Below the pieces are notes generated by a model. It was not told where the DNA came from. It made no database searches and was given only the letters and a program-made list of their open reading frames with translations. This document shows positions 1 through 63,143 of a DNA stretch of 63,143 nucleotides, piece by piece. The DNA is from a virus: positions 1 to 63,143 of IMG/VR virus record IMGVR_UViG_3300005549_000012; one strand, 5' to 3'. Position 1 is the first letter of the stretch. Every line of letters starts with the position of its first letter. The position numbers were made by a program, and so were the translations under genes.

Positions 1-428
1 ATAAGATAAACTTCAGGATTAAGGATGGTCACATTCAACTCCAACCAAAGCGGGATAATCGAGCTACAGGGCAGGTTAGGCGAGGCATGAAGAATGTCAA
101 GTAACCCAGACCGCGAACCCCGGCACTCCAGCTACGTCTGCCCCCCGGACGATACCTCGGAAGCCTACCGCTTGGGCTGGGTAGCGGAGGCTACCTCAGA
201 AGGACTTGCTTATCTAAACACCCAGCCGGGCTTCAACCAACTCGACCGTGCTATCGACATCATCTCAGGCCAACTCAACGAGCAGCTACCGGGCAACACC
301 GCTGCTGGCGGCGCTATGTCCAAGATCAGAGCTAACATTGTCAAGAGAGCCTTGAACGAGCAGATCAGCGTTCTCACCGATCTTCGGGACTTCTGGATGT
401 TTGAAACCAGCGACAAGACCCGCTGGGA
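1..428. repeat. Left copy of inexact terminal repeat
   Basis: Bases 1-428 align without gaps to 62716-63143. Positions 1-113 are identical. From 114 to about 360 there are roughly 29 substitutions by my count, and the last ~68 bases are identical again. Inside the portal reading frame almost all changes are synonymous; only residues 10 (Arg/Gln) and 12 (Ser/Thr) differ. This fits a circular or circularly permuted genome whose assembly closed through two coexisting portal alleles. A true partial tandem duplication is the less likely alternative. Confidence 0.9.
3..104 (+). CDS. 3' end of small Cys-rich phage protein (cut by window start)
   Basis: This is the C-terminal 33 codons of the gene that is complete at 62625-62819; the overlapping nucleotides are identical. 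The stop codon overlaps the portal start (ATG at 94), as in the right-end copy. It is broken only because the linear window starts inside it. Confidence 0.85.
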   Translation, partial: KINFRIKDGHIQLQPKRDNRATGQVRRGMKNVK

Positions 429-2136
429 ACATCAGACCACGATTCTCAACAATCTCACCAACGATTGGTATCACAATACGTTCGTTGATCTCTCTATAAA
501 GGAGGCTTTGCAATATGCAGCCGCTCTCGGCAAGGGTTATCTCAGTCCCTTCTGGAAATCCAACGCAAGACGTAGAGGAGTTGGAGACATTGCTCTCCAA
601 AGCTATGGGGCTAGAGACGTTCTACCTATCCAGCTACCGAGCAACCACAACCTCCAAGAAGCCTACGCCGTCATCATTAAAGACGAACTGCCCATCACCG
701 TAGCTTGGAGACAGTGGCCTCATCTACAACATCGCATTACCCCTGATCGAGACTTGCCGACAACCGCCAGCGATAGGGGCCAGTCTATCTGGGCCAAGAC
801 AGGCCGGACTCTAATGGATCTCATTGGCTCCCCCAAGAACCGGGAAGACGAAGAAACACCGTTTCCAACCGTTGATGTCAACTATATCTACATCGATGAT
901 TTCTCGATAAACACTTCTGGGATGACCCGGCCTATGGGCCAACCGGGGACTTCCTTCTACTACGAAGTACCTTCGCTCGGCAGTGATATTCCTGCTGGGC
1001 ATACGACCACCAACCAGACTACCTATCGTAAAGCTGAGCGATCTGATTGCCAGCTTTACCCCAACCGTCGCCTGATAATCTGCACCAAGACCTGTATCAT
1101 CTACGATGGTCCTTCTTATTGGTGGCACGGCCAAGTCCCCCTTGTCAGCTTCTCTATGGACGAGTGGGTCTGGAACTACCTCGGCTTCTCTCTGGTTCTC
1201 GAAGTCGCCTCCATTAGCGATAGCTTCAACGAGCATCTTAGGAACATAGATGACAGTGCTTCCGTTCGGCTCAACCCGCCGATGCTCTGGGATAAGAACG
1301 CTATCGCGGCTACGGACGCTGATAGGTTCAACACACGTCGCCCTGGCATGAAGATGCGTTATGACAACTTCAAGAACGAGAACCCGATTAAGTTTCCTGT
1401 TGCTCCTCAGCAGTACGACGTTCCGCCTTGGATCATCTCTGAATACGTTCCCTTTCTGAAGAACCTCATCGGTGATCTACTAGGTGTGCCTGATCTCAAG
1501 TCTCTCGCCAAAGCCAAACAAGTCCCCGGTGGTGATGCAATCGAGAAGCTGATGGAGATGGCTGGTCCAATCGTTCGTGGAATGTCTCGCTCTATGGAAC
1601 GCTCGCTACGCGGTCTTGGTCAGCAGGTAGGCCCAATGTTCTTCCAGTTCTACGATACTCAGCGGAGAATCTGGGTCATGGGCCAAGACGGGATAACCGA
1701 GCAGGACTATGACTTCGATCCCGGTTCAATCATCCCGGCCAACGAGCAGGGCTTCGTTCAAACCCGGATGGAGCGGGCTAGAACGCATATGCACAATTTC
1801 AACTTCAGGATAACCCCTGGTTCATTACATCAGCTTAATCAGACCTCTAGGAAGTTGCTGTATCTACAGCTCATGCGCTCAGGTTTTCCAATCGATCCTG
1901 AAACCGTTTCAACCGCTCTCGACATCCCGAACTGGGGCCACCTGCAAGGCAACACCGTTCTCGAGAAGTGGGGCCAGTGGAAAGACCTTGAGGCTACGAT
2001 TGCAGATCAGATGGCCCAAGCCGCGCAGGGTGCCGGTCAAGGCAAAGGCGGCGGTCGTAAACCGTCGTCGCAATCTCTCCCTCGCATACAATCAAAAGAT
2101 GGAGGGCAGAGAACGACTATTAGTGAGAGCAAATGA
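94..2136 (+). CDS. Portal protein
   Basis: The 680-residue product is read as the portal, the dodecameric ring at one capsid vertex through which DNA is packaged and ejected. The basis is its position straight after the large terminase (through the circular closure) and before scaffold and capsid genes, its size (podovirus portals are typically 500-750 residues), and an aromatic, Arg-rich middle followed by a helical region around residues 450-520 that fits a portal stem. The start ATG overlaps the stop of the preceding gene. The C terminus is a low-complexity Gly/Gln/Lys tail ending RTTISESK, which is repeated at the end of the following endonuclease gene. The stop overlaps that gene's ATG. 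A second N-terminal allele lies at 62809-63143. I cannot assign a portal subfamily. Confidence 0.8.
   Translation: MSSNPDREPRHSSYVCPPDDTSEAYRLGWVAEATSEGLAYLNTQPGFNQLDRAIDIISGQLNEQLPGNTAAGGAMSKIRANIVKRALNEQISVLTDLRDFWMFETSDKTRWEHQTTILNNLTNDWYHNTFVDLSIKEALQYAAALGKGYLSPFWKSNARRRGVGDIALQSYGARDVLPIQLPSNHNLQEAYAVIIKDELPITVAWRQWPHLQHRITPDRDLPTTASDRGQSIWAKTGRTLMDLIGSPKNREDEETPFPTVDVNYIYIDDFSINTSGMTRPMGQPGTSFYYEVPSLGSDIPAGHTTTNQTTYRKAERSDCQLYPNRRLIICTKTCIIYDGPSYWWHGQVPLVSFSMDEWVWNYLGFSLVLEVASISDSFNEHLRNIDDSASVRLNPPMLWDKNAIAATDADRFNTRRPGMKMRYDNFKNENPIKFPVAPQQYDVPPWIISEYVPFLKNLIGDLLGVPDLKSLAKAKQVPGGDAIEKLMEMAGPIVRGMSRSMERSLRGLGQQVGPMFFQFYDTQRRIWVMGQDGITEQDYDFDPGSIIPANEQGFVQTRMERARTHMHNFNFRITPGSLHQLNQTSRKLLYLQLMRSGFPIDPETVSTALDIPNWGHLQGNTVLEKWGQWKDLEATIADQMAQAAQGAGQGKGGGRKPSSQSLPRIQSKDGGQRTTISESK
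2110..2136 (+). repeat. Portal C-terminal tail, copy 1 (recoded)
   Basis: Nine codons (RTTISESK plus stop) match 3027-3053 exactly at protein level. The first seven codons all differ in DNA (AGA/CGT, ACG/ACT, ACT/ACG, ATT/ATC, AGT/AGC, GAG/GAA, AGC/AGT); only the Lys and stop codons are the same. Both copies end in AAATGA, whose ATG starts the next gene. Confidence 0.9.
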
Positions 2137-3053
2137 TGCCGAAGCCTGTATATATTTATACATTGGTTGACCCTCGTAATAGTGAGGTTCGATACGTTGG
2201 AATAACCTCTCATCTTGCTCGTAGGATGAGAGAACATCTCAAGAAATCTCATTATACACGTTCTCATAGAGCCCATTGGATACGGGGGCTCCTCCGGTCA
2301 GACTTGAAGCCTATAATGCGGGTTATGCTGGTTGCAGAGATGGTAGATGGCCCTGAGTATGAACGCCAGGTGATTCGGTATATGCTGAACGACGGGATAA
2401 GGCTGCTCAACAAAACCATAGGTGGAGACGGTCAGATACTACAGGAGTACCGGGATGCCATAGGACGGGCTGCTAAAAAGCGCTGGGAAAATCCAGCATA
2501 CAGAAAGTGGATGCTGGAACAGTCTCGGAAAGGGGCTGCTGCTACCCGTGAAATAAGAAAGCGTATTCCAGACCCTCGTAAAGGAACTAAATTATCTGAT
2601 GCCCATAAGATGAGGGTTAGCGAAGGGGTGCGCCGTGCTATGACCCCAGAGTATCGGGCTAAGATGAGTGCCGTAAAGAGGGGCAAGTTGATGTATGCTC
2701 AAACTGCTGAGTCTAAGGCCAATATAGCTGTGGGGGTGAAAGCATATTTCTCCAACAATCCCAAGGCCAAAGTTCATCTTCGTGTAAAGACCCTTCAACA
2801 ATTTGCTGACCCAGTAGCTAGGGCGTATCACAAGAAGGCGTGTGAGAAATGGGCAGCTTCAAGAGAGAAGCCCGTAGTTTGTGCCAAGGGACATGATTTA
2901 GCCACCCATAAGTATGTAAGGCCAAGCGGCAGGTTAGAGTGTAGATTGTGTAGCGCTATTACCTTTCGCTTATGGAGGGCATCACACCTAAGGCCCAGCC
3001 GTGCCAAAGTACAGAACGAAGGTGATCGTACTACGATCAGCGAAAGTAAATGA
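2133..3053 (+). CDS. GIY-YIG homing endonuclease with NUMOD3-like repeats
   Basis: The 306-residue protein has an N-terminal GIY-YIG nuclease domain: YIY at residues 7-9, YVG at 21-23, followed by the basic LARRMREH helix, a PEYERQ segment with the expected glutamate, and LLNKTIGG with the conserved Asn. Downstream are repeated NUMOD3-like DNA-binding modules (LSDAHKMRVSEGV near residue 155, TAESKANIAVGV near 195) and a C-terminal CxxC pair (C.KGHDLATHK...CRLC). Base composition is more AT-rich than the flanking structural genes, a sign of transfer. Its ATG overlaps the portal stop, and its last eight residues reproduce the portal C terminus. Free-standing HENs spread by cutting element-free alleles; the target is presumably the 3' end of portal. 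Confidence 0.9.
   Translation: MMPKPVYIYTLVDPRNSEVRYVGITSHLARRMREHLKKSHYTRSHRAHWIRGLLRSDLKPIMRVMLVAEMVDGPEYERQVIRYMLNDGIRLLNKTIGGDGQILQEYRDAIGRAAKKRWENPAYRKWMLEQSRKGAAATREIRKRIPDPRKGTKLSDAHKMRVSEGVRRAMTPEYRAKMSAVKRGKLMYAQTAESKANIAVGVKAYFSNNPKAKVHLRVKTLQQFADPVARAYHKKACEKWAASREKPVVCAKGHDLATHKYVRPSGRLECRLCSAITFRLWRASHLRPSRAKVQNEGDRTTISESK
3027..3053 (+). repeat. Portal C-terminal tail, copy 2
   Basis: Second copy of the RTTISESK-stop segment, forming the last codons of the GIY-YIG gene and overlapping the ATG of the next gene (3050). This is probably the ancestral portal end displaced by insertion. Confidence 0.85.
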
Positions 3054-3274
3054 GCCAACCAACCCCCCGCCTCCGAAAGCAACCCTGCATCGAGCGCACC
3101 CGAGCGTTTGAGCAAACCAGCTATCGCGGTGATCCCCACGAGATCATCGACTACCTTCTGAACCTCCGCGAAAACGGCACCATCCACATCCATGTCAACC
3201 AAGGGGTAGCGGTCATAACCGAGTGGGACCACAACCACCAGCGCAATAAACCTGTTGACACTAATCCTGTTTAG
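3050..3274 (+). CDS. Small hypothetical protein (74 aa)
   Basis: I do not recognise it. It is a polar 74-residue protein with a hydrophobic central strand (IHIHVNQGVAVITEW). Its ATG overlaps the endonuclease stop in the motif AAATGA, exactly as the endonuclease ATG overlaps the portal stop. It therefore probably followed portal directly before the insertion and is translated by coupling. Confidence 0.65.
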   Translation: MSQPTPRLRKQPCIERTRAFEQTSYRGDPHEIIDYLLNLRENGTIHIHVNQGVAVITEWDHNHQRNKPVDTNPV

Positions 3275-3330
3275 CTGTACCGTCAGCTTGTAGTTGCATA
3301 AGTAGCTTCCCGGTCCGACGTTAGAAAACG

Positions 3331-3361
3331 AGGCCACTGACCATCCGGTTGGTGGCCTTTT
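3331..3361 (+). terminator. Putative intrinsic terminator / attenuator
   Basis: A 7-bp stem (AGGCCAC, 3331-3337, with GTGGCCT, 3352-3358) closes a 14-nt loop and runs into TTTT. It ends six bases before the next ATG, so it may only attenuate transcription of capsid genes. Confidence 0.55.
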
Positions 3362-3366
3362 GCCGT

Positions 3367-3582
3367 ATGCCGTGGTCATCTACAGATGCGAAACGTCACA
3401 CTCGCAAAGCCAAGTCATCAAAACAACGCCGTCAATGGGCACATGTTGCTAACAGTGTGCTCAGGCGTACTGGTGGCGAAGGCCGAGCCGTCGCTGCTGC
3501 GAACTCAGTCTTAAAGAAAGGAGGCAAACCAATGGATCGTCAGAACCGACGCAAAAAGGGTCGAAAGGGCAAACGCCGCTAG
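3367..3582 (+). CDS. Small basic phage protein near portal (71 aa)
   Basis: The 71-residue product resembles a small protein often found near phage portal genes, with the pattern K.KRRQWAHVANSVL followed by G.G.A...AN.VLK. Its function is unknown. The C-terminal 15 residues are almost all Lys/Arg/Gly. I chose ATG 3367 because upstream in-frame codons lie inside the terminator hairpin. No good Shine-Dalgarno is visible. Confidence 0.65.
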   Translation: MPWSSTDAKRHTRKAKSSKQRRQWAHVANSVLRRTGGEGRAVAAANSVLKKGGKPMDRQNRRKKGRKGKRR

Positions 3583-3673
3583 ACCTGTCTTTCCTGTTCC
3601 GCTTAAAGATCGCTCTTATATCAAGGGCTGATCCCCGGCGACAGCAGGGTGGCGTTAAACAGGAGGGACCGTC

Positions 3674-3817
3674 ATGGTTCCTCCACTTTACAAAGTTGGA
3701 GGCTCCATCATGGATGAGCCGGAAGACGAGGAGAACATTATGTTGGTAAACGATCAGCGAGAAAAGCGGAAGAAAAAGAGAGGCAAGAAGGCCCGCATAA
3801 GCAGGCCGTCGAACTAG
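3674..3817 (+). CDS. Small charged protein (47 aa)
   Basis: A short ORF with a strong AGGAGG site eight bases before ATG 3674. It encodes a VPPLYKVGGS N terminus, an acidic centre (EPEDEEN) and a very basic C terminus (EKRKKKRGKK). Function unknown. An internal ATG at 3710 is the alternative start. Confidence 0.6.
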   Translation: MVPPLYKVGGSIMDEPEDEENIMLVNDQREKRKKKRGKKARISRPSN

Positions 3818-3849
3818 GGCTGCCTCGCTATCTCGACGTGAATAGGGAT

Positions 3850-3884
3850 CGGGAGAGGCTGGGCATTTCAACTTGCCTCTCCCG
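3850..3884 (+). other. Stable RNA hairpin
   Basis: A 10-bp perfect stem (CGGGAGAGGC with GCCTCTCCCG) and a 15-nt loop lie between two small genes. There is no U-tract, so it is more likely an mRNA processing or stability element than a terminator. Confidence 0.5.
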
Positions 3885-3893
3885 CTAACTCAA

Positions 3894-4037
3894 ATGAGAA
3901 AGCAACGAATGAAAAAGAAGCGAACGATCACAACCAAGTACGGGGAAACCGACGAAGGCAAGCCGGTCTATCGCACCGAAGAAGCCGTTCCCCGCCGCAA
4001 GATTCGAGGACTCCAACGCCAGCTAAAGAGGCGCTAA
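3894..4037 (+). CDS. Small basic protein (47 aa)
   Basis: Highly basic ORF starting MRKQRMKKKR and ending RGLQRQLKRR, with an acidic middle. It lies between other small genes of the capsid operon with the same codon usage. Function unknown; DNA binding or a capsid-interior role is only a guess. Confidence 0.5.
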   Translation: MRKQRMKKKRTITTKYGETDEGKPVYRTEEAVPRRKIRGLQRQLKRR

Positions 4038-4052
4038 TTACATAAGGCTATC

Positions 4053-4346
4053 ATGTCAGCAATGCCCCCAATTCCCGGTGCTCAGCCTGCTCAGCAAGCC
4101 ATGCCTGATCTCTCAGGACTGGCTGCTGGCGGTGCTGCGCCCCAGCCCGATCCTTCCACTCAGTTCATGCAACTGGCCAAGCAGCTTGAAGACCAGGCGA
4201 TGGCAATCGCATCGGCTCACCCGCAGTTTGCGAAGTCAGCCGAAGCAATCAAGAAAGCCATCCAGCAGGGAACAGTTGAAGTAGTTGGGTCAATGCAGCA
4301 ACCGGCTTCTCAGAGTCCAGATGCAGGTGTGAACTACAATGGATGA
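4053..4346 (+). CDS. Hypothetical protein upstream of scaffold (97 aa)
   Basis: Begins with a Pro/Ala/Gln/Gly-rich low-complexity stretch (residues 1-35), then a predicted helix (FMQLAKQLEDQAMAIA) and a disordered C terminus. Such short proteins are common between portal and scaffold in environmental phages; a minor capsid or chaperone role is possible but unproven. Confidence 0.65.
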   Translation: MSAMPPIPGAQPAQQAMPDLSGLAAGGAAPQPDPSTQFMQLAKQLEDQAMAIASAHPQFAKSAEAIKKAIQQGTVEVVGSMQQPASQSPDAGVNYNG

Positions 4347-4412
4347 CCTTTGAGGCTGTAATCAATAACCCTGAACCGTTCTGACCCTTTCTCGTCAGAC
4401 AGGAGGAACGCA

Positions 4413-5270
4413 ATGCCGACTAAGAAGTATACGAAGGAAGAACTCGAATCGTGGGTCAATTCTATGGGACTGCCCGACGATAAGAAAGCAACCCTGCTCT
4501 CAGCCCTCGGAGACGAAGCCGTGCTGGGTCATGTTGGTGAATCAATCCTGATGCGCCAAGACTACGACCGCAGCTACGGTGAGTTGACCCGAGAGCGGGA
4601 GAATCTGCAATCGAAGCAGCAGGAAGTTCTCGACATGGAGAAGCAGCTTGTCGAGTGGCGAGATGAGAACAATCCGAAGTTCTCTCAGGCTCTCGAAGAA
4701 AGCGAAAGGTTGAAGAAGGAGTTGAAGACCTTGACGGATGCCTATATTGGAAAGGGTGGCTCTGTTTCAGAACTGTCAACCGGCACGCCACCGCCGCCTG
4801 CCAAGCCCGACGACAAGCCTCCCTTCGACACATCCAGCTTCGTCAGCAAAGACGATCTCTCCAAGGTCGTCCCTGCGCTGACCCAGTGGCCGGTTCAGTT
4901 CCAACGCATTGCCCAAGAGCACTTCAAGCTAACCGGCGAATACCCCGATGGCGAGAAGATTCTTGCAGAGGTCTACAAGGGCAAATCTGCTCAGCAAGCA
5001 TGGGAAGATACTCATGGTATCCCAGCCATCCGAGCGCAGAAACAGCAGGAGCATTTCGAGGCCGAACTGAAAGCAGCCCGAGAAGACGAACGAGCAAAAG
5101 TCATGACCGAAATGGCCGTTGATCCCGCAGCCCGCAGAGACAACGCCACCGGCAGCTTCAGCTCAGCCCTTGCCCTCGCCAACGAAGACCCCTCGGCAGC
5201 AGTCGTTGCCGACCAGAACTCAAGAGCAAAAGCAGCAAAGCTCCTTGAGGGCTTCGATCCCCGGTTGTAG
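4413..5270 (+). CDS. Putative capsid scaffolding protein
   Basis: The 285-residue protein sits directly before the major capsid gene and has a scaffold-like build: a helical N terminus, a coiled coil around residues 50-110 (ELTRERENLQSKQQEVLDME), a Pro-rich linker near 125-135 (TPPPPAKPDDKPP) and an Ala/charged helical C terminus. Scaffolds guide procapsid assembly and then leave or are degraded; no protease gene is evident nearby. A good AGGAGG site precedes ATG 4413. Confidence 0.7.
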   Translation: MPTKKYTKEELESWVNSMGLPDDKKATLLSALGDEAVLGHVGESILMRQDYDRSYGELTRERENLQSKQQEVLDMEKQLVEWRDENNPKFSQALEESERLKKELKTLTDAYIGKGGSVSELSTGTPPPPAKPDDKPPFDTSSFVSKDDLSKVVPALTQWPVQFQRIAQEHFKLTGEYPDGEKILAEVYKGKSAQQAWEDTHGIPAIRAQKQQEHFEAELKAAREDERAKVMTEMAVDPAARRDNATGSFSSALALANEDPSAAVVADQNSRAKAAKLLEGFDPRL

Positions 5271-5322
5271 CAGCGGGTACGCAAACTAACGGCGCACAAG
5301 CGCCTCTGATTGGAGAACAACC

Positions 5323-6456
5323 ATGCCAGGCTTTTCAGAGCTAACAGCAGTGACGCTTGCGGAGATTTGGCCCCGGAAACTCAGGGACAACTTCTTCCGA
5401 ACGGCACCGTTTCTAGCGTACCTCCGACGCAACCGATTGAAGTCCTACCCCGGTGGGGCTTTCATGCAGCAACCCGGCTTGTATGCTCCGCTGAAAGGCG
5501 GCGCCTACGCGCAAGGGGATACATTCAACCTTGCCAAGCCCCAGACGATCGACGCCACGGCGTTTGATCCGAAATACTACTACGTCAACGTTACCGAGTA
5601 CCTTGAGGAAATCGGTACTCAGGCCAAAGGGCCGATGAACGTTGTCAACCTTGTTGAAGCTCACTTGGACAACTCGATGAAGACGCTCAACGCTATCCTG
5701 AACATCGCGTTGTGGCGTCACGGCCAAGGCTCTGCTTCAACGATCACCGACAACAGAGTCACCCAGATCAACGGGATGTCGGAAGCCCTCAACAACGGCG
5801 TTGACAACTCATGGGATGGCAACGTTTTCCCGACCTACGGAACCAAGACCCGAGGCAGCGGCGTTGTTGGAACCGGCCTGAACTCAGTTCCCAAGTGGTT
5901 CGGCGACACTGCCGGCAACACCGGCACGATCACCTACAACAACCTGCTTGAGATGTATACCGCAGCGGGTCAGCGTGGGGTGTTCCCTGATCTCGGGATC
6001 TCGAACGCCGCTGTCTGGAACTTCATGCTCGAACGCATCCAGCCTCAGCAGAGGTTCATGGAACTCGGAACTGATCCGGTGTTCTGGGGAGCGCAGGCCA
6101 TCAAGCTGATGACTGTTTCGTTCCTCGTTGACGCCTACGCACCGTCAGCAATCTACGGAATCAACGACCCCGATCTGGGGAACTATCTGACCTCTACCTT
6201 CACGTCGGTTGCCTCGCCAACTGCTGCGAGCGGTCTGCCCAGCTCAACCACCGTCACGGTAGGCGAAGTTCTAGCCCTCCTGAACACTCAGCAATGGGAC
6301 TTCAGGATGAGCGACAACCCGCTCTACCAGTTCGGCTGGACCGGCTTCAAGGTCGCCCAGAATTCAACGATGGTCGCAGGCCAATCACTTGCGGCTGCTA
6401 ACTTCACTTGCGGGTCGCCTTGGGGCAGTAACGTCGCCTACGGCATCGGCTCGTAA
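5323..6456 (+). CDS. Major capsid protein (HK97-type fold likely)
   Basis: The 377-residue product is the best major capsid candidate: right size, directly after the scaffold, followed by decoration-type genes. The sequence starts with a Leu/Phe-rich helix (ELTAVTLAEIWPRKLRDNFF) and has many small and aromatic residues, including YYVNVTEYLEEIG near residue 85 that fits a capsid spine/P-domain. GGAGAA precedes the ATG. Identification rests on context and composition. Confidence 0.75.
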   Translation: MPGFSELTAVTLAEIWPRKLRDNFFRTAPFLAYLRRNRLKSYPGGAFMQQPGLYAPLKGGAYAQGDTFNLAKPQTIDATAFDPKYYYVNVTEYLEEIGTQAKGPMNVVNLVEAHLDNSMKTLNAILNIALWRHGQGSASTITDNRVTQINGMSEALNNGVDNSWDGNVFPTYGTKTRGSGVVGTGLNSVPKWFGDTAGNTGTITYNNLLEMYTAAGQRGVFPDLGISNAAVWNFMLERIQPQQRFMELGTDPVFWGAQAIKLMTVSFLVDAYAPSAIYGINDPDLGNYLTSTFTSVASPTAASGLPSSTTVTVGEVLALLNTQQWDFRMSDNPLYQFGWTGFKVAQNSTMVAGQSLAAANFTCGSPWGSNVAYGIGS

Positions 6457-6484
6457 CCTGTTGGGGAAAAGGAGATAGAACATT

Positions 6485-7099
6485 ATGCCTACTGGACCTT
6501 TCGGTGATATCGCCAAGCTCGATCTCAAATACCTCAACACCGTGAACGACCCCGAGGTAGGATCGAACATCGCGTCGGCTGTCCAGCCCCGTTTCGGCGG
6601 ACAGCTCGGCAAACTCATAGCAATCAACCATGCTGAGGCCCGGCAACTCAGCGATACTTCTATTGGCACCCTCTATGGGGGCTGGTATCAGTACGTCAAA
6701 GCTGTCACTGCGCTTGCGCGGGGAGACATCGTTGCATGGGACGTGGTAGCTAATACCGGGTTGACCGACTATGAAGTCACCCACACCATCGGCGCAACGC
6801 TTGAAGGCTACCTTGCCGGAATAGCCCTGAACACCGTGACCATCAATCAGTATTGCTGGATTCAGGTTCAAGGTTTGGCTGGCGTCAAGTACCGATCAAC
6901 CGTCACCAACAAGACCGCAGGTAACATCGTGCTTCAGGTCACGACAACCGCTACTGCTGATGCAATCGCAGATGCAACCGGAACCTATATCAGCGGCGGC
7001 ACGCTCGGCTTGAAGAACATCATCGGCTCAGCTTATGAAGCGCCGACCGATGCTGGCGTCAACCTGATCGTGATGAAGAACTTTCATCTAAACTGGTAG
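6485..7099 (+). CDS. Putative capsid decoration / head protein (204 aa)
   Basis: The protein is beta-rich, with alternating Thr/Val/Ile/Gly segments such as GNIVLQVTTTATADAIAD and a LARGDIVAWDV turn like that of phage decoration proteins which coat the capsid. It follows the capsid gene with an AAGGAG site. The next gene has a similar composition, so two related minor head proteins are likely. Confidence 0.6.
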   Translation: MPTGPFGDIAKLDLKYLNTVNDPEVGSNIASAVQPRFGGQLGKLIAINHAEARQLSDTSIGTLYGGWYQYVKAVTALARGDIVAWDVVANTGLTDYEVTHTIGATLEGYLAGIALNTVTINQYCWIQVQGLAGVKYRSTVTNKTAGNIVLQVTTTATADAIADATGTYISGGTLGLKNIIGSAYEAPTDAGVNLIVMKNFHLNW

Positions 7100-7110
7100 G
7101 GTCACTAACC

Positions 7111-7135
7111 CCTTCTGGCCTTGAGCCAGAGAAGG
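7111..7135 (+). promoter_or_regulatory. Hairpin overlapping a Shine-Dalgarno
   Basis: CCTT-CTGGC pairs with GCCAG-AG-AAGG around a 5-nt loop. The 3' strand contains the start of the GAAGGAG ribosome site of the gene at 7147, so folding could tune its translation. Confidence 0.4.
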
Positions 7136-7146
7136 AGAAAAACGTC

Positions 7147-7641
7147 ATGGCCGTAACCTTGACCAAACTGTACGAGGATGTCTGGAGTAAGACCCGAATC
7201 GTCGGCGTCCAGATCGCTTTCGACACGAGCTATCCAACGGGGGGCTATGGAGCCTCCCTTGGGCTTTCTGCCCAGAGAATCGGCTTCGCTAAAGCTGGTG
7301 ACATCTTTGGAGCCCTGCTGATCGGCTTGAACGCCGCAGCTTCGGGTGTAGCCTGGGTAGTTTGGGACTACACCAACAAGAAACTGATGGCGCTACGAGG
7401 AGGAACCGGAACTATAACCGGCAACGTCACGGTTGTCGGCGGGGCCATCGGCGAGGCAATCGGGATCAACCCCGATAGCAACGCCGGGGTCTTGTCGAAA
7501 GCTGCTGCGACTAATCGCACGATCCCAATCGCTACCTTCCTCGGTGCTTCTCCCTCGGTCACTCAGCAACCATTGGCTGAGGTCAGCAACACTACCAATC
7601 TGTCCGCCGTAACCTGTCGAATGGAGTTCCGAGGTAGATAG
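7147..7641 (+). CDS. Second putative minor head protein (164 aa)
   Basis: A beta-rich, Gly/Ala/Val-rich 164-residue product (MALRGGTGTITGNVTVVGG near residues 79-97, AEVSNTTNLSAVTCRMEF at the end). Position after the first decoration-like protein and before the adaptor suggests a capsid surface protein. No catalytic motif seen. Confidence 0.55.
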   Translation: MAVTLTKLYEDVWSKTRIVGVQIAFDTSYPTGGYGASLGLSAQRIGFAKAGDIFGALLIGLNAAASGVAWVVWDYTNKKLMALRGGTGTITGNVTVVGGAIGEAIGINPDSNAGVLSKAAATNRTIPIATFLGASPSVTQQPLAEVSNTTNLSAVTCRMEFRGR

Positions 7642-7644
7642 TGA

Positions 7645-8616
7645 ATGCCCAGTACCTACGATCAACTTTGGAGCGAACTGCTTGCACACCTGCCCCAGCT
7701 CCCCGCGCTACTCGCACAGAAGCTCATCAACCGGGCGTGGCGCGATATTCGTGACCATCGCCACTGGTCTTTCCTGATGGCGGAGGGTTGGCTATACAGC
7801 CCTCCGTCGCTCAGCGCCGGAACAGCTAATGTAACCCAGTTCAGCCAGTCTGTTACCCTCGACGCTACAGCTTCGGCGGCTCTCGTTGGCTTACCCAACC
7901 CAGCTATCACCCTGAGACAGTTCAGGGTCAGCAGTGGGCCGATCTACTCGATAACGGCTGCTGACTTTTCGACTCCAACCGCTGTCGTGTTGACCCTGGA
8001 TCGTATCTACGTTGAGTCAACCAACACTGCTGCCGCTTACACGATCACTCGGATCTTCTACGGCCCCCCGCTGAACGCAGTTGGTGTAGAGGTCACGGAC
8101 TTTCTACGCTATCGCAGAGTCTATGATCCAGTGAGCGCCTACAGCCTTGTCCTGAACGTAGCAGCCGAGGAACTAGACAACTCTGACCCCCAGAGGGCAT
8201 CGAGCGGCCAGCCCTATGTTCTAGCAACCCGCCGAAGCGATAGCAACAACCAGCCTGTTTATGAGATGTGGCCTTCGCCGAACTTCGAGAGAGGCTATCT
8301 GGTTGTCTACCAGAAGCGGGGAGTCGATCTCGTCAGCGGTGACAGCCTTCCACCGTCGATCAGCGATGAGCTTGTCATAACCCGTTCGCTGTTCCTCGGC
8401 TGTGAGTGGGCCGCAAAGCAACCTGATGTTCGCTACCGAGGCATCAACTGGCCGTTATTCATGCAGCAGCATGATGTTCGTTATAGAGAACTGCTTCGGC
8501 TCTGTGAGATTCAGGACGAGGAGCAGATGATCCAGAACCTTTTGATCCCGGAGAGCACTGGATCGTTAATGCCCATAGATAGTGCCTTCTTGCAAAGTCA
8601 TGCCCCAATTCAATAA
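7645..8616 (+). CDS. Head-tail adaptor / connector protein
   Basis: The N terminus (MPSTYDQLWSELLAHL...KLINRAWRDIRDHRHWSFL) is typical of phage head-completion adaptors that dock under the portal: a helical start with paired Arg and Trp residues, followed by a beta-rich insertion (residues 45-160) and a helical end. A related build is seen in the product at 16181-17512. The start overlaps the preceding region closely (3-bp gap). Confidence 0.65.
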   Translation: MPSTYDQLWSELLAHLPQLPALLAQKLINRAWRDIRDHRHWSFLMAEGWLYSPPSLSAGTANVTQFSQSVTLDATASAALVGLPNPAITLRQFRVSSGPIYSITAADFSTPTAVVLTLDRIYVESTNTAAAYTITRIFYGPPLNAVGVEVTDFLRYRRVYDPVSAYSLVLNVAAEELDNSDPQRASSGQPYVLATRRSDSNNQPVYEMWPSPNFERGYLVVYQKRGVDLVSGDSLPPSISDELVITRSLFLGCEWAAKQPDVRYRGINWPLFMQQHDVRYRELLRLCEIQDEEQMIQNLLIPESTGSLMPIDSAFLQSHAPIQ

Positions 8617-8619
8617 CAA

Positions 8620-8628
8620 TGCTATAAT
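8620..8628 (+). promoter_or_regulatory. Extended -10 promoter (TGCTATAAT)
   Basis: A perfect extended -10 (TGnTATAAT) follows the adaptor stop, 24 bases before the next gene. No good -35 is present, as usual for extended -10 sites. It could give extra transcription of the small genes from 8652 on. Confidence 0.5.
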
Positions 8629-8651
8629 CCACAACTGAAAGGAGAACTACA

Positions 8652-8897
8652 GTGGCAAGAAAACACGGTTCAGATTCCCCGATGAAGGACTACCCGAAGC
8701 CTCCATCTCCGCGTGGCGGCAGTGGCAGCTTTGGCTCTGGAACTGCTAAAGAGTTCAACAAGCCTCCATCCAGTTATGGACCGATCTCAACGGTCCAGTA
8801 TGCAACTGGCGTTGGTGGCAAAAGCAAGGGTGGCGGCACCATCATAGGTTCACCGATGGATGAACAGATCACCCCGAGTAAGCCGAAGGGCAGTTAA
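8652..8897 (+). CDS. Small Gly/Ser/Pro-rich protein (81 aa)
   Basis: Starts with GTG behind an AAAGGAGAA site. The product is almost entirely low complexity (KPPSPRGGSGSFGSG; GVGGKSKGGG) and probably disordered. Function unknown. Confidence 0.55.
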   Translation: MARKHGSDSPMKDYPKPPSPRGGSGSFGSGTAKEFNKPPSSYGPISTVQYATGVGGKSKGGGTIIGSPMDEQITPSKPKGS

Positions 8898-8957
8898 TCC
8901 AGCTCCAACGTTAGGAGATTGTTCGACAACAATGTTCTGGGAGATAGGAGAACCTAT

Positions 8958-9320
8958 ATGCCTGTGGCCAGAGAGCTTTCTATCATAGACGCACTGCCAC
9001 GGCCGAGAATCGAGAGCATTCCACGCACAAAGCACGAAAGTAGTACAGAGCACATTGACGCTATGCCACCTGCTCAAGATAAGACCACGGTTCCGAATTG
9101 GGCACTCACGACATTCTGTGGCGTGCTTCTGCTGCTACTAGGCTTTGTCTACACCACCGTTGACCGGAGAATAGAAGACAAACAAAGAGAAATGGATAAG
9201 CTGGAGATACGGGTTGCCCAACAAGAAACGTACATGAAAAACACGCGGGAGAAGTTGATTGCCAACGGTTGGCAGGTAGATGAAGCCGGAAACATCAACC
9301 CTCCCCCTAAACACAAGTGA
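8958..9320 (+). CDS. Membrane-anchored coiled-coil protein (120 aa)
   Basis: ATG 8958 is chosen for its AGGAG site. Residues ~45-65 form one transmembrane segment (WALTTFCGVLLLLLGFVYTT), followed by a charged coiled coil (DKQREMDKLEIRVAQQETYM). This single-TM plus coiled-coil layout is typical of inner-membrane spanins or lysis accessory proteins, but no partner is proven. It lies in a run of small membrane and coiled-coil genes up to the holin-like gene. Confidence 0.6.
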   Translation: MPVARELSIIDALPRPRIESIPRTKHESSTEHIDAMPPAQDKTTVPNWALTTFCGVLLLLLGFVYTTVDRRIEDKQREMDKLEIRVAQQETYMKNTREKLIANGWQVDEAGNINPPPKHK

Positions 9321-9326
9321 GAAACC

Positions 9327-9611
9327 ATGCCAAGAGTCCCCGATAAGATTATCATCAACTGCTCGGTGTTCGACGCTGACGCCTACTCGATGCACTCAGC
9401 CTTCGAGGATGGTGAAAAGCTGAGTGCCGAGATCATGGAAATAGGCGGCGGAAAGGCCAAAGGCAACCTGCTTCTGAAAGAGGATGCAGATGAGCATTTG
9501 GCTAAGCAGGAAGCTATCTGCTCTGCCCTCGATACAGGGATGGCTGATTGCATTAAGCGCCAGCGTGCACTGAACGACAAGCGCAGGAAGTGGCTTGATA
9601 CTAAGTTGTAG
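9327..9611 (+). CDS. Hypothetical protein (94 aa)
   Basis: A mixed alpha/beta 94-residue protein without a recognised motif, with a helical basic C terminus (CIKRQRALNDKRRKW). It starts six bases after the membrane coiled-coil gene and belongs to the same operon. Confidence 0.5.
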   Translation: MPRVPDKIIINCSVFDADAYSMHSAFEDGEKLSAEIMEIGGGKAKGNLLLKEDADEHLAKQEAICSALDTGMADCIKRQRALNDKRRKWLDTKL

Positions 9612-9625
9612 CGAATCGGGAGCCG

Positions 9626-10267
9626 ATGTGGATGGCAAAGCGAAGGAAGCGACAAGGGAACGGCGCGGGCATCGGTGTAGACGCATTCGGTGGTCGCGTA
9701 GTCGATCCCACGGAGAACGTGAAGGCGCTTGCCGCTGCGAGCTCCGCTCGGCAAGACGACTTACGCCAACTCAATAATCGCTATATTCGTTCTGAGATCA
9801 AGCGGGTTCGGATGCAGGCGTTTCATGTTAAAGAGATCGTCTCACTGCATCAGGTTCATGATTACGCGCTGCACAAAGCCGAAGCTGGTCGCCTGAATGC
9901 ACTCAGGAAAAACGACCGTGAAGACTTGAGGGTATTGGCGGCTGCAACGACAGCCAAAGCAGAGGCGCTTCAAGTGCAAGTGGCAGCATCGGCGAAAGCA
10001 CTCGCGGACACGTTTGCGGCTCAGATGTCGGACGTAATTAAGCGGCTGTCGGCTCTTGAGTTGAGTTCATCCGAGGGCAAGGGTAAGGCCACTGTCGAGT
10101 CGCCGATGATGACCGAAATGGTATCCGAGTTGAAGGCGTTACGCAGAGAGCAACAGAACGTATCAGGGCAAAAGCAGGGTGCTCTCTCTACTCGTGAGAT
10201 GATTAGCTGGGTACTGCTTACGCTGATAACACTCTATGCGCTCTATAAGTCAATAAAGCCCGGATGA
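9626..10267 (+). CDS. Coiled-coil protein with C-terminal membrane anchor (213 aa)
   Basis: After a basic N terminus, residues ~40-165 form a long Ala-rich coiled coil (RVLAAATTAKAEALQVQVAA). The C terminus has one transmembrane helix (MISWVLLTLITLYALYKSI). This tail-anchored layout suits a lysis or envelope-associated protein. No enzymatic motif. Confidence 0.6.
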   Translation: MWMAKRRKRQGNGAGIGVDAFGGRVVDPTENVKALAAASSARQDDLRQLNNRYIRSEIKRVRMQAFHVKEIVSLHQVHDYALHKAEAGRLNALRKNDREDLRVLAAATTAKAEALQVQVAASAKALADTFAAQMSDVIKRLSALELSSSEGKGKATVESPMMTEMVSELKALRREQQNVSGQKQGALSTREMISWVLLTLITLYALYKSIKPG

Positions 10268-10290
10268 GCAACAAGAAGGGGTGAAATCAT

Positions 10291-10680
10291 ATGCCCGACC
10301 AACCAACCAAGCGCGGCAATCAGGACGTTCTACAGGAAATTCTTGCAGTCGTGCAACACATTCAACGAGAAGTCAAACAACTCAGAAAGGAGCAACGGAA
10401 AATGGGAACCGAAATAGAAGACCTCAATGCAAAACTCGACGCCCAAGCCGAGGCGCTTACGGCGTTCCAAACCGCGTCAACGGCGGCAACGGATGCAATC
10501 GCCAAGGAGATCCAGCAGGTAGCGGCGCTGGTGGCCAATGCTACCAACCTGGATCAACTCAAGGCAGGCGTGACCGCGGCAACCGACCGGATCACCAAGA
10601 ACAACGACGCAATCGGCGCTGCAACAGCCGCTCTCGTTCAGAGCACGACTGACCTTGCAGCCGACGACCAGCCGGCCTAA
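10291..10680 (+). CDS. Coiled-coil protein (129 aa)
   Basis: Soluble 129-residue protein, mostly a heptad-patterned helix (LAVVQHIQREVKQLRKEQRK; LNAKLDAQAEALTAFQTAST). It contains many Ala/Thr codons and precedes a clear terminator. Function unknown; possibly a virion or lysis-timing accessory. Confidence 0.55.
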   Translation: MPDQPTKRGNQDVLQEILAVVQHIQREVKQLRKEQRKMGTEIEDLNAKLDAQAEALTAFQTASTAATDAIAKEIQQVAALVANATNLDQLKAGVTAATDRITKNNDAIGAATAALVQSTTDLAADDQPA

Positions 10681-10687
10681 CCAGATC

Positions 10688-10715
10688 GGGGTGGATGGCC
10701 ACCCCTTTCGTTTCT
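10688..10715 (+). terminator. Intrinsic terminator
   Basis: A 7-bp GC-rich stem (GGGGTGG with CCACCCC) around an ATGG loop is followed directly by TTTCGTTTCT, eight bases after a stop codon. This is the clearest terminator-like signal in the structural region. Confidence 0.75.
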
Positions 10716-10727
10716 AAGGAGTAGTTT

Positions 10728-10943
10728 ATGTCAACCTTACTTCTACTTAGAGAAGGCGGCGGTCAGATGAGCATCGGTTTCGTCTTCTGGTTTCTGATGC
10801 TGGTTTGGCTCATCTTCAGTGGGTGGAGCGGCTATGCTTTACCCGGCCCGGAAAGGGGCCGCTACTACGGTGGAAACCTTCTATGGTTTATCATCGTCTT
10901 CCTGCTTGGATGGGCAACCTTTGGGTTCCCGATAGGAGGCTGA
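10728..10943 (+). CDS. Small two-TM membrane protein (71 aa)
   Basis: Two hydrophobic segments (IGFVFWFLMLVWLIF and LLWFIIVFLLGWATF) separated by a short polar loop with GRYYGG. It sits directly upstream of the holin-like gene with overlapping stop and start. A holin, antiholin or pinholin-like role is plausible from the two-TM topology, but unproven. Confidence 0.6.
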   Translation: MSTLLLLREGGGQMSIGFVFWFLMLVWLIFSGWSGYALPGPERGRYYGGNLLWFIIVFLLGWATFGFPIGG

Positions 10944-11224
10944 TGAACACCTTCATCGAACGGCTCATCGATGCCCTCAAGCGGTTGCTGACCTCGGCCA
11001 AGGTCATCACGGCTCTGGCCGGAATGCTTGCTGCCTTCGCCGCCAAGCATAACATCGTTCTGGCCCCAGAAGACGTGACTACAATCATCACTATCTTCGG
11101 TGTTCTGATCGGTGCCCAAGGCATCACGGATTTTGGAAAGAGTGCAGCGGTCATCAAATCGGTTCAGCCTAGTGATAACGTCCAGCAAACAGTGAATATA
11201 GGCACCGATGAAAAGCCCAAATAG
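10943..11224 (+). CDS. Holin-like membrane protein
   Basis: The 93-residue product has two hydrophobic segments (VITALAGMLAAFAAKHNI and VTTIITIFGVLIGAQGI) and a hydrophilic C terminus, matching small phage holins, which form lesions in the inner membrane at lysis. AGGAGG precedes the ATG. The C-terminal tail from Gly60 (GITDFGKSAAVIK...) is repeated in divergent form at the C terminus of the LAGLIDADG endonuclease that follows. Confidence 0.6.
   Translation: MNTFIERLIDALKRLLTSAKVITALAGMLAAFAAKHNIVLAPEDVTTIITIFGVLIGAQGITDFGKSAAVIKSVQPSDNVQQTVNIGTDEKPK
11120..11224 (+). repeat. Holin-like C-terminal tail, copy 1
   Basis: Encodes GITDFGK...IK...DNVQQTVNIGTDE. It aligns to residues at the end of the endonuclease (12126-12251), with shared G-x-x-DFGK, A-x-IK, D-x-VQ, V-N-V/I and DE. 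DNA identity is low, so the similarity is at protein level. Confidence 0.75.
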
Positions 11225-11226
11225 GG

Positions 11227-11232
11227 TATAAT
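11227..11232 (+). promoter_or_regulatory. -10-like TATAAT just before the LAGLIDADG gene
   Basis: A consensus TATAAT lies six bases before ATG 11238, with no good -35. If used, it would give a leaderless message for the endonuclease alone. Confidence 0.35.
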
Positions 11233-11237
11233 GATTT

Positions 11238-12251
11238 ATGCCTAATTACACCTGCCCCACCTGCCAGAGAGTCTTTACTCGCCCTTCCTACTTTGTGACC
11301 GTTCCTTATCCTTGCTGTAGCCGCCGTTGTAGCTCAATCAAGAAGACTGGTATGCGCTCAGCTAAGTTGGATCGTAAATTTTTCGATAAGATTGATACTG
11401 ACAACAAGGCTTATATTCTAGGTATTATGTTTGCGGATGGCTCAATAACAAAATCAAATCAGTGGATACTCGAACTCCACGAGCAGGATGGGAGCCTACT
11501 TTATGAGATAGCCACTATTTTGGGCCTGCAAAATGCGAAGCTATGTACTAGCAAGCGATATAGAACTTTACGCCTCAATGTGTCTAGTTTGGAACACGTG
11601 GAGCAATTGGCAAGGTATGGTTGTATCAAGAATAAAACCTACGATCATAGGGAGATCATTCTACCAGAACACAAACTATTGCCCTCGTTCTGGCGTGGGT
11701 TTTTTGATGGCGATGGCTCAACCACCTGTGATGCAAAGACCGGAATGTACAGAGTGTCATTTGCAATGAGCCATCCCGGATTAAAGCAGGCATTGATGAA
11801 ACTTGCTGACGAGCTTGGTGCTCGGTATACTGTTCATCATGCTGCTAACATGGCCTCGGTTGTTTTTAGTGGTTCTTATTCTCAGATAATTGCCCGCTAT
11901 ATGTACCAATCTTCCGGCCCACGATTAAAGCGGAAAGAGGAAATTGTAGAACGCCTACTATCGCAGGTTATTCGTTCATGTGTTCGTCGTATGTATGCGC
12001 CAGAAGGCCAGCGGTGGTGTTCCCACTGCCTAAAGTTCAAACCGATTATGGAATTTTATAAGCGTGAAAGTCGGTGCATAACCTGTTGTAGATCGCGTGG
12101 ACTATCTGGATATCATTTACGGAGAGGCTTGAACGACTTTGGCAAAGGCCAAGCCCAGATCAAGGCCGATAACCCGCCACCACCTGATACCGTCCAGAGT
12201 CAAGTGGTCAATGTCAACAAGGATGAAACCGCACAAAGGAGAACTCCATGA
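11238..12251 (+). CDS. LAGLIDADG homing endonuclease
   Basis: The 337-residue protein has an N-terminal zinc-finger-like cluster (C6, C9, C26, C31) and two LAGLIDADG motifs: AYILGIMFADGS (residues 58-69) and SFWRGFFDGDGS (150-161). The acidic residue in each motif is intact, so a monomeric active enzyme is expected. A second Cys cluster (WCSHC...CITCC) lies near residue 260-280. Its DNA is visibly more AT-rich than the neighbours. The C terminus (GLNDFGKGQAQIK...) is a second copy of the holin-like tail and runs into the next gene with an ATGA overlap. It is probably a free-standing homing endonuclease inserted at the 3' end of the holin-like gene. Confidence 0.9.
   Translation: MPNYTCPTCQRVFTRPSYFVTVPYPCCSRRCSSIKKTGMRSAKLDRKFFDKIDTDNKAYILGIMFADGSITKSNQWILELHEQDGSLLYEIATILGLQNAKLCTSKRYRTLRLNVSSLEHVEQLARYGCIKNKTYDHREIILPEHKLLPSFWRGFFDGDGSTTCDAKTGMYRVSFAMSHPGLKQALMKLADELGARYTVHHAANMASVVFSGSYSQIIARYMYQSSGPRLKRKEEIVERLLSQVIRSCVRRMYAPEGQRWCSHCLKFKPIMEFYKRESRCITCCRSRGLSGYHLRRGLNDFGKGQAQIKADNPPPPDTVQSQVVNVNKDETAQRRTP
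12126..12251 (+). repeat. Holin-like C-terminal tail, copy 2
   Basis: The last 41 codons of the endonuclease encode GLNDFGKGQAQIK...PDTVQSQVVNVNKDE, homologous to 11120-11224. The nucleotide style returns to that of the phage structural genes here, as expected if this is the displaced ancestral end of the upstream gene. Confidence 0.75.
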
Positions 12252-12739
12252 GAAGACTATCAATCCTTTCTTTGGTGCTCACGCTGCTGCTGGCAAGCTG
12301 TGCCCCGAAGACCAACACGCCGGGCTCAGGCAAGGACAACTTTGTGATGTATGCCAGCGACATCATTACTGGCTTCAACAAAGCACGCCCGTTGATTGCC
12401 CAGTTCCTACCGAGTGCTCTACCCAAGATCGATCAAGGGCTGGCTATAGCCACGAAGCTCAGGGACACGGTAGCAACCAGCACGGCTACTGAAATCAGGG
12501 GCTATCTCTCTGACTCTATCAAGCTGCTGGACGACATCATTGCTCATGACATTCCGCAGCTTAAAGATGAAAGCATAAGAGCTGGAATCATGACTGGCTT
12601 GGGCCTTGTAGACATTGCTCTGTCGTTGTTTGCCAACCATGCTCCTGCCACCACTACCTTGGCTACTGCACGCCCCGGCCACGACTCAATAGCTGATTTC
12701 GCCAAGCGCCCGGTCTGGGGTAAAGCCTACGTTCATTGA
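12248..12739 (+). CDS. Putative lipoprotein (163 aa)
   Basis: The N terminus MRRLSILSLVLTLLLASC is a lipoprotein signal peptide with a LLASC lipobox, so Cys18 would be lipidated. The rest is mostly helical and polar. Phage lipoproteins next to holins are often outer-membrane spanins or superinfection-exclusion proteins; at 163 residues it is long for an o-spanin. ATG overlaps the endonuclease stop (ATGA), and an AAAGGAG site is present. Confidence 0.65.
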   Translation: MRRLSILSLVLTLLLASCAPKTNTPGSGKDNFVMYASDIITGFNKARPLIAQFLPSALPKIDQGLAIATKLRDTVATSTATEIRGYLSDSIKLLDDIIAHDIPQLKDESIRAGIMTGLGLVDIALSLFANHAPATTTLATARPGHDSIADFAKRPVWGKAYVH

Positions 12740-12741
12740 TC

Positions 12742-15700
12742 ATGAAAAAGCGGCTTGGATTACTTCTATTCTGGCTCTGTTGCCTGCCTCTATGGGCAGT
12801 GGCTCAAAGCCCCGTAACTGGCTTCTGCGAAAAGGGCGGGCAGGCAGTTGTTACTAATGGAGTAAGCTCTACCACTAAGGTCCAGCGGACGTACACCGGC
12901 TGCACCGTCAGCGTGTTCGACGCCGGATCGACAAACCTATCGACCATTTTCAGCGATGCTCTCGGTACTCCCAAGGCTAATCCTTTCACCGCCGATGCCA
13001 CCACAGGTTATTGGAATTTCTTCTGTAACAACGGGAGCTATGACGTAAGTATCACTGCATCCGGGCTCTCAGCTACGACGATCCGAACCGTCAAGATAGC
13101 CGATGCTTCTTCGTCGCCCCTCAGTGGTTCAGGCACCAGCGGCCGGGTTCCAAAGTGGTCTGGTACTTCATCTATAACCAACAGCCAGATAACCGACAAC
13201 GCAACGTCCGTTGGTATCAACAACACTAGTCCTGCTGCTTCTGCCCTGCTTGACTTAACATCCACAGCAAGGGGCTTACTGCCCCCTCGGATGACCCAAG
13301 CTCAGCGTGATGCTATCTCAAGCCCTGCTGCGGGCTTGATGATCTACAACCTCGACACAAGCCAGCTCAACCTGTTCACCACAAGCTGGGGAACCATCAG
13401 CGGCGGGGGCAGTGGCATAACCTCGCTCAACGGTCTCACTGGAGCCAGCCAGCTCTTTGCTACTGTCAACGATACCAATATCACGTTGGCTGAAAGCAGT
13501 GCTGCTGTAACCCACACATTCACGGTTGGCTGGTCTGGAACCCTCGCCAAAACCCGAACCCTCGGCACGACCGTCTACACTGACCAAGGCAACACGTTTA
13601 GCGCCGGCGCTCAGGATTTCTCGGCTGCCGCTACCTTCACGATCCCAGTTACGGGGGGCTCTAACCCAACAGTCAGTGGCCGCTTGGCCTATGACTCTAC
13701 CAGCAACACCTTTGAATATGGAGCCAACGGAGTCAACCGAACCGTTGTCAATCTAAGTGAGAGCCAGACGCTTTCTAATAAGACCCTGAGTGCTCCCAAC
13801 ATCGGAGACTTCACCGGGGCTCAGCATAGCCATCAGAACGCAGCAGGTGGTGGGCTGCTCGATGTGGCCGCAATCGGCAGTGGCGTCTTCAGCCTTGCTC
13901 GTGGCGGAACCAACACAACCTCGGCCAGCTATTCAACCAACGGAGCCTTCTACTACGATGGCTCGAAGTTCATTACGACAGCAGCAGGCGGCGCTGGAAC
14001 GCTCTGCCTTCAAGCAACCGATGGTGGGGTTCCAACCTTTGGTGCCTGCTCTGGAACTGCTGCTACATCTCTCTCAGCTCTAACCGCAGCTACTACTTCC
14101 AACACCCTGAACAGCGGCGACAACGCCCAAATCTGGAAGTGGACTCTTACAACCAGCGGCAAGACAGGCTGGAGAATAAGTGAGAACACTGCGTCAGCCG
14201 CAGCGGGTACTCCGTTGCTCGTCGCCATCGACACGCTCTCCACGTCAACGGTTAATCCGTTTCAGGTAACAGCCGGTGGCACTGCTAACGGCGTTCGAGT
14301 AGATACCACGGGTAAGCTCGCCAAGATCGGCACAGGCTCGGTCACGGCTGATGCGCTCAACGGCTTGTCCACCAACGGCTGGCTTGTTCAAACCAGCACT
14401 GGAGTATTCACAGCCAGAACCTTTGCAGCCGGAACCGGAATTGCGATAACCAACCTCGACGGAACCGGAGGCAATCCTTCGTTCTCGGTCGATCAAACTA
14501 CAAACTTCACCCTAACCGGCACTGATACCTTCACCCAGAAGCTCCAGCTTGGTTCTAATGCAACCGAGAACGAAACAGCCTGGAGCAGCCTCGGAGCAAG
14601 CCCTACTTCTATAGGTGTGACCGACTCGTCCAGTAGCTCATCTACAACTTCGGCCAATCCTCAATCCGTTATGCAAACATGGCGTAGCGGCAACAACAAT
14701 GCCTTTGGACACTTGAACGCTGTTTACAAAACAGCCGGAACCGGCGACACCTACGGAAGCATCGCGCTGGTAGAAGACCTGCGAAACTATTCTGGATTTG
14801 CTGCGGGTGACTACAACAATCACGGCGTCCGGGGCTATGTGTTTCTCAGCCCAACCAACGTAGGAGCCGGGGTCAATGTCTTTGGCTATAACCTGCTTCA
14901 GACCCATAGGATAATCAGTGGCATAAGGGCAGTAGGAGCCCAGATAGAGGCGGGGAACTTCGGCTCCAACGCTGATACCGATGCTACTACTCAAGATTCA
15001 ACTCTAGGGATAGTAGTTGCAGGTATAGGAACAGCTCATAACTCGGTGGGTGTCCTATTCGAGAGTGCCGTTGCTTCTGCATGGGCTACAGGAATTAGGA
15101 CGGTCGCCGACTCGATATACAAATACGGATTCGACTTCAAGGGGCTCTACTTTCATCCACAGGGAACCGCTGCTGCTACCCAGACTTCAACAGCTATAGT
15201 GGGCACCAGTTCTATCTGGCTCACCGAGCTGACCATCGGTGATCAGATCAGCTATGACGGGGCGACGTGGTACACTGTAACAGCCATCACCAATAACACT
15301 AATGCTACGATCAGTCCTGCTTATGCAGGAACCACGACATCAGGAGTAACCCTGGTCAAAACTGTCGCTCCTTTCAGGATGTCTCCTGAGTCCTACTTCC
15401 TTGCACGAAACTTAGCCGACACTGCTGACTACCGGGTTCTAGGGGTTAAAAGCGATACCGTTAGGCTGGATTCAGACGGCAAGACAATCTTCGCCGGATC
15501 ATCCGCTCTGCAACTGACTACCGCTGCTGGAAACGTGCTGGTCAACTATGCACGAATTACTCTCGCACTCTCAAATGGACTGAACAGCAACATCAGCATA
15601 GGCACTGCCAACTTTGCCCGCGCTGGGGGACCGACCGGAGCCTACTCCGTAGGTGGCTTTACCAACGGTATCGATGGCAAGGTTTTGGTGTTCATCAATA

Positions 15701-15870
15701 TTGTCGGCCAAACCTTGACCATAGTAAATGAAGACGGAAGCTCGACAGCGGCGAACAGGATTGCTACTCTAACCGGGGGCAACGTTACTCTCCGAGCCGG
15801 GGCACAAAGCTCTGCTACTTTCATCTATAGCGGCTCGGACAGCCGTTGGCTCTTGACTGCGACTAATTAA
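12742..15870 (+). CDS. Large tail-fibre-like protein with signal peptide
   Basis: About 1042 residues. It begins with a Sec-type signal peptide (KKRLGLLLFWLCCLPLWAVAQ), which is unusual for a fibre. Then comes a domain with the pattern ANPFTADATTGYWNFF..NGSYDV found at the start of many environmental phage fibres, followed by long Thr/Ser/Gly/Asn-rich beta-repeat regions (ARGGTNTTSASYSTNGAF near residues 388-405) and a C-terminal beta domain. I chose ATG 12742 rather than the in-frame TTG at 12736 because the signal peptide starts there. It probably forms a trimeric receptor-binding fibre, or is displayed or secreted if the signal is used. Confidence 0.7.
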   Translation: MKKRLGLLLFWLCCLPLWAVAQSPVTGFCEKGGQAVVTNGVSSTTKVQRTYTGCTVSVFDAGSTNLSTIFSDALGTPKANPFTADATTGYWNFFCNNGSYDVSITASGLSATTIRTVKIADASSSPLSGSGTSGRVPKWSGTSSITNSQITDNATSVGINNTSPAASALLDLTSTARGLLPPRMTQAQRDAISSPAAGLMIYNLDTSQLNLFTTSWGTISGGGSGITSLNGLTGASQLFATVNDTNITLAESSAAVTHTFTVGWSGTLAKTRTLGTTVYTDQGNTFSAGAQDFSAAATFTIPVTGGSNPTVSGRLAYDSTSNTFEYGANGVNRTVVNLSESQTLSNKTLSAPNIGDFTGAQHSHQNAAGGGLLDVAAIGSGVFSLARGGTNTTSASYSTNGAFYYDGSKFITTAAGGAGTLCLQATDGGVPTFGACSGTAATSLSALTAATTSNTLNSGDNAQIWKWTLTTSGKTGWRISENTASAAAGTPLLVAIDTLSTSTVNPFQVTAGGTANGVRVDTTGKLAKIGTGSVTADALNGLSTNGWLVQTSTGVFTARTFAAGTGIAITNLDGTGGNPSFSVDQTTNFTLTGTDTFTQKLQLGSNATENETAWSSLGASPTSIGVTDSSSSSSTTSANPQSVMQTWRSGNNNAFGHLNAVYKTAGTGDTYGSIALVEDLRNYSGFAAGDYNNHGVRGYVFLSPTNVGAGVNVFGYNLLQTHRIISGIRAVGAQIEAGNFGSNADTDATTQDSTLGIVVAGIGTAHNSVGVLFESAVASAWATGIRTVADSIYKYGFDFKGLYFHPQGTAAATQTSTAIVGTSSIWLTELTIGDQISYDGATWYTVTAITNNTNATISPAYAGTTTSGVTLVKTVAPFRMSPESYFLARNLADTADYRVLGVKSDTVRLDSDGKTIFAGSSALQLTTAAGNVLVNYARITLALSNGLNSNISIGTANFARAGGPTGAYSVGGFTNGIDGKVLVFINIVGQTLTIVNEDGSSTAANRIATLTGGNVTLRAGAQSSATFIYSGSDSRWLLTATN

Positions 15871-15879
15871 GGAGAAACC

Positions 15880-16176
15880 ATGAAGTTTAAACTGATCGTT
15901 ATCCTGATCCTGCTTACAGGCTATGCTTCACTACCGGCGTCGAGAGCCGACGAGAAACCCCCTGCGGCAGTAGCCGCTCCCGTCGCCATTCCACAAGCCG
16001 AGCGTCAAGCCCTGATAGACGCTTACAAGGTGGTGGTAGACGCTAATAAGGACTTCCAGATTGCCATGCTCAAGGCCCGAGTAAAGTGCAAGGTTGATGA
16101 GACATGGCAGATCGATCTACAGACGATGGCTTTCCTGCCCCCAGCCCCGGCGAAAGCAGAACCGACAAAGCCCTGA
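15880..16176 (+). CDS. Small protein with N-terminal signal/anchor (98 aa)
   Basis: Residues 4-22 are hydrophobic (KLIVILILLTGYASLPAS) and precede a helical, polar body and a Pro/Ala-rich end (PPAPAKAEPTKP). It is probably periplasmic or membrane-tethered. It sits between the first fibre gene and a tail gene with a GGAG site. Function unknown. Confidence 0.6.
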   Translation: MKFKLIVILILLTGYASLPASRADEKPPAAVAAPVAIPQAERQALIDAYKVVVDANKDFQIAMLKARVKCKVDETWQIDLQTMAFLPPAPAKAEPTKP

Positions 16177-16180
16177 ACCC

Positions 16181-17512
16181 ATGCCATATGCCTACTTGAA
16201 TTTCAGCCAGATGCAAAGCCAGCTTGCAGCACGGCTGGCTGATAGCGGCATGGTCTTCTTCCCTCAAGGCCACCTTCGATCAGTTCTCAAGGAAGCTCTT
16301 AGAACATGGCAGTCGATGAGTACGGTTCAGCGAGGGAGGTTCACGTTCAACCATACCGCTACTGTTCCTTTCTATGACCTTGCCACCGTAACCGGCTCGC
16401 TGATCCCAAGAACCCTAACCGACCGTGATCTGGTAAATGACCTACAGTACGCCCTGATGGAGCCGGTCAACGACTTTAGCTTGCCAGCAACGTGGAGCGG
16501 CACAGAGCAGTTCTCTATGGATGATCTGGTCAAGGCTATCCAAAGACGCCGGGATCAGTTCCTTCTTGAAACTGGATGCGTTATAACGGCCTCTGAGATA
16601 GCGGTTGGCTCTCCGTTTGATGGTAGAGTCCTCCTCAGCGACTCCATCATCGATGTCCGAAGGGCAGCTTGGAAGAACCTCGATAACGTTTACTCAACCC
16701 TCTGGCGCTCTGATGAGAGGCAGTTGAACTCGTTACTGGTAGGCTGGGCAACCACAGGTGGAACCCCACAGGTTTACTCTACGATCGTGGTTCCCCCAAT
16801 AACCTTACAGCTCGGCCCAATCCCGGATGCCAGCGGCTCTGTTCACTTGTTGACTATCAATGCTGGACAAGCTCTCGACGTAGCAACTGGGGTTGACCTT
16901 GGGATTCCAGACGACCTTGCTTGGGCTATAAAGTTCGGGGCTCTTGCTGACCTTCTAAGCAGAGACGGCGAGGCCAGAGATCCCGCTCGTGCCGCTCATG
17001 CTGAGCAACGCTATGCTGAAGGCGTAATGCTGGCTAAGATAACCGGCTCTGTTCTGAACCTAGAAGTCAATGGAGCGCAGACGCCGATTGTCGATCTTCA
17101 ATCCCTCGATGCAATGAGCCCCGGTTGGCAGACGGTAGCGATTAACAGCGGAACCCCAACGGTCGGTGCAATGGCCGGCCTGAACCTGATCGGCTTCTTC
17201 CCTGTTCCCTCTGCTGCTTCCAGCGTAACCATCGACTGTGTTCGCAATGCTCCCATTCCAGCCAACGATGCAGCACAGGTTCAGCTTGCCCGAGAACACC
17301 TTGATGTCGTGCTGGACTACGCTGAATACCTTGCTCGCTTCAAGGAAGGTGGCGCTGAGTGGGAAGCGACAATGCCGCTGGCTCAGAACATGCTGAAACT
17401 CGCAGCCGACCATAACCAGCGCCTCGCAGCACAGTCTCAGCTTGAAGACGAGCTTCGCTCTCAGAGCCAGAGGGAAGCTGATAGAAGACCTATGAGGATT
17501 GCAGTGGCGTAA
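16181..17512 (+). CDS. Structural protein, adaptor/tail family (443 aa)
   Basis: ATG 16181 gives a 443-residue protein starting MPYAYLNFSQMQSQLAARLA. The N-terminal half resembles the adaptor-like product at 7645 in build: helical start, SVLKEALRTWQSM with a conserved Trp, then a beta-rich insertion. The C-terminal third is a charged helix (ARFKEGGAEWEATMPLAQNM). It ends just before a strong terminator and a large tail gene, so a tail or connector role is likely. Confidence 0.6.
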   Translation: MPYAYLNFSQMQSQLAARLADSGMVFFPQGHLRSVLKEALRTWQSMSTVQRGRFTFNHTATVPFYDLATVTGSLIPRTLTDRDLVNDLQYALMEPVNDFSLPATWSGTEQFSMDDLVKAIQRRRDQFLLETGCVITASEIAVGSPFDGRVLLSDSIIDVRRAAWKNLDNVYSTLWRSDERQLNSLLVGWATTGGTPQVYSTIVVPPITLQLGPIPDASGSVHLLTINAGQALDVATGVDLGIPDDLAWAIKFGALADLLSRDGEARDPARAAHAEQRYAEGVMLAKITGSVLNLEVNGAQTPIVDLQSLDAMSPGWQTVAINSGTPTVGAMAGLNLIGFFPVPSAASSVTIDCVRNAPIPANDAAQVQLAREHLDVVLDYAEYLARFKEGGAEWEATMPLAQNMLKLAADHNQRLAAQSQLEDELRSQSQREADRRPMRIAVA

Positions 17513-17515
17513 CAA

Positions 17516-17549
17516 AAAGGGCTGCCTGTTCAGCAGCAGCCCTTTCTTC
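17516..17549 (+). terminator. Intrinsic terminator
   Basis: A 10-bp stem (AAAGGGCTGC with GCAGCCCTTT) with a 10-nt loop is followed by CTTC. It starts just after the stop codon at 17512. The tail is only moderately U-rich. Confidence 0.6.
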
Positions 17550-17631
17550 GTCCCATTCACCTTCAGAGGAGGTCGCATTGACCTTACTGCAAGGCAATGT
17601 ATCATAGCTTCTAGCAGAGGACAACAGAAAA

Positions 17632-20600
17632 GTGAGTGCTTCTCGCCACAGTAGGGCAACCCAGAGATTCGCGGTTCGTGGACTGCAACTCGCCAAGAAC
17701 CTTGATGAGCTGGATAGCTCTGAACTGGCTATCTATCAGAACCTTCGCCAGTTCGTTATTGGCAAGCTGGACACCAGACCAGGCTTAACCGCTATCAATG
17801 CAGCAGCAATGGCCGACCTTATAGTTCATTCGGTGCGCAGGCTGAACAATGATCTTCCATCTGCAACCCAGAGCTTTGCTCGAATCGTTGGAGCGGGAAC
17901 CAGTCTCTATAGCGACAACGGAGCCCACAATGCCTACACCTTGAAAGCCTCTGGCTTCAGCGGCAGGCCGCTCTCGCTCGTTCCATTTAGGCCAGAGCAA
18001 TCCCCCGAGCCTTGGATGTATATCGGCGATGCAAGCAAGAGCGGGAAAATAAATGTAGCTGGGATTTTCCAGAACCAGGGGATCGTCCCTCCATCAGCCC
18101 CACCCCAGTTTACTCTGGCAAGCACCACTAGAACTATCATTGATACTTTTCAGTCAGCGGCTTCATGGTCTTCAACTGGGGTGGCCGGGACAGGAGCCCT
18201 GAAGTTTGCAACCACCATCTCATTCGGGACCATCAGTGCCATCCTCTACGACGTTGGCGCAACCGGCTGGTGCTCCATTGCTCCTACGGTTGTCTACAGC
18301 GGCGTAACCGAAGGCAACCGATTCATCATCAACTCAGGCGGGGGCAATGCTGAAACCGTCATCATGGAGCAGGTGCTCCCGGCTATAACCAATACTACCA
18401 TTCGATCCATAACCTATGACGGAGGCACCACCGGACCCTGTACGGTTGTCCTTGCTCATAACTCAAGACACCGGGTTCAAACCAATGCCCTGATCCAGAT
18501 CAACGCTGAAGCTGTTCGTATTATTTCAACCTCTATAGGCGATGACGATCAGCAATCGTTCCGATGTTCGACTGTCGTTAATCATGTAGCCGGAGAACCT
18601 GTAAATGGGCTCAACTCAATCCGGGCTTTCTGCGCTAATACTCATCTGCCCGCTGAAACCGTTGCTGTTCCTGTACTCCAGGTAGCCTGCACCGGAGCAA
18701 CCGGGATAGCAACGATAACCAGAACTGGCTTGACCCTCGATCTCTCCCAGATCAACGGTCGTGCGCTGCAAGACTCGGATGAGATATTCTTTGCTGTCCG
18801 TGTTACTCCGGCTACAGAGGTAAGCGAGGTCCAGATACTACTGGACTGCGGCGATGGTTCTTTCACTCAGGACTTCTATATCAAGGCTATCAAGCCTTCT
18901 GGGTTCACCGAAGCGACTACTCAGCAGTCAACCACTACTGTTGCCCGTGATGCTGCCATAGCAGACAAGATCGCTGATGACGCCAACATACCGCCGCCTG
19001 AGACGCCGGAACAGGTCAGAACCAGGTTGCAACGAAAGCTAGACTTGGCAAGGCAGAACAACAGGCCCGGTAAGGTTGGGAGGCTACAAGCTAGGCTGGA
19101 TGAAATAGGAACCGGGGATGACACTGGATCGGGTGGTTCAGGTGGTTCTGGCTCGGGAGTAGACACTGGTGGAGGCAGTGGCCCCAGTGCAGACGTTGGC
19201 CAATCCGGTTCAGACCAATACTGGGTTCTACGCTTCAGGGTTTCTGATCTCACCAGAGTAGGCAGCAACAACAGTGTTGGCTTGAAGAATATCAACGCTC
19301 TCAGGATCAACGCTTTTGTCACGGCTTCAACCGGAATCGGTGATCCTATATTCCAGTTCTCCTCTTGGTGGGCCGGAGGAACCTTTGGCCCCGATGTAGG
19401 CACGATTGGAACCCCCTATACTTACAGGTACACCTATAGAAGCAGCACCACTGGAGCCCGGTCAAATCCGTCGCCTTATCTCAGGGAATCCATTCAGGCC
19501 AAGCGCCAAAGAGTTCAACTGACGGCAACTGTTTCAGCCGATTCTCAAGTCGATAAAGTAGACTGGTATCGCTTCGGGGGTTCTCTCAACGACTGGACCT
19601 ACATTGGCACCGGAGCCAACAACGGAGCCATCTTCAACGACGACTTTCCCGATGACTCGATTGCATCGAACCCGAGGCTGGACTTCGGGAAGTTCCAGCC
19701 TTTCCCACTGGCCGACATCCCCCGCAGGGGAACCTGCAACGTCAGCGGTACATCCGTCAGCAACACAGGCGGCGATGCTTTCAACGTGAACTGGGCTCCG
19801 GGCACACAGGTTATCATCAACGGGGTTCCAGTTACGCTCTATCGAGTAATCTCGGTTGTCCTGCTTGAAGTAGTAGAGAACCTTGGATTCCTTAGTGGAG
19901 TCAGCTTCTTCATCCCAGATGCCCTGATTCAAGGCCAACCCTTGCCTGCTATGTGGGGGCCATTCGGTGAAGGCATCGGCGGTGTATTTATGTTCGCCTG
20001 TGGTGCCCCCAATCAGCCCGGCACATTGTTCTGGACCAACGGGAACGACCCTGATAGCGCCGATGAGAAGAACCAGGTTGAAATAACCAGCCCCAGCGAA
20101 CCACTGATGAACGGCTGTGTCTACGACGGTCGAGCCTACGTCTGGTCAACCCAAAGAATGTGGGCTGTCTCGATGGAGCCTGATCCGTTGACCAACAGGC
20201 TCACCGCAAGGCCGAATGAGATACCAAACGGTAAAGGGTTATTCGCCCGCTTTGCTCTCGCAGTCGGCCCCAAGATGTGGTTCATAGCCCAAGACGGCAT
20301 CTATGAAACAGTAGGTGCCGAGCCTCAGCTCATTACTTCTGACCTCTATCCGTTGTTCCCGCATGACGGCCAACCCGGTGTAGCTGTCAACGGTATTTCA
20401 CCCCCGGATTTCAGTCAACCCAACTCAATGGACCTGAACTACGCTGATGGAATGCTCTACTATGATTTCGTTGACCTTGCCGGAATGCGCCACACGCTGG
20501 TCTACAATACCTTGCTGAACGGCTGGAGCTATGATGCTTACACACCGATGGCTTGCACTCACTATCAGGAAGAAGGCCGAGGAGTGCGATCGGTTCTACT

Positions 20601-21642
20601 CGGGGGAAGCGACGGGAGGCTGTATCAGTTCTTACAGACGGCATTGACTGATGCTGGAACGCCTATAAGCTGTGCCCTGCAAACCGGAGCCTTCGATGCA
20701 GGAGACTTCAGAGCCCAGAAGGTGTGGGCTGACCTGATTGTAGACTACCTGAGCAGCGTTGCTATAACAGCCAGTGCTGGGTTTGACAATGTTCCGGCGA
20801 CTACGCCGTTGACTAATCTGGCTATCTCAGCAAGCCGAACTCAGCAGATAGAAGACCTCGCAAGCGGCAACGGGATTCAGGCCAGAAACATAATTCTCAG
20901 CCTGAGCTGGAACGGCCAAGCCTCCCTGTTCGGCTGGGAACCTTCGTGGCTACCCAGACCAGAAGACTCAGCTCTCCGCGCTACAGACATGGACGACCTC
21001 GGCTATGATGGGGCGAAGTTCGTTCAGGGCATCGTTATCGAAGCCGACACCGGTAATGTTCCAAAGTCGATCTTGATTCAAGCCGACACTGGGACTAATG
21101 GAGTGATGGCTACTCAGCTTGGAACCTTAGCCACCATTCAGCACAACGGCAGAAGCGAGCAAGCCTACAGCTTTGCTACTCCATTCATAGCTCACCTAGT
21201 CCGAATCCTCGGCAACGACTCCGACCCCTGGAAGCTGTTCAAGTGGCGCTGGGTCTTCGAGCCCTCGCCAGAGTTGGTTACTGACTGGATAACCCAACCG
21301 ACCACCCTTGATGGTGAAGGCTTCATGCACATCAGGGAAGTCCAGATAGCCCATATCAGCACGGCTAATCTGACGTTCTCGATCATCACTGACGATGGAA
21401 CGAATGCGCCGATAACGGATACCTATACCATCAACCACGGCACCGGGGTCTATAAGAAAACCTACGTCGTGACTCAGGCTAGAAAGTTCAAGTCGGTTAC
21501 TTTTAAGCTGGTTTCGGCAGCAGGGTTCAGGGTTTTCCAGAAAGATATTGAGGTCAGATTCCGGTCCTGGGGGGCAGGCGGTGGCTACGTCACTGTGAAA
21601 CCCTTCGGCGACATTAGCCGAGTCAAAGGTGCTGCAATATGA
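17632..21642 (+). CDS. Large tail protein, P22 gp10-like (stabilisation/tubular) type
   Basis: The 1336-residue product begins RFAVRGLQLAKNLDELDSSE and RQFVIGKLDTRPGL, the 'list of properties then R-P-G-x' opening of podovirus tail tubular/stabilisation proteins that plug the portal channel. The second half carries propeller-like repeats (FWTNGNDPDSADEKNQVEI; MNGCVYDGRAYVWSTQRMW; ALAVGPKMWFIAQDGIYE) seen in that family. A Gly/Ser linker near residues 500-520 separates an N-terminal section with beta-rich inserts from the C-terminal part. It is about twice the usual size, so extra domains have been inserted. Start is GTG with AGAGGA upstream. Confidence 0.65.
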   Translation: MSASRHSRATQRFAVRGLQLAKNLDELDSSELAIYQNLRQFVIGKLDTRPGLTAINAAAMADLIVHSVRRLNNDLPSATQSFARIVGAGTSLYSDNGAHNAYTLKASGFSGRPLSLVPFRPEQSPEPWMYIGDASKSGKINVAGIFQNQGIVPPSAPPQFTLASTTRTIIDTFQSAASWSSTGVAGTGALKFATTISFGTISAILYDVGATGWCSIAPTVVYSGVTEGNRFIINSGGGNAETVIMEQVLPAITNTTIRSITYDGGTTGPCTVVLAHNSRHRVQTNALIQINAEAVRIISTSIGDDDQQSFRCSTVVNHVAGEPVNGLNSIRAFCANTHLPAETVAVPVLQVACTGATGIATITRTGLTLDLSQINGRALQDSDEIFFAVRVTPATEVSEVQILLDCGDGSFTQDFYIKAIKPSGFTEATTQQSTTTVARDAAIADKIADDANIPPPETPEQVRTRLQRKLDLARQNNRPGKVGRLQARLDEIGTGDDTGSGGSGGSGSGVDTGGGSGPSADVGQSGSDQYWVLRFRVSDLTRVGSNNSVGLKNINALRINAFVTASTGIGDPIFQFSSWWAGGTFGPDVGTIGTPYTYRYTYRSSTTGARSNPSPYLRESIQAKRQRVQLTATVSADSQVDKVDWYRFGGSLNDWTYIGTGANNGAIFNDDFPDDSIASNPRLDFGKFQPFPLADIPRRGTCNVSGTSVSNTGGDAFNVNWAPGTQVIINGVPVTLYRVISVVLLEVVENLGFLSGVSFFIPDALIQGQPLPAMWGPFGEGIGGVFMFACGAPNQPGTLFWTNGNDPDSADEKNQVEITSPSEPLMNGCVYDGRAYVWSTQRMWAVSMEPDPLTNRLTARPNEIPNGKGLFARFALAVGPKMWFIAQDGIYETVGAEPQLITSDLYPLFPHDGQPGVAVNGISPPDFSQPNSMDLNYADGMLYYDFVDLAGMRHTLVYNTLLNGWSYDAYTPMACTHYQEEGRGVRSVLLGGSDGRLYQFLQTALTDAGTPISCALQTGAFDAGDFRAQKVWADLIVDYLSSVAITASAGFDNVPATTPLTNLAISASRTQQIEDLASGNGIQARNIILSLSWNGQASLFGWEPSWLPRPEDSALRATDMDDLGYDGAKFVQGIVIEADTGNVPKSILIQADTGTNGVMATQLGTLATIQHNGRSEQAYSFATPFIAHLVRILGNDSDPWKLFKWRWVFEPSPELVTDWITQPTTLDGEGFMHIREVQIAHISTANLTFSIITDDGTNAPITDTYTINHGTGVYKKTYVVTQARKFKSVTFKLVSAAGFRVFQKDIEVRFRSWGAGGGYVTVKPFGDISRVKGAAI

Positions 21643-21654
21643 TAGACTGTCTGA

Positions 21655-21719
21655 CGACGGAGTGGGATCGAACTAGCGCCTACACGAGTGATACTCACGG
21701 AAAAGCCCCCGCTCCGTCG
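21655..21719 (+). ncRNA. Structured RNA element 1 (long stem)
   Basis: CGACGGAGTGGG (21655-21666) pairs with CCCGCTCCGTCG (21708-21719) over 12 bp with one G-U. The 41-nt loop contains its own small hairpin (GAGT-GAT-ACTC). The 3' arm is followed by CTTTCT, so it could act as a branched terminator. It is not a tRNA: the reverse strand has a TTCGATC-like segment but no valid T-stem or D-arm. Confidence 0.5.
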
Positions 21720-21741
21720 CTTTCTATGCTACAATCCGGCT

Positions 21742-21814
21742 CGTGGGCTGGAGGCTGAGATGACAGTTTTCCGAATTCAGCATCGACACCTCTATGAGAC
21801 TGCTCCGGCCCACG
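21742..21814 (+). ncRNA. Structured RNA element 2 (long stem)
   Basis: CGTGGGCTGGAG (21742-21753) pairs with CTCCGGCCCACG (21803-21814) over 12 bp with one G-U around a 49-nt loop. It sits 22 bases downstream of element 1 and 23 bases before the next gene. No U-tract follows, so it is not a simple terminator; it may be a leader structure or small RNA. Confidence 0.5.
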
Positions 21815-21837
21815 CTTAACCCCAAAGGAGCTTCCTG

Positions 21838-22179
21838 ATGGCCAGACCTTACAAGGGAACAATTTCATTACCTGCTGATACCACAGCCCATAGGCTGAGC
21901 GACTGCATAAAAGCCGCCGCCGGCGCAGGAACCGGGGGCGATGCCGGGGCCTCTGCTCGCTACTGTGGCTGGACGCTCACGGCTGATCCGGCCAACGCAG
22001 GTGATCTCTACATTGGGGGAGCAAACGTCAGCTCTACCATCTACGGAGTAACCCTCGGCCCTGCTGACGACTGGACGGTTGGCAGCGGAAACCTCCTGAA
22101 CAACAAGGAAACCCATGACTACTGGATCAGGGGCTCAGCCAACAGCTTGAAGTTCCACTTCGAGGGCGAAATAGCATGA
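21838..22179 (+). CDS. Small structural protein (113 aa)
   Basis: Beta-rich 113-residue protein (MARPYKGTISLPADTTAHRL; YCGWTLTADPANAGDLYIGG) similar in style to small phage tail or fibre-associated proteins. AAAGGAG precedes the ATG, and its stop overlaps the start of the next fibre gene (GCATGA). No further assignment possible. Confidence 0.6.
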   Translation: MARPYKGTISLPADTTAHRLSDCIKAAAGAGTGGDAGASARYCGWTLTADPANAGDLYIGGANVSSTIYGVTLGPADDWTVGSGNLLNNKETHDYWIRGSANSLKFHFEGEIA

Positions 22180-24212
22180 AACGTCTACTCTGGATTGTCG
22201 TAATCCTGCTGCTTTCCGTAAGTGCCTCAGCACAGGTCAGTGGGCCTGCTCGAAAGATTGCATTTGGAACCAGCGATCCTGCCACCTGCCGCTCGAATGG
22301 CCAGAACATCTTCTTCAATACAACCAGCGGCTTGCTCAAGATTTGTACCGCTACCAACACGTGGACATCCGTTGGCCCCGGTGCTGGCGGGGGCAGCGTT
22401 ACCAACACCGGAGCCTTGACAGCCAATCGGCTTATCAAGGGCAACGGTGGGGTCGATATTACAGTAGGTGATCTCACTGGAGACGTGACTACCAGTGGGA
22501 CGATGGCTACTACTCTGGCCAACACTGCTGTTACCCCGGGCAGCTACACGAGTGCCAATATAACAGTAGACTCGAAGGGCAGGTTGACGGCGGCAGCAAA
22601 TGGATCAGGCTCAGGCGATGTAGTCGGCCCTGCTTCATCAACAGATGGAGCCCCAGTGCTGTTCGACGGGGCAACCGGCAAGCTGATAAAGAACAGCACG
22701 CCGACCGGAACGGGGAACCCGGTTCTACAAACCAGCCCCACATTGACTACTCCAGTTCTTGGTGTTGCGGCAGCTACCTCGATCAACGGCAATACCTTCA
22801 CGACCGGCACGTACACGCTGACGGGCGCGGCGGGGAAGACGTTCACATTCAATAAAACCATCTCGTTCACGGCTGCTGATGACACAGGCGTGTATACGCT
22901 ACCGACTGGCACGAAGACGCTGTTAGCGACGGATGGTTCAGCAGCGAGCTTGACGGGGCTTCCGATTTCTACAGGCGTGTCTGGACTTGGCACGGGCGTA
23001 GCGACATTCCTCGGCACCCCATCAAGCGCGAACCTGCGAGCTGCGTTGACTGACGAGAATGGAACGGGCACAGCGTTGTTCGACGGGGCGACAACTCCGA
23101 GTTTCACGACGGGTATTCAAATTGGCGGTGCTGCGGCTTCGCGCAAGATCCTCGTCGGCAACGGAACTAACTTCATCACTTCGACTGAAACTTGGGCAGT
23201 ACCGGGAACCTCTGGCAACGTCTTGACCAGTGATGGAACAAACTGGACAAGCGCGGCTCCCTCGGGTGGGGGCGGGGCTAATCCCGCTGGTTCTGGTTCT
23301 GAACTACAAGCGCGATTAAATGGTACTACCTTCCAAGCAGTCACGGGTTCGGCAATCAGTGGCGGGACAGTAGCGATAGGTACAACGACGAGTCCTTTCG
23401 CCCAGTTAGTGGTTGCTAAAGACCCTAGCCCAAGCTCTGGTAGCGGGTACGCTTTAGCCGTGGCGAATGCAACCGATACCAACTACCGGCTTCAGTTTGC
23501 CGCCGACACGAGCGGCGGATATATCCAGGGACTCCATGAAGGCGTGTCGTTTAGCCATCCCCTATTTCTACAAAAGCAGGGCGGCATGGTCAATATAGGA
23601 GCAGGATCAAATCGAGCACTCTTGGATATAGGCAGCTCTATAACCGCTGACGGCAACGTTCACTCTCTCATCACGCTCGCCGGGGAAGCTACATCGGGAA
23701 CATCTACCGGATGGGGAGGCTCCCTAGATTTTTTCCTTACCTCAAGCACAACTGGGGGGCGTGCCGCTGGCCAGATGGCTCTTAAATGGACGGATGCGAC
23801 TGATGCAACCCGCACATCAGCGTTTACGTTCAGCACGGTCAATAGTGCTGCTGCTCAAGCGGAAGTCATGCGTATTACCGGACCCGGAACCATCAAGATC
23901 GCAGGCACAGCCTTGCGGGGTACGACCGAGGGCACGAATCACCTGGACATCTTTGACGGCACTGCTCCCGTTGGAACCCTAGCAAATGGAATATCGCTTT
24001 ATTCTACCTCTGGCGAACTTCGTGTGATGGATGCTGCGGGAAATGCGACGTTGCTCTCACCGCATGATCTTCAGACAAATGAATGGATTTATTTCTCTAA
24101 GAACACCGTCACGGGTAAAGTTCTCCGTATCGACATGGAGCGGCTAATGAAGGCGATTGACGCGCAGCTTGGCGGCGGGTTCATCAAGGAATACATCGAG
24201 AAGGTGAATTAA
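22176..24212 (+). CDS. Second tail-fibre-like protein with signal peptide
   Basis: 678 residues. The N terminus KRLLWIVVILLLSVSASAQ is a Sec signal peptide. It is followed by a domain with two Cys residues (SDPATCRSNGQ...LLKICTATNTW) and fibre repeats (TANRLIKGNGG; GTGNPVLQTSPTLTTPVLG). The C-terminal half is a fibre shaft plus a helical end (RMDMERL-type) without an obvious chaperone domain. From about 22780 the codon style changes (many ACG/GCG codons), which suggests a recombined distal half, as is common for host-range modules. Confidence 0.7.
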   Translation: MKRLLWIVVILLLSVSASAQVSGPARKIAFGTSDPATCRSNGQNIFFNTTSGLLKICTATNTWTSVGPGAGGGSVTNTGALTANRLIKGNGGVDITVGDLTGDVTTSGTMATTLANTAVTPGSYTSANITVDSKGRLTAAANGSGSGDVVGPASSTDGAPVLFDGATGKLIKNSTPTGTGNPVLQTSPTLTTPVLGVAAATSINGNTFTTGTYTLTGAAGKTFTFNKTISFTAADDTGVYTLPTGTKTLLATDGSAASLTGLPISTGVSGLGTGVATFLGTPSSANLRAALTDENGTGTALFDGATTPSFTTGIQIGGAAASRKILVGNGTNFITSTETWAVPGTSGNVLTSDGTNWTSAAPSGGGGANPAGSGSELQARLNGTTFQAVTGSAISGGTVAIGTTTSPFAQLVVAKDPSPSSGSGYALAVANATDTNYRLQFAADTSGGYIQGLHEGVSFSHPLFLQKQGGMVNIGAGSNRALLDIGSSITADGNVHSLITLAGEATSGTSTGWGGSLDFFLTSSTTGGRAAGQMALKWTDATDATRTSAFTFSTVNSAAAQAEVMRITGPGTIKIAGTALRGTTEGTNHLDIFDGTAPVGTLANGISLYSTSGELRVMDAAGNATLLSPHDLQTNEWIYFSKNTVTGKVLRIDMERLMKAIDAQLGGGFIKEYIEKVN

Positions 24213-24213
24213 C

Positions 24214-24543
24214 ATGGCAGACATGGGTGGCGCAAAACTTCTCAGCCCAACGCCGGGCGCGACTATCACGCTGACGATTGACACTACCGTTCGTCATCTT
24301 GTCGCCAGTTGGACATCTGGGGAAGTCGAGACGGTGAACATCAGCGGCACTCCGCTTGATGGCCAGCAGATTACCTTGCTGATAACCAATGACGGAACGC
24401 TTGGCCGGGTCATCACCCTGGGCACAGGGTTCAGCGGCAACGGAACTATCGTCGGGGTGATCAGCAAACGTTCTATCTGGTTTGGAATTGCGGTTGGTGG
24501 GGTGTTCTACGAAGTCGCAAGAACCGTGGGGGTGCTTACGTAA
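24214..24543 (+). CDS. Small beta-rich fibre-associated protein (109 aa)
   Basis: Starts one base after the fibre stop. Beta-strand-rich sequence (GATITLTIDTTVRHLVASW; QQITLLITNDGTLGRVITL) resembles C-terminal tail-fibre domains. It shares the altered codon style of the distal fibre and may be a split fibre tip. Confidence 0.55.
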   Translation: MADMGGAKLLSPTPGATITLTIDTTVRHLVASWTSGEVETVNISGTPLDGQQITLLITNDGTLGRVITLGTGFSGNGTIVGVISKRSIWFGIAVGGVFYEVARTVGVLT

Positions 24544-24586
24544 GATCAATGACAGAACCGAATTGCGTATTGCTATAGGAGGTTTT

Positions 24587-24826
24587 ATGTTCAACCGAAG
24601 ACGCATTCTCGCCGGATTCGCTGTACTGCTTCTCTCAGCATCCTGTCTTGCTCAATCAGTCTTCACCGAGGGCCAGCGTGTCAAAGTCCGTTGGCACGGC
24701 CGATGGCGAGTGGCGATTATGCAGGACAATCCCAGAATGACAGATGTGTGGACAGAAGTACGATTCAACGGGCGCAAGTTCAAATGTGAAGCTGTGGCGT
24801 TGGAAGACGTGAGGGCGAGACGATGA
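24587..24826 (+). CDS. Small exported protein (79 aa)
   Basis: ATG 24587 follows a perfect AGGAGGT site. The N terminus RRRILAGFAVLLLSASCLAQ is a signal peptide with a marginal lipobox (SASC). The mature part has a small SH3-like strand pattern (GQRVKVRWHGRWRVAIM). Its function is unknown. Confidence 0.6.
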   Translation: MFNRRRILAGFAVLLLSASCLAQSVFTEGQRVKVRWHGRWRVAIMQDNPRMTDVWTEVRFNGRKFKCEAVALEDVRARR

Positions 24827-24972
24827 GCACCGAAGACGCCCTGCGACAGCTTCTTGATGAGTCGCAGGCTCAGATCGACTTAGCGGTCGAGCGTAAGCAA
24901 GAGAAGGCTACCGCGATGTTGTTCGCCGCACGAGTCGAGCAGATTTGCTTGAAAGGACTGGGTGAGAAATGA
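24823..24972 (+). CDS. Small helical protein (49 aa)
   Basis: A 49-residue amphipathic helix (ALRQLLDESQAQIDLAVERK) whose ATG overlaps the previous stop (ATGA) and whose stop overlaps the next ATG. The tight coupling on both sides supports it as a gene. Function unknown. Confidence 0.55.
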   Translation: MSTEDALRQLLDESQAQIDLAVERKQEKATAMLFAARVEQICLKGLGEK

Positions 24973-25199
24973 TCAAGATCAATGACGAATGTGACGGTGG
25001 CTATGAACATGAAGAGAACGGTGTCCGTGCGCGGCGCACCACAATAACGCAGCCCGAGCACGGTTTGTATGCCTACGAGCCAGACCATGAGCAGATCGTC
25101 AATACGCCGTTCCTCTTCGAACAGTTCCCGCCCATCGCCGTCGCAAGCAAAGACGATCTGCCGCCTGAGTACGAACCGCTCAAGAGGTACATCGACTGA
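24969..25199 (+). CDS. Hypothetical acidic protein (76 aa)
   Basis: An acidic, Tyr/Glu-rich 76-residue protein (ECDGGYEHEENG; YEPDHEQIV), coupled by ATGA overlaps on both sides. No recognised family. Confidence 0.55.
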   Translation: MIKINDECDGGYEHEENGVRARRTTITQPEHGLYAYEPDHEQIVNTPFLFEQFPPIAVASKDDLPPEYEPLKRYID

Positions 25200-25312
25200 T
25201 GCTTGATTCTAGCCCAAGCAGGCGATGGAACAACATAACGATTAGCCTGATAATCGCCGGGGTTGGCTGGGTCATCCTCCTTCTTGCGGCTGTCTGGCTC
25301 TTTAGCTGCTGA
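25199..25312 (+). CDS. Very small single-TM protein (37 aa)
   Basis: A 37-residue ORF with one transmembrane helix (ISLIIAGVGWVILLLAAVWL) ending in Cys. ATGA overlaps join it to both neighbours. It may be a small lysis or envelope protein. Confidence 0.5.
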   Translation: MLDSSPSRRWNNITISLIIAGVGWVILLLAAVWLFSC

Positions 25313-26247
25313 TGCCTAATGAACCAACCATTCTCACCCCAGACGGCAAGGGCCTCAATCCTCGGCTCGTTGACCAGACCATTAGAGAACTATGGAGAAG
25401 GGTACGGATCGCTGAATCTGCTGCTGGACCTACAACCAACAAGCCTACCGATATAGCAAGCATCCGAGACGAACTACAGGCCAGTGGCTCAGCCCCCTTG
25501 AACGTGACCAACCTGCCCGGCTTGCCTGTTCCCAACCCCGGCACCGTTACCAGCTTCAGTGCAGGCGGCCTTTCTCCATTGTTCACCACAACCGTAGCAA
25601 CGGCTACCTCTACACCGGCTCTGAGCTTCACTCAGATAAACCAACCAGCTAATGTGGTATTCGCGGGTCCGGCCAGCGGCGCCGCTGCTGCGCCTACGTT
25701 CCGTAACCTCGTAGGGGCCGACTTCCCCCTGCTCAACTCAGCGGATCATCCTTATATCCTACTCCCGATTCCAGCAACCCTGAACGGCCTGAACTTCAAC
25801 CAGACTATGGGAGCAGCCAATGAAGTACAGGTCTTCAAGTTCCTGATGCCCCTGCCACTAATTATCACCAGGATAACCGCCTACATCGGGATAGCCTCTG
25901 CTGGTGGCCTCTTTGGAGTTGGGGTCTACAGTTCAGCCGGCGCAAAGCTGATAGCCAGTGGAGCCCAGAGCACTACTTCTACTGGAGCAATCGAAGCAAC
26001 TGTAAGTGCAACCATAATCGGCCCCGGCTGGTACTGGCTTGCGGTGACGATGGACAACACAACCAGTGCTTTCAGATCAGCTAATAATGATGCAACCGCT
26101 GACGCCGTGTTGAATCAGAGCTTCGCCCAGAAAGGGACCGCCGCCAACGTAAGCGTGGCTGGGGTTCTGCCCGCTACCCTCGGTGCAATAACCAGCTCTA
26201 CAGCCATAGCTACAGCTTATGTTAAGCTACAAACGGGGAACATCTAA
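25312..26247 (+). CDS. Third fibre/adhesin-like structural protein (311 aa)
   Basis: The N terminus is helical (LVDQTIRELWRRVRIAESAA); the middle has the phage-fibre pattern GTVTSFSAGGLSPLFTT. The C-terminal 190 residues are beta-rich with many small residues (GIASAGGLFGVGVYSSAGAK), resembling an adhesin head. No signal peptide here, unlike the other two fibres. It is a candidate distal receptor-binding protein or short tail spike. Confidence 0.6.
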   Translation: MPNEPTILTPDGKGLNPRLVDQTIRELWRRVRIAESAAGPTTNKPTDIASIRDELQASGSAPLNVTNLPGLPVPNPGTVTSFSAGGLSPLFTTTVATATSTPALSFTQINQPANVVFAGPASGAAAAPTFRNLVGADFPLLNSADHPYILLPIPATLNGLNFNQTMGAANEVQVFKFLMPLPLIITRITAYIGIASAGGLFGVGVYSSAGAKLIASGAQSTTSTGAIEATVSATIIGPGWYWLAVTMDNTTSAFRSANNDATADAVLNQSFAQKGTAANVSVAGVLPATLGAITSSTAIATAYVKLQTGNI

Positions 26248-26660
26248 TGAGCAGCCAACCAGAGAGAAAAGAGTGGATTGCTAACGAGGTAAAGATCAGG
26301 ATTCTGCCTCCCGATGAATACTACCGGCTGGACTTTCTATTCACGGCCAACGGGAGCCAGCTTCCAGCACCACCGATGAGCCAGATAGCCGTTGCTGAAG
26401 ACTCCAACGGAGACATCGTCGGTTGCTTCGTTCTACAACTGGTTGCCCACGGCGAGCCTATCTGGGTCAGCGACGACTACCGCAACCGGGGGGTGGCGCT
26501 GTTGCTGATAGAGAAGATCAATGAGATTGCTGATAGGGTTCCTTGTGTTTACTACAGCTTTGCAGAGGACGAGAGGGTTGCTCACATTTGTGAAGAAAAC
26601 AGTATGCAAAAGCTGCCTTATAAGGTATATTTGCGGAAGCCCGAGATAGAGGAGGACTAA
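26247..26660 (+). CDS. GNAT-like acetyltransferase
   Basis: The 137-residue protein shows the GNAT fold pattern: QIAVAEDSNGDIVGCFVLQL (strands 2-4), then the acetyl-CoA loop WVSDDYRNRGVALLLIEKI with the R-x-x-G core. Substrate unknown. It lies inside the tail operon, with its ATG overlapping the previous stop, so it may modify a virion or host protein. A degenerate acyl-CoA pocket cannot be excluded. Confidence 0.65.
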   Translation: MSSQPERKEWIANEVKIRILPPDEYYRLDFLFTANGSQLPAPPMSQIAVAEDSNGDIVGCFVLQLVAHGEPIWVSDDYRNRGVALLLIEKINEIADRVPCVYYSFAEDERVAHICEENSMQKLPYKVYLRKPEIEED

Positions 26661-26664
26661 TGTA

Positions 26665-26880
26665 ATGTGTTGCACATGTGGTACAAATATCCCTCGGCGT
26701 TCTGGTCCAATTCCAGATGGCTTAGCAGCCATAAGGGATTTGAAGGAACAAAAAGCTGCTAGTGTTGACCCTCTAGTGCAAGAGGCTTTACAAGACCAGA
26801 TTGACCTACATGAACGATTACTCTATAGATATTTAGATGGTCAATATGGAGATGGCCAATGGACGCCCCAAAGGAGATAA
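26665..26880 (+). CDS. Small Cys-containing protein (71 aa)
   Basis: Starts MCCTCGTNIPRRSG, with C2, C3 and C5, followed by a helical region (VDPLVQEALQDQIDLHERLL). Function unknown. It is slightly more AT-rich than the flanking virion genes. Confidence 0.5.
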   Translation: MCCTCGTNIPRRSGPIPDGLAAIRDLKEQKAASVDPLVQEALQDQIDLHERLLYRYLDGQYGDGQWTPQRR

Positions 26881-26886
26881 CTCATT

Positions 26887-27606
26887 ATGGGCTTTATTCT
26901 TCCATTCCTACCAGCAATCATCAGTGCCGCAGGCTCCATCGGCGGTGCTCTATTGAACAAGGGTGGTGGCTCGTCCAGCAGCAAGACCGACACCCAGTTG
27001 CAGGATACCTTGACGACCTTCGGCGATCGCTCGAACCAGCAGTTCCAACATGGCAACAAGGACTGGCGGCAGTTCCACAAAGCCCTCGACCCGGTTCGCA
27101 ACTGGTTCACCGATATTCTTGGCGGCGATCGCACCAAGCTGATGGAAGTCCTTGGCCCCGAGGTCAACGCTACAGGCCGCCAATACGATGCAGTCAGCAA
27201 GGCTATCTCGGAGTTCTCGCCCAGAGGCGGCGGGCGCACTTCGGCGCTGGCCGGCGCAGAGTTCTTGAAGGCCCACGACATAGGAGAGTTGTTCAGCAAG
27301 GCTCGGCCTATGGCTGCTCAGGGGCTTGAAGGGGTTGCTGGTCTACTGGGGGCTCAATCATCAGGAGAGAGCAGTACTGGGATGAGCGGGCTATCAGCTA
27401 TGCTCAGTGGAATCCTTGGAATGCGCGGACAGGACATCTCAAAGATGCTCGCCAACCGGCAGTTCGCCGGGGGTATCGGGCAGAGCCTCGGTAGGCTACT
27501 CGGACAGGTGCTCAACAAAGGTGGTTCTGAAAGCAGCGGTGGAGGCTTCGGGATCATTCCAGAAGCCGGTAGCGCCGGTGGAATGCTTGATGCTCTAGGG
27601 GTCTAA
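26887..27606 (+). CDS. Putative internal virion protein (239 aa)
   Basis: Starts with a hydrophobic Gly/Ala-rich segment (GFILPFLPAIISAAGSIGGA) and has a long Gly/Ser-rich C-terminal half. First of three consecutive genes of rising size at the end of the structural operon, the arrangement of podovirus ejection proteins (T7 gp14-15-16). A role in forming a DNA channel across the envelope is inferred from context. Confidence 0.55.
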   Translation: MGFILPFLPAIISAAGSIGGALLNKGGGSSSSKTDTQLQDTLTTFGDRSNQQFQHGNKDWRQFHKALDPVRNWFTDILGGDRTKLMEVLGPEVNATGRQYDAVSKAISEFSPRGGGRTSALAGAEFLKAHDIGELFSKARPMAAQGLEGVAGLLGAQSSGESSTGMSGLSAMLSGILGMRGQDISKMLANRQFAGGIGQSLGRLLGQVLNKGGSESSGGGFGIIPEAGSAGGMLDALGV

Positions 27607-27609
27607 TAG

Positions 27610-28806
27610 ATGGCGATGGAAGGTTTTCTTTCAGGACTACTCGGTGGCCTCGCTGGAGGCACCGCTGATGCCATGTGGGAGCAGCATCAGCAGCAGGTTC
27701 AGCAGGACTTGGCTGACAGGCAGATTCAACTCGACTTCATCAAGGAAGCAATGGCTTCACCTAATTTCAGGCCAGAGTTCCTGCCCGTCGCCTTCCAACA
27801 GATGCAGCAGATATTGAGCGCCAAGCCAGGCTCTAAGGGGAACAAAGGCAAGCGAGAAGGAGCGATGGGTGGGTTCATCGGAAAGATGGCTCCGCAGCCC
27901 TCGGCTGCACAGGTCAAAGCCGTCGATCCTACAGGCAGAAGGGATCGCTACCAGCAAGAGGTTCAGCAAACGGGTACTTCTCCAAGAGGATTCTCGGCTA
28001 TCCCCGGCATTGATCCAATGTTCAACACTCCGCAAGAAGCAGCCAGTGAGAAGTTCCAGCAGCAGAAACCAGGGTTCGAGTTCCAGCTTGAGAAGCAACG
28101 GCTGAACCAGGAAGCAATGCTCCAGCGTCAGCTAGAAGTCCAGAACCAGATTGCCAACCGGCAGAAGATGCATGACGAAAGAATCGCGGAAGCAAAGGCC
28201 AGCCAGAACATCAACGCTACCGCCGCTGCTTTGAAAGCAGCCAACCCAGAACTAACCGATGTAGATGCCCAGAAGCAAGCTGGTGAGATGGTTATCCAAG
28301 TCCAGAAAGACAAGCATCAGAACATGGAGATGCGCTGGAGAAATGTCGAGTCGCAGGTTGCAACGAGGAAAGCTAATGTAGCCAATGCAACCCGCTTGGC
28401 TGATTCGATGATCTCTCATAGAAAGTTCATTGAGCAGGTTACTCCATTGAAGCTGGCTATTGCTACGGCTGATAGAGATGTAAGCGCAGCTGAGAGCCGG
28501 GTTCGTTCTCTCATGCTCCGCAGGGCTACCTTGCTTCAAGCCGCCACTGCTGCTACCGACGAGAAGATAAAAGCCAACGTAGCCGAGCAAGTAAAGCAGC
28601 TTGACGCTGAAATAGAATCAGCCTACCAAGCCCATCAGAACGCCGTTGACTCGATACAGAACAACGCCAACCAGATCGACCAGCTTTCAGGCAGACAGAT
28701 GACTCCAGTTCCATCCAGCGTTGATTCTGCAATGAAGAAGTATGCAGATAAATACTTCAATGGAGACATCGAGAAGGCCAAAGCCTATGCCGCAAGCCAC
28801 CCCTGA
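27610..28806 (+). CDS. Putative internal virion protein (398 aa)
   Basis: A Gln/Ala-rich, almost all-helical 398-residue protein with long coiled-coil stretches (LEKQRLNQEAMLQRQLEVQN; RVRSLMLRRATLLQAATAAT). Its 3' end overlaps the next gene by 20 bases. Position and helical content fit the second of three ejection proteins. Confidence 0.55.
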   Translation: MAMEGFLSGLLGGLAGGTADAMWEQHQQQVQQDLADRQIQLDFIKEAMASPNFRPEFLPVAFQQMQQILSAKPGSKGNKGKREGAMGGFIGKMAPQPSAAQVKAVDPTGRRDRYQQEVQQTGTSPRGFSAIPGIDPMFNTPQEAASEKFQQQKPGFEFQLEKQRLNQEAMLQRQLEVQNQIANRQKMHDERIAEAKASQNINATAAALKAANPELTDVDAQKQAGEMVIQVQKDKHQNMEMRWRNVESQVATRKANVANATRLADSMISHRKFIEQVTPLKLAIATADRDVSAAESRVRSLMLRRATLLQAATAATDEKIKANVAEQVKQLDAEIESAYQAHQNAVDSIQNNANQIDQLSGRQMTPVPSSVDSAMKKYADKYFNGDIEKAKAYAASHP

Positions 28807-31800
28807 AATTCCATCTTTTCGATCCTTCCTAGATCAAGAAGTAGAACGCACGAGAGCAGACGCTTTCGGGAAGATGGCTAAGCTGAAAAAGATTACTGAG
28901 AAGATAACGGGTATTCCTTCATTCAGTGAGTTCACTCAGGCTACTAATGTTACCAAGGCTCCGGCTGCGCCAGTGGCCAAAGCTGCTGCTCAGCCCAAGC
29001 CCTTGTCCCCACCACCCTCTATCAACGATAAGATCAAAACGCTTCAGGGCTATGTCAGTGGGCCAGTTGAATTTGCTACTCAGATAGAAGCACGAGAGCG
29101 CGGCAAGAAGCCCGTTGCTCAGGTCAGCTCCCTAACCGGCAAACCTACTGCAAAGCCTTTCGTCCGGCCAGACCAGCCCTCGGCTATAGAGAGGTTCACC
29201 ACCGCAGCTAGCGATACTTTAACCGGCTTCGCTCAGTTCCCAGTCGAGCTAGGCAAGGTTGCCCTCGACTCCCTAACAGGCAAACCTGTTGCTGCCGGAA
29301 AGAAGCTCTGGTCCCTGTTGGCAGAGCCCCAGCTTGCGGAATATAGAAAGGCCCAGGAGCTTACCAAGAATCGAGGCTACAAGGATGGAAGGACTGCCCT
29401 CGCTGATCCAGAGATCCTTGGTCATTGGGTAGCTGCTGGCTTGCCGATGGTTGGGCCTATGGCGGCCCACACCGGGGAGCGAATCGGCAGCGGCGACATC
29501 GCAGGAGGGCTAGGAGAAGCTACGGCTATCTTGGCTCCAATGGGCATCTCAGCCCTCAAGGGAAAGGCTACTGAAGGCGTTAAAACGGTTGCTGCTGAGC
29601 TACCCAAAGAGCTACCGAAGCTCCCGGCCCTCGACCTGAAGTTGGATGTCCCGATTGAAGAAACCATCGCAGCCAAGGCTCCCGCCGCTAAAGGCGTGGT
29701 AGCCAAGAGCAGCAAGAAGTCCGGTATAACCACCCTCGATCGAGACACCCTGAAGGTAGAGGTCAACCCGGATCGTATTAAGCAGCTAGAGAAGAAAGGT
29801 GAAACGCCTGAGCAGATTCAAGCCAGGCTGGACCAAGCTGCTCAGCATGAGAACTTTCATGCCTTGATCGAGCAACGAGATGAGCCAACCCTAAAAGCTG
29901 TGGCGAAGTGGGCAAGGGCAACGTTGCCGAAGACAGTAGGTGAGCGAATAGCCAAAGCTGCTGAGATGGGAGAACAACCCTTTCCAAGTGATGCTATGGA
30001 GCATCGGTTTATAGAAGAAGCATTCGGGAGTCCAAAGGTGGAACCGAAGCTGCCCCCTGTGTCTACCAGCCAAACTATCACGGGATTCCAAGGTCGGGGG
30101 GCTACTCCTGCTCAGATTTATGGGGAACAGGCAGTCAAAGAAGGTAGGGCCGTCCCAGTTTTGGGGCGGGGGGACTATGTAGCCACCACGTTATCCGATG
30201 CCAAGGTTTATGGAGAGGCTTCCCCCAAGAGCATCACGCTTAGTAATCCGCTTACAATCAATTCAGATGCTACTTGGTTTAAGCTCCTAAAGGACGCAGA
30301 CACTCCACATTTATCTAGTGTATCCCGAGAATTCTATGCTGAGCCAGAAAGAATTCCTGAGATGACTCAACGTCTTCAGGACTACATCAAATCTCAGGGG
30401 TATGACGGGGTAATAATAAGAGGTACCGAAGCATCCAAAAGACTAAGGGAAACCTTCGGCCATGACCAAGCTGTAAAGTTTACTAACAGGGGTAGTATCC
30501 CTCCTGTGCCCAGCTTCGAGATGACCGATGCCGAACGCTCTGTAACCCAAGCCGCTGCTGAGAACTTCCGCTCTACCCTCGCCTTCTCTGATAAATCCGA
30601 CCTTGCTGCTTCCATTAAGAAGATCAAGCAAAACCTCGGCATTGAGAAGGGAGGGCCAGAGCGGGGTTCTGGTGGGCCTTCTACTGAAACCCTCAAAGAG
30701 ATGGCAAAGGTAGGTGCCCACTATATTGAGTTGGGGTTAAGGGACTTCGCCTCATGGTCCAAGCAGGTTCTAGCTGACCTCGGCGACTCAGCCAAGCCCT
30801 ACCTTGCAGACCTCTGGGCCAAGTCCAACGCTGAGCTTCAATCGCTTCGAGAGACACCATTGAAGATGGAGAAGCGTAGCCTACCAGAAACGTTGGAAGA
30901 ACATGGACTACTTGGTGGTGAAGACCGCTTTTACAACCCTGCCCCCAACGTCAGAAGCCTCGACAGAGCTACCCAGATGGCAGATGGGTTGATAGTTGAA
31001 AAGGGAATCGACGGGGCTGTAGAGTGGCTAAAGCAATCTCCTATAGTCGGTCCCGAGCAGACCGCTCTCGGCATCAAGCTACAAGACATGCTTCAGGACA
31101 AAGCAGTCAGCCTCGTAGAGAGCGATCCAGAAGCAGCCAATGCTCTAATGAACAAAGCTCAGGACATCGCTGAATCTATGTCAACCAGGCTGACCCGCTA
31201 CGGCCAAGCTGTTCAAGCCGTTCAGGTAGTAGAAAAACTGCATCCAACCAGAGTGCTTAGAACAGCCCAGAAGGTCTATGCTGAATCCCACAAGGGGGCG
31301 AAGCTGCCTAATGAAAAGGCTACTGCACTGACTACCGCAGCAAAGGAAATCCAGAAGGCCAAACGGCAACTTGCTGAGTATGAAAAGATGCGCCGCTCAA
31401 GCGAAGACCCCAAGTGGCAGGCTCTCATCGATAGAGCAGAAGACGACATTCTCAGGGGCCGAAAGAAGCTGGCTAATGAGATGCAATCGCTCGATCCGTT
31501 CTCAGCCACCAAACACAAGATAGGCTCGGCAGTCAGCATGCTTCGCTCAATCAAAACAGCCTATGACCTGAGTGCTCCCGGCAGGCAAGGTTGGATTGGC
31601 TCTGTCCTGCATCCCTACCGAGGCTTCGTCGTACCGTTCTGGGAGCAGCTTCGAGCGATCGGTAAGGTTCCTGATCCCGAAACCCGCTGGGGCAAATACC
31701 AGCTTGAGAACCTGAACCTTGAGAGTTATAGAGACTTCGAGGCAGACATTCTGCTTGATCCGATAGCCCAAGAAATGCGTGACCTTGGCTATGATGCATT

Positions 31801-32803
31801 CACCAGAGCGGGCCAACACGTTCATCCCGAGCTTCGAGAGGAAACCTTCAGGAGCGATCCAGCCAACAAGATACCGGGCGTAGCCCGTAGCGAGCAGGCT
31901 TTCTCTACCTATCGTAATGTCCAAGGTAAGGGGCTCTACAGAATCTATAGAGGTTGGATCAACTGGATGGAGCAAAAGAAGCTGCTCTCCGCTGATGAAG
32001 CAGTCAACGCCAAAAAGGGTACCCTGAAGTTCATTGCTGATGCCGTTGGCCGTGGAGGTCTAGCCAAAGAGGGCTCAATGCTCGGTTCAGTAGAACGTTC
32101 TGCCTTGGCTACTCATGGCCTCTTTGCCTACCGTTGGCTCAAGAGTCGGTTCAACCTGATGAACCCAGTTTACTATGCAAAGCTACCCAAGGGCGCCCGC
32201 CTGATTGCAGCAACCGAGATGACCCGCTTTGTTGCCACAACTGGGGCTACGATGTATCTGCTACAGCAGCTTGGAGCCCAAGTCGAAACCGACCCCGAAT
32301 CAGGTGACTTCCTGAAAGTCCGCTTTGGCAATACCCACTACGACATCAGCGCAGGCTTTCAGAATGAGCTTCGATTCATGTTCCGCTTCTCTAAAGCCGT
32401 CTGGGACCAGTCCAGTGGCGAGATGATAAAGAAACAAGGCTCTCCTACAGGCTGGGTAGACAAAGAAGGAAAGGTTCGGCAGAACGCTGCTGAAATCTGG
32501 AATCGCTTCTGGCGCTCCAAGCTGGCTCCTGTTCCTGGGGCCGCCGCTGACGTAGCCTACGGAGATACCTTTGAGTATGACCAACAAACAGGTAAGCCCC
32601 TACCCCCATCGATCAGTAGGGAAGCCTCTCAGCTTATAGAGCCGATGGTGGAGAAGGATCTCCGAGAAGCATGGGGACTAGAAGGATCAAAAGGAGTGCT
32701 GAAGGCGCTACCCACGGTCATCGGAATTGGAGTTCAGACTTACAAGACCAAGGCGAAAAAGTCTGGCTTTTCTCCGATGCCGAGCATGTCTAGCGTGAAG
32801 TAG
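28787..32803 (+). CDS. Giant polyvalent-type virion protein (metallopeptidase + ART-like domains)
   Basis: About 1338 residues from ATG 28787, which has AGAAGG upstream; an earlier in-frame start would overlap the previous gene by 65 bases. A HExxH motif (HENFH, residues 354-358) marks a zincin-like metallopeptidase domain. Residues ~430-570 read like an ADP-ribosyltransferase-like domain of polyvalent proteins (RGDYVATTLSDAKVYGE; SQGYDGVIIRGTEA). Further on are SWSKQVLADLG...AKPYLADLW and YDLSAPGRQGW, motifs associated with large polyvalent proteins. Such proteins are thought to be injected with the DNA. It is the last rightward gene and lies where T7 gp16-type ejection proteins sit. Confidence 0.6.
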   Translation: MPQATPEIPSFRSFLDQEVERTRADAFGKMAKLKKITEKITGIPSFSEFTQATNVTKAPAAPVAKAAAQPKPLSPPPSINDKIKTLQGYVSGPVEFATQIEARERGKKPVAQVSSLTGKPTAKPFVRPDQPSAIERFTTAASDTLTGFAQFPVELGKVALDSLTGKPVAAGKKLWSLLAEPQLAEYRKAQELTKNRGYKDGRTALADPEILGHWVAAGLPMVGPMAAHTGERIGSGDIAGGLGEATAILAPMGISALKGKATEGVKTVAAELPKELPKLPALDLKLDVPIEETIAAKAPAAKGVVAKSSKKSGITTLDRDTLKVEVNPDRIKQLEKKGETPEQIQARLDQAAQHENFHALIEQRDEPTLKAVAKWARATLPKTVGERIAKAAEMGEQPFPSDAMEHRFIEEAFGSPKVEPKLPPVSTSQTITGFQGRGATPAQIYGEQAVKEGRAVPVLGRGDYVATTLSDAKVYGEASPKSITLSNPLTINSDATWFKLLKDADTPHLSSVSREFYAEPERIPEMTQRLQDYIKSQGYDGVIIRGTEASKRLRETFGHDQAVKFTNRGSIPPVPSFEMTDAERSVTQAAAENFRSTLAFSDKSDLAASIKKIKQNLGIEKGGPERGSGGPSTETLKEMAKVGAHYIELGLRDFASWSKQVLADLGDSAKPYLADLWAKSNAELQSLRETPLKMEKRSLPETLEEHGLLGGEDRFYNPAPNVRSLDRATQMADGLIVEKGIDGAVEWLKQSPIVGPEQTALGIKLQDMLQDKAVSLVESDPEAANALMNKAQDIAESMSTRLTRYGQAVQAVQVVEKLHPTRVLRTAQKVYAESHKGAKLPNEKATALTTAAKEIQKAKRQLAEYEKMRRSSEDPKWQALIDRAEDDILRGRKKLANEMQSLDPFSATKHKIGSAVSMLRSIKTAYDLSAPGRQGWIGSVLHPYRGFVVPFWEQLRAIGKVPDPETRWGKYQLENLNLESYRDFEADILLDPIAQEMRDLGYDAFTRAGQHVHPELREETFRSDPANKIPGVARSEQAFSTYRNVQGKGLYRIYRGWINWMEQKKLLSADEAVNAKKGTLKFIADAVGRGGLAKEGSMLGSVERSALATHGLFAYRWLKSRFNLMNPVYYAKLPKGARLIAATEMTRFVATTGATMYLLQQLGAQVETDPESGDFLKVRFGNTHYDISAGFQNELRFMFRFSKAVWDQSSGEMIKKQGSPTGWVDKEGKVRQNAAEIWNRFWRSKLAPVPGAAADVAYGDTFEYDQQTGKPLPPSISREASQLIEPMVEKDLREAWGLEGSKGVLKALPTVIGIGVQTYKTKAKKSGFSPMPSMSSVK

Positions 32804-32872
32804 GATAACGAATCCAGTAAAGCAGTTAAACAGGATTGCCCATATTAGGGTTCCAAGCAGAGCTTGAATCAT
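32708..32872 (-). CDS. Possible small TM protein at the end of the leftward block (54 aa)
   Basis: Starts with an ATGA overlap of the preceding stop and encodes one transmembrane segment (ALLGTLIWAILFNCFTGFVI) plus a basic tail. Its last 96 bases are antisense to the end of the giant virion gene, so the ORF may be shorter in practice or spurious. Confidence 0.4.
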   Translation of the reverse strand: MIQALLGTLIWAILFNCFTGFVILLHARHARHRRKARLFRLGLVSLNSNSDDRG

Positions 32873-33075
32873 GATTCCTTCCCCTCATCGTGAGCCGGTT
32901 CGTCTGTGATGCTTCCTATTCTATGCAAAACTGCTAGCTGCGTATTATTCAGGCCGACCCGTTGGGCATGTTCAAGAACGTTGATTACGGTTTGAATGCC
33001 GTGGTGGTACGCCTCAAGATGCCCGTCTGAGCGATGCCCACCGCCGTAGTCCAGTGAGCCTCGCGCTAGTCTCAC
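32869..33075 (-). CDS. Hypothetical protein (68 aa), start uncertain
   Basis: The body (AYHHGIQTVINVLEHAQRVG) looks genuinely coding. The indicated GTG start is weak; the open frame continues upstream to 33144 with protein-like sequence (EATVEGTLSFDDAVRLARGS) but has no ATG, GTG or TTG there. It may be translated by coupling or frameshift from the gene at 33102-33371, or a start has been lost. Confidence 0.5.
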   Translation of the reverse strand: MRLARGSLDYGGGHRSDGHLEAYHHGIQTVINVLEHAQRVGLNNTQLAVLHRIGSITDEPAHDEGKES

Positions 33076-33101
33076 TGCATCATCAAAGCTGAGCGTTCCT
33101 T

Positions 33102-33371
33102 CTACCGTAGCCTCGCGGTCTGTTCTGGAGTCCGCTGTGCCTTATCTATCGTTGCCAGCTTACGCCACTCTAAAATCTCTGGGCCTTCAGGCTCCCCTTC
33201 GCCTGAATAGAAAAGAACTAATTGCTCAAGATCAGCAAGCGCAGGTTCAACTACTCCCTTGATAACCGCTAACGATTGCTCACGCGATTCCTCAATAGTG
33301 TGAGTCGGATCATCAGCCCACGATTGAATCAGCGCGTCGAGGATTGAAGCAGATAAGGTATCGATATTCAC
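33102..33371 (-). CDS. Hypothetical protein (89 aa)
   Basis: GTG start preceded by AAGGGG. Helical 89-residue protein (IEESREQSLAVIKGVVEPAL). No recognised family. A structured stem lies directly upstream. Confidence 0.55.
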   Translation of the reverse strand: MNIDTLSASILDALIQSWADDPTHTIEESREQSLAVIKGVVEPALADLEQLVLFYSGEGEPEGPEILEWRKLATIDKAQRTPEQTARLR

Positions 33372-33388
33372 TGCTACCCCTTTTGGGC

Positions 33389-33453
33389 CGGGCCTCGTTG
33401 TCCTCTCACGCTCCGGTACTGAGTTGGAGCGGCGTAGGCAAAAGCGAGGCCCG
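33389..33453 (-). other. Nested inverted repeat (structured leader)
   Basis: An outer stem CGGGCCTCG/CGAGGCCCG (9 bp, 33389-33397 with 33445-33453) encloses an inner stem CGCTCC/GGAGCG (33409-33414 with 33426-33431). It fills the gap between the DUF1874 gene and the next gene and would fold in the leftward mRNA. Confidence 0.5.
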
Positions 33454-33460
33454 ACACTGT

Positions 33461-34066
33461 TTACGCTTCGCGGTAAAGCTCCCGCGCTGCGTTGACCCCG
33501 CCTATATCGAGTACCGCTCTATGCTGCGCCGTCTCGATCTGCTCGCCGCTGACAATCTCAGTTCTCGATCGCATAAGCAACCCGAACTCGTAGCCGATCT
33601 CCTCGATTTGTGTCCGGTTCAAGATCGTTCCTTCCGGGGCACGCTTCTTGAGCTTGAACACAAGCGCAACGCCGCCCGGAGCCTGTGCGTAATCAATGCG
33701 ATTCACGGCGACAGGCACAACAAGCATCTCAGTTAATACCGCGGCAGTGGCATCGTGGCCGATTGCCGACTTATAGCCACGGCTTCCCACCAGTGCCTTC
33801 GCCTGATCAAGCGAGCAAGGGACATAACTGTATGCGCCGTGGCCTGTCACGATGGAGGTATTGAGCAGCATTACCGGCTCGCTCTCATCATGCCAGCCAA
33901 CGCTCAGATCGACTGTGGCTCTGAATTGATTCAACTCTTCATCTGAATCAAAGTGATACCACTTGCGGGTCACGGTGGAATAGAACTGCGTGACGTTATC
34001 GAGTCCTAAGCCGCTTTCAGGCGACCCGGCTTCAAGAATCTCTTGCTTCGTTTCGTAGGTTCTCAT
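33461..34066 (-). CDS. DUF1874 / AcrIII-1-like viral ring nuclease with N-terminal extension
   Basis: Residues ~66-168 match the DUF1874 (STIV B116-like) pattern: MLLNTSIVTGHGAYSYVP, then SAIGHDATAAVL, VNRIDYAQAPGGVALVFKLK and KRAPEGTILNRTQIEEIG. Members of this family (AcrIII-1) degrade cyclic tetra-adenylate, the signal of type III CRISPR systems. The positions I recall as functional in SIRV1 gp29 (S11, H47, R85, E88) fit S71, H104, R142 and E145, with matching H-R (38) and R-E (3) spacing. Unlike typical ~110-residue members it has a 65-residue N-terminal extension and a ~35-residue C-terminal one. The start is supported by GGAGAAAATAA before ATG 34066. It sits among unknown accessory genes. 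It may be an anti-CRISPR; substrate and activity are inferred. Confidence 0.75.
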   Translation of the reverse strand: MRTYETKQEILEAGSPESGLGLDNVTQFYSTVTRKWYHFDSDEELNQFRATVDLSVGWHDESEPVMLLNTSIVTGHGAYSYVPCSLDQAKALVGSRGYKSAIGHDATAAVLTEMLVVPVAVNRIDYAQAPGGVALVFKLKKRAPEGTILNRTQIEEIGYEFGLLMRSRTEIVSGEQIETAQHRAVLDIGGVNAARELYREA

Positions 34067-34087
34067 TTATTTTCTCCGCGCGGTGTT

Positions 34088-34291
34088 TCAGCGCATCGAG
34101 GATTGATTCACATCAGCGATGCCCTGTGCGATTGCGATTGCGATTGCTTTGGTCAGAGATATTGCTCGCGGCATTGCCGATCTAACCACTACAGGCTCCC
34201 CGTAGCTGCCCTGAATATTCCAGTACCCACAGGCTTGGAACTTCGCTTCATTCAAAATCTCACAAGCTCTCTCTATGGTTAGCTCAGGCAT
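34088..34291 (-). CDS. Hypothetical protein (67 aa)
   Basis: ATG 34291 is chosen for AAGGAG upstream; it overlaps the end of the preceding gene by 8 bases. Sequence has an N-terminal helix (TIERACEILNEAKFQA) and a strand/helix end (AISLTKAIAIAIAQGIAD). No recognised family. Confidence 0.55.
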   Translation of the reverse strand: MPELTIERACEILNEAKFQACGYWNIQGSYGEPVVVRSAMPRAISLTKAIAIAIAQGIADVNQSSMR

Positions 34292-34538
34292 TGTCTCGCT
34301 CCTTGATTCGGCGTTCATCGTCGGCTGACTCGTTTAAAGCAGGACGTGTGACAATCCGTTTCCCACACTGATTGCAATAGCCCATTCTGCGTAGTTCTAT
34401 TGCCGCTTCTTTATTGATCTCTGTTTGTGCTTGTGCCCCGGCTAGAAATGCCTGTTGGCGATCAACCGCATCAGCACCACGATCTACGTTTGCTCTAAAC
34501 CACGCCTCGAACTTCTCATTCAGTGTCAGTGTTGGCAT
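34284..34538 (-). CDS. Hypothetical zinc-knuckle-like protein (84 aa)
   Basis: An N-terminal helix-rich part (NEKFEAWFRANV) and one CxxC pair (YCNQCGKRIVTR). Overlaps the neighbouring genes on both sides, which indicates coupling. Similar small proteins are common in phage accessory regions; function unknown. Confidence 0.55.
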   Translation of the reverse strand: MPTLTLNEKFEAWFRANVDRGADAVDRQQAFLAGAQAQTEINKEAAIELRRMGYCNQCGKRIVTRPALNESADDERRIKERDNA

Positions 34539-34698
34539 CTTGTTTCTCCCGCTTGAAATATGTAGTCGTCTTAGCTGAGGAATTGAGGCCGGGGACTAGC
34601 GCGACTAATTCCCATCCGTCATCACCGAAGGCGTTTAACTTGTCTGCGGGCGGCAACTCGCCCCTGTCGTACAGTACTCGTAGATATTCCCACTTCAT
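34516..34698 (-). CDS. DUF4177-like small protein (60 aa)
   Basis: Pattern MKWEYLRV...LNAFGDDGWELVALVP...TTYFKRE matches the DUF4177 family of short proteins found in phages and bacteria; no known activity. GGAGAGAA precedes the ATG. Confidence 0.65.
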   Translation of the reverse strand: MKWEYLRVLYDRGELPPADKLNAFGDDGWELVALVPGLNSSAKTTTYFKREKQDANTDTE

Positions 34699-35123
34699 AA
34701 TTTCTCTCCAAGCAGCCTCACTGCTGCCAGCGCGAGGGCGAGAGCGAAGTCGGTAACCTGAGTAAATCTTACGACCCGTAATGGCTTGTCAGTAGGATGG
34801 CCAGGGTAGCCTACGGAGACTTCCGACACACCGCCAGCAAAGTAGTCAGTGCTAACCTGAATGCAGTGTTGCTGTAGCCACTCGATCAGCTCATCCCGCA
34901 CCTGTGCGAGAGGCTTGGGGATGCGGGGATGTGGTTCATCAGGCGGCGGGTTATCTTCATCACCACATGCAGTGCAATAACTAGCCCATTCACCGCTCGT
35001 GTCAAGAAACGTGGTAACCGGCCCCTCGCACGTCTCGCTCAAACCCATCAGCTTCATCACATCACGATCCAGCTTCGCTTCGTCTAGGCCGCGAGACTTC
35101 TCCTGTTCAAGATCGATAATCAT
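34695..35123 (-). CDS. Hypothetical protein (142 aa)
   Basis: Contains one YCTACGDE CxxC site, a Pro-rich linker (NPPPDEPHPRIP) and a beta/alpha C-terminal part. The start overlaps the stop of the small gene upstream (ATGA). No recognised family. Confidence 0.55.
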   Translation of the reverse strand: MIIDLEQEKSRGLDEAKLDRDVMKLMGLSETCEGPVTTFLDTSGEWASYCTACGDEDNPPPDEPHPRIPKPLAQVRDELIEWLQQHCIQVSTDYFAGGVSEVSVGYPGHPTDKPLRVVRFTQVTDFALALALAAVRLLGEKL

Positions 35124-35284
35124 AAAGGCTTATCCTCCAGCGCCCTCTGTAGCAGCGCCTCGATATCGGCCGCAACCTCGGCGTCTTGCGGGCCTATGAA
35201 TTCGGTCAGCTTGAGCCTGAGCGCGCGGGCATCGTAAAAACGGGAGCGCGACGAACCGCCGGCAACTTCAAATCGCTCATCCAT
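35120..35284 (-). CDS. Small hypothetical protein (54 aa)
   Basis: Encodes a helical, charged protein (YDARALRLKLTEFIGPQDAE). Its stop is coupled to the next ATG (ATGA). It overlaps the 3' end of the upstream ORF by 79 bases in another frame. The strong coupling downstream favours it as real. Confidence 0.5.
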   Translation of the reverse strand: MDERFEVAGGSSRSRFYDARALRLKLTEFIGPQDAEVAADIEALLQRALEDKPL

Positions 35285-35493
35285 CCCCGCCGTTCAGTTT
35301 GGGGTCCGGGATTGTCGGTATACGAAGGAACCAAAAACGCCGGGTCGGTTCGGCGATAGACTTCAGTAAAGCGAAACTGGGGTTCGACGTACTCTCCCGG
35401 ATGATAATCTGATACCACCTGCATGTCGGGCATGTTCAGGTCAGTCAATCGCCGTATTAGATCCTTAACCTTCATCTCAAATCCTCCAATCAT
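35206..35493 (-). CDS. Hypothetical protein (95 aa)
   Basis: Begins right at the polymerase stop (4-base overlap) with an internal ATG (MKVKDLIRRL) behind GGAGG as a likelier start at about 35475. The pattern KVKDLIRRLTDLNMPDMQV resembles small phage proteins of unknown function. The last ~25 codons overlap the next gene and look less protein-like, so a frameshift there is possible. Confidence 0.5.
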   Translation of the reverse strand: MIGGFEMKVKDLIRRLTDLNMPDMQVVSDYHPGEYVEPQFRFTEVYRRTDPAFLVPSYTDNPGPQTERRGWMSDLKLPAVRRAPVFTMPARSGSS

Positions 35494-38438
35494 CCCAGCT
35501 TTATTTCAGACATCTCCCCCAGGTTCAATCCCACCTTAGTTTCAACCTTACAGGCTAGACCAGTAGGCGCTACCTTCGGATCAACCAACGCCTTACTTGG
35601 CCTCTCCATCAACTCAGTAACCGTTGCAACGCATTCATCCACGATAGCCTCTGGACACTCAAAGATCAGTGCATCATGCATATTCAAGATCAACCCAAAC
35701 CTTTCATCCAACCCCTTCTCTCCAAGCTCCAGCATAACATCGTACATCATCCCGAAGGCATCGTTTTGGACGAAATGGGAAATTGCAGATTCGCTGTCCG
35801 GCCCAGGCTCCCAGCGTTGCCAATTACTATTCCATTGTAGAACGTTCCAGAACCAACGGATGTAGCCATATCTGCTGAGCAGGTAGTGTTGCCTGTGGGC
35901 AAGCTCTCTTACATCTCTACGATAACGAACCTCAAGCGGGAACAGTCCCTCAAGAGTATCAATGAGCTTCTGGGCCTCAACCTTGCTGCTAATGAACTCA
36001 TCGTTTTCTTCCCAAAGCCTGTTGGCCTGCATGCCCAACCCGTATCCGAGAATCGTCGGCTTCGCCTGCTGGTTTCTAACATCCTTGAAGCTCAGTAGCC
36101 TACCCTTTGGCCCCGGATACTTCAGCGTTTCATCTTTCTTATAGTGACCAAGACAATCTAGCAGCTCATCATCGTCCATGACTACCAGCCGATCTGGTTG
36201 CTCCAGCTTCAGCAACGTAGCCGCAAAGAACGAGTGCATGTCTAGCTGAGATAGCCTCATATAAAGAGGGTCTTTCGACTCGAAGCCCAGGGTCAGAATA
36301 TGAAAGCTGGTCCAGTCGGCTTCGATCAACCTGCAACCCGGCTTAGCAACGATCGCCCTTCTCAGTTGAGCCGCCAACGGTCCGTGCTTTGGGATCGTCA
36401 TTATCGGCGGGCCGTTCCTCGTAGCAAGCTGGCCGTTCGCCGGCCTGTAGGTAAGATCAGCCCTGATCCTGCCATCCGGCCCCGGCATGAATCCCCCAGT
36501 CCTACTCTCCGCATCTCCAACATAAGTCCCTTTCATCTTGACCGGCTCCCGGTAGTCCAGAACCAGCTTGTAGAAAGGGTCTTTCGTCCTACGGCTGAGC
36601 TGGAGCAGAGCTTTCTCATTAACCGACTCACGCTTGACCTTCATCCCGTTCTGCTTCCCGCTGACAACCGGAACCTTGTGCTTTCGATGCTTGGCATAGG
36701 CCATGACCTGTTGCCAGGAGCCGGGGTTGAACTCCAGCGATTTGGTCCACTGCCCCTCAAATACACCTGTTGTAGTAGAATGAGCACTCCCCATTAAGTC
36801 GTGATAGGCTCCTCCCATTTCAGAAGTAGCCCCTACCATGATCTCCCGCTTCTGATAACCAAGCTCCTCAAACCCAAGCTGCTGTAATGCTTCTTTCTGG
36901 GGCTTCAGCTCTTTCGCCAACGCAGCCTTCGTCATCTTCTGGCCAACCGGCCACTGAGCCTTGATGCTCAACTCGATTACAGGCAACCGCTCGTTTACGA
37001 ACTCTCTAATGTCCTTCGGGATACCCTTGAAAGGCTTGAACTGGTTTAGCTCCGCTGGAACCAGTGGCAATATCTCCTGCCTCACTCTCTCTATCTCAAC
37101 CGAGAGCTGCTGCCCAAACACAACAAGCTGCTCTGCATCGGTGCCGACGCCTCGGGCCTTCATCCGTTCAAGGATCGGCCTGAGCTGCTGTCGTTGACGA
37201 ACCCAGCTATCCCAGACCTTCAGCTTTTTCATTGCGGCTGGGATTTGCTGGAATATCCTGAGCGTTGCATCTGCGTCGGCTACACCGTAGAACCGCAGGT
37301 TTGGGCCAGCATAGTGCTTCCAGGGGAAGGGCATCGAGAACCACGAAGCGACGAACTGAAGATCAGCAGGTAGATCAGGCTGCATGTGATGCCACATCCA
37401 GAGGGTGTCGCTTATTTCTCCTGCGATGGGGCATCCATGGCTAGATAATATAGGATTGTCAAACAACCAAACATTATGACCGACCTTGGAGTTGGCCAAC
37501 TGAAAGGTTTGTCGAACGACCTCAACATAAGCACCAACAAAAGGTAGAGCGATACCGCTACCTGCCGCCGTGCTGAACTGAACAAGAGTGATCTGCTGCC
37601 CCATTTCTTCATTATCAACCTCCCCTTCGGCCTTCCCCGCGCTGCGATCCGTCTCGATGTCATAACTGATAACCAGTTCAGGGTTTGTCTTACAGTGCTG
37701 GTAGAACTTCTCAGCTTCCTCAACGGTAGGATCAGTCTGATAGCTCAGCCTCGGATCATCCATAGGGTTCAGGATGTAGCTGGTTTGGACCGGCTGCTCG
37801 ACTACAGTTCTGGTAGGCTTGCCCGTCAACGGATCGTTGATCCACTGAACTGATTGCTTCGTTACCCTCCCCTCTCTAGCGACGGCGACTGCCCTGCGGA
37901 TGTCCTCAACAAGGACTCTAAAGAGCTGTCCAGCTCCTCTTCGTATATAACTTGGGTGGTAGCTTGGGACAACGACGACTCCGCTGTAATCGATAGCTTG
38001 TAAGACATATCCCCGGAGCGAAGTGACAGTTCTGTGATCGCCGGTAAGCCCTGTGAGTGTTCTGAGGGCAATGTTCCCAAGCGCCAGAATAACCTTTGGC
38101 TGAAATCGTCGCACAGCGTCTTGAAGGTATTGACTGCATCGCTCGATAGCTTCTCGTTCATATTCGGCCCCCTCTAGAAAGTTTCCTGGTGGTTGACACC
38201 GGACTATATTTGTGATGACAAGCTGTTCTCTTGCAACCCCGGCCAGCTTCAATGCCCTCTGAAACACCGACCCAGCATCAGCGTGGGGCCGCAGCGGTAG
38301 ACCATCGGCTCTTTCTCTGGCACCCAAAGCCTCGGCTGCAACTAGAACTCCCAAACTCCCGGTCCCCTCTAAAGCAGAGAACCCCATTCCATCGCCATAT
38401 AAAGGGCAGCCCAAACATGAGTCGGGTTTAGGTAACAT
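35490..38438 (-). CDS. Uracil-DNA glycosylase-like / family A DNA polymerase fusion
   Basis: The 982-residue protein joins three parts. Residues 1-190 are a family 4/5-type uracil-DNA glycosylase-like domain with all four expected Fe-S cysteines (C8, C11, C81, C101), an ITNIVRCQPPGN segment and PSYHPSYI. Residues ~250-450 are a 3'-5' exonuclease (SYDIETDRS with D260/E262; VGHNVWLFDNP). The C-terminal part is PolA: motif A EADWTSFHILTLGF, motif B QQAKPTILGYGLGMQ, motif C LNMHDALIF. In motif C the usual HDE is HDA. It is the replicative polymerase of the phage. The start ATG lies inside the end of the HNH gene upstream. Confidence 0.9.
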   Translation of the reverse strand: MLPKPDSCLGCPLYGDGMGFSALEGTGSLGVLVAAEALGARERADGLPLRPHADAGSVFQRALKLAGVAREQLVITNIVRCQPPGNFLEGAEYEREAIERCSQYLQDAVRRFQPKVILALGNIALRTLTGLTGDHRTVTSLRGYVLQAIDYSGVVVVPSYHPSYIRRGAGQLFRVLVEDIRRAVAVAREGRVTKQSVQWINDPLTGKPTRTVVEQPVQTSYILNPMDDPRLSYQTDPTVEEAEKFYQHCKTNPELVISYDIETDRSAGKAEGEVDNEEMGQQITLVQFSTAAGSGIALPFVGAYVEVVRQTFQLANSKVGHNVWLFDNPILSSHGCPIAGEISDTLWMWHHMQPDLPADLQFVASWFSMPFPWKHYAGPNLRFYGVADADATLRIFQQIPAAMKKLKVWDSWVRQRQQLRPILERMKARGVGTDAEQLVVFGQQLSVEIERVRQEILPLVPAELNQFKPFKGIPKDIREFVNERLPVIELSIKAQWPVGQKMTKAALAKELKPQKEALQQLGFEELGYQKREIMVGATSEMGGAYHDLMGSAHSTTTGVFEGQWTKSLEFNPGSWQQVMAYAKHRKHKVPVVSGKQNGMKVKRESVNEKALLQLSRRTKDPFYKLVLDYREPVKMKGTYVGDAESRTGGFMPGPDGRIRADLTYRPANGQLATRNGPPIMTIPKHGPLAAQLRRAIVAKPGCRLIEADWTSFHILTLGFESKDPLYMRLSQLDMHSFFAATLLKLEQPDRLVVMDDDELLDCLGHYKKDETLKYPGPKGRLLSFKDVRNQQAKPTILGYGLGMQANRLWEENDEFISSKVEAQKLIDTLEGLFPLEVRYRRDVRELAHRQHYLLSRYGYIRWFWNVLQWNSNWQRWEPGPDSESAISHFVQNDAFGMMYDVMLELGEKGLDERFGLILNMHDALIFECPEAIVDECVATVTELMERPSKALVDPKVAPTGLACKVETKVGLNLGEMSEIKLG

Positions 38439-39021
38439 TTATCTCCGGTCCTATCTTTAGCAAAAGTGATTCTAGCCGTTCCAATACATCATCGTTTTCT
38501 AAGGCTAGGGCCAAAGCCATGTAGATCATGGATTTTGCGGCCCTCAGTCTTCCTTCTGGTTCGGGTAGTTGAATCTTGTAGTGGTGTATGAACTGGCGGA
38601 CGCGCTGGGCATGAAAGCTACATAGCCCATGTGCCCCTTTAGAACCAAACTGTTTGCATATTAAACAAACCATCTGATGGGCTCGATGATGAGAGGTATG
38701 AGCATCCCGGTACATGATCTCCAAATTTTCTATCCGGTTGTCGGTCTTATCCCCATTCTTGTGATGGACAACTTCGTCAGTTTGGAGATGGCGCCCTAGA
38801 TGCTTCTCCATAACGTATCTATGCTCCATGATCTCTCCCCGATCCGGGGTAGAAATCCATTTGTACCCTCCCATGATCCAACCTTTCTTGAACACCGATG
38901 TGTACTTGATTGGTAAGGTAAGATCACGGCCATCTCGCCAACGCTGCCAATGCAAAGAGCAAAAACCCCGAGCGCGAGTGGCTCTATTGCAAGAGACTAC
39001 AGAACAGGTGGAGTTTCCCAT
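38428..39021 (-). CDS. HNH homing endonuclease
   Basis: The 197-residue protein has an N-terminal Cys cluster (C6, C11, C21), an AP2/NUMOD4-like strand region (GGYKWIS...EHRYVMEKHLGR) and the HNH core HHKNGDKTDNRIENLEI (residues ~90-106). A second Cys pair follows (CLICKQFGSKGAHGLC). Its last codons overlap the polymerase start by 11 bases, so it probably targets or exploits this essential gene. AT-rich relative to neighbours. Confidence 0.85.
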   Translation of the reverse strand: MGNSTCSVVSCNRATRARGFCSLHWQRWRDGRDLTLPIKYTSVFKKGWIMGGYKWISTPDRGEIMEHRYVMEKHLGRHLQTDEVVHHKNGDKTDNRIENLEIMYRDAHTSHHRAHQMVCLICKQFGSKGAHGLCSFHAQRVRQFIHHYKIQLPEPEGRLRAAKSMIYMALALALENDDVLERLESLLLKIGPEINVT

Positions 39022-39092
39022 AGCTGGATATTACACCGTGGGAAACTCCTAGTCAAGCCAAAAGGGCCTTCACAGGTTTTGGGATCACTTGG

Positions 39093-39266
39093 TCAACCTT
39101 GTGCTGCCGCTGCTTCATCTCCCACAGACTGAGTTGTGTTCAGAGTAGTGTTCAACAAGTTCAGGGTTGGCATGCTCAATCGATTCAGGTCATGCAACAG
39201 GGTAGTATCCCCTCGATCCCCCACCAACGCCCACGCGATGTTGCTAACGAGTTGCTGCTTAGTCAT
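39093..39266 (-). CDS. Small helical protein (57 aa)
   Basis: ATG 39266 with AAAGGGGAAA upstream. Helical sequence (QQLVSNIAWALVGDRGDTTL; LNRLSMPTLNLLNTTLNT). Start overlaps the previous gene by 8 bases. Function unknown. Confidence 0.6.
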   Translation of the reverse strand: MTKQQLVSNIAWALVGDRGDTTLLHDLNRLSMPTLNLLNTTLNTTQSVGDEAAAAQG

Positions 39267-39603
39267 AGTTTCCCCTTTCCTGCTCAGGATGTTCTTTCTT
39301 CCACTTCTTTCGGTACCACTCTGCATAAGCCAAGCTACAGGTATCGCTACAGAACCTTTCCGGCAATAGCGGCGGCTCCTCGGTAGCTGGATCGAACGGT
39401 TCTGGAACCAGCAACCGCTGACAGACCCAGCACCGTTTATATTCATGATCCGGCTTGGGCTCTGCTGGAATGCAATACTGTGTACACCCAAAGAACCTAT
39501 GCGATTCCATGTAGCTAATCGGCAGAGGCTTGATCTCGTCAGTAACAGCGTCCTTGTAGCAGTGCATCCCCGGCTTGTAGTCGTCACTCCGTTGGCTGTT
39601 CAT
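39259..39603 (-). CDS. Zinc-binding small protein (114 aa)
   Basis: Two Cys pairs (CWVCQRLL and RFCSDTCSLAYAEWYRKKW) form a likely zinc finger of the kind found in small phage DNA-binding proteins. The start overlaps the preceding stop by about 20 bases. Function unknown. Confidence 0.6.
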   Translation of the reverse strand: MNSQRSDDYKPGMHCYKDAVTDEIKPLPISYMESHRFFGCTQYCIPAEPKPDHEYKRCWVCQRLLVPEPFDPATEEPPLLPERFCSDTCSLAYAEWYRKKWKKEHPEQERGNYD

Positions 39604-39808
39604 CTGGTATCTCCGACTTCAGCAGCTCTATCCTCTGCTTCACGAGCGCATTCCGCTCAGCCTGCTTCTCCCCCAGTTCCTTCTGGAGCTTCTGGATGTG
39701 AACCCGCTGCGCTTCGATCTTTCGGTCCAACGCACTGATCTCTGATCGTAGCTTCTGTTCCTCAGTAGGTTCCTTCTTCTCTCTTGGTTTCCTTGCTGTA
39801 GCTGTCAT
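39584..39808 (-). CDS. Coiled-coil protein (74 aa)
   Basis: ATG 39808 follows AGGAGGCTACACA. The product is a charged coiled coil (KLRSEISALDRKIEAQRVHI; LQKELGEKQAERNALVKQRI). Function unknown. Confidence 0.6.
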   Translation of the reverse strand: MTATARKPREKKEPTEEQKLRSEISALDRKIEAQRVHIQKLQKELGEKQAERNALVKQRIELLKSEIPDEQPTE

Positions 39809-39972
39809 TGTGTAGCCTCCTGTTGTAATCTCAGCTTCCTCTCTCGCCATCGCTCGCTGTCGCCAACGAGCAGTTCCATAGTGCAATTACAATTACATCG
39901 ACCGTTGAATGAAATGGTGCAATCGTTGTCGTGGGCTACTACTAAGAGGGTTGGATAGTCTCGGCTGAACAT
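39805..39972 (-). CDS. Small protein (55 aa), ATGA-coupled
   Basis: ATG 39972 has GAGGAG upstream and the stop overlaps the next ATG. Contains a compact CNCNC stretch. Function unknown; below usual gene-calling length, but coupling and ribosome site support it. Confidence 0.6.
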   Translation of the reverse strand: MFSRDYPTLLVVAHDNDCTISFNGRCNCNCTMELLVGDSERWRERKLRLQQEATQ

Positions 39973-40180
39973 AAGGCTCCTCGATGAAAGGGAGCAGCAG
40001 CTTCAGTCCTCGATGGCGTTTTTGCCTAGCTTTGGAGGGCAGCCACCGCCTGTCGCTGCTGCATAAGTTTGTGAAAGAGCGCCCCGGCCTGATGGCCCTC
40101 GGGGGGCTACCACCGGGCCGAGGCATCGCAAGCAAGCCAACTTCTTGCTGCTATCTGCAAGAGGTGAGGCTGCCTACACT
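39973..40180 (-). other. Non-coding GC-rich structured region
   Basis: About 208 bases with no convincing ORF. In leftward RNA there are several overlapping inverted repeats, for example CCTCGG...CCGAGG and GCCCCGG/CCGGGGC-type arms near 40080-40130, then GCTCTTTCAC. It may be a terminator/antiterminator, a leader RNA or part of a replication signal. Confidence 0.4.
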
Positions 40181-40771
40181 CTACAGGGGGAGAAAGTGTT
40201 TTACAGTAGCTTGGGCTACGACTTCTTCCCCGCCTGCATCGATCTTTGGGCTGTGCTCGCCGCTGCCATTCGCCGGGAAGTTTCTCATTCCCCGCTTGAC
40301 GGTCTTGTACTTGTCTCCTTGCTTCTGCTGGGCAACCCACTCAGTCTCGATCTGAAGCTCTCTCCCCTGCTCGACGGCCCGCTCGAAAAGCTGCGCCAGT
40401 TCCTTGTGAGAGCGACACTGGCCTACCTCATCCTGCAAGCCCATCTTGCTCAGGATCGTGCTGATCGAGCTGCTGCCGTTTCTCATGATCATGGTCGAGG
40501 CCATTCCAAAAACGACCTGCTTGTCGAAGGGCGTTCCTTCGGCTTGGATGACGAACTGAACGTTCTGCTTGGTCCATAGGCTTTGGAGCTTGCCGTCAGC
40601 AACCTTGGCCTGCCAGTTAGGGGTGTCACCCGCGAAGCGGGGCTTCACCCGGTAAATACCGTCCGGCACTGGCGGTGGCTGCTCTGTAGAGTCCGCCGCA
40701 GCGTCGAATTGAACCTCATCTTCTTCGAGGTCCAGTGAGTTGATATCAACAGATTTCACTTCGTCGCTCAA
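40181..40771 (-). CDS. Putative single-stranded DNA-binding-type protein (196 aa)
   Basis: Acidic N terminus, then a beta-rich core starting PPVPDGIYRVKPRFAG and a conserved-looking end (MRNFPANGSGEHSPKI; VVAQATVKHFLP). This build occurs in phage proteins encoded beside Sak4/RecA-like ATPases and Cas4-like nucleases and is usually read as OB-fold SSB-like. Identification is by neighbourhood and style. Confidence 0.5.
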   Translation of the reverse strand: MSDEVKSVDINSLDLEEDEVQFDAAADSTEQPPPVPDGIYRVKPRFAGDTPNWQAKVADGKLQSLWTKQNVQFVIQAEGTPFDKQVVFGMASTMIMRNGSSSISTILSKMGLQDEVGQCRSHKELAQLFERAVEQGRELQIETEWVAQQKQGDKYKTVKRGMRNFPANGSGEHSPKIDAGGEEVVAQATVKHFLPL

Positions 40772-41250
40772 AGTATTTCCTCCGTTGCCGCATTGACCGC
40801 AGCTTCTACTTCAGCATACTCACCGAAGTATCGATTGAACATTGACAGGAATCGTTCCTTTGCGATCCGCGCTTCTTGCAGAGCGGTTTCCGTCGCCGTG
40901 ATCTTACGATCCATCAGCTTCAGCACAGTGTCGCGCTCGAAGGGAACATCCTGCCCGGACGCCAAGCATATCTCGGTGTCCTCGGTATCTTGGTTGATGT
41001 ATACGGACTTCAATGTGGCTTCGGAGTAACCCACATCTAGGTAGGCCACAATGATTGTAGGACGAGCTTTGAATGCGTCAAAGCCTGCGATCACCCCAGC
41101 ATAGTCCTTGTAGCCGGTGTAATCCTTTATCAAGACTTTGACTGAATCCCCCACACGGAAAGTATCTACGGACTGGACTGTTGCTTGGCGCATGTCCAGA
41201 GCCATTTTTACTCCCCCTATCTCAACGATCTTTATTGCTTCATCGGTCAT
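40768..41250 (-). CDS. Hypothetical protein (160 aa)
   Basis: ATG 41250 has AAAGGAGAGTGA upstream. N-terminal beta part (DTFRVGDSVKVLIKDYTGYK) resembles an SH3-like barrel, and the C terminus is a helix (DRKITATETALQEARIAKER). Stop overlaps the SSB-like start. A recombination accessory role is inferred from position only. Confidence 0.55.
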   Translation of the reverse strand: MTDEAIKIVEIGGVKMALDMRQATVQSVDTFRVGDSVKVLIKDYTGYKDYAGVIAGFDAFKARPTIIVAYLDVGYSEATLKSVYINQDTEDTEICLASGQDVPFERDTVLKLMDRKITATETALQEARIAKERFLSMFNRYFGEYAEVEAAVNAATEEIL

Positions 41251-41281
41251 ACGTTTCTCACTCTCCTTTGCAAAGGTTTTA

Positions 41282-42214
41282 CTACTTGGTGTTACCACCC
41301 TTCCTCAATCGTTCCTCAATCTCCAAAAGCCAGTCCAGCCCCCCCGTCAAGCTCGGCTCGAAGTAACCGTTCTCAAACTTCTTGTCACTTCTAAGCTCAG
41401 CCAACCTTGCCGCTGGAACCCTGATCTTCGCCGGGTAAACAATCTGCGTAGCAGGATCAGGATGATTCGTGAAGTAAGCTCTGATCTCGGTCTTCAAGAC
41501 CTTCGCTTTTGTCTTCACGTCGATAACAGGCTTTCCATCCTTGCCCGTTTCCTCAACCGTTATGATGTCATGATGCAGACAATCCCCGAACCACTGGGGA
41601 GCCTTGCTGACCGCCTTCTTGCCTGCGATCGCCGGCCCATAGATCGGTACTCTCTGGTCATCCTCACCTTTGGCTTCCATAGCAGTCCAGGCTACATATT
41701 GAACCGGGAGCTGGCTAAAGCTCGTTACGAATTCATAGAGAACATCCTGAATGAAACCATAGTAGCTCTGGTTGCTGCCATAGAAGGTTTCGCTGCCCTC
41801 AGCATAGCTGTAGTTTGGACTTTCACCCAGCTTCGATCCCCTGCTTCGCAGCGATCTCATAACAGCATCACCAACGCTGGTCAGTCCTTCTATAGCATAA
41901 GCCCCGATCTTCTCTCGCTGCTCGGCCGAGGTCGGTTTCATAACCAGCTTCCCGTTCTCGACAACTGGCCACTCAAACCTGCTGAGCTTTCTCATCGTCG
42001 CCGTTGGATCGTTCAGGCTACCTACATGCCATGCTTCAATGATTCCGTCGTCAATGCAGTCCTGAATCGGATCCCAGCCGCCACCATCGGCGCTTACTAA
42101 GCGGGTTATCTTGCCGGTTGTTCGATGAACGTGTCGAGCAAGCCAACCAAGGCTTGTGGTTTTGGCTGAGCCTGATCCACCATAGATGACAAGGGTTGAA
42201 GCTCTGTTAGACAT
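41282..42214 (-). CDS. RecA-superfamily (Sak4-like) P-loop ATPase
   Basis: The 310-residue protein starts LVIYGGSGSAKTTSLGWLAR with a Walker A (GGSGSAKTT, residues ~13-21). The rest follows the layout of phage Sak4-type or AAA_24 ATPases used in single-strand annealing recombination and replication. The neighbouring SSB-like protein and Cas4/RecB-like nuclease support a recombination role. Confidence 0.7.
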   Translation of the reverse strand: MSNRASTLVIYGGSGSAKTTSLGWLARHVHRTTGKITRLVSADGGGWDPIQDCIDDGIIEAWHVGSLNDPTATMRKLSRFEWPVVENGKLVMKPTSAEQREKIGAYAIEGLTSVGDAVMRSLRSRGSKLGESPNYSYAEGSETFYGSNQSYYGFIQDVLYEFVTSFSQLPVQYVAWTAMEAKGEDDQRVPIYGPAIAGKKAVSKAPQWFGDCLHHDIITVEETGKDGKPVIDVKTKAKVLKTEIRAYFTNHPDPATQIVYPAKIRVPAARLAELRSDKKFENGYFEPSLTGGLDWLLEIEERLRKGGNTK

Positions 42215-42386
42215 CTTCTTCCTTTTCGGGGTTCTGTAATGCTTCTATCAAGGCTTCTCGAACATCAGCAGTCAGAAAGACTGTGATCTCGCCACCCTGT
42301 TCTTCTGTAAGCCTCAAGGTAGTAGGCCAGTCGTCATCGTTCTCAGCCATCGCCCGAACGCGCTCTGGAAAAATGTTACCTGTCAT
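42207..42386 (-). CDS. Small hypothetical protein (59 aa)
   Basis: ATG 42386 follows a GGAGG site at nine bases. The sequence TLRLTEEQGGEITVFLTADV is a beta hairpin followed by a helix. Overlaps the ATPase start by 8 bases. Function unknown. Confidence 0.55.
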   Translation of the reverse strand: MTGNIFPERVRAMAENDDDWPTTLRLTEEQGGEITVFLTADVREALIEALQNPEKEEDV

Positions 42387-42846
42387 CCGTAGTAACCTCC
42401 ATCTCAACCTTCTTTGCTTCCCGAACCGCAATTATCGCGGCATGTTTCAGGGTCTGCCGAAACTCCTTGGTAGCTTGATCCATAAAGTCGGTGAGGGCTT
42501 CGCTAGAGCAGTCTGTAGCCTCCATAAGCAATGGACTAGGGAACGGTTTATCTACCACAAACAATTTTGGGCTACCCGTCTCGGGGATGACAGCAATAGT
42601 AACAGGATGACACAGCTTTTCTCGGAGGGCAGGTAGAAGTTCATCCTCAAAAACAGCTAATTCACCGCCAGCCCCACGACCCCCAATTTTGCCGGCAACT
42701 ATAGGATGTACCTTACCTTCCCCTTCCCAGGAAGGGAGTTCAATGCTGTCCATAAACTTATCATTGCCCAACAAAACTGACTTAACCACAGCCAAGCATG
42801 CAGGACAATAAATATAGCTTGTGACAAAAGAACCGCGCTCGCCCAT
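42376..42846 (-). CDS. Hypothetical protein with CxxC (156 aa)
   Basis: ATG 42846 with GAGGAGG upstream. One YCPACLAVV Cys pair near the start, then a mixed alpha/beta region and a helical end (EFRQTLKHAAIIAVREAKKV). Lies between the Cas4-like nuclease and the ATPase. No recognised family. Confidence 0.55.
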   Translation of the reverse strand: MGERGSFVTSYIYCPACLAVVKSVLLGNDKFMDSIELPSWEGEGKVHPIVAGKIGGRGAGGELAVFEDELLPALREKLCHPVTIAVIPETGSPKLFVVDKPFPSPLLMEATDCSSEALTDFMDQATKEFRQTLKHAAIIAVREAKKVEMEVTTDDR

Positions 42847-42850
42847 CTTG

Positions 42851-44287
42851 TTACGCCTCCTCAACAGGGTCCATCTCAACCTCGTCTCTCAGACGATACA
42901 GTCCAGAACCAACCGGATCATCTGCTATAGCCGATGGCCCCCAGCAGATGTCTTGCATCGAGCACTTGTAGGGGTACAAACAGCTTCTTCGATGCTGAGG
43001 AAAGTAGCGATTCAAGAACTGACGACGAACATCATCAGTCTGCTCACCTTCCAGCCAAAGTACCCCTTCCACTGCTCGCTTTTCCTGCTCTATGGTTTGC
43101 TCCAACCAATCCTGAACCTCAACATCATTCCTGAAATAAGGAACCGGATTGATAACCACGGTCGGCAACGGCAAGCTCGGCTGGACCTCTCCTGTGAGCA
43201 GCTTTGCAACCCACTCTTTGACCGTCATCTGCTCCCAGATGTTCACCTGCTGCCAGCTATCACTCAGCCGATGATTAGCGTTGCCTTCACACATGATCGG
43301 CTTGCCACCCTTGGTCGTTCCCTTCTGGTGCCGAAGCTCACATTTGTACCAGTAGCTATGAGCGTATTCTTTCTCACCCAGCAGCCCAGCGTCGATAGCC
43401 CACGGATGCAGCAAGCCATTCTTGATCTGGTAGACGTTCAGCTTTTCGTTTAGCTCTCGCCGGCCTTTTATGAGATAGGTCATCTGGGTTCCATAGATCC
43501 GTACTCGTGGTAGTGGCTGAGCCTCCTCTGGATCACAGTCTGGATAGCTGGGTTGGTTATTCAGCCGGTACTCAACACAAACCATCTCACTGATCCCCTG
43601 AACATCATGCCTATTAGCGTTCTCCTGTCTCTTGTCCCAGCCGTTGGCTGTTTTCAAGCTCCAGACGTAGAGAGAGCCATCGCTTCTCTTGCGAAGCAGA
43701 GCATCAGCGCGGGAGCGGAGGTCTATACCACCGACTTTGCCTGATCCCCCGCAGACTCCACATTCAGTAGCGATTTGCATTCCTGATTCTACAACTCGAC
43801 CATTGCCGTTACAGTTGTTGCAGGTTTCCGAAGCCCCAACCAGAGGCATAACATCCCACTGCTCCACCTCAAGCACTTCATATTCTTTCAGCAACCAGGG
43901 CAGTCCGTCAGGATGCTCGGCCCACATTCTCAAGGTCAGTTCGATCAACGAGCAGTGCTCGTCTTGAATCCACTGCATTGACTCGTTGATCGTTACATCT
44001 ACCTCATGTGTTTCATAGGCTTGTTTGAATTCTGCGAGAGCGGCTTCGACAGCTATATCAACGGTGGTTAAATCATCGGTATCTATTTGCATCGCGCCGA
44101 GCCCCAGAGCCTTGATCTTCAACAGAACCTCAACCCCTTTATGCACCGCTGAACCTGTTGCAAGAGGCAAGCTGAGCTTCGATGTCTCCAAGCCCCTGCC
44201 CTCGAAATCTTTTTCGAGATAGCGAAGCCTCGGACATTTCTGCTGGCTCTCGATCCGGCTTCTGGATGTAAGATAAGCTGCTGTCAT
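42851..44287 (-). CDS. PD-(D/E)XK nuclease, Cas4/RecB-like, with DnaJ-type zinc insert
   Basis: 478 residues from ATG 44287 (AAGGAAAAGAA upstream). SRSRIESQQKCPRLRYLEKD and LATGSAVHKGVEVLL are the opening motifs of RecB/Cas4-like nucleases; SRADALLRK and YVWSLKTAN correspond to the D...(D/E)XK catalytic strand pair, though the acidic residue of EXK appears to be Ser. A Cys cluster near the end (CLYPYKCSMQDIC) with the early Cys may hold Fe-S. Between them is an inserted CNNCNGNG...CGVCGGSG, the CxxCxGxG pair of DnaJ zinc domains. Together with the Sak4-like ATPase it likely makes recombination or replication substrates. Confidence 0.75.
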   Translation of the reverse strand: MTAAYLTSRSRIESQQKCPRLRYLEKDFEGRGLETSKLSLPLATGSAVHKGVEVLLKIKALGLGAMQIDTDDLTTVDIAVEAALAEFKQAYETHEVDVTINESMQWIQDEHCSLIELTLRMWAEHPDGLPWLLKEYEVLEVEQWDVMPLVGASETCNNCNGNGRVVESGMQIATECGVCGGSGKVGGIDLRSRADALLRKRSDGSLYVWSLKTANGWDKRQENANRHDVQGISEMVCVEYRLNNQPSYPDCDPEEAQPLPRVRIYGTQMTYLIKGRRELNEKLNVYQIKNGLLHPWAIDAGLLGEKEYAHSYWYKCELRHQKGTTKGGKPIMCEGNANHRLSDSWQQVNIWEQMTVKEWVAKLLTGEVQPSLPLPTVVINPVPYFRNDVEVQDWLEQTIEQEKRAVEGVLWLEGEQTDDVRRQFLNRYFPQHRRSCLYPYKCSMQDICWGPSAIADDPVGSGLYRLRDEVEMDPVEEA

Positions 44288-44412
44288 TTCTTTTCCTTGA
44301 TTGCGTACTTTATAAACAGTAATCCGATGTAGCACATCAACCCCACAGCGACAACAGCAATCACCAAATCGCGGAGGGCTGCGATTATGTCCAGAGCGTC
44401 TTCATGTGTCAT
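44284..44412 (-). CDS. Small single-TM protein (42 aa), paralogue A
   Basis: Begins MTHEDALDIIAALRD, then one transmembrane helix (LVIAVVAVGLMCYIGLLFI) and a basic end. Its stop overlaps the nuclease ATG (ATGA). It is a near-duplicate in layout of the gene at 44420-44593, which also starts MTHEDA. Confidence 0.6.
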   Translation of the reverse strand: MTHEDALDIIAALRDLVIAVVAVGLMCYIGLLFIKYAIKEKK

Positions 44413-44419
44413 GCCACCA

Positions 44420-44593
44420 CTACCTTTTATCCTTGATTGCTTCTACTACTTCTCTGATTGCAGTTGTAACTCGCCAGTCCGAGAACAAGGAATTGACTGT
44501 AAGCATTACCCCTACTACGATCACCGACATAAAGGCCAACCAGCCCAGTTGGTTCAGTATTGCAATCAGAGCTTGTGCATCTTCATGTGTCAT
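44420..44593 (-). CDS. Small single-TM protein (57 aa), paralogue B
   Basis: Begins MTHEDAQALIAILNQ followed by a TM helix (GWLAFMSVIVVGVMLTV) and an amphipathic end (VTTAIREVVEAIKDKR). Start coupled to the preceding stop by ATGA. Tandem paralogue of the gene at 44284-44412. Inner-membrane location likely; function unknown. Confidence 0.6.
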   Translation of the reverse strand: MTHEDAQALIAILNQLGWLAFMSVIVVGVMLTVNSLFSDWRVTTAIREVVEAIKDKR

Positions 44594-44814
44594 TTCACTT
44601 GTTCCTTCAACCTCGGCTTCCTTGGTTTATTGGTGTTCTTCCTGATAGCCCTCAACGAGTCTGGAATACCTGTGAAGTTTGAGCAGCTTAACAACCTATT
44701 TAGCTTTTGCAACTCATCCCTGATGTCCATCAGGACGGCGAGCCGGGCTTGGTCTCCGGTGACGGTACCTTCTCCTATTCTCCAGTTCAGATTCCGCCTT
44801 CTCGTATCACTCAT
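44590..44814 (-). CDS. Hypothetical protein (74 aa)
   Basis: A basic protein with a helical centre (TGDQARLAVLMDIRDELQKL). ATGA overlaps on both sides tie it into the operon. Function unknown. Confidence 0.6.
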   Translation of the reverse strand: MSDTRRRNLNWRIGEGTVTGDQARLAVLMDIRDELQKLNRLLSCSNFTGIPDSLRAIRKNTNKPRKPRLKEQVK

Positions 44815-44942
44815 TTCACCGGCTCCTCATGCCCACACTTCCTGCACCAGCGCAGTGGCTTACCGTTGTTCTTTTTGACAAGGGTGTTAGACGAATTACA
44901 CTTGACACAGCGTAGTTGATCTGATGATTGTTTCTTTCCCAT
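44811..44942 (-). CDS. Zinc-ribbon protein (43 aa)
   Basis: Two Cys pairs (RCVKCNSSNTLVKK and WCRKCGHEEP) spaced as in a zinc ribbon. First gene after a probable leftward promoter, coupled to the next by ATGA. Likely nucleic-acid binding. Confidence 0.6.
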   Translation of the reverse strand: MGKKQSSDQLRCVKCNSSNTLVKKNNGKPLRWCRKCGHEEPVK

Positions 44943-44951
44943 AACGAGCCA

Positions 44952-44981
44952 AGACTACACGCACGCATACACACTTGTCAA
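44952..44981 (-). promoter_or_regulatory. Leftward sigma70-type promoter
   Basis: On the minus strand TTGACA (44981-44976), 18-base spacer, TAGTCT (44957-44952) with TG just before it. It lies ten bases upstream of the zinc-ribbon ATG, so the leader would be very short. Confidence 0.55.
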
Positions 44982-45036
44982 CTACAAAATCTTGTATGGG
45001 GACTTCAAAGAAAACTACCGTTCTGCTGCTCTCAAT

Positions 45037-45333
45037 TCAGGAACCCTGGTTGCCCTTGGCCAGATGATGACCTTTATGCCGATATGCACATCTAACATCT
45101 ATCACGTGCTCCTCCAAAACCTTCTTAACCAGCTCTGCCTCTTTTCTGGCTAGATGCCGCTCTATCCTAGCCCTCGCTCCATGCGCCGGCTCACAGTAGA
45201 GCTGGCTCGGTAGACGAGGCTGGAAGCTCTTGGAGCAGCTTTTGAGGAGACAGACCCTCTGGGCCGGTTCAGCCCCGGCTTGGGGGCTGGAAGGGCTAGA
45301 AGAACCGTTATAACGGTTATTTAATGACTGCAT
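45037..45333 (-). CDS. Zinc-finger-like protein (98 aa)
   Basis: ATG 45333 overlaps the end of the HNH gene. Contains RVCLLKSCSKSFQPRLPS and QLYCEPAHGARARIER, a pattern like short phage zinc-finger proteins. C terminus His-rich (YRHKGHHLAKGN). Function unknown. Confidence 0.5.
   Translation of the reverse strand: MQSLNNRYNGSSSPSSPQAGAEPAQRVCLLKSCSKSFQPRLPSQLYCEPAHGARARIERHLARKEAELVKKVLEEHVIDVRCAYRHKGHHLAKGNQGS
45303..45318. promoter_or_regulatory. Perfect 16-bp palindrome
   Basis: AACCGTTATAACGGTT lies just inside the start of the zinc-finger-like gene and overlaps the HNH stop. A possible operator for a dimeric regulator. Confidence 0.4.
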
Positions 45334-45610
45334 GAGCGCAATTCTCCTTGGCACAACCGGGCTTTCTTTCAAACCGGAAGCTCCATTCGACCCGGATTTT
45401 GCTTCCATCCGTAGCCTTTTTCAATAAGTTACAGCGATGATGTACTGCTTGAAAATTCTGTTCGCAGTCAGCCCCTCCCCTTGCTCTGGGGATTATGTGA
45501 TCCATTGCAGCCCCGTTCAGAGAAGGCAAGCTACAACCACAGAGGGCACATTGGGCTTTCTGTTCTTTCTCCAGCCGGTGGTATAGCAGCTCTCGGTTCC
45601 TTGGTTTCAT
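45317..45610 (-). CDS. HNH endonuclease (97 aa)
   Basis: Carries CALCGCSLPSLNGAAMDHII, PRARGGADCEQNFQAVHHR and CNLLKK: a CxxC zinc-binding HNH (type of McrA/phage HNH nucleases). ATG 45610 (MKPRNREL) is preferred over upstream starts because the region before it holds operator-like repeats. It may be a free-standing HEN or a packaging/replication nuclease. Confidence 0.75.
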   Translation of the reverse strand: MKPRNRELLYHRLEKEQKAQCALCGCSLPSLNGAAMDHIIPRARGGADCEQNFQAVHHRCNLLKKATDGSKIRVEWSFRFERKPGCAKENCAHAVIK

Positions 45611-45654
45611 CAGGTCCAGGCTTCCAGTCTCAAATCTCGGTCTACTCCCATACA

Positions 45655-45672
45655 CCCACTCTATAGAGTGGG
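45655..45672. promoter_or_regulatory. Perfect 18-bp palindrome (operator candidate)
   Basis: CCCACTCTATAGAGTGGG, in the non-coding gap upstream of the HNH gene. Strict two-fold symmetry is typical of dimeric repressor sites. Confidence 0.45.
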
Positions 45673-45699
45673 GTGTTGGGTGGGAGTGGCATAGACGAA

Positions 45700-45742
45700 C
45701 TACCAAAAAACACGTTGGTAGTATTTGGTAGTAATGGTAGTC
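45700..45742. repeat. ACTACCA box cluster
   Basis: Three direct copies on the minus strand (GACTACCATT, ACTACCAAAT, ACTACCAACG at about 45742-45714) plus one inverted copy at 45700-45706. The last direct and the inverted copy form an 8-bp inverted repeat (ACTACCAA/TTGGTAGT). It lies between the helicase stop and the HNH gene. Confidence 0.55.
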
Positions 45743-46715
45743 AATCCTTGTAGTCCTTTATATCCACAACTTTAGCTCCTGGCTTGCTTCTTGGTAATCG
45801 CTCGTTAAGCATGGTTTTGCCAAAGTCAGTTATGTGGTACGGATCGCCTTTTTGGGCTTGGTACAAGTGGGAGTCGCTCTTTAGCTTGCTCAAAATTCTG
45901 AAAAGGCTAGTGCTTGGAATGTTTAGCGCCTCGCTTATCTGTTTTGCCGTTGCTCCGTAGGGATCAAAGACTGGAAGGCTCAAAAACTCCAAAATTCGTA
46001 GCCCGCTCTTGGTCAGCTCCGAGGACTCAGGCACGACCTCAGCAGGCAGCATCACCCCTGATTCCAGAACCGGCAAGAACCTGTATAGCTCCGTCTCCCA
46101 AGGCTGGCCATCCTTCGCCTTCGAGCACATTACGCGAATGATTCCATCTGCCTCCGTCATCTCGATCATTGCATCAGCAGCCCCCCGCATCGCGCTACTA
46201 CCTCTTTCGCCCCTCTCAGCCTTGTTGCTGTGGTGAACCAGCGTTACCCCACAATCCAAACCTCTCTGCATCTTGGCACAGTTTTGAATAGCCATTCCGG
46301 TGTCTTTAGCCGCGTTCTCATCCCCACCAACAAGGCATCGGGCATAGGTATCGAAAACAACCAGAGCAACCCCCGGCAGGTCTGCCTTTATCTGCTTTAT
46401 GAAGTCATCGGGAGTTTCTCTAAGGTTGATTTCGTGCAGGATGAAGTGAAGGTTATCCGCGGATCTTCGCCAATAGTCACACCAGGCTTGAATCCTGATG
46501 TTCAGCCCACTAACACCCTCAGCAGCAACGTAGAGAACCGGCTCCGTTTGTGCGATCGACAAGGCTTGATGAAGCATGTAGAAGCTCTTGAAGCAACCGC
46601 TGGGACCGAACAGGACATTTAAGCCTTTGGCTACTAAGTGAGTATCTGCTAGATGTTTGACCGATGGATAATTGGCGAGTTCAGGTGCGGAGACAAGGCG
46701 CAGTCGTTGAGCCAC
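45741..46715 (-). CDS. RepA-like replicative helicase / AAA ATPase
   Basis: 324 residues, GTG start with TGAGG upstream. Walker A FGPSGCFKSF (~residues 36-45) and Walker B ALVVFDTYAR (~115) define a RecA-fold RepA-type helicase (AAA_25 group). The C-terminal 80 residues have a winged-helix pattern (ATAKQISEALNIPSTSLFRI) followed by a Lys/Asp tail. It probably unwinds or loads at the phage origin and works with the UDG-polymerase fusion. Confidence 0.8.
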   Translation of the reverse strand: MAQRLRLVSAPELANYPSVKHLADTHLVAKGLNVLFGPSGCFKSFYMLHQALSIAQTEPVLYVAAEGVSGLNIRIQAWCDYWRRSADNLHFILHEINLRETPDDFIKQIKADLPGVALVVFDTYARCLVGGDENAAKDTGMAIQNCAKMQRGLDCGVTLVHHSNKAERGERGSSAMRGAADAMIEMTEADGIIRVMCSKAKDGQPWETELYRFLPVLESGVMLPAEVVPESSELTKSGLRILEFLSLPVFDPYGATAKQISEALNIPSTSLFRILSKLKSDSHLYQAQKGDPYHITDFGKTMLNERLPRSKPGAKVVDIKDYKD

Positions 46716-46744
46716 GATAGTACCTCAGCAAGAACGTGATTCCA

Positions 46745-46829
46745 TTCTCATTGAGGCCGGTTGAAGGTGGGCCAGGAACTCAAAGTTCCGTCGAACCTGC
46801 CCCTGGCCCTACGTTCTCAATGAGGCTGG
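46745..46829. repeat. Direct repeats flanking an inverted repeat, helicase leader
   Basis: TTCTCATTGAGGCCGG (46745-46760) and TTCTCAATGAGGCTGG (46814-46829) flank GGGCCAGG (46769-46776) / CCTGGCCC (46802-46809), with a small GGAACT/AGTTCC hairpin inside. All of this lies between the helicase promoter and its GTG, so it would be in the 5' leader. Could be an RNA regulator or a protein-binding/origin site. Confidence 0.5.
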
Positions 46830-46837
46830 TCTTGTTG

Positions 46838-46866
46838 ATAATACTACCAACCACGTCAAGGCTCAA
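46838..46866 (-). promoter_or_regulatory. Leftward promoter for helicase
   Basis: TTGAGC (46866-46861), 17-base spacer, TATTAT (46843-46838) on the minus strand. An ATACTACCAAC box (46841-46851, plus strand) covers the -10, so a box-binding protein could regulate it. The leader would be about 120 bases. Confidence 0.55.
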
Positions 46867-46934
46867 CAACTATTGGCTGAAAGGGAGCAAGAAAAACGAA
46901 AGAATAAGCTGAAAGCTGGATAGTTACTTTCCAG

Positions 46935-47189
46935 CTACTCAGCATCCAGCCCAATCAGAGCACTCACGTCAGCTACGTACAACCTGATAAACTCCTCGAA
47001 GGTCTTCAGGGTTTGAGCTGATGGGGTGATTTTTATACTCTCATTGTAACCACCTGAATGCTGGCGGGCGACGACCTTATCAGCAGAGCTCATCAAAACA
47101 TAGCTTGCCTGAAGTTCGTACCCGCCATTTTCCTTGTCACGACTGGCGGTCACGCTCTCGACTCTAACTCCGCTAATCGTGATAGCCAT
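46935..47189 (-). CDS. Hypothetical protein (84 aa)
   Basis: A beta-rich protein (AITISGVRVESVTASRDKEN; GYELQASYVLMSSADKVVAR) with a helical end. Its start coincides with the stop of the preceding gene. Function unknown. Confidence 0.6.
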   Translation of the reverse strand: MAITISGVRVESVTASRDKENGGYELQASYVLMSSADKVVARQHSGGYNESIKITPSAQTLKTFEEFIRLYVADVSALIGLDAE

Positions 47190-47404
47190 TACTCGTCACC
47201 TCCTAGCACTGTGTTCTCGTCCACGGTTTCAACAGAAAGCTCCCGTAGCTGCTTTCGCAGTTCTGCTATCCGATCCGTGGCCTTCTGGATTTTCTGTTGC
47301 TGTTGCTCGATCTCTCCAATGAGATCACGAGCAGTTCGTTTTGCATCATGCTCTCGTTCCTCATTGGCTTCAGCGATGATCCTACTAAGTTTATCCCGTT
47401 CCAT
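47189..47404 (-). CDS. Coiled-coil protein (71 aa)
   Basis: Long charged helix (LIGEIEQQQQKIQKATDRIA; ELRKQLRELSVETVDE). ATG follows an AGGAGC site. Function unknown. Confidence 0.6.
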   Translation of the reverse strand: MERDKLSRIIAEANEEREHDAKRTARDLIGEIEQQQQKIQKATDRIAELRKQLRELSVETVDENTVLGGDE

Positions 47405-47444
47405 AAGTTTAGCTCCTCGGTTTTGGGCGCAGTGTTTCAGCGCA

Positions 47445-47573
47445 TCATGACCAACTCCTTCTAATCTGCTCAGGCAAACTCAACCTTTTACGGATGAACC
47501 CCCACCTGTTTCTCTCCCAGATAACCCCGTCACAGTTCGGGCGAAATAGTTTCTGTAGTAGTCGTTTCAGCAT
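47445..47573 (-). CDS. Small basic protein (42 aa)
   Basis: ATG 47573 with GAGGATTCGAGAG upstream; basic, Trp-containing (MLKRLLQKLFRPNCDG; WERNRWGFIRKRLSLPEQ). It overlaps the upstream gene by 44 bases. Function unknown. Confidence 0.45.
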   Translation of the reverse strand: MLKRLLQKLFRPNCDGVIWERNRWGFIRKRLSLPEQIRRSWS

Positions 47574-47766
47574 CTCTCGAATCCTCCTGTTTTTGACTGG
47601 GTGCCTTGAACGCTTTGATACCATCCACTGCACCCTGCATGTATGCCGAGGCAAAAGCCACCTCAAGAGTTATGACATAATCAGGATGAACAAAAGGTTT
47701 GAAATCAGCCATCAACTCAGCCAATAATTCTTTCTTCTTTGGCTCTATAGCCTCTAAGATATTCAT
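47530..47766 (-). CDS. Hypothetical protein (78 aa)
   Basis: Helical N-terminal half (EAIEPKKKELLAELMADFKP) and Thr/Glu-rich end. AGGGGAAAAG precedes the ATG. Function unknown. Confidence 0.6.
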   Translation of the reverse strand: MNILEAIEPKKKELLAELMADFKPFVHPDYVITLEVAFASAYMQGAVDGIKAFKAPSQKQEDSRDAETTTTETISPEL

Positions 47767-47781
47767 GGACTTTTCCCCTCT

Positions 47782-47961
47782 TTAGGCTGGCGTCTTCCCG
47801 CCCGCCATCTGAATAACCTTCCGGCCCGCCCACGATCCCACAAACCGGCCCGCAACCGTTACAACGACCCCATCATTGTAAACCGTCAACGTCGCATTTG
47901 CCTTCAACGCCAGGTCGAAAACCTTATCTAATAGCGGCTTGATCTCTTGCTCTGGATTCAT
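47782..47961 (-). CDS. Hypothetical protein (59 aa)
   Basis: Short protein with a beta hairpin (ATLTVYNDGVVVTVAGRFVG) and a C-terminal helix. Coupled to the upstream gene by ATGA overlap. Function unknown. Confidence 0.6.
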   Translation of the reverse strand: MNPEQEIKPLLDKVFDLALKANATLTVYNDGVVVTVAGRFVGSWAGRKVIQMAGGKTPA

Positions 47962-48101
47962 AAATCAACCGCCTCTTGGCCAGCTTCCAGCCCATGCTCC
48001 TCACCGCATTCCGCATGAGCAGCGCATCGCTCATTTGTCTCTGGATCGATGAACCAGTACAAGGTTCTATCGTCTGGAATGTTGCAACACGAACAGATCA
48101 T
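47958..48101 (-). CDS. Small Cys/His protein (47 aa)
   Basis: MICSCCNIPDDRTLYWFI and RCAAHAECGEEHG provide paired Cys/His ligands for zinc. ATGA overlaps on both sides. Typical of short phage zinc proteins of unknown role. Confidence 0.6.
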   Translation of the reverse strand: MICSCCNIPDDRTLYWFIDPETNERCAAHAECGEEHGLEAGQEAVDL

Positions 48102-48250
48102 TGCACCGTCAGCCTTTCAATCCTTCCGCTCCACCTAACCCTAACCACCTTGCAACCATGCTTCCCCAGCTCGACCTTGAATTGTTCCAAGGTCAACCAC
48201 TCAGGAAAGCAAAGCTCCTGGTTGCAGGATAGACAGTAGAGCCAGATCAT
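48098..48250 (-). CDS. Small Cys-containing protein (50 aa)
   Basis: MIWLYCLSCNQELCFPEW contains a CxxC pair; the rest is a basic strand/helix (GCKVVRVRWSGRIERL). ATGA-coupled at both ends. Function unknown. Confidence 0.6.
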   Translation of the reverse strand: MIWLYCLSCNQELCFPEWLTLEQFKVELGKHGCKVVRVRWSGRIERLTVQ

Positions 48251-48567
48251 TGATTGCCTTCTGCCTTGCTTATAGCTGCATCAATCCGTTCTACAACAGG
48301 GTCTACCGGATAGCCTGTGAGTTTTTGCAGGGCGAGTAGAAACCTTCGTTCTTCCTTGAGGGCTTCCAGCATCTCAGGAGCGGCGGCTATCAGGTTTGCG
48401 TTTGCCTGTATGGTCGCCTTGCTATGTAATACTCTACCTCCACCACTCATTGTAGCGATTAGAGCTTCTTCGTTTGTGTGTATATAAAGCATGAAGCCGG
48501 TTAATGTCTGTTTCCACGGTCCCGGCGTGTACTTCACCTTGTTCTCTTGCTCACTTGCTTTGCTCAT
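48247..48567 (-). CDS. Common phage accessory protein (106 aa)
   Basis: TPGPWKQTL...ANANLIAAAPEMLEALKEE is a pattern seen in many phage and prophage proteins of unknown function. Strong GGAGAGAA site and ATGA overlap with the next gene. Confidence 0.65.
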   Translation of the reverse strand: MSKASEQENKVKYTPGPWKQTLTGFMLYIHTNEEALIATMSGGGRVLHSKATIQANANLIAAAPEMLEALKEERRFLLALQKLTGYPVDPVVERIDAAISKAEGNQ

Positions 48568-48761
48568 TGTTTCTCTCCTCTCCTACTAATCCACCATCTC
48601 CCCTCTCGATCCTGCTTCACGTTCAACCGCTTTTCTGCTTGGAGCCGCCGAACAGTAGGGCTCTCAGCCGTTCGTTGATGAACCCTTATCCTCGGCAACC
48701 TCGAAAGGCATTGCATAACGGTTGCCTCTGCTACATCGACGCTCTGCTGTTGCTGTTCCAT
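48564..48761 (-). CDS. Hypothetical protein, HTH-like (65 aa)
   Basis: ATG 48761 follows GGAGGAGAC. MEQQQQSVDVAEATVMQCLS and ESPTVRRLQAEKRLNVKQDREGRW look like a small winged helix-turn-helix, but I cannot assign a family. Confidence 0.55.
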   Translation of the reverse strand: MEQQQQSVDVAEATVMQCLSRLPRIRVHQRTAESPTVRRLQAEKRLNVKQDREGRWWISRRGEKQ

Positions 48762-48797
48762 GTCTCCTCCAATCCTCAATCGTGTACTCACGAGGGG

Positions 48798-48843
48798 ACC
48801 GCCAGCCCATCCAGGACTCTCCCACGAATGGGCCGGCGGTTTT
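48798..48843. terminator. Long GC-rich hairpin between early genes
   Basis: ACCGCC-A-GCCCAT pairs with ATGGGC-C-GGCGGT (12 bp, one mismatch) around a 17-nt loop. On the plus strand it is followed by TTTT; in the leftward mRNA it has no U-tract there. In the leftward operon it is more likely a stability or processing element. Confidence 0.5.
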
Positions 48844-48858
48844 GCCGCGCCGAGAGGG

Positions 48859-49716
48859 TTAGTTATCGGCGGCGGTCAACTCAAGTTCAACCGCTTTGAT
48901 CTCATAATCAAAAGGAAACTCCACCAACACATCCAGCAATCTCGACTTCAGCTCTAGCGAAACCGGCGAGCGCCAGCCGAACGAGAACACACCCTTATGG
49001 TTGTAGTAAATCACGTTGTCGATCTTGATTCCATGATCCAACAACCAAAGCAACCCATCCCGTTCAGCTATCGCATTGCGCGTCTCATTCTCACACTTCC
49101 GTACAATATCCCGCCTCTGCTTTATCAACCTTGCCTTGCCCCGCTCAGTCGATCCATGCAACTGGGCCTCTATGTACAAAGGCATCAGATACTCAATCTC
49201 TGCATCAGTCAGCGGTTGAAACTCGTTGCTGCTCTCATCAATGGGCCTCAGCCGCGTCAATCGTAAGTCACCCTCTTTCAGATACTCACTATCCAGGCAG
49301 TGAGGACAAAACACGTAACCTTTTGCAGCCGGCTCTTGCTTTCCACAATAGCCACACTTCACTGTATTGCGCCGGATCTCCCGCATCGCATCGGTCTGCT
49401 CAAGATAGTGACCTTGCTTGAGCCGTTTGGCATACATCTGATAATCCTGCGCCCAGTCAAACACTCTTAATCCTGATTCGCTAATCCCCTCAACTGGGCC
49501 AGTATTCCACTGGTTCTCAAACAGAAAAGCGGCTTCAAGCTCTATCTCTTTTCCGTCCAGCTCGGGCCGATAGAATGAAGATCCTCCATGAGCCTCAAAG
49601 CATTTCAGCCCTTGGGCCTGTAGCTTCTCGCACAGCTCTTTGTACTTCAACTTGTCGTCTTCAACACGTAGATTGAAGCTATAAGCGTGATACGCCGTTC
49701 TCAAATTGTCTGACAT
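48859..49716 (-). CDS. Hypothetical zinc-ribbon protein (285 aa)
   Basis: Contains a central CGYCGKQEPAAKGYVFCPHC zinc ribbon (residues ~117-136) flanked by alpha/beta regions (QRRDIVRKCENETRNAIAER). No catalytic motif recognised. Preceded by the GGAGGGTTAGAAA ribosome site that recurs in this block. Confidence 0.6.
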   Translation of the reverse strand: MSDNLRTAYHAYSFNLRVEDDKLKYKELCEKLQAQGLKCFEAHGGSSFYRPELDGKEIELEAAFLFENQWNTGPVEGISESGLRVFDWAQDYQMYAKRLKQGHYLEQTDAMREIRRNTVKCGYCGKQEPAAKGYVFCPHCLDSEYLKEGDLRLTRLRPIDESSNEFQPLTDAEIEYLMPLYIEAQLHGSTERGKARLIKQRRDIVRKCENETRNAIAERDGLLWLLDHGIKIDNVIYYNHKGVFSFGWRSPVSLELKSRLLDVLVEFPFDYEIKAVELELTAADN

Positions 49717-49826
49717 TTTCTAACCCTCCATTCTCAAGATTCGATCATTCAATTAACCTGATGAAATAACCCGCGTTGTTATCGCTGACGCGGCCCAGCG
49801 AGGAGGGTTAGATCCCTCCAATCCCT

Positions 49827-50435
49827 TCACAGCGCCATGCACTGCTCAATCTTCTGCACCTGTTCAGTCTCATAAACCCGACTCGACTTTGCCGCGTCCT
49901 CAGCCTCTTTCCTGCAATAGGCGAAGCCGAAGAATCCCCAGCACGAGTCAACGTGTTCGCCGTCCTCATCCTCAACCATATATCCGTACACGTCGCCTCT
50001 TAGATATTGATCGTATTCCTCAACTTCACCCCCAAGCTGACGCTCCACAGACTCAATCGGCGCTCCCAGCTCCTCAGCTCTTGCCTTTGTGATGTAAGCA
50101 AAGCCAACCGTCCCGCTATCCCAGCCGGCGCTATCGCTCCAATGACTGCCGCCTCCAGTCCACATATGCAGCCCGCTATGATCCAGCAAGCTCAGCGGCA
50201 CCAGGCAAACAGCTCCCTCAGTCATTCTCAGATACCGCTCCAACAACTTGAATCCTCCACGTCTCACTGCTTCAAGCTCCGTCTCCGTTGCCTTGCGATC
50301 GCCCAGCTCATAGTTTCTGTGTTCACACACCATGACACACAGATTGTCGTGCTCTCTTGGATTCATAGGATCTTCATCCTGATAAATCTTGACGGTGTAA
50401 CCGCTCTGCTCGAATGTTTCTATTGCATGTTCCAT
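49827..50435 (-). CDS. Conserved phage hypothetical protein (202 aa)
   Basis: The pattern AVCLVPLSLLDHSGLHMWTG...GWDSGTVGFAYITKARAEEL is familiar from many phage genomes, always of unknown function. Acidic overall (pI low). GGAGGGTTAGAAC precedes the ATG. Confidence 0.65.
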   Translation of the reverse strand: MEHAIETFEQSGYTVKIYQDEDPMNPREHDNLCVMVCEHRNYELGDRKATETELEAVRRGGFKLLERYLRMTEGAVCLVPLSLLDHSGLHMWTGGGSHWSDSAGWDSGTVGFAYITKARAEELGAPIESVERQLGGEVEEYDQYLRGDVYGYMVEDEDGEHVDSCWGFFGFAYCRKEAEDAAKSSRVYETEQVQKIEQCMAL

Positions 50436-50520
50436 TGTTCTAACCCTCCAACTCAGAAATTGTTGCCGCTACCCTACCACATTCTCATCGCCCCGCAGCG
50501 TGAAGGCGCGAGAAAGGAAA

Positions 50521-50739
50521 CTACTGTTCCGCTCCTAGTATCTCGCGAATCAAATCACTAGCCCGTTGACCGTACTTCTCAATCAGAATATCCGACAGAC
50601 TCTTTCCGTTTGCCTCCTCTGTCAGATTCTCCGGCGCAAAGTGCTTCTCGAATCTCAGTAAGTCAAACCCTAAGAACGGGTGTTGATAGTTCCGTAGGTT
50701 TGCCTTGAATATCTCCCTAAACTCTGTTGCGGTATCCAT
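50521..50739 (-). CDS. Hypothetical protein (72 aa)
   Basis: ATG 50739 has the same GGAGGGTTTAATC ribosome site as its neighbours. Helical sequence (TEFREIFKANLRNYQHPFLG; LSDILIEKYGQRASDLIREI). Function unknown. Confidence 0.6.
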   Translation of the reverse strand: MDTATEFREIFKANLRNYQHPFLGFDLLRFEKHFAPENLTEEANGKSLSDILIEKYGQRASDLIREILGAEQ

Positions 50740-50845
50740 GATTAAACCCTCCAACCTTCCAAGATTTACAAGCAAGCCAAGCGGCAACCTTTGAGGCTGC
50801 AACCCACGTTTTCAGCTTGGCGAAAACCATGTCAACGACAGCTAC

Positions 50846-50875
50846 TTGTCTCTGTCCATATACCTCTGCTATCAT
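50846..50875 (+). promoter_or_regulatory. Rightward promoter for the HTH gene
   Basis: TTGTCT (50846-50851), 18-base spacer, TATCAT (50870-50875). The ATG at 50886 is only ten bases downstream of the -10 and has no Shine-Dalgarno, so the message would be nearly leaderless. Confidence 0.5.
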
Positions 50876-50885
50876 CCTCGGCGTT

Positions 50886-51155
50886 ATGTCTGCAACCTCA
50901 CCCACTCGCAAGCCTGTTGGCCGTATGCGATTATCAGCCGAACAGTACAGCGTCATCCGAACGCAAAGCCTAATGGACTTGCTGACTTCAATGGACGCAC
51001 TTATATCAGTCACGACAGCCGCCCGCTTGCTGGGCGTCCAGCGGGGCACCGTCTGCAAGTGGATTGAACGCAAGACTTTAGCGGCTTTCAACATTGATGA
51101 CCGTCTCTATGTACTTCGATCCGATGTGATTGAACGTGCTACTCGTTCTCGTTGA
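50886..51155 (+). CDS. Helix-turn-helix regulator (89 aa)
   Basis: The C-terminal half, ISVTTAARLLGVQRGTVCKW followed by IERKTLAAFNIDDRLYVLR, is a MerR/excisionase-type HTH (HTH_17) DNA-binding domain. It is the only plus-strand gene inside the leftward block: divergent from the gene at 50739 and convergent with the one at 51157-51318. The start may also be ATG 50922. Likely a phage regulator of early transcription. Confidence 0.7.
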   Translation: MSATSPTRKPVGRMRLSAEQYSVIRTQSLMDLLTSMDALISVTTAARLLGVQRGTVCKWIERKTLAAFNIDDRLYVLRSDVIERATRSR

Positions 51156-51156
51156 C

Positions 51157-51318
51157 TCAGTAACCCAACCAACAAAGCACTTCCCAGCCATTGTAGCTAC
51201 TGCTACAGCCGTTTTCAGCCTGAAACTCAGTCCAGCTACAACCGTGGCGCTCGACCTCACGTCGGGCCTGTTGAGCGGTGATGGTTGGCTCCTCGTCCAT
51301 TACTTCGTCTAGCGTCAT
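51157..51318 (-). CDS. Small phage protein, first gene of leftward block (53 aa)
   Basis: ATG 51318 follows GGAGGGTTGGGACA. Sequence ITAQQARREVERHGCSWTEF and a WEVLCWLGY end match short phage proteins of unknown role. It is directly downstream of the strong divergent leftward promoter. Confidence 0.65.
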   Translation of the reverse strand: MTLDEVMDEEPTITAQQARREVERHGCSWTEFQAENGCSSSYNGWEVLCWLGY

Positions 51319-51355
51319 TGTCCCAACCCTCCATTGGTGTAATTGAAACGGCGGC

Positions 51356-51384
51356 ATCGTAGCACACACACAAATGGGTGTCAA
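51356..51384 (-). promoter_or_regulatory. Strong leftward promoter (early)
   Basis: TTGACA (51384-51379), 17-base spacer, TACGAT (51361-51356) on the minus strand. It drives the leftward block and is the best sigma70 match in the window. Confidence 0.75.
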
Positions 51385-51730
51385 GCGAAATCGTGCTATA
51401 GGCGTGAAAGTGGCTCTGGGAGCCTGTTTCAGCCCTTTGGCGATGTAGGCTACCATTGCTAGAAGTAGTCGCCGCGATGTTGTCGCCGTTATCAATGTCC
51501 AGGTTGTCGCTGTTGTCGCCCGCTGGATCGAGCCTGCCCCAGCCGCCAACGCCGCAAGCAGCGATGCGCCACAGCGTATGCAACGTTACATCGCGCCAGG
51601 CCAGCTCCAGCCCAGGTCGGCCCAGGCTGTCCGCCGCTAGGTTGACCCGCCGCCGCTGGCCGAGGTTGTCCTGCGGACCCCGGGGGGTAGGCCAGCGTGC
51701 GAGCCCGTTCTCAAACTTGTATTTTTTTTT

Positions 51731-51752
51731 CTACCAATTCCGGCTATGGTAG
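51731..51752. promoter_or_regulatory. ACTACCA-type inverted repeat
   Basis: CTACCA (51731-51736) and TGGTAG (51747-51752) face each other across ten bases. The same box occurs at 45700-45742 and at the helicase promoter (46841-46851). Confidence 0.45.
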
Positions 51753-51796
51753 TTACAGTAGTATAGCTTACACAAGCTGCATAGCGAGAAAAGGCG

Positions 51797-51814
51797 AAAC
51801 TGGAGTTGCTTTTC
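51797..51814 (+). repeat. Direct repeat flanking the TopoVI-A-like gene, copy 1
   Basis: AAACTGGAGTTGCTTTTC, matching 52785-52802 at 16 of 18 positions. It also forms the loop and 3' arm of a hairpin (AGAAAAG 51787-51793 with CTTTTCT 51809-51815). Confidence 0.55.
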
Positions 51815-51850
51815 TGCTAGGGATGTCTGGGTCTTGTTTGAGGCTTTGCC

Positions 51851-51856
51851 TATAAT
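51851..51856 (+). promoter_or_regulatory. -10 box TATAAT for the TopoVI-A-like gene
   Basis: Perfect TATAAT eight bases before ATG 51864; no convincing -35 at 17 bases. Transcription would start at or within a few bases of the ATG, giving a leaderless message. Confidence 0.5.
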
Positions 51857-51863
51857 AGATGGT

Positions 51864-52778
51864 ATGAAACAGAAATTCCAAAACATAAACTTCAGAGCGG
51901 ACAGCTTAGCTACTATCCAGCACGCCAATCGGATTATAGGAGACTACGAAGCACAGGGCTTTACGTTGACCCTACGTCAACTCTATTACCAGTTTGTTGC
52001 CCGAGGGTTGAGAGAGAATACGGAGCGGAGCTACAAACAGTTGGGAAACATTATCTCAGACGGTAGGCTTGCGGGGTTGATTGATTGGGATGCTGTTGAG
52101 GATAGGACCAGAAACCTTAGAGGTTTGTCTCACTGGGAAAGCCCTGAGAGCGTTATCAACTCGGCATATCATTCATTCAGGTTGGACAAGTGGGATAACC
52201 AACTAAACTATGTTGAGGTTTGGGTTGAGAAAGATGCTTTAGTCGGCGTCATTGAAGGTGTGTGCCAACGAAACGATGTGAGCTACTTCGCTTGTCGCGG
52301 CTACACTTCCCAAAGTGAGATGTATAGCGCAGCACAGCGATTGGCCTACCAGTTGAATGTGGGTAAGGAAGTGCATATCTTGCATTTGGGCGACCATGAT
52401 CCTTCTGGAATAGACATGACAAGAGACGTGAGGGATCGGCTTACCATGTTTCTTGAAGGAATGGATTGCAGCGTTAGTAGATTGGCTTTGAACTGGGATC
52501 AAGTACAGGCGTACAAGCCTCCTCCTAATCCGGCTAAGTCTACTGATTCCCGGTATCGAGGCTATAGGCAGGAATTCGGCTTGGAGTCATGGGAGTTGGA
52601 TGCGCTGGAGCCGAGGGTCATTAGCGATTTGATCGAGGATAACATTTTAGACTTAAGAGATGAAGATCTCTGGAATGAGATGGTGGATGAGGAAGCCAAT
52701 CATAAGAGACTGCTGAAGGATGCCTCGGCAAGATGGGTTGAGGTTGTCAAGTTTCTGGATAAGAAAAAGAAGCGGTAG
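51864..52778 (+). CDS. Stand-alone Spo11/TopoVI-A-like protein (Mini-A-like)
   Basis: 304 residues from ATG 51864. Residues ~33-80 (LTLRQLYYQFVARGLRENTE... LAGLIDWDAVEDRTR) match the winged 5Y-CAP domain of Spo11/TopoVI-A, with R38 and the Y41-Y42 pair containing the presumed catalytic Tyr. A TOPRIM domain follows: WVEKDALVGVIEGV (E122) and HLGDHDPSGIDMTRD (D177, D179). No TopoVI-B partner is in the window. Stand-alone 'Mini-A' homologues have been reported from mobile elements. It could make double-strand breaks or cleave-join DNA in replication or recombination. TTG 51834 is an alternative start. Confidence 0.75.
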   Translation: MKQKFQNINFRADSLATIQHANRIIGDYEAQGFTLTLRQLYYQFVARGLRENTERSYKQLGNIISDGRLAGLIDWDAVEDRTRNLRGLSHWESPESVINSAYHSFRLDKWDNQLNYVEVWVEKDALVGVIEGVCQRNDVSYFACRGYTSQSEMYSAAQRLAYQLNVGKEVHILHLGDHDPSGIDMTRDVRDRLTMFLEGMDCSVSRLALNWDQVQAYKPPPNPAKSTDSRYRGYRQEFGLESWELDALEPRVISDLIEDNILDLRDEDLWNEMVDEEANHKRLLKDASARWVEVVKFLDKKKKR

Positions 52779-52803
52779 CAAGGAAAACTCCAGTTGCTTT
52801 TCC
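52777..52803 (+). terminator. Putative terminator after the TopoVI-A-like gene
   Basis: AGCAA (52777-52781) pairs with TTGCT (52794-52798), continuing into TTTTCC; an overlapping GGAAAA/TTTTCC stem is the alternative fold. It lies across the stop codon at 52778. Confidence 0.4.
52785..52802 (+). repeat. Direct repeat flanking the TopoVI-A-like gene, copy 2
   Basis: AAACTCCAGTTGCTTTTC, 16 of 18 identical to 51797-51814. With that copy it brackets the TopoVI-A-like gene exactly. Confidence 0.55.
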
Positions 52804-52851
52804 GGCCCCCTGCCCTTGAACCGCTGAAGTGGGCATGAGACTATCTGGGCT

Positions 52852-53595
52852 ATGAACCTGAAAAAATTCAGCAGGGTGAATCTCGAACGTTGCACGGCGC
52901 CTGATGGCTTTGGTCACTCACTCACGAGTTGGTCTGAGGCCGAGTGGACTAACGCGATGGCGGGTGAGTTTGGTGAGGTCTTGGAGCAGATCTGCAACCT
53001 CGGAGCTGCGATCGGTAAGGCGAGTAATCTAGCAAAGAAGATAATCCGGCATCGGGATGATGTTGCCGGAAACGTCAAGATAGATGACCGGGATTTGCCT
53101 AATTTGCGCCAGCGGATAGCACTCGAAGTTGCGGACGTAGTCATCTATGCCGATTTAACCATGCAGCGGCTTGGGTATGACACGTCCACAGTCGTAGCAG
53201 AGGTATTCAATCGAAAGTCAGATGAATTGCAGTGCTCTATTCGGTATGATGGGGGTCAGGATCGAGGTTTTGTTTACCTTGCTGGTCCCTATGCACACAA
53301 TGATCCCGCTGTTCGAGAAACCCGTTATCGGCTACTCACCGCAACCGCTGCAAAGATGATGCGCGAGGGTACGCCAGTCTACTCTCCAATCACACATAAT
53401 CATCTGCTTGCCACGATGAACGAGATGCCTACCGGCTGGGACTTCTGGCGCTCTATGGATGAGCAAATGATTGAACAGTGTATCGAGCTTCATGTGCTTA
53501 TGCTCGATGGCTGGAAGGAGTCAGTTGGAGTTACAGCAGAGATCGGGATAGCGGAGAGTCTGGGGAAGCCCGTCAAGTTTATAGAGCCTGAGTAA
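52852..53595 (+). CDS. MazG-like pyrophosphohydrolase / DUF1937 fusion
   Basis: 247 residues in two halves. Residues ~20-135 resemble MazG-type NTP pyrophosphohydrolases (MAGEFGEVLEQICNLGAAIG; ALEVADVVIYADLTMQRLGY, with the E-x-x-E and E-x-x-D metal ligands). Residues ~145-247 match DUF1937, a nucleoside 2-deoxyribosyltransferase-like family (FVYLAGPYAHNDPAVRETRY; MIEQCIELHVLMLDGWKES; EIGIAESLGKPVKFIEPE). The fusion may cleanse or remodel nucleotide pools during replication. Both domains occur singly in other phages. Confidence 0.75.
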   Translation: MNLKKFSRVNLERCTAPDGFGHSLTSWSEAEWTNAMAGEFGEVLEQICNLGAAIGKASNLAKKIIRHRDDVAGNVKIDDRDLPNLRQRIALEVADVVIYADLTMQRLGYDTSTVVAEVFNRKSDELQCSIRYDGGQDRGFVYLAGPYAHNDPAVRETRYRLLTATAAKMMREGTPVYSPITHNHLLATMNEMPTGWDFWRSMDEQMIEQCIELHVLMLDGWKESVGVTAEIGIAESLGKPVKFIEPE

Positions 53596-53618
53596 ACAGT
53601 TGTGAGAAGGTGCTGCTC

Positions 53619-53900
53619 ATGGCAAAACTGTCCAAGCTGAATGCCATCGTGGATGAGGCCGCACGGCTCAGGGATGACTGGGATGACATACAAGTCTGGG
53701 TTCATCCGAACTGGATTGAGCGATCTCAGTTAGGGCTGAGCGCCTATGACCAGGTTGGGGACTTGAGGGTGTTCTACTTTGATGTGCCGAAGGGTGGGTT
53801 TTGGGTGTTGAACGATCGAGAGAAGCTGCTGGCTAATGTGAAGCAGTTTGTGACGGAGTGCGTGAAGAAGCTGCCGGTGAACAGGGCTCCGCAGGCTTGA
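53619..53900 (+). CDS. Hypothetical protein (93 aa)
   Basis: ATG 53619 with AGAAGG upstream. Alpha/beta protein (DDWDDIQVWVHPNWIERSQL; DLRVFYFDVPKGGFWVLND). No recognised family. Confidence 0.6.
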   Translation: MAKLSKLNAIVDEAARLRDDWDDIQVWVHPNWIERSQLGLSAYDQVGDLRVFYFDVPKGGFWVLNDREKLLANVKQFVTECVKKLPVNRAPQA

Positions 53901-53931
53901 AGCCGGTTGAAAAGGATGACCCGGTTTAACT

Positions 53932-54546
53932 ATGAAGGTTCTTGTTGCCTGTGAGTTCAGCGGTGTGGTACGAGACGCATTCCGTGCTCTTGGTCATGAT
54001 GCATGGTCGTGTGACTTGCTGCCCTCGGATCGACTTGGGCCTCATATCCAAGACGATGTTCTACTGCATCTCGATGAGAGCTGGGATCTGATGATTGCTC
54101 ATCCACCCTGTACTTACTTAGCCAGTAGTGGGCTTCATTGGAACAAGAGAATTCTCGGCAGAGAGCAGCAAACTCATGAGGCAATGCTATTTGTGCTGAA
54201 CCTGATGGGTGAGGGGTTTGTTGATAATCCTGTGCCCCACATAGCTCTGGAGAATCCTATTGGTAGAATCTCAACTGCCTTTCGCAAGCCGGATCAGATC
54301 ATTCAGCCGTGGCAGTTTGGCCACCCCGAAAGTAAGGCGACCTGTTTGTGGCTAAAAGGATTGCCACTACTTCGGGCAACGAAGGTGCTAGAGCCCCGGA
54401 ATGGGGATTACAAAAGAGGATGGGACAACCAAACTCCTAGTGGGCAAAATCGGTTGGGACCGTCCGATGATAGATGGAAGCTGAGGTCTATCACCTATGA
54501 AGGGATCGCAAAAGCGATGGCCGAACAGTGGGGAGCCTTGTCATAA
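53932..54546 (+). CDS. DNA cytosine methyltransferase-like protein A
   Basis: 204 residues. Motif I VACEFSGVVRDAF, motif IV IAHPPCTYLASSG (PPC with the catalytic-type Cys) and an ALENPIGR motif VI-like ENP are those of C5-cytosine methyltransferases, but the protein is short and lacks a clear target-recognition domain. Such small MTase-like proteins are common in phages and may protect DNA or methylate at low specificity. Confidence 0.7.
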   Translation: MKVLVACEFSGVVRDAFRALGHDAWSCDLLPSDRLGPHIQDDVLLHLDESWDLMIAHPPCTYLASSGLHWNKRILGREQQTHEAMLFVLNLMGEGFVDNPVPHIALENPIGRISTAFRKPDQIIQPWQFGHPESKATCLWLKGLPLLRATKVLEPRNGDYKRGWDNQTPSGQNRLGPSDDRWKLRSITYEGIAKAMAEQWGALS

Positions 54547-54641
54547 TGACGATCGACAACGAACCAATCTGCGTCTGTGGCCGAAAGCAGAGCGAGCATC
54601 CGGCTGAGGACTGTAGAGAGTTCGTGGACGGGGGGATATGA
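54546..54641 (+). CDS. Very small zinc-knuckle-like protein (31 aa)
   Basis: Sequence ICVCGRKQSEHPAEDCREFV has Cys, Cys, His and Cys at knuckle-like spacing, a pattern seen in tiny phage proteins. It starts at the previous stop and its own stop overlaps the next ATG (ATGA). Confidence 0.5.
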   Translation: MTIDNEPICVCGRKQSEHPAEDCREFVDGGI

Positions 54642-55330
54642 AGGCAAAGCCTCGATTACTGGACCTGTTTTGTGGGGCCGGTGGTGCCTCAATGGGCTAC
54701 CATCGTGCAGGCTTTGATGTGGTGGGTGTGGACATAAAGCCGCAACCGAGGTATCCATTCGATTTTATCCGATCAGATTGGCTTGATGTACTTACAGTCT
54801 CATTTCTGGGTGAGATTGATCTAATTCATGCATCACCTCCATGTCAGGCATATTCTGATCTTGCTCGGCGCAACGGCAACGCAGATCAGCATCCGCGCTG
54901 GATCGACGTACTACGTGAGATGCTTGATGCTGCTAACCGTCCTTGGATTATTGAAAACGTCGAAGGTGCTCCGTTGTTTGAACCGCTCATTCTATGCGGC
55001 ACGATGTTTCCATCTCTGCGCGTCATCCGGCATCGCCTTTTTGAGTTTTCCTATTCGATTATTGAGCGGGGTAAGCTGGTTGCACCCGAGCATCCTAAAC
55101 ACCCACTCGTCTATACAAGAGACAAACGCAAGGCTCATTATGGAGAGCTTAGCGAGTGGAATTCTCCGGTCAGTGTAAACGGGGGCGGAAACTGTTCCGT
55201 GGCGGCTGCTCAGGCTGCGATGGGTATTGATTGGATGACGAAAGCGGAACTCAACGAGGCCATTCCACCGGCCTACACCGAGTTCATAGGTAAGCAGTTG
55301 ATGGCTTACCCAGAAGGGGTAGGTCGGTGA
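54638..55330 (+). CDS. DNA cytosine C5-methyltransferase B
   Basis: 230 residues with motif I LLDLFCGAGGASMGYH, motif IV IHASPPCQAYSDLAR (PCQ, catalytic Cys), motif VI WIIENVEGAP and motif VIII-like VIRHRLFEF. It is short for a C5 MTase, with a reduced target-recognition region before the C-terminal motif X-like helix. With the preceding gene it forms a tandem pair that may give different sequence specificities against host restriction. Confidence 0.8.
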   Translation: MKAKPRLLDLFCGAGGASMGYHRAGFDVVGVDIKPQPRYPFDFIRSDWLDVLTVSFLGEIDLIHASPPCQAYSDLARRNGNADQHPRWIDVLREMLDAANRPWIIENVEGAPLFEPLILCGTMFPSLRVIRHRLFEFSYSIIERGKLVAPEHPKHPLVYTRDKRKAHYGELSEWNSPVSVNGGGNCSVAAAQAAMGIDWMTKAELNEAIPPAYTEFIGKQLMAYPEGVGR

Positions 55331-55449
55331 AGATCGTCATTCTAGTCCTGCTCATCATTGCACTCGTGGTCATCGTCGTAGGCGGCTGGTTCCTCTGGCT
55401 GCTGAGTCAAGCGCCTGAGGGCCGGATGGGGGATAGATATTGGAGGTAG
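55327..55449 (+). CDS. Small single-TM protein (40 aa)
   Basis: GTG start overlapping the MTase stop. One transmembrane helix (VILVLLIIALVVIVVGGWFL) and a short polar tail. Function unknown. Confidence 0.5.
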   Translation: MKIVILVLLIIALVVIVVGGWFLWLLSQAPEGRMGDRYWR

Positions 55450-55451
55450 TT

Positions 55452-55622
55452 ATGACAACTGACTACATCAAAACAATTCCCTGCGAGTTGCAATCAGGCC
55501 ACAAGTGGAACCCTCCGCTTGCTGGTGAAGACGCGCTGGGGAACCCTATTCTGCTGGTCACTTGCCGGAACTGTGGAAAGGTCCGGTCGATGAGCGAGGA
55601 GAAACCTGTTGACCTTCCGTAG
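55452..55622 (+). CDS. Small CxxC protein (56 aa)
   Basis: ATG 55452 behind GGAGG. Contains CELQSGHKWN and CRNCGKVRS, giving Cys/His zinc ligands. Function unknown. Confidence 0.55.
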   Translation: MTTDYIKTIPCELQSGHKWNPPLAGEDALGNPILLVTCRNCGKVRSMSEEKPVDLP

Positions 55623-55686
55623 CAAGGGGCGTAGGATAGCACTCGTCAGAAAGTTGTAGAACTTTAACTTGTTGGAGGATAACCAG

Positions 55687-56088
55687 ATGCCAAAGCTACC
55701 CGATGATTTCCCTCATCTCTCAACCCTCAATGCAGCCGGAATTAACACTGAGTTGCAGCTCTCAAAGTACGCCGAAGACTACACCCAGATACCCGGTATC
55801 GGGAAGGCTGGGGCCAAGGACATTGCTGATGCCGTCGCAGCGCCGCCAGCCGACGAAGACGCTACGAAGACCCAGCCGCTCGCTAAAGCTGCTGTTGCTC
55901 CGGCAGCAGAAGGTGTAGCCGTGAAGTTCAGGCTCGACCGAGATACCGTAGTCAACGGCAGAGCCTTCGCTATCAATCCTGAGACTCAGGTTGCGGCCAA
56001 GGTTGTCGTGAGCGGTGGCGTCTTCTACGGCGTTGGCTGCAAGGACGAAGCCGGGGGCTACCAGCTTGTCGAAGCTGCAAAAGGCTAA
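55687..56088 (+). CDS. Helix-hairpin-helix protein (133 aa)
   Basis: ATG 55687 behind GGAGG. The N-terminal half has one helix-hairpin-helix motif (YTQIPGIGKAGAKDIADAV), typical of non-specific DNA binding. An Ala/Pro-rich linker leads to a beta-rich C-terminal half (VKFRLDRDTVVNGRAFAI). Function unknown; perhaps a nucleoid or virion-assembly accessory protein. Confidence 0.6.
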   Translation: MPKLPDDFPHLSTLNAAGINTELQLSKYAEDYTQIPGIGKAGAKDIADAVAAPPADEDATKTQPLAKAAVAPAAEGVAVKFRLDRDTVVNGRAFAINPETQVAAKVVVSGGVFYGVGCKDEAGGYQLVEAAKG

Positions 56089-56242
56089 GCTCGTCCCGCT
56101 CAACACAATGATATACCAGTCGCAGCAGGACTGGCTTTCGGCGCAGGCCGTTGGTGCAGTGAAGCAGGCGGCGGTCGTTCGTGCTGCGTTGCAGCTCTAT
56201 AGAGAGCACGTGGAAAGGATTGAAAACAGTTGTGAGGATTAG
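56066..56242 (+). CDS. Ribbon-helix-helix-like small protein (58 aa)
   Basis: The sequence VPLNTMIYQSQQDWLSAQ and KQAAVVRAALQLYREHVERI matches a ribbon-helix-helix (CopG-like) DNA-binding fold. The strand starts before the only ATG (56108), so TTG 56066 with GGGGG upstream is my preferred start. Possible repressor of the rightward block. Confidence 0.55.
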   Translation: MSKLQKAKLVPLNTMIYQSQQDWLSAQAVGAVKQAAVVRAALQLYREHVERIENSCED

Positions 56243-56249
56243 ATATCCT

Positions 56250-56750
56250 ATGACTCCTCTTATTAAGGCACTTCTAGGACCACAACCATTCAGCCCTGAA
56301 ACATCCCGAAGTAGGAGTTGGTTTGTTAAGTGGTTGGTCTACCCATTGGCCCTGTGGTGGAATATCCGATACCCACTATTCCTGCATGAGTGTCCATTAG
56401 CCTTTCTAGGCTGTTGTGAACACTACCGAGATTACCACCTGCTCTGGACCAACTGGAAGTTTGCACAAGGCTCTCTTTTAGTTACTGCCCAATGGTTGGC
56501 TTGGCCTGTCGTTCCTGAGTCCAAACCTTATGTGTATCAATGTGGAGAACTGGTGGACTTTTACCAGCCGGGGGATAAATTTGATACATCTAAAGGGTTG
56601 GAGCCCTTGGATAACTTTAAGTCCTCAGACCATCCTATAGTTGACCTGTCTTTTGGTGCTGCTCCTATCGAGGGTACTGCTTATGCTCTCATCAGAAGAC
56701 GGCAAGGGTTGAGTAGAATAAAGAGATTCTTGTGGGAGCACATACTGTAA
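56250..56750 (+). CDS. Hypothetical membrane-associated protein (166 aa)
   Basis: Trp/Tyr/Cys-rich protein with one or two hydrophobic stretches (FVKWLVYPLALWWNIRYPLF; GSLLVTAQWLAWPVV) and a CPLAFLGCCEHY Cys group. It is clearly more AT-rich than its neighbours, suggesting recent acquisition. No recognised family. Confidence 0.55.
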   Translation: MTPLIKALLGPQPFSPETSRSRSWFVKWLVYPLALWWNIRYPLFLHECPLAFLGCCEHYRDYHLLWTNWKFAQGSLLVTAQWLAWPVVPESKPYVYQCGELVDFYQPGDKFDTSKGLEPLDNFKSSDHPIVDLSFGAAPIEGTAYALIRRRQGLSRIKRFLWEHIL

Positions 56751-56771
56751 GCAAGATAGAAGGAGAGAGAA

Positions 56772-57362
56772 ATGGCAGCAGTCAATAAAGCATCGGTAGC
56801 AGAGGAAGCTCAGGTTCCACCATCGGTTCTCATTGGTAATGAGGCGGCCTTGAAAGTCGGCGACCTCATCGGCTTCGTGCTCACGGTTCGAGAAGTCGTT
56901 CCTGCGATCATCAAGCGATTGCTGAACGACGGTCGGGTTGATCTCGAAGCGACGGTCATCCAGGACGAGCGCCGCAGGAACCCCGATCGAGAGAGCATGA
57001 ACATGTTTGTCAATATGAGAGTCAAACAGTTCAGGCTCTACCAGCGGTCGAGGCCAATGGACCCTCCGGTCGTCAGCAAGGAAGGCCAGATCGTTGACCA
57101 GTTCACGACCAGCAGCGCGGCTGAGCCGGGTGGTGCGCTGGTGCCTGGAACATGGTTTGACCTTCGACCTTGGCGGGTAACGCTGACTGGCACTACCTAC
57201 GAGCAGAAGGACAACCACAACGTCGTCATCGTGCCTTTTGAGCAGAGGCAGCTTGGGGTCTTCGACGGAGTGCAGTATAAGGACTGCTTTGCTTTGCTTC
57301 AGGACGAGCTAAAGAACTGGGATCGCGTCGATGCGATGTGGCAGTTGAAGGAGAACCTCTAA
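56772..57362 (+). CDS. Hypothetical protein (196 aa)
   Basis: AAGGAGAGAG precedes the ATG. A mixed alpha/beta protein (GFVLTVREVVPAIIKRLLND; RRNPDRESMNMFVNMRVKQF) with no motif I recognise. GC content matches the structural genes again. Confidence 0.55.
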   Translation: MAAVNKASVAEEAQVPPSVLIGNEAALKVGDLIGFVLTVREVVPAIIKRLLNDGRVDLEATVIQDERRRNPDRESMNMFVNMRVKQFRLYQRSRPMDPPVVSKEGQIVDQFTTSSAAEPGGALVPGTWFDLRPWRVTLTGTTYEQKDNHNVVIVPFEQRQLGVFDGVQYKDCFALLQDELKNWDRVDAMWQLKENL

Positions 57363-57383
57363 ACTTGGTATAGGAGAATGATC

Positions 57384-57527
57384 ATGGAAAGTACACAAAA
57401 CCACGAGCATGATTATCGGGTTGCATGTACAGAAGACGGATCAACATGCATAAGGATTATCATGACCTGCCGTTGTGGAGAGGTAATCCAGAAGGTGCTG
57501 AAAAAAGAGTTTCCAGAGGAGTCCTAA
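57384..57527 (+). CDS. Small Cys/His-rich protein (47 aa)
   Basis: Behind TAGGAG with an alternative ATG at 57378. Contains NHEHDYRVACTEDG and MTCRCGEVIQKV, likely a zinc-binding fold. Stop and next ATG overlap by one base. Confidence 0.5.
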   Translation: MESTQNHEHDYRVACTEDGSTCIRIIMTCRCGEVIQKVLKKEFPEES

Positions 57528-57700
57528 TGAAAAGCAGAACCGTCCTGATCCACGTCGAGGTAGTTAGCAATCTGCCAATTGCCGAGTTGAAGAAGAAGGT
57601 TGACGCCGGGTTGCAGCGGAAGTTCGAGGACAAGTTCACGCTGGACGTTAAGCAGATCACGGCACAGGTGGCGCAGGCACCGAGGGAGGATGGAGGATGA
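57527..57700 (+). CDS. Small hypothetical protein (57 aa)
   Basis: ATG 57527 with GAGGAG upstream. Alpha/beta pattern (RTVLIHVEVVSNLPIAELKK). Function unknown; its stop overlaps the next gene's ATG. Confidence 0.55.
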   Translation: MKSRTVLIHVEVVSNLPIAELKKKVDAGLQRKFEDKFTLDVKQITAQVAQAPREDGG

Positions 57701-58260
57701 GAAAGCTATTATTGGTTACGTTACTGCTGATATTGCCAGTCTCAGTGTTGGCCCAACGCAAGAAGCCTGCTAAGGTGGCCAGCAATTCAGCGGAGATGCA
57801 GAACCGAATCGCAAAAGCTGTCAAGGGGCTGAGTTGGGAAAGCGAAGGCTCTGACAACCTACGGTTGTTCTTCTTACAGGCCGCCCCGATACATCCTGCT
57901 CACCCCGATGGAACGTTCGACGCCGAACTCGTCAGAGACATTGAGGATCAGCTAAGAGACTGGGCAAAGAAGCTGCCAGGAACCTACAAGCCGGTTGGTT
58001 ACAAAACTATCGAGACTGAGCCGGTAGAAGACTTGCTTGATAGCCTGCTGAATCCTGAGCCTGGCTCGAACGGCGAGGTAGACAAAGATGAAGCCTTCGC
58101 GTCGGCAAAATGGGCAGTGCTGAAAGACGTAGTGAATGAGTTGGTAGACACGCAAGTCTACTGGCTTGGGAGCGAGGAGAATTATCAGCTTATCGTTGTC
58201 GCCGGACTGGATAAGCAAGGGAACCTTGTTGGGTTCTGGATGAGGCACTGGAGTTCATAA
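57697..58260 (+). CDS. Exported hypothetical protein (187 aa)
   Basis: The N terminus KLLLVTLLLILPVSVLAQ is a clear Sec signal peptide. The mature ~165 residues are helical with a Trp/His end (GFWMRHWSS) and an Arg/Lys-rich start (QRKKPAKV). It could act in the periplasm during lysis or superinfection exclusion; no lysozyme motif is visible. Confidence 0.6.
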   Translation: MRKLLLVTLLLILPVSVLAQRKKPAKVASNSAEMQNRIAKAVKGLSWESEGSDNLRLFFLQAAPIHPAHPDGTFDAELVRDIEDQLRDWAKKLPGTYKPVGYKTIETEPVEDLLDSLLNPEPGSNGEVDKDEAFASAKWAVLKDVVNELVDTQVYWLGSEENYQLIVVAGLDKQGNLVGFWMRHWSS

Positions 58261-58276
58261 AGGGCAGGGCAGGCCA

Positions 58277-58357
58277 ATGGTTATCCTTTCAGTCATAGCG
58301 TTGGCTGTTTCTCTGTTTGTGCTCTATCTACGATGGCTCGACAGATTGGGATTTTAA
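58277..58357 (+). CDS. Very small TM peptide (26 aa)
   Basis: MVILSVIALAVSLFVLYL... a single membrane helix with a short basic end (RWLDRLGF). Weak GGGCAGG ribosome site. Tentative. Confidence 0.35.
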   Translation: MVILSVIALAVSLFVLYLRWLDRLGF

Positions 58358-58359
58358 GC

Positions 58360-58548
58360 ATGAACAGCCAACCAAACTTCACCCTGATACTTCGCGCCTA
58401 CGATGGTCGTATTACCGGCGCTGCTCCCGGCGAGCCCGAACGTGATCTGGTAGATAGCGAGATCGAACCCGCGCAGCAGCTTTTGTCTGTCTTTGCGGGC
58501 GAACAGACAATGAGACAAAACCGTGCCGAGAGTGAGGTTCATGAGTGA
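58360..58548 (+). CDS. Small hypothetical protein (62 aa)
   Basis: ATG 58360 with GGGA upstream. Sequence PNFTLILRAYDGRITGAAPG looks like a beta strand/turn region; the C-terminal half is acidic and helical. Function unknown. Confidence 0.5.
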   Translation: MNSQPNFTLILRAYDGRITGAAPGEPERDLVDSEIEPAQQLLSVFAGEQTMRQNRAESEVHE

Positions 58549-58820
58549 ATCCCTTCTCTCTACTCAACCGAATAGCCGATGCCCTCGAACGGCTCTCCTC
58601 GCTATTCGAGAGCTACATGCAGCAGCAATCTCTCCGGCCGCCTCCAAGAAAGCCCAGTGATGAAGAACCAGAACCGGGGGCCGTTAGCTTCTACGATCCA
58701 CAGCGACAGGCCCAGCTAGAGGAGCGAGCAACTGAGTTGCTGCTGGAAGGTCGCTATTTCAGCTTTGACGATGCCTATACCCACGCAATCCAGGAAGAAA
58801 AGGAAGCCGAGAGCGTCTAG
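58545..58820 (+). CDS. Hypothetical protein upstream of terminase (91 aa)
   Basis: GTG start 58545 overlaps the previous stop. N-terminal helix (LLNRIADALERLSSLFESYM), Pro-rich linker and a C-terminal helix (ERATELLLEGRYFSFDDAY). Possibly packaging-related by position, otherwise unknown. Confidence 0.55.
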   Translation: MNPFSLLNRIADALERLSSLFESYMQQQSLRPPPRKPSDEEPEPGAVSFYDPQRQAQLEERATELLLEGRYFSFDDAYTHAIQEEKEAESV

Positions 58821-59454
58821 GGCTAAACCCAAGCCGGTTCCAGTCAGCGATCCCCTGAAGCTGACAACGCCAGCCGGCATCAGGGAAGTCCTTGAAATGT
58901 CGCTTGGTGCCGGGGTCGATCATGCTTTCATCATGCTTGGCTACCTACCGAGGGCCAAGCGGGATGAGAGGCTGGATAGGCTTTGCGATGCCTATAGGCT
59001 GATGACCGTTGAGCAGCGGGCCGACCTCGATCTGGAACGGTTCTGCGACGATCACCAAGTCGAGCGATGGGAGTTCCTGATGTGGGTTGTTGGCTCGGTT
59101 ACATCGCTTGGCGGTAATGCAACAGGGCTCATCATCAACGCCGCGAAGTTTCCTATCATCAAGGCCAGCCTTGAGAGAGCGTTAGCCGATCCCGAGGAGG
59201 CCCGGCAGTGGTTACAAACCTGGGGCCACGCGCCGCTACCATCGAAGGGAACTATCGTTAATGTCCATGCTCAAGCGAACGCCCAGAGTGCAGCAGCAGC
59301 CAGTGCTATAGAAAGAGGCTTGCCTTCATTCGTTGAGACGATGGAGGAAACGGATGAAGCGTTCCGCCAGCTACCAGCGACGACGGCTGAGCCTATTGAT
59401 GTTCCGTTCGTTGTGAGAGAGAAAGAGGTTGTCAATGTCAGCAGCGATAGATAA
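58771..59454 (+). CDS. Putative small terminase subunit (227 aa)
   Basis: Position just before the large terminase, a basic N terminus (SRKKRKPRASRAKPKP) and a helical core (RREVLEMSL-like helices; LDRLCDAYRLMTVEQRADLD) suggest a small terminase that recognises phage DNA. The C-terminal tail PIDVPFVVREKEVVNVSSDR is copied, in divergent form, at the end of the next ORF. It overlaps the preceding gene by 50 bases. Confidence 0.5.
   Translation: MPIPTQSRKKRKPRASRAKPKPVPVSDPLKLTTPAGIREVLEMSLGAGVDHAFIMLGYLPRAKRDERLDRLCDAYRLMTVEQRADLDLERFCDDHQVERWEFLMWVVGSVTSLGGNATGLIINAAKFPIIKASLERALADPEEARQWLQTWGHAPLPSKGTIVNVHAQANAQSAAAASAIERGLPSFVETMEETDEAFRQLPATTAEPIDVPFVVREKEVVNVSSDR
59395..59445 (+). repeat. 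Small-terminase C-terminal tail, copy 1
   Basis: Encodes IDVPFVVREKEVVNVSS, sharing 11 of 17 residues with 59642-59692. An AATGTCAG in its 3' part supplies the ATG of the following ORF. Confidence 0.7.
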
Positions 59455-59710
59455 GGGAGCAGAGGAGTATAGAGGTAGCTATTTGTGGATAGGTCCACCT
59501 AGCCATCAGGCACTCACCGGCTGCATTCAAAAACCGGGAGAATACTACCTTGAACTGACCATAGCTTTCATTCCCGAAAGCAATGTAGTGTCTCAGATGG
59601 AAACTCTGCTTGCTCATTTACGGTTGGTTGCAGATGCTTTGGTTGATGTTCCATTCAAGATAACCGAGAAGGAGCCAGCGAATGTCAGTTCCAATTCTAA
59701 CGCCTGTTGA
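59435..59710 (+). CDS. Unknown inserted ORF with copied tail (91 aa)
   Basis: Starts at an ATG inside the tail of the small-terminase gene. The unique part (AEEYRGSYLWIGPPSHQALT... QMETLLAHLRLVADALV) has no motif I recognise. It ends VDVPFKITEKEPANVSSNSN, the second copy of the upstream C terminus. Either a decayed or very small mobile element, or a duplicated gene. Confidence 0.5.
   Translation: MSAAIDKGAEEYRGSYLWIGPPSHQALTGCIQKPGEYYLELTIAFIPESNVVSQMETLLAHLRLVADALVDVPFKITEKEPANVSSNSNAC
59642..59692 (+). repeat. Small-terminase C-terminal tail, copy 2
   Basis: Encodes VDVPFKITEKEPANVSS, and again includes AATGTCAG, which would start a short ORF as copy 1 does. Confidence 0.7.
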
Positions 59711-59807
59711 CCTCCATTAAAGGGCTGGGCAGATCCTTCTCATGGGAAACCTTTGCGGGGGTGGAATCCGTGAGTATTCCTTGTATGCGCTTTGATGGTG
59801 AGGACTG

Positions 59808-62021
59808 ATGTATTCTCCTATTGTCACAAAGCAAACCTTAGATAGACTCCAATCCAAGCTGGACTTCCCCTTAGTCCGGCGCTCCGTTGCTGAGTCAGAA
59901 TTCTACGTCAACTACTTCGACTCTTTCCTCGACCGGGACACAGGTGAACTCCCGGCTGACTTCCGTTTCAGCCAACCCGAAATGGACTACATTCGCAGCG
60001 AGCGGGTTCTCTGCAAGTATGACTTTCGTTACTGGCTGGAACGCTATGTCAAGATCAAGTCTACCTTGCTCAGTGATACCGAGTTTATCGTTCGCCCCCG
60101 GATGACGGTTGCATGGAAAATGGTTCTCGATGTATGGGCTGAACTGGAAGAACGTGGTTCTGCAATAATGATGCAGCAGCTCAAGGCTCGGCAGCTTGGG
60201 GTTTCGACTCTGACTGAGCTTGCTATAGCGCATCGGGTTCAGTTCTATAGCAACATCAACGCTCTTATCTGTTCATCGACGCCCCAGAAAACCGAGAAGA
60301 TGAGTGGCTGGATAACGCTCTGCTATGAGCTTGAACCTTACTGGTTGATGCCTATCATGAAAGGCCCATATGAATCAGGGGAAATACTGCTTGAGTTTCC
60401 TGAACTGAACAGTGCCATAACGATGCAGCATGGTGCAAAAATGACGGGCATTGCTCGGGGGGAAACTCCTGATCTTGTGCATGCCAGTGAGCTTCCTGAG
60501 TGGGTTGGAGATCCTAAAGAACTGATCGATGCTTCGTTGATGCCCTCAATCCACCCCAACCCGAGAACCTTCGTTATCCTCGAATCAACCGCTGCTGGAA
60601 TGCATGACTGGTGGCACCAGACTTGGGATATTTCGAGCGAGGGCTATGAGAAAGGAACATCGACATTCAGACCAATATTCCTGCCTTGGTTTATTGGCAC
60701 CGATGTCTGGCCAACGCAAACTTGGAAGAACGACCATCCTATCCCTGCTGACTGGACTCCGACTGCAAAGGGCTCTCAGCACGCAGAGCGGGCAAAGAAG
60801 TATGTAGCTACCAATGCTCTCATTAAGAAGTTCCTCGGTGACGATTGGGAAATGCCGCTGGATCAAACATGGTTCTGGGAATGCTACCGCTCCGAGATGG
60901 TTCGCAAGAAAGCGTTGAACCTTTTTCTACAAGAGATGCCCGCTGATCCGCTTGAAGCCTTCCAGACGACTAACCTAACCGTGTTCGACGTTGAAACTAT
61001 AGAGATGCTGAACGATCAGCGATCAGCACCGTGGGGCTGCTTCGGGATAGAGTCCAATCTATTACCTAGAAGATTATGGCCCGAGCGCCGGGACTTCGAC
61101 CTTAGCCGAAAGCCAATCGAGCTAACCTGGTTCACCGGCGAAGCAACGCTTCATTTCACCCTGCGCCCACTGACTTACGATGGTTATCCAAGCTGCCCCT
61201 GGGAGAACAGGGTGTTCATCTGGGAGCCCCCCTTGAAGGGGGCGAAGTACGGCGTCGGCGTCGATACCAGCTACGGCCTCGGCCAAGACCGCTCGACCAT
61301 CGAGGTAGTAAAGGAAGGCTCTATTATCAACCCTGCTGTTCAAGTCGCTGAGTTCGCCAATGCCTACGTCAACTCCATTGATCTAACCCCAATCTGCATG
61401 TGCATCAGTGCTTTCTACTCATCCTGCTACACGGATCAGATGGAGCAGCCGCTCGTTGCTATAGAGTGCGCCGGCAACGGCGAGACAACCCAGCTCGAAA
61501 TGCGTAAGCAGGGCTGGTCTAACTTCCATCGCTGGGAACGCTACGATAACATGAAGCGTACGAGGGTTCATAAGCTGGGTTGGTTCACAAATAGCTGGTC
61601 CCGGCCAATGCTGATAGATAGAACGAATCAGGCTATCAGGGATTGCAACTTCAAGATCAACTCACCGTGGTTGATTCAAGAGCTTAGAACCTTATCGAAG
61701 GATGAGTTCCAGCAGTCCATAAGGGCCGACACTGGGGGCCATGATGACCGCTACATGGGTGCAGGCATTGCTTTCTTCTGCCTCCACGTCTGGAAGTCCG
61801 TCGTCCAAGGCGACGAGGATGTCTTCTCGTCACAGGCCAGAGAGCAAGCAAAGAAGCAACTTGAAGACTGGGAATCTAGGTGGAAAGGCGGCGAGCATAT
61901 GTTTGACTTCAGCCTGCCCACGATGCAGCCGGTGGTAGAGCAGCAGCCGAATGATGAGGTCTACAGTGGGTTGGTGAAGACCCTCGATGATGATCCGCTG
62001 TGGGGGATGAGTCATGAATAA
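59808..62021 (+). CDS. terL: Terminase large subunit
   Basis: 737 residues. ATPase: deviant Walker A KARQLGVST (126-134) and Walker B-type DLVHASELPEW with catalytic Glu (~residue 228). Nuclease: GVDTSYGL (D486), IECAGNGETTQLEM and a final DDRYMGAG (D646). This is the packaging motor that translocates DNA through the portal and cuts concatemers. The C-terminal 60 residues are charged and probably contact the portal. The circularly permuted map hints at headful-type packaging. Confidence 0.9.
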   Translation: MYSPIVTKQTLDRLQSKLDFPLVRRSVAESEFYVNYFDSFLDRDTGELPADFRFSQPEMDYIRSERVLCKYDFRYWLERYVKIKSTLLSDTEFIVRPRMTVAWKMVLDVWAELEERGSAIMMQQLKARQLGVSTLTELAIAHRVQFYSNINALICSSTPQKTEKMSGWITLCYELEPYWLMPIMKGPYESGEILLEFPELNSAITMQHGAKMTGIARGETPDLVHASELPEWVGDPKELIDASLMPSIHPNPRTFVILESTAAGMHDWWHQTWDISSEGYEKGTSTFRPIFLPWFIGTDVWPTQTWKNDHPIPADWTPTAKGSQHAERAKKYVATNALIKKFLGDDWEMPLDQTWFWECYRSEMVRKKALNLFLQEMPADPLEAFQTTNLTVFDVETIEMLNDQRSAPWGCFGIESNLLPRRLWPERRDFDLSRKPIELTWFTGEATLHFTLRPLTYDGYPSCPWENRVFIWEPPLKGAKYGVGVDTSYGLGQDRSTIEVVKEGSIINPAVQVAEFANAYVNSIDLTPICMCISAFYSSCYTDQMEQPLVAIECAGNGETTQLEMRKQGWSNFHRWERYDNMKRTRVHKLGWFTNSWSRPMLIDRTNQAIRDCNFKINSPWLIQELRTLSKDEFQQSIRADTGGHDDRYMGAGIAFFCLHVWKSVVQGDEDVFSSQAREQAKKQLEDWESRWKGGEHMFDFSLPTMQPVVEQQPNDEVYSGLVKTLDDDPLWGMSHE

Positions 62022-62061
62022 CAGTTGCTACTGGGCAACATCGGTGCGAGAATAGCCAGCG

Positions 62062-62625
62062 ATGCAAATGAAAGAACGCTTATTCATCTGCAAGAAGGGC
62101 CACCAGACGAAGAAGCTGGCTTGGCAGGATGTCTATGTTATCGACTGTAGTCAATGTAAGCTGAAAGCCCATAGGGCTCTGGTTGGCAGGGGCCGTAACG
62201 CCCAAAACAGCCAGCCCTTCGTCTACTACGAGCGGCCCTCTGATGGTGAAATCTTTGTAGCCGCAACCGCCGAAGACACCCGGCACCCTCGTGGCTTCGT
62301 TCGTAAAGAGATCAGGACGATGAACGAGTACAGCCAGTTCCGCCGTCAATACTCTGAGCGAATGAAAGCTGATGCCGAGATCAACCGGGAGCAGGAGAAA
62401 GCCTTCAGGTCTATGGAGAACAAAGCTGGCCGAGAGAGGCTTGAATCAATGCTCTCTAGCCTGTCGCCGGAAGCAAGAGCCTTTGCTGAAGCTGCTATAG
62501 AGAGCAGCTACAACGTTGATGTTCCGGCTGTTAGTCCTGAGTGCATGATTCAGGGCTTCGAGCTAGACCGCTCTGAAAGACAGCCCTATCAGGATGAACA
62601 TCATGGTTATAGGAGAATGGACTGA
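62062..62625 (+). CDS. Hypothetical protein between terminase and portal (187 aa)
   Basis: N-terminal zinc-like ligands (FICKKGHQTKKLAW; DCSQCKLKAHRA), then a Trp/Phe-rich strand and a long charged helix (REQEKAFRSMENKAGRERLE). Common position for a small packaging accessory protein. Function unknown. ATG overlap with the next gene. Confidence 0.55.
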   Translation: MQMKERLFICKKGHQTKKLAWQDVYVIDCSQCKLKAHRALVGRGRNAQNSQPFVYYERPSDGEIFVAATAEDTRHPRGFVRKEIRTMNEYSQFRRQYSERMKADAEINREQEKAFRSMENKAGRERLESMLSSLSPEARAFAEAAIESSYNVDVPAVSPECMIQGFELDRSERQPYQDEHHGYRRMD

Positions 62626-62819
62626 TGGCAAAGTATAGATCAGTCCAAGATGGAGAGTGGGTGCAGCCTGTACGCCGGGGATACCGGATGGCCTGTTGTG
62701 ATTGTGGGCTGGTTCATAAGATAAACTTCAGGATTAAGGATGGTCACATTCAACTCCAACCAAAGCGGGATAATCGAGCTACAGGGCAGGTTAGGCGAGG
62801 CATGAAGAATGTCAAGTAA
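62625..62819 (+). CDS. Small Cys-rich phage protein (64 aa)
   Basis: The pattern YRMACCDCGLVHKINFRIKD and a C-terminal ATGQVRR is a common small phage protein encoded before portal. Function unknown. Its stop overlaps the portal ATG (62809). The same gene end appears at 3-104. Confidence 0.7.
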   Translation: MAKYRSVQDGEWVQPVRRGYRMACCDCGLVHKINFRIKDGHIQLQPKRDNRATGQVRRGMKNVK

Positions 62820-63143
62820 CCCAGACCGAGAACCCCAGCACACCAGCTACGTCTGCCCCCCGGACGATACATCGGAAGCCTATCGGCTTGGCTGGGTAGC
62901 GGAGGCTACATCCGAAGGACTTGCCTATCTCAACACCCAGCCGGGATTCAACCAACTCGACCGTGCTATCGACATCATTTCAGGCCAGCTTAACGAGCAG
63001 CTACCCGGCAACACTGCTGCTGGCGGCGCAATGTCCAAGATAAGGGCCAACATCGTTAAGCGTGCCCTCAATGAGCAGATCAGCGTTCTCACCGATCTTC
63101 GGGACTTCTGGATGTTTGAAACCAGCGACAAGACCCGCTGGGA
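62716..63143. repeat. Right copy of inexact terminal repeat
   Basis: Gapless alignment to 1-428: identical for 113 bases, then about 29 scattered, mostly synonymous substitutions, then identical to the end. See the left copy. Confidence 0.9.
62809..63143 (+). CDS. Portal protein, second allele (5' part, cut by window end)
   Basis: First 111 codons of a portal gene, differing from the copy at 94 only at residues 10 (Gln) and 12 (Thr). It is open to the window end. Either the real continuation of the circular genome from a coexisting strain, or the start of a second portal gene. Confidence 0.8.
   Translation, partial: MSSNPDREPQHTSYVCPPDDTSEAYRLGWVAEATSEGLAYLNTQPGFNQLDRAIDIISGQLNEQLPGNTAAGGAMSKIRANIVKRALNEQISVLTDLRDFWMFETSDKTRW

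Follow-up and report, generated by a model that had tools for sequence, protein, structure and literature searches.

A candidate homing cassette with a replacement portal gene end in an uncultured virus of bacteria

In IMG/VR record IMGVR_UViG_3300005549_000012, which derives from an uncultured bacterial virus, a block of foreign DNA lies between the body of the portal protein gene and the gene that follows; it consists of a divergent portal 3' end and a gene for a GIY-YIG homing-endonuclease-like protein (HEN) with an intact nuclease domain, whose own last codons are homologous to those of the portal gene. The stretch analysed, positions 1-63,143 of the record (63,143 nucleotides), is referred to here as the window. 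At a probability of roughly 55%, we read the block as an imported homing cassette, similar to the WHO elements of yeasts and the mORFs of fungal mitochondria, which would have come complete from a diverged relative. The features of the region are these:

94..2136, + strand: portal protein gene, 680 aa (PHROG 156 portal, E 4e-4; IMG/VR relatives 95-98%)
94..2058, + strand: native part of the portal gene (87-90% nucleotide identity to HEN-free relatives; blastn alignments stop at 2058 and 2063)
2059..2136, + strand: alternative 3' end of portal, imported and 25-26 codons long, forming the left part of the putative cassette (44-45% nucleotide divergence from relatives L002 and L004)
2133..3053, + strand: GIY-YIG homing-endonuclease-like gene (HEN), 306 aa (matches to Pfam GIY-YIG and PHROG homing endonucleases)
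2133..2417, + strand: GIY-YIG nuclease domain, HEN residues 1-95 (AlphaFold2 pLDDT about 86-96 over residues 1-90)
2991..3050, + strand: 20 codons, RPSRAKVQNEGDRTTISESK, probably left over from a portal 3' end and forming the in-frame C terminus of the HEN (certain for 3027-3050 only)
3023..3039, + strand: perfect 7-bp inverted repeat TGATCGT-ACT-ACGATCA within the HEN tail
3050..3274, + strand: next gene, 74 aa, native from codon 1; its start is the right edge of the putative cassette

The foreign block and its endonuclease gene

IMG/VR was scanned with the portal, the HEN, the next gene, the L006 portal, a degenerate tail pattern (see below) and alignments of the portal, the MCP and the GIY-YIG proteins, and these scans gave only five close-clade portal contigs plus the distant L016. 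Portal identity to the window is 97% for L002, 98% for L003, 95% for L004 and L005, and 72% for L006; the portal of L003, among the closest relatives, is cut off at residue 592, before the tail, and offers no tail comparison. No relatives were found among genome contigs or among plasmids, and among phages there were none by DNA and Tunturi_1 and Tunturi_2 alone by protein, the window portal being about 34.5-36% identical to the annotated portal of Tunturiibacter phage Tunturi_1 in protein comparison.

The portal body differs from those of L002 and L004 at 11-13% of bases up to a single change-point, which falls at window position 2058 in the comparison with L002 and at 2063 in that with L004, and 3' of which divergence is 44-45% up to the portal stop. 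The log-likelihood gain from this change-point is 24.3 and 21.7, respectively, whereas the best gain in a control comparison of L002 with L004 is 2.3. Given such a collapse of identity behind a body that is 87-90% identical, the portal 3' end must have been imported; it differs most at codons 656-672 (43-49% identity). On the other side the gene at 3050 is native, its first 60 nt being identical to L002 at 55 positions and to L004 at 56, and the change-point and this native gene together delimit a foreign block from about 2059 to the 3050 start codon. An earlier note on this DNA, made from the sequence alone, had proposed a mobile unit of a new recoded portal end plus the HEN ORF, leaving portal intact and coupling to the next gene in place; the change-point fits such a unit, portal is intact, and coupling to both neighbours is preserved.

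The HEN start codon (ATG at 2133) overlaps the portal stop (AAATGATG), and the ATG of the gene at 3050 overlaps the HEN stop in the same way (AAATGAGCC); from the former overlap, the HEN is predicted to be translationally coupled to portal. The portal stop lies at 2134-2136 and the HEN occupies a separate, overlapping frame, which rules out an intein, since the HEN does not lie in frame within one continuous ORF. A group I intron around the HEN was likewise rejected, as an Rfam search of positions 1900-3400 (E up to 1) gave no match.

By its match to Pfam PF01541 (29 bits against a cut-off of 22.6, E 1.4e-6) and its catalytic-type residues, the HEN belongs to the GIY-YIG nuclease family with its nuclease domain intact: Y9, Y21, G23, R31, E77 and N93 are kept in the family alignment, where Y9, Y21, R31, E77 and N93 are invariant. 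Matches to the PHROG homing endonuclease families are weak, as is that of a HEN-family profile to the DNA-binding domain of I-TevI (1i3j, E 0.09). The AlphaFold2 fold is confident over the first 90 residues and of low confidence over the last 60, the tail included, which is unstructured in the model. The HEN is probably a self-spreading DNA-cutting gene. The best homologue of its nuclease domain is a GIY-YIG/NUMOD3 gene (L034, 692-1426) which overlaps both its neighbours, by sequence look a thymidylate synthase-like ORF and a DNA polymerase III alpha-like ORF, and which carries no tail of either neighbour.

No HEN or GIY-YIG match was found in relatives G001-G006 and Tunturi_1 (seven records, some of them fragments), and on this comparison the HEN is a sporadic gene beside a conserved one, without counterpart in close relatives. 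The interval between portal and the 3050 homologue was read in L002, L004/L005, L006, L016 and Tunturi_1. It had been expected that HEN-free relatives would run from portal straight into the 3050 gene, but in none of those examined do the two adjoin; each has another small ORF between them, of 62 aa with two CxxC motifs in L002, of 56 aa (phrog_2864) in L004/L005, of 76 aa in L006 and of 24 aa in the distant L016. The ORFs of L002, L004, L006 and L016 differ and are mutually unrelated, mostly with overlapping start and stop codons, and the interval is, as these sequences indicate, a variable slot. None of the other slot ORFs ends in a portal tail; the L002 ORF (end ATCAGCGGATTATGAGCC) was considered as a portal relic and dropped, its tail scores being negative against all portal ends. 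In Tunturi_1 (L010), a distant relative in culture, an annotated HNH endonuclease gene follows portal at 5009-5605, an independent nuclease in the same place.

A tail shared by portal and endonuclease

The portal gene ends AGA ACG ACT ATT AGT GAG AGC AAA TGA and the HEN gene CGT ACT ACG ATC AGC GAA AGT AAA TGA, both reading RTTISESK-stop; the copies differ in seven of eight codons (8/24 nt), every difference being synonymous. This common tail, its recoding and the run-on of both copies into the next gene through AAATGA were the starting observation of the earlier note and are confirmed in the ORF sequences. Among 153,672 same-strand ORF pairs in the window, portal and HEN are the sole pair with 8/8 identical last residues and the runner-up has six in common, setting aside pairs that arise from the contig's own wrap-around, where the right end repeats the left. 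A degenerate DNA pattern for RTT[IV]SES[KR]-stop, with serines coded as AGY, had matches on just three IMG/VR contigs, in each case at the portal end of a relative. The ORF-pair count and the pattern search reject a chance origin, and the HEN tail is therefore homologous to portal.

With codons drawn at random among synonyms, two such tails differ in at least seven codons in 14-22% of draws; the observed count is thus what random synonymous change would give, and deliberate recoding was rejected. The tails look saturated at synonymous sites with the protein kept. The extreme C-terminal motif is conserved among portals out to Tunturi_1, which explains the same residues in two diverged ends. In the portal family it reads GR.P..Q..P....[K/Q]..G.R..[V/I].ES and follows a variable Gly-rich linker (A1 alignment columns 701-754). 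Close relatives read RTTVSESR, and both RTTISESK copies depart from this in the same way, with I for V and K for R, pointing to a common donor clade for the two ends.

The 12 HEN residues that precede RTTISESK (RPSRAKVQNEGD) align ungapped to the portal end of L006 (RPPRVVNKDQGS), with p = 1.6e-4 against all 12-mers of the window, or about 8e-4 corrected for five portals, and with p = 0.002 against the portal profile; two of the 12 are identical to the window portal. The homology probably extends to 20 codons on this alignment, of which the last eight alone, 24 bases, are certain. A survey of 35 further GIY-YIG loci in viral contigs and phage records found no gene that ends in the C terminus of its upstream neighbour; apparent neighbour-tail scores at two loci (L057 and L059) proved to be an artefact of mis-assigned ORFs.

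The inverted repeat at 3023-3039 ends about 10 bases upstream of the next start codon. A 7-bp repeat of this kind is present in 0.6% of random synonymous tails and the RNA fold has a z of -2.2; the repeat may act as a hairpin in the control of translation or may have arisen by chance.

Origin of the block

Which of the two portal ends is the older one in this lineage was addressed by comparison with L002 and L004. In the final 20 codons these relatives agree with the HEN copy at 28/60 and 27/60 nt, respectively, and with the portal copy at 36/60 nt each; mismatches in the final 27 nt number 8 and 12 for the HEN copy and 5 and 7 for the portal copy. Both ends are divergent, that of portal being the closer to the relatives, and the HEN copy is therefore not this lineage's recent native end. 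The earlier note had taken the downstream copy to be this phage's displaced old end, with 3027-3053 expected to lie closer than 2110-2136 to the portal 3' DNA of relatives; the reverse was found. The skeleton of its insertion model, a new portal end travelling as a unit with the HEN, stands, whereas the displaced-own-end prediction does not agree with the nucleotide comparison. There being few informative sites, this counts against that prediction without excluding all versions of it.

In the reading that we favour, the cassette (2059-3049) would comprise a replacement portal 3' end, the portal-coupled HEN, and a relic portal 3' end fused to the HEN. The HEN would cut portal in co-infecting relatives that lack the cassette, within the 3' part of the gene and probably around codons 656-672, and repair off the cassette-bearing genome would install the replacement end together with the HEN, such that portal, an essential gene, would stay whole and cease to be a HEN target. 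The portal end to the right of the ancestral insertion would remain behind the HEN as the relic, whose ancestral host would have been a cassette-free phage with a portal ending CGTACTACGATCAGCGAAAGTAAATGAGCC. The relic would not stem from this phage's lineage: both ends and the HEN would have come jointly from a diverged relative, imported by recombination within portal near 2058 and at the 3050 start codon. Since the cassette seemingly arrived with both ends attached, the fusion would have been made by a past insertion in the donor lineage. Cleavage, resistance and homing are argued here by analogy, and we infer the order of events, as the relatives retrieved include neither the donor phage nor a cassette-free sibling whose portal ends in RTTISESK. 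The fuller claim, that this is a phage unit bringing a cleavage-resistant replacement end for an essential gene, with no intron, intein or gene loss and with a portal-end relic as the C terminus of the enzyme, is put forward tentatively.

Given that the slot holds unrelated small ORFs in every relative, ordinary swapping of cargo could explain the import. The HEN would then be one more interchangeable slot ORF from a diverged relative, the portal end a passive flank, and the tail an old insertion accident, with no self-protection involved. The unrelated ORFs of L002, L004/L005, L006 and L016 and the HNH gene of Tunturi_1 speak for such exchange, and co-conversion of flanks is presented as normal for phage HEGs in part of a review (PMC2988022). 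However, the cargo of L002, L004 and L006 differs without any divergent portal tract (the L002-L004 gain being 2.3), the tract being confined to the HEN-bearing copy, and every other cargo ORF is without a portal tail at its end; we regard this explanation as rather unlikely.

The exact model of the earlier note, in which this phage's own portal gene was the insertion site and the HEN tail is the displaced original end, would account for the in-frame fusion, for the direct AAATGAGCC junction with the native 3050 gene and for the foreign upstream portal end. It is nevertheless improbable, as the HEN tail matches relatives at 27-28/60 nt against 36/60 for the portal copy while elsewhere in portal and in the adjoining gene identity to these relatives is 87-96%, and the model would be viable only with an earlier replacement of this lineage's portal end.

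That the portal C-terminal peptide is a selected tag, useful to the HEN for docking on a partner of portal, for example, or for packaging with the head, would suit the purely synonymous nature of all seven codon differences and the conservation of the motif among portals. Yet recent capture from a portal under selection gives the same identity without selection in the HEN, the preceding residues have diverged (2/12 identical to the window portal), and no neighbour's tail occurs at the 35 other GIY-YIG loci, and we give the idea very little credence. An assembly chimera of co-occurring strains, brought to mind by the right end of the contig (62715-63143), where the portal gene starts again in a second haplotype (93.5% identity to 1-428), is about as far-fetched, for the tails have about six consecutive common bases (AAATGA, by inspection), too few for joining by an assembler, and neither the HEN frame nor the ATGA overlap at either of its ends is disrupted. 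Even if the assembly had changed strains near 2058, the portal end, the HEN and its tail would lie on one continuous piece. These matching ends indicate at least two strains in the sample, and the genome, judged by them, is probably circular or permuted, of about 62.7 kb.

Comparison with known systems

The WHO elements of Torulaspora and Lachancea yeasts (Coughlan et al., 2020, eLife, PMC7282813) are units of an endonuclease and a resistance-conferring 3' end of the upstream gene, in which the previous end comes to lie beyond the endonuclease with each homing event (PMC7282813). As in the window, the endonuclease gene lies directly after its target gene, the unit holds a diverged target 3' end which keeps the target gene whole, and an older target 3' end lies beyond the endonuclease; here, eight codons of it are certain and about 20 probable, fused in frame. 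Rapid evolution of target 3' ends through replacement is a further common feature (PMC7282813). In contrast to the GIY-YIG protein considered here, WHO enzymes are intein-derived and HO-like with a zinc finger, and the ends left behind are untranslated FBA1 fragments of 400 bp rather than an 8-20-codon relic fused in frame. In the yeasts the target is a nuclear gene for which cleavage and allele-specific resistance have been demonstrated, both of which would apply here by analogy. The downstream end of a WHO element is the recipient's previous end, which is not so in this phage (27-28/60 versus 36/60 nt to relatives). Since its enzyme is GIY-YIG and not HO/VDE-like, the putative cassette is not a member of the WHO family, though it may work alike.

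The mORFs of fungal mitochondria (Allomyces atp6; Glomus atp6, atp9, cox2 and nad3; PMC3630166) share the order of inserted foreign C terminus, endonuclease ORF and second C terminus, and in the atp9 case a GIY-YIG enzyme, with ends that are similar in protein and diverged in DNA (PMC3630166). They differ in that their downstream end is clearly native (91-98% identity to relatives versus 64-81% for the inserted end; PMC3630166), whereas in this phage it is the downstream end that has diverged further. The arrangement is thus already known from yeast and fungal mitochondria, and in open-licence papers we could find no phage description of a cassette of this portal-end type.

Free-standing phage homing endonucleases are thought to be intergenic and to spread via co-conversion from a distant cut. 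A phage endonuclease moving together with a target-protecting sequence was reportedly described by Bonocora and colleagues in 2011, namely T4 mobA with the gene 60 bypass cassette, where protection is said to come from a 50-nt ribosome-bypassed insert and not, as proposed here, from a replacement gene end. As treated in part of a review (PMC2988022), the T4 seg and mob genes resemble the HEN in that GIY-YIG genes lie between essential phage genes, with a start that overlaps the upstream stop and with co-conversion of flanks. That part of the review describes no target-gene end fused to the enzyme for T4 free-standing HEGs, and in the cases of T4 mobA in 60/39 and Aeh1 mobE in nrdA the insertion splits the gene rather than restoring its end (PMC2988022).

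If the reading as an imported homing cassette is correct, it would add a third way, beside introns and inteins, of occupying a vital gene harmlessly; the strategy would have three separate origins, in yeast nuclei, in fungal mitochondria and in phages, and fast-changing 3' ends of conserved phage genes would be explained.

A further probable homing element was seen in the same clade: upstream of portal, the contig of L002 (L011, 28-2739) has a large ORF, probably terminase, with Hint and LAGLIDADG domains, a probable intein, and the window ORF seemingly in the same place (59808-62021) gave no Hint or LAGLIDADG match. Head genes of this phage clade seem, from these sequences, to attract homing elements.

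Follow-up and report, generated by a model that had tools for sequence, protein, structure and literature searches.

Introduction

Mini-A proteins are viral type IIB topoisomerase-like proteins that, as related in later papers (PMC8185306, PMC7614492, PMC11302465), were named in 2020 by Takahashi et al. They are encoded mainly by mobile elements and are uncharacterised in archaea (PMC8185306; PMC11302465). The subfamily has specific differences in its motifs and C-terminal domain (PMC8185306), and the protein of Pseudomonas phage NP1 has been drawn as an example (PMC7614492). No activity is reported for any member in the reviews (PMC8185306, PMC7614492). More is known of topoisomerase (topo) VI and SPO11, in which two subunits jointly form the active site (PMC11922746). 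SPO11 dimers cut DNA without partners, and mouse SPO11 alone cleaves, nicks and reseals DNA (PMC11922746). In M. mazei topo VI the site is lined by Y106, E202, D254, D256 and E342, an R102–E342 salt bridge restrains the Tyr, and the E342Q substitution raises cleavage (PMC13040014). In the DNA-bound, pre-cleavage state of topo VI the Tyr is still ~10 Å from the acidic residues of the partner subunit (PMC13040014).

Here we analysed a stretch of viral DNA of 63,143 nucleotides (IMG/VR record IMGVR_UViG_3300005549_000012; hereafter the window). An earlier note, made from the sequence alone, had proposed that this stretch encodes a stand-alone Spo11/TopoVI-A-like protein.

Results

The window encodes a Mini-A protein

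The open reading frame at 51864–52778 on the plus strand (ATG start, stop codon included) encodes a protein of 304 amino acids, in agreement with the earlier note. The protein matched PHROG 6247 ("DNA topoisomerase") over residues 1–300 with an E value of 6e-113, and it shares 46.4% identity over 91% with the Mini-A protein of phage NP1. A family profile built without the window protein gave 485 bits for it, 370 bits for the NP1 protein and 170 bits for an archaeal plasmid Mini-A (P-7H_11). Relatives occur in viral contigs, plasmids, and bacterial and archaeal genomes: 76 phage records and 47 plasmid records have one, and the candidates from viral contigs and from genome contigs contained 545 and 167 relatives, respectively. 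Like NP1 Mini-A, which it matches at full length and with which it shares its PHROG, the window protein is viral and a single subunit without B. It is not new in kind, and nothing distinguishes it from described Mini-A proteins.

Sequence searches for homology to topo VI A gave weak results throughout. The Mini-A family profile and a topo VI A profile did not detect each other's families at E < 1, the latter finding topo VI A only, and hhalign of Mini-A against topo VI A was weak (P 0.04). Pfam gave no match for the window protein (best E 0.12, for TP6A_N), and phmmer and hmmsearch against the PDB, together with an NCBIfam scan, returned only weak indications. It is the fold that makes the case for homology to topo VI A. 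The window protein is thus a Mini-A whose fold and catalytic residues tie it to topo VI A at a distance beyond simple sequence search.

Candidate catalytic residues are invariant in the family

The candidate catalytic Tyr42 lies in R38-Q-L-Y-Y42 (51975–51989, plus strand), with an Arg at Tyr minus 4. E122 (52227–52229, plus strand), the putative metal-site Glu of the TOPRIM domain, corresponds by motif to E202 of M. mazei topo VI, and the TOPRIM DxD, D177-H-D179 (52392–52400, plus strand), to D254/D256. Tyr42, within RQLYYQF, and Glu122, Asp177 and Asp179 lie where the earlier note had placed them and are invariant in 81 of 81 aligned proteins (the window protein and 80 viral loci, 49–61% identical in the best segment). 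R38 and E244 (52593–52595, plus strand), the latter in a WELDAL motif, are likewise invariant, and a 74-member alignment (A1) agrees with the 81-protein alignment on the invariant residues. The E and DxD sites, as well as the second Tyr of RQLYY, persist in relatives at ~27–30% identity (archaeal, Streptomyces, Rubrobacter and Cupriavidus plasmid relatives). This retention, together with the invariance in the alignments, argues that the catalytic motif is not due to chance, and judged by its residues the window Mini-A looks catalytically intact. The motif differences specific to Mini-A may include the invariant WELDAL.

Predicted winged-helix and TOPRIM domains each match topo VI A

An AlphaFold model of the window Mini-A, built with alignment A1, had a mean pLDDT of 91.6 and comprised a winged helix and a TOPRIM domain (residues 115–264; 52206–52655, plus strand). 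Foldseek with the full model against the PDB returned a single match at E < 0.001, topo VI A 1d3y (E 4.6e-5, TMq 0.37), and against viral structures one match at E < 1e-3, with no name attached. As the TMq indicates, the predicted arrangement of the two domains is not a close match to topo VI A, and superposition over the whole chain is poor. In VIA comparisons the TOPRIM region gave Z 10.4 with topo VI A (both 1d3y_A and 9o0g_A), Z 10.0 with JetD 7til_B (Z 10.0–10.1 over JetD/MksG) and Z 8.5 with Spo11 (8urq_A). Since a de novo Rossmann design gives an equally high score, Z alone is no proof of a TOPRIM domain, and the conserved Glu and DxD carry that case.

The full-model search scarcely probed the N-terminus, and residues 1–108 were therefore folded separately (model m9d39cd98995b, pLDDT 87.5). 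The best VIA match of the winged helix alone (residues 11–82; 51894–52109, plus strand) was topo VI A 1d3y_A (Z 8.1, rmsd 2.3 Å, 69 aligned). M. mazei topo VI gave Z 7.4, unrelated winged helices scored Z 6.7, little below topo VI A, and Foldseek gave a poor E of 0.86. The alignment sets residues 11..82 of the model on 72..143 of 1d3y_A, and with an offset of 61 at both ends Tyr42 coincides with residue 103 in this M. jannaschii protein. In M. jannaschii topo VI A, we take the catalytic Tyr to be Tyr103.

Fold prediction and comparison with topo VI A, as suggested in the earlier note, thus show a winged helix and a TOPRIM domain that each match topo VI A. The stand-alone Spo11/TopoVI-A-like identity proposed there is supported by fold, motifs and family, and the right name for the protein is Mini-A. 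The same note had held that a Tyr far from the metal site would speak against the assignment. This is a poor test, because topo VI and SPO11 form the active site across two subunits, so that a monomer model cannot reveal the catalytic geometry.

Mini-A shares with topo VI A the winged helix and TOPRIM, the RxxxY with the catalytic Tyr, the Glu, the DxD and, by motif, an Arg–Glu pair. Topo VI A is longer (360–370 aa, against about 304 aa for the window Mini-A). Mini-A aligns from Top6A residue 72 and lacks the N-terminal Top6A segment. Topo VI A also has EQQAF where Mini-A has WELDAL, and a B subunit where Mini-A has none. Spo11 is, like Mini-A, a topo VI-A-like breaker, but it is eukaryotic, meiotic and governed by a large accessory complex, which Mini-A is not. 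Topoisomerase VIII, type IIB and mobile-element-borne as Mini-A is, carries an ATPase part that Mini-A lacks. JetD and MksG, of the Wadjet and MksBEFG systems, have a TOPRIM fold like that of Mini-A but belong to an SMC complex, whereas Mini-A has no frequent SMC gene among its immediate neighbours and keeps an invariant Tyr.

A putative equivalent of the topo VI clasp

The R38–Y42 spacing of four residues in Mini-A is the same as that of R102 and Y106 in M. mazei topo VI, and R38 matches the clasp Arg, R102. E244, in the invariant WELDAL of Mini-A, aligns by motif with EQQAF of 17 topo VI A proteins. These 17 came from members of the same order as a Methanosarcinales archaeon; a PF04406 search of two archaeal MAGs had given a broken match only. 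Motif order and similarity point to E244 as the equivalent of topo VI E342, and the R38/E244 pair would match the topo VI clasp that restrains cleavage. The retention of the Arg–Glu pair in Mini-A is an addition of the present analysis.

A Gln stands at the aligned clasp position in two plasmid relatives, from Streptomyces and Rubrobacter (L188 3953–4855 and L189 3968–4897), and resembles the cleavage-prone E342Q mutant of topo VI.

No B subunit found alongside Mini-A

Neither PF13589 (GHKL) nor PF09239 matched in the window record, a 63-kb viral contig without terminal repeats that may be incomplete. The claim that the genome has no B subunit is thus borne out for this contig. In the 43 other Mini-A-bearing virus records, many of them possibly fragments, the GHKL profiles PF13589 and PF02518 likewise gave no match; the same two profiles matched in 14 of 14 control genomes. 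Across these contigs, some perhaps incomplete, Mini-A is a stand-alone A module with no B subunit encoded alongside.

Mini-A is a swappable single gene

No constant partner gene was found by clustering of neighbours in 86 loci (a crude ORF caller was used, and blastp clustering misses distant homologues) or by PHROG and Pfam scans of 142 immediate neighbours. The commonest neighbour families, helicases and HTH regulators, account for at most 5 of these 142, on which count a fixed partner gene was rejected. SMC genes were not frequent among the same 142 genes, and PADLOC gave no convincing defence model (best E 0.0025, for HEC-01B in 5 of 74 members; JetD models, E 0.0066–0.024, in single members). 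In phage NP1, Mini-A directly abuts a gene for a Sak4-like annealing protein and adjoins a DNA ligase gene, and in NP1, Delta and RcSimone-Hastad it sits among replication and nucleotide genes.

Closely related genomes differ in whether they carry the gene. Among Chi-like phages, SPN19, 118970_sal1 and BP12C have Mini-A. In Chi and Utah, the two phages in which the content of the slot was inspected, an 84-aa gene takes its place between flanks that are 94–98% identical. The 84-aa gene, its family unassigned, lies at 3196–3450 in both the Utah (L247) and the Chi (L248) locus, and its product has no significant similarity to Mini-A (E 0.06). The Chi-like locus occurs in 115 phage records (88 of Salmonella), and Mini-A in only 6 Salmonella records. 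Throughout the Nipunavirus records listed with the locus, Mini-A appears to be kept.

A second comparison concerns a filamentous-phage-like P. durus plasmid (L192, NZ_CP009289.1, 15,151 bp), which carries Mini-A at 9144–10037 together with a Zot/pI ATPase, small membrane proteins and no recognisable Rep. Mini-A is missing from its relatives L230 and L241, which have an annotated Rep or a Rep homologue; P. polymyxa pPpR313 exemplifies a relative with an annotated Rep and without Mini-A. L242 (G121:C3), which is closer to the P. durus element, retains the same non-coding region and small genes and has neither that Rep nor Mini-A. Replacement of Rep by Mini-A in this plasmid was rejected on that ground. 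A close relative has ~0.2 kb where P. durus has a 1.35-kb stretch, and Mini-A in the P. durus plasmid looks like an insert. Mini-A is thus a single gene that can be swapped, and some genomes at least can do without it. The swappability and the lack of a constant neighbour are additions of the present analysis.

Surroundings of the gene in the window

For positions 38000–62900 of the window, no near-identical phage was found in the phage collection. According to the earlier note, the rightward genes begin with Mini-A, beside the control region. This essentially holds: a gap of ~540 bp (51319–51863), a probable control region, separates leftward from rightward genes, and the rightward genes that follow it start with Mini-A. 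However, an isolated rightward helix-turn-helix ORF (50817–51155; PF12728, E 6e-7) lies just to the left. Within the gap, a promoter-like TTGACA-17-TACGAT is predicted on the minus strand at 51384–51356. A possible leftward gene of 53 aa (51157–51318, minus strand) adjoins this site, and the longer ORF that contains it had no family match.

Downstream of Mini-A and on the same strand, the C-terminal half of the product of 52852–53595 is nucleoside 2-deoxyribosyltransferase-like (DUF1937/PF05014) and its N-terminal half MazG-like by eye; a function in nucleotide metabolism is likely. Two DNA methyltransferase-like genes follow on this strand at 53932–54546 and 54638–55330 (PHROG 757; PHROG 363/PF00145, short). 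The left arm of the window encodes a DNA polymerase, a Sak4-like protein, a helicase/primase-like ATPase and an HNH endonuclease. Neither Rfam families nor tRNAs were found when the window was scanned.

Discussion

By our analysis, Mini-A would correspond to the module with which a type IIB topoisomerase cuts DNA, without the Top6A N-terminal extension and the B subunit. Most likely a Mini-A homodimer binds DNA and, by analogy with topo VI A and SPO11, Tyr42 of one subunit would attack the backbone at the TOPRIM metal site of the other. The product would be a nick or a double-strand break with the protein bound to the 5' end. The R38–E244 pair probably keeps the winged helix in check as long as the right DNA is not bound, a restraint that would stand in for the ATP-driven control exerted by a B subunit. 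In the phage the protein would most likely play an accessory part, supplying nicks or breaks for recombination of the phage or for DNA processing, rather than be an essential replication initiator. Taken as a whole, an intact, B-independent tyrosine DNA breaker of the Mini-A family, accessory in the phage, is in our judgement the probable explanation. Its least certain part is the biological role: recombination or DNA processing is a tentative assignment, suggested by the Sak4-like gene next to NP1 Mini-A and by the Sak4-like and DNA polymerase genes on the left arm of the window, and the diversity of immediate neighbours leaves the role unfixed by genomic context.

Other roles can be weighed against the same evidence. 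That Mini-A breaks host or competitor DNA, for takeover or for the exclusion of other phages and plasmids, is a serious alternative but appears doubtful; timing or modification would then have to shield the phage DNA. The related JetD/MksG folds (Z 10.0–10.1) serve plasmid restriction, the window has its two methyltransferase-like genes downstream, and the sporadic presence in Chiviruses resembles that of accessory weapons; yet methyltransferases are not frequent immediate neighbours across loci, and the PADLOC matches were unconvincing. Also a serious alternative, though an unlikely one in our view, is a true topoisomerase activity by which Mini-A would relax or decatenate phage DNA in replication, through nicking, swivelling and resealing or through B-independent strand passage. 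Both PHROG 6247 and RefSeq annotate a DNA topoisomerase, SPO11 alone reseals nicks with swivelling (PMC11922746), one topoisomerase VIII relaxes DNA without ATP (PMC7614492), and the gene sits among replication and nucleotide genes in three phages. Against this, the ATPase partner is absent from every record searched, and near-identical Chi-like phages manage without Mini-A.

The absence of the gene from close relatives also bears on replication initiation, which the earlier note had offered among the possible roles. An initiator that nicks an origin as a rolling-circle Rep does would account for the P. durus plasmid with Mini-A and no recognisable Rep, set beside pPpR313 with the reverse. The closer relative without either gene, and Chi and Utah without Mini-A, argue against a role as general initiator and make this reading very improbable. 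The clasp pair, the swappability and the lack of a constant neighbour fit an accessory B-independent breaker better. Least credible to us is a free-standing selfish gene that spreads, as homing endonucleases do, by cutting alleles without it. A single gene among many different neighbours, cleanly exchanged for another between the Chivirus flanks, speaks for this reading, but Mini-A is apparently kept in the Nipunavirus records, and topo VI-like enzymes show little preference for particular sequences.

Returning to the accessory breaker, we tentatively extend it to a self-contained tyrosine breaker held by its R38–E244 clasp, a one-gene cassette exchanged by phages and plasmids that might introduce double-strand breaks into the DNA of phage, host or competitors, and so a possible equivalent of Spo11 in viruses, independent of any B subunit. 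The named Mini-A family is large and widespread. Cleavage by SPO11 in the absence of partners was demonstrated in 2025, so a phage module without B could be a simple model for the control of type IIB cleavage. Among the Chi-like phages, natural pairs that differ in the presence of the gene make the role of Mini-A directly testable.
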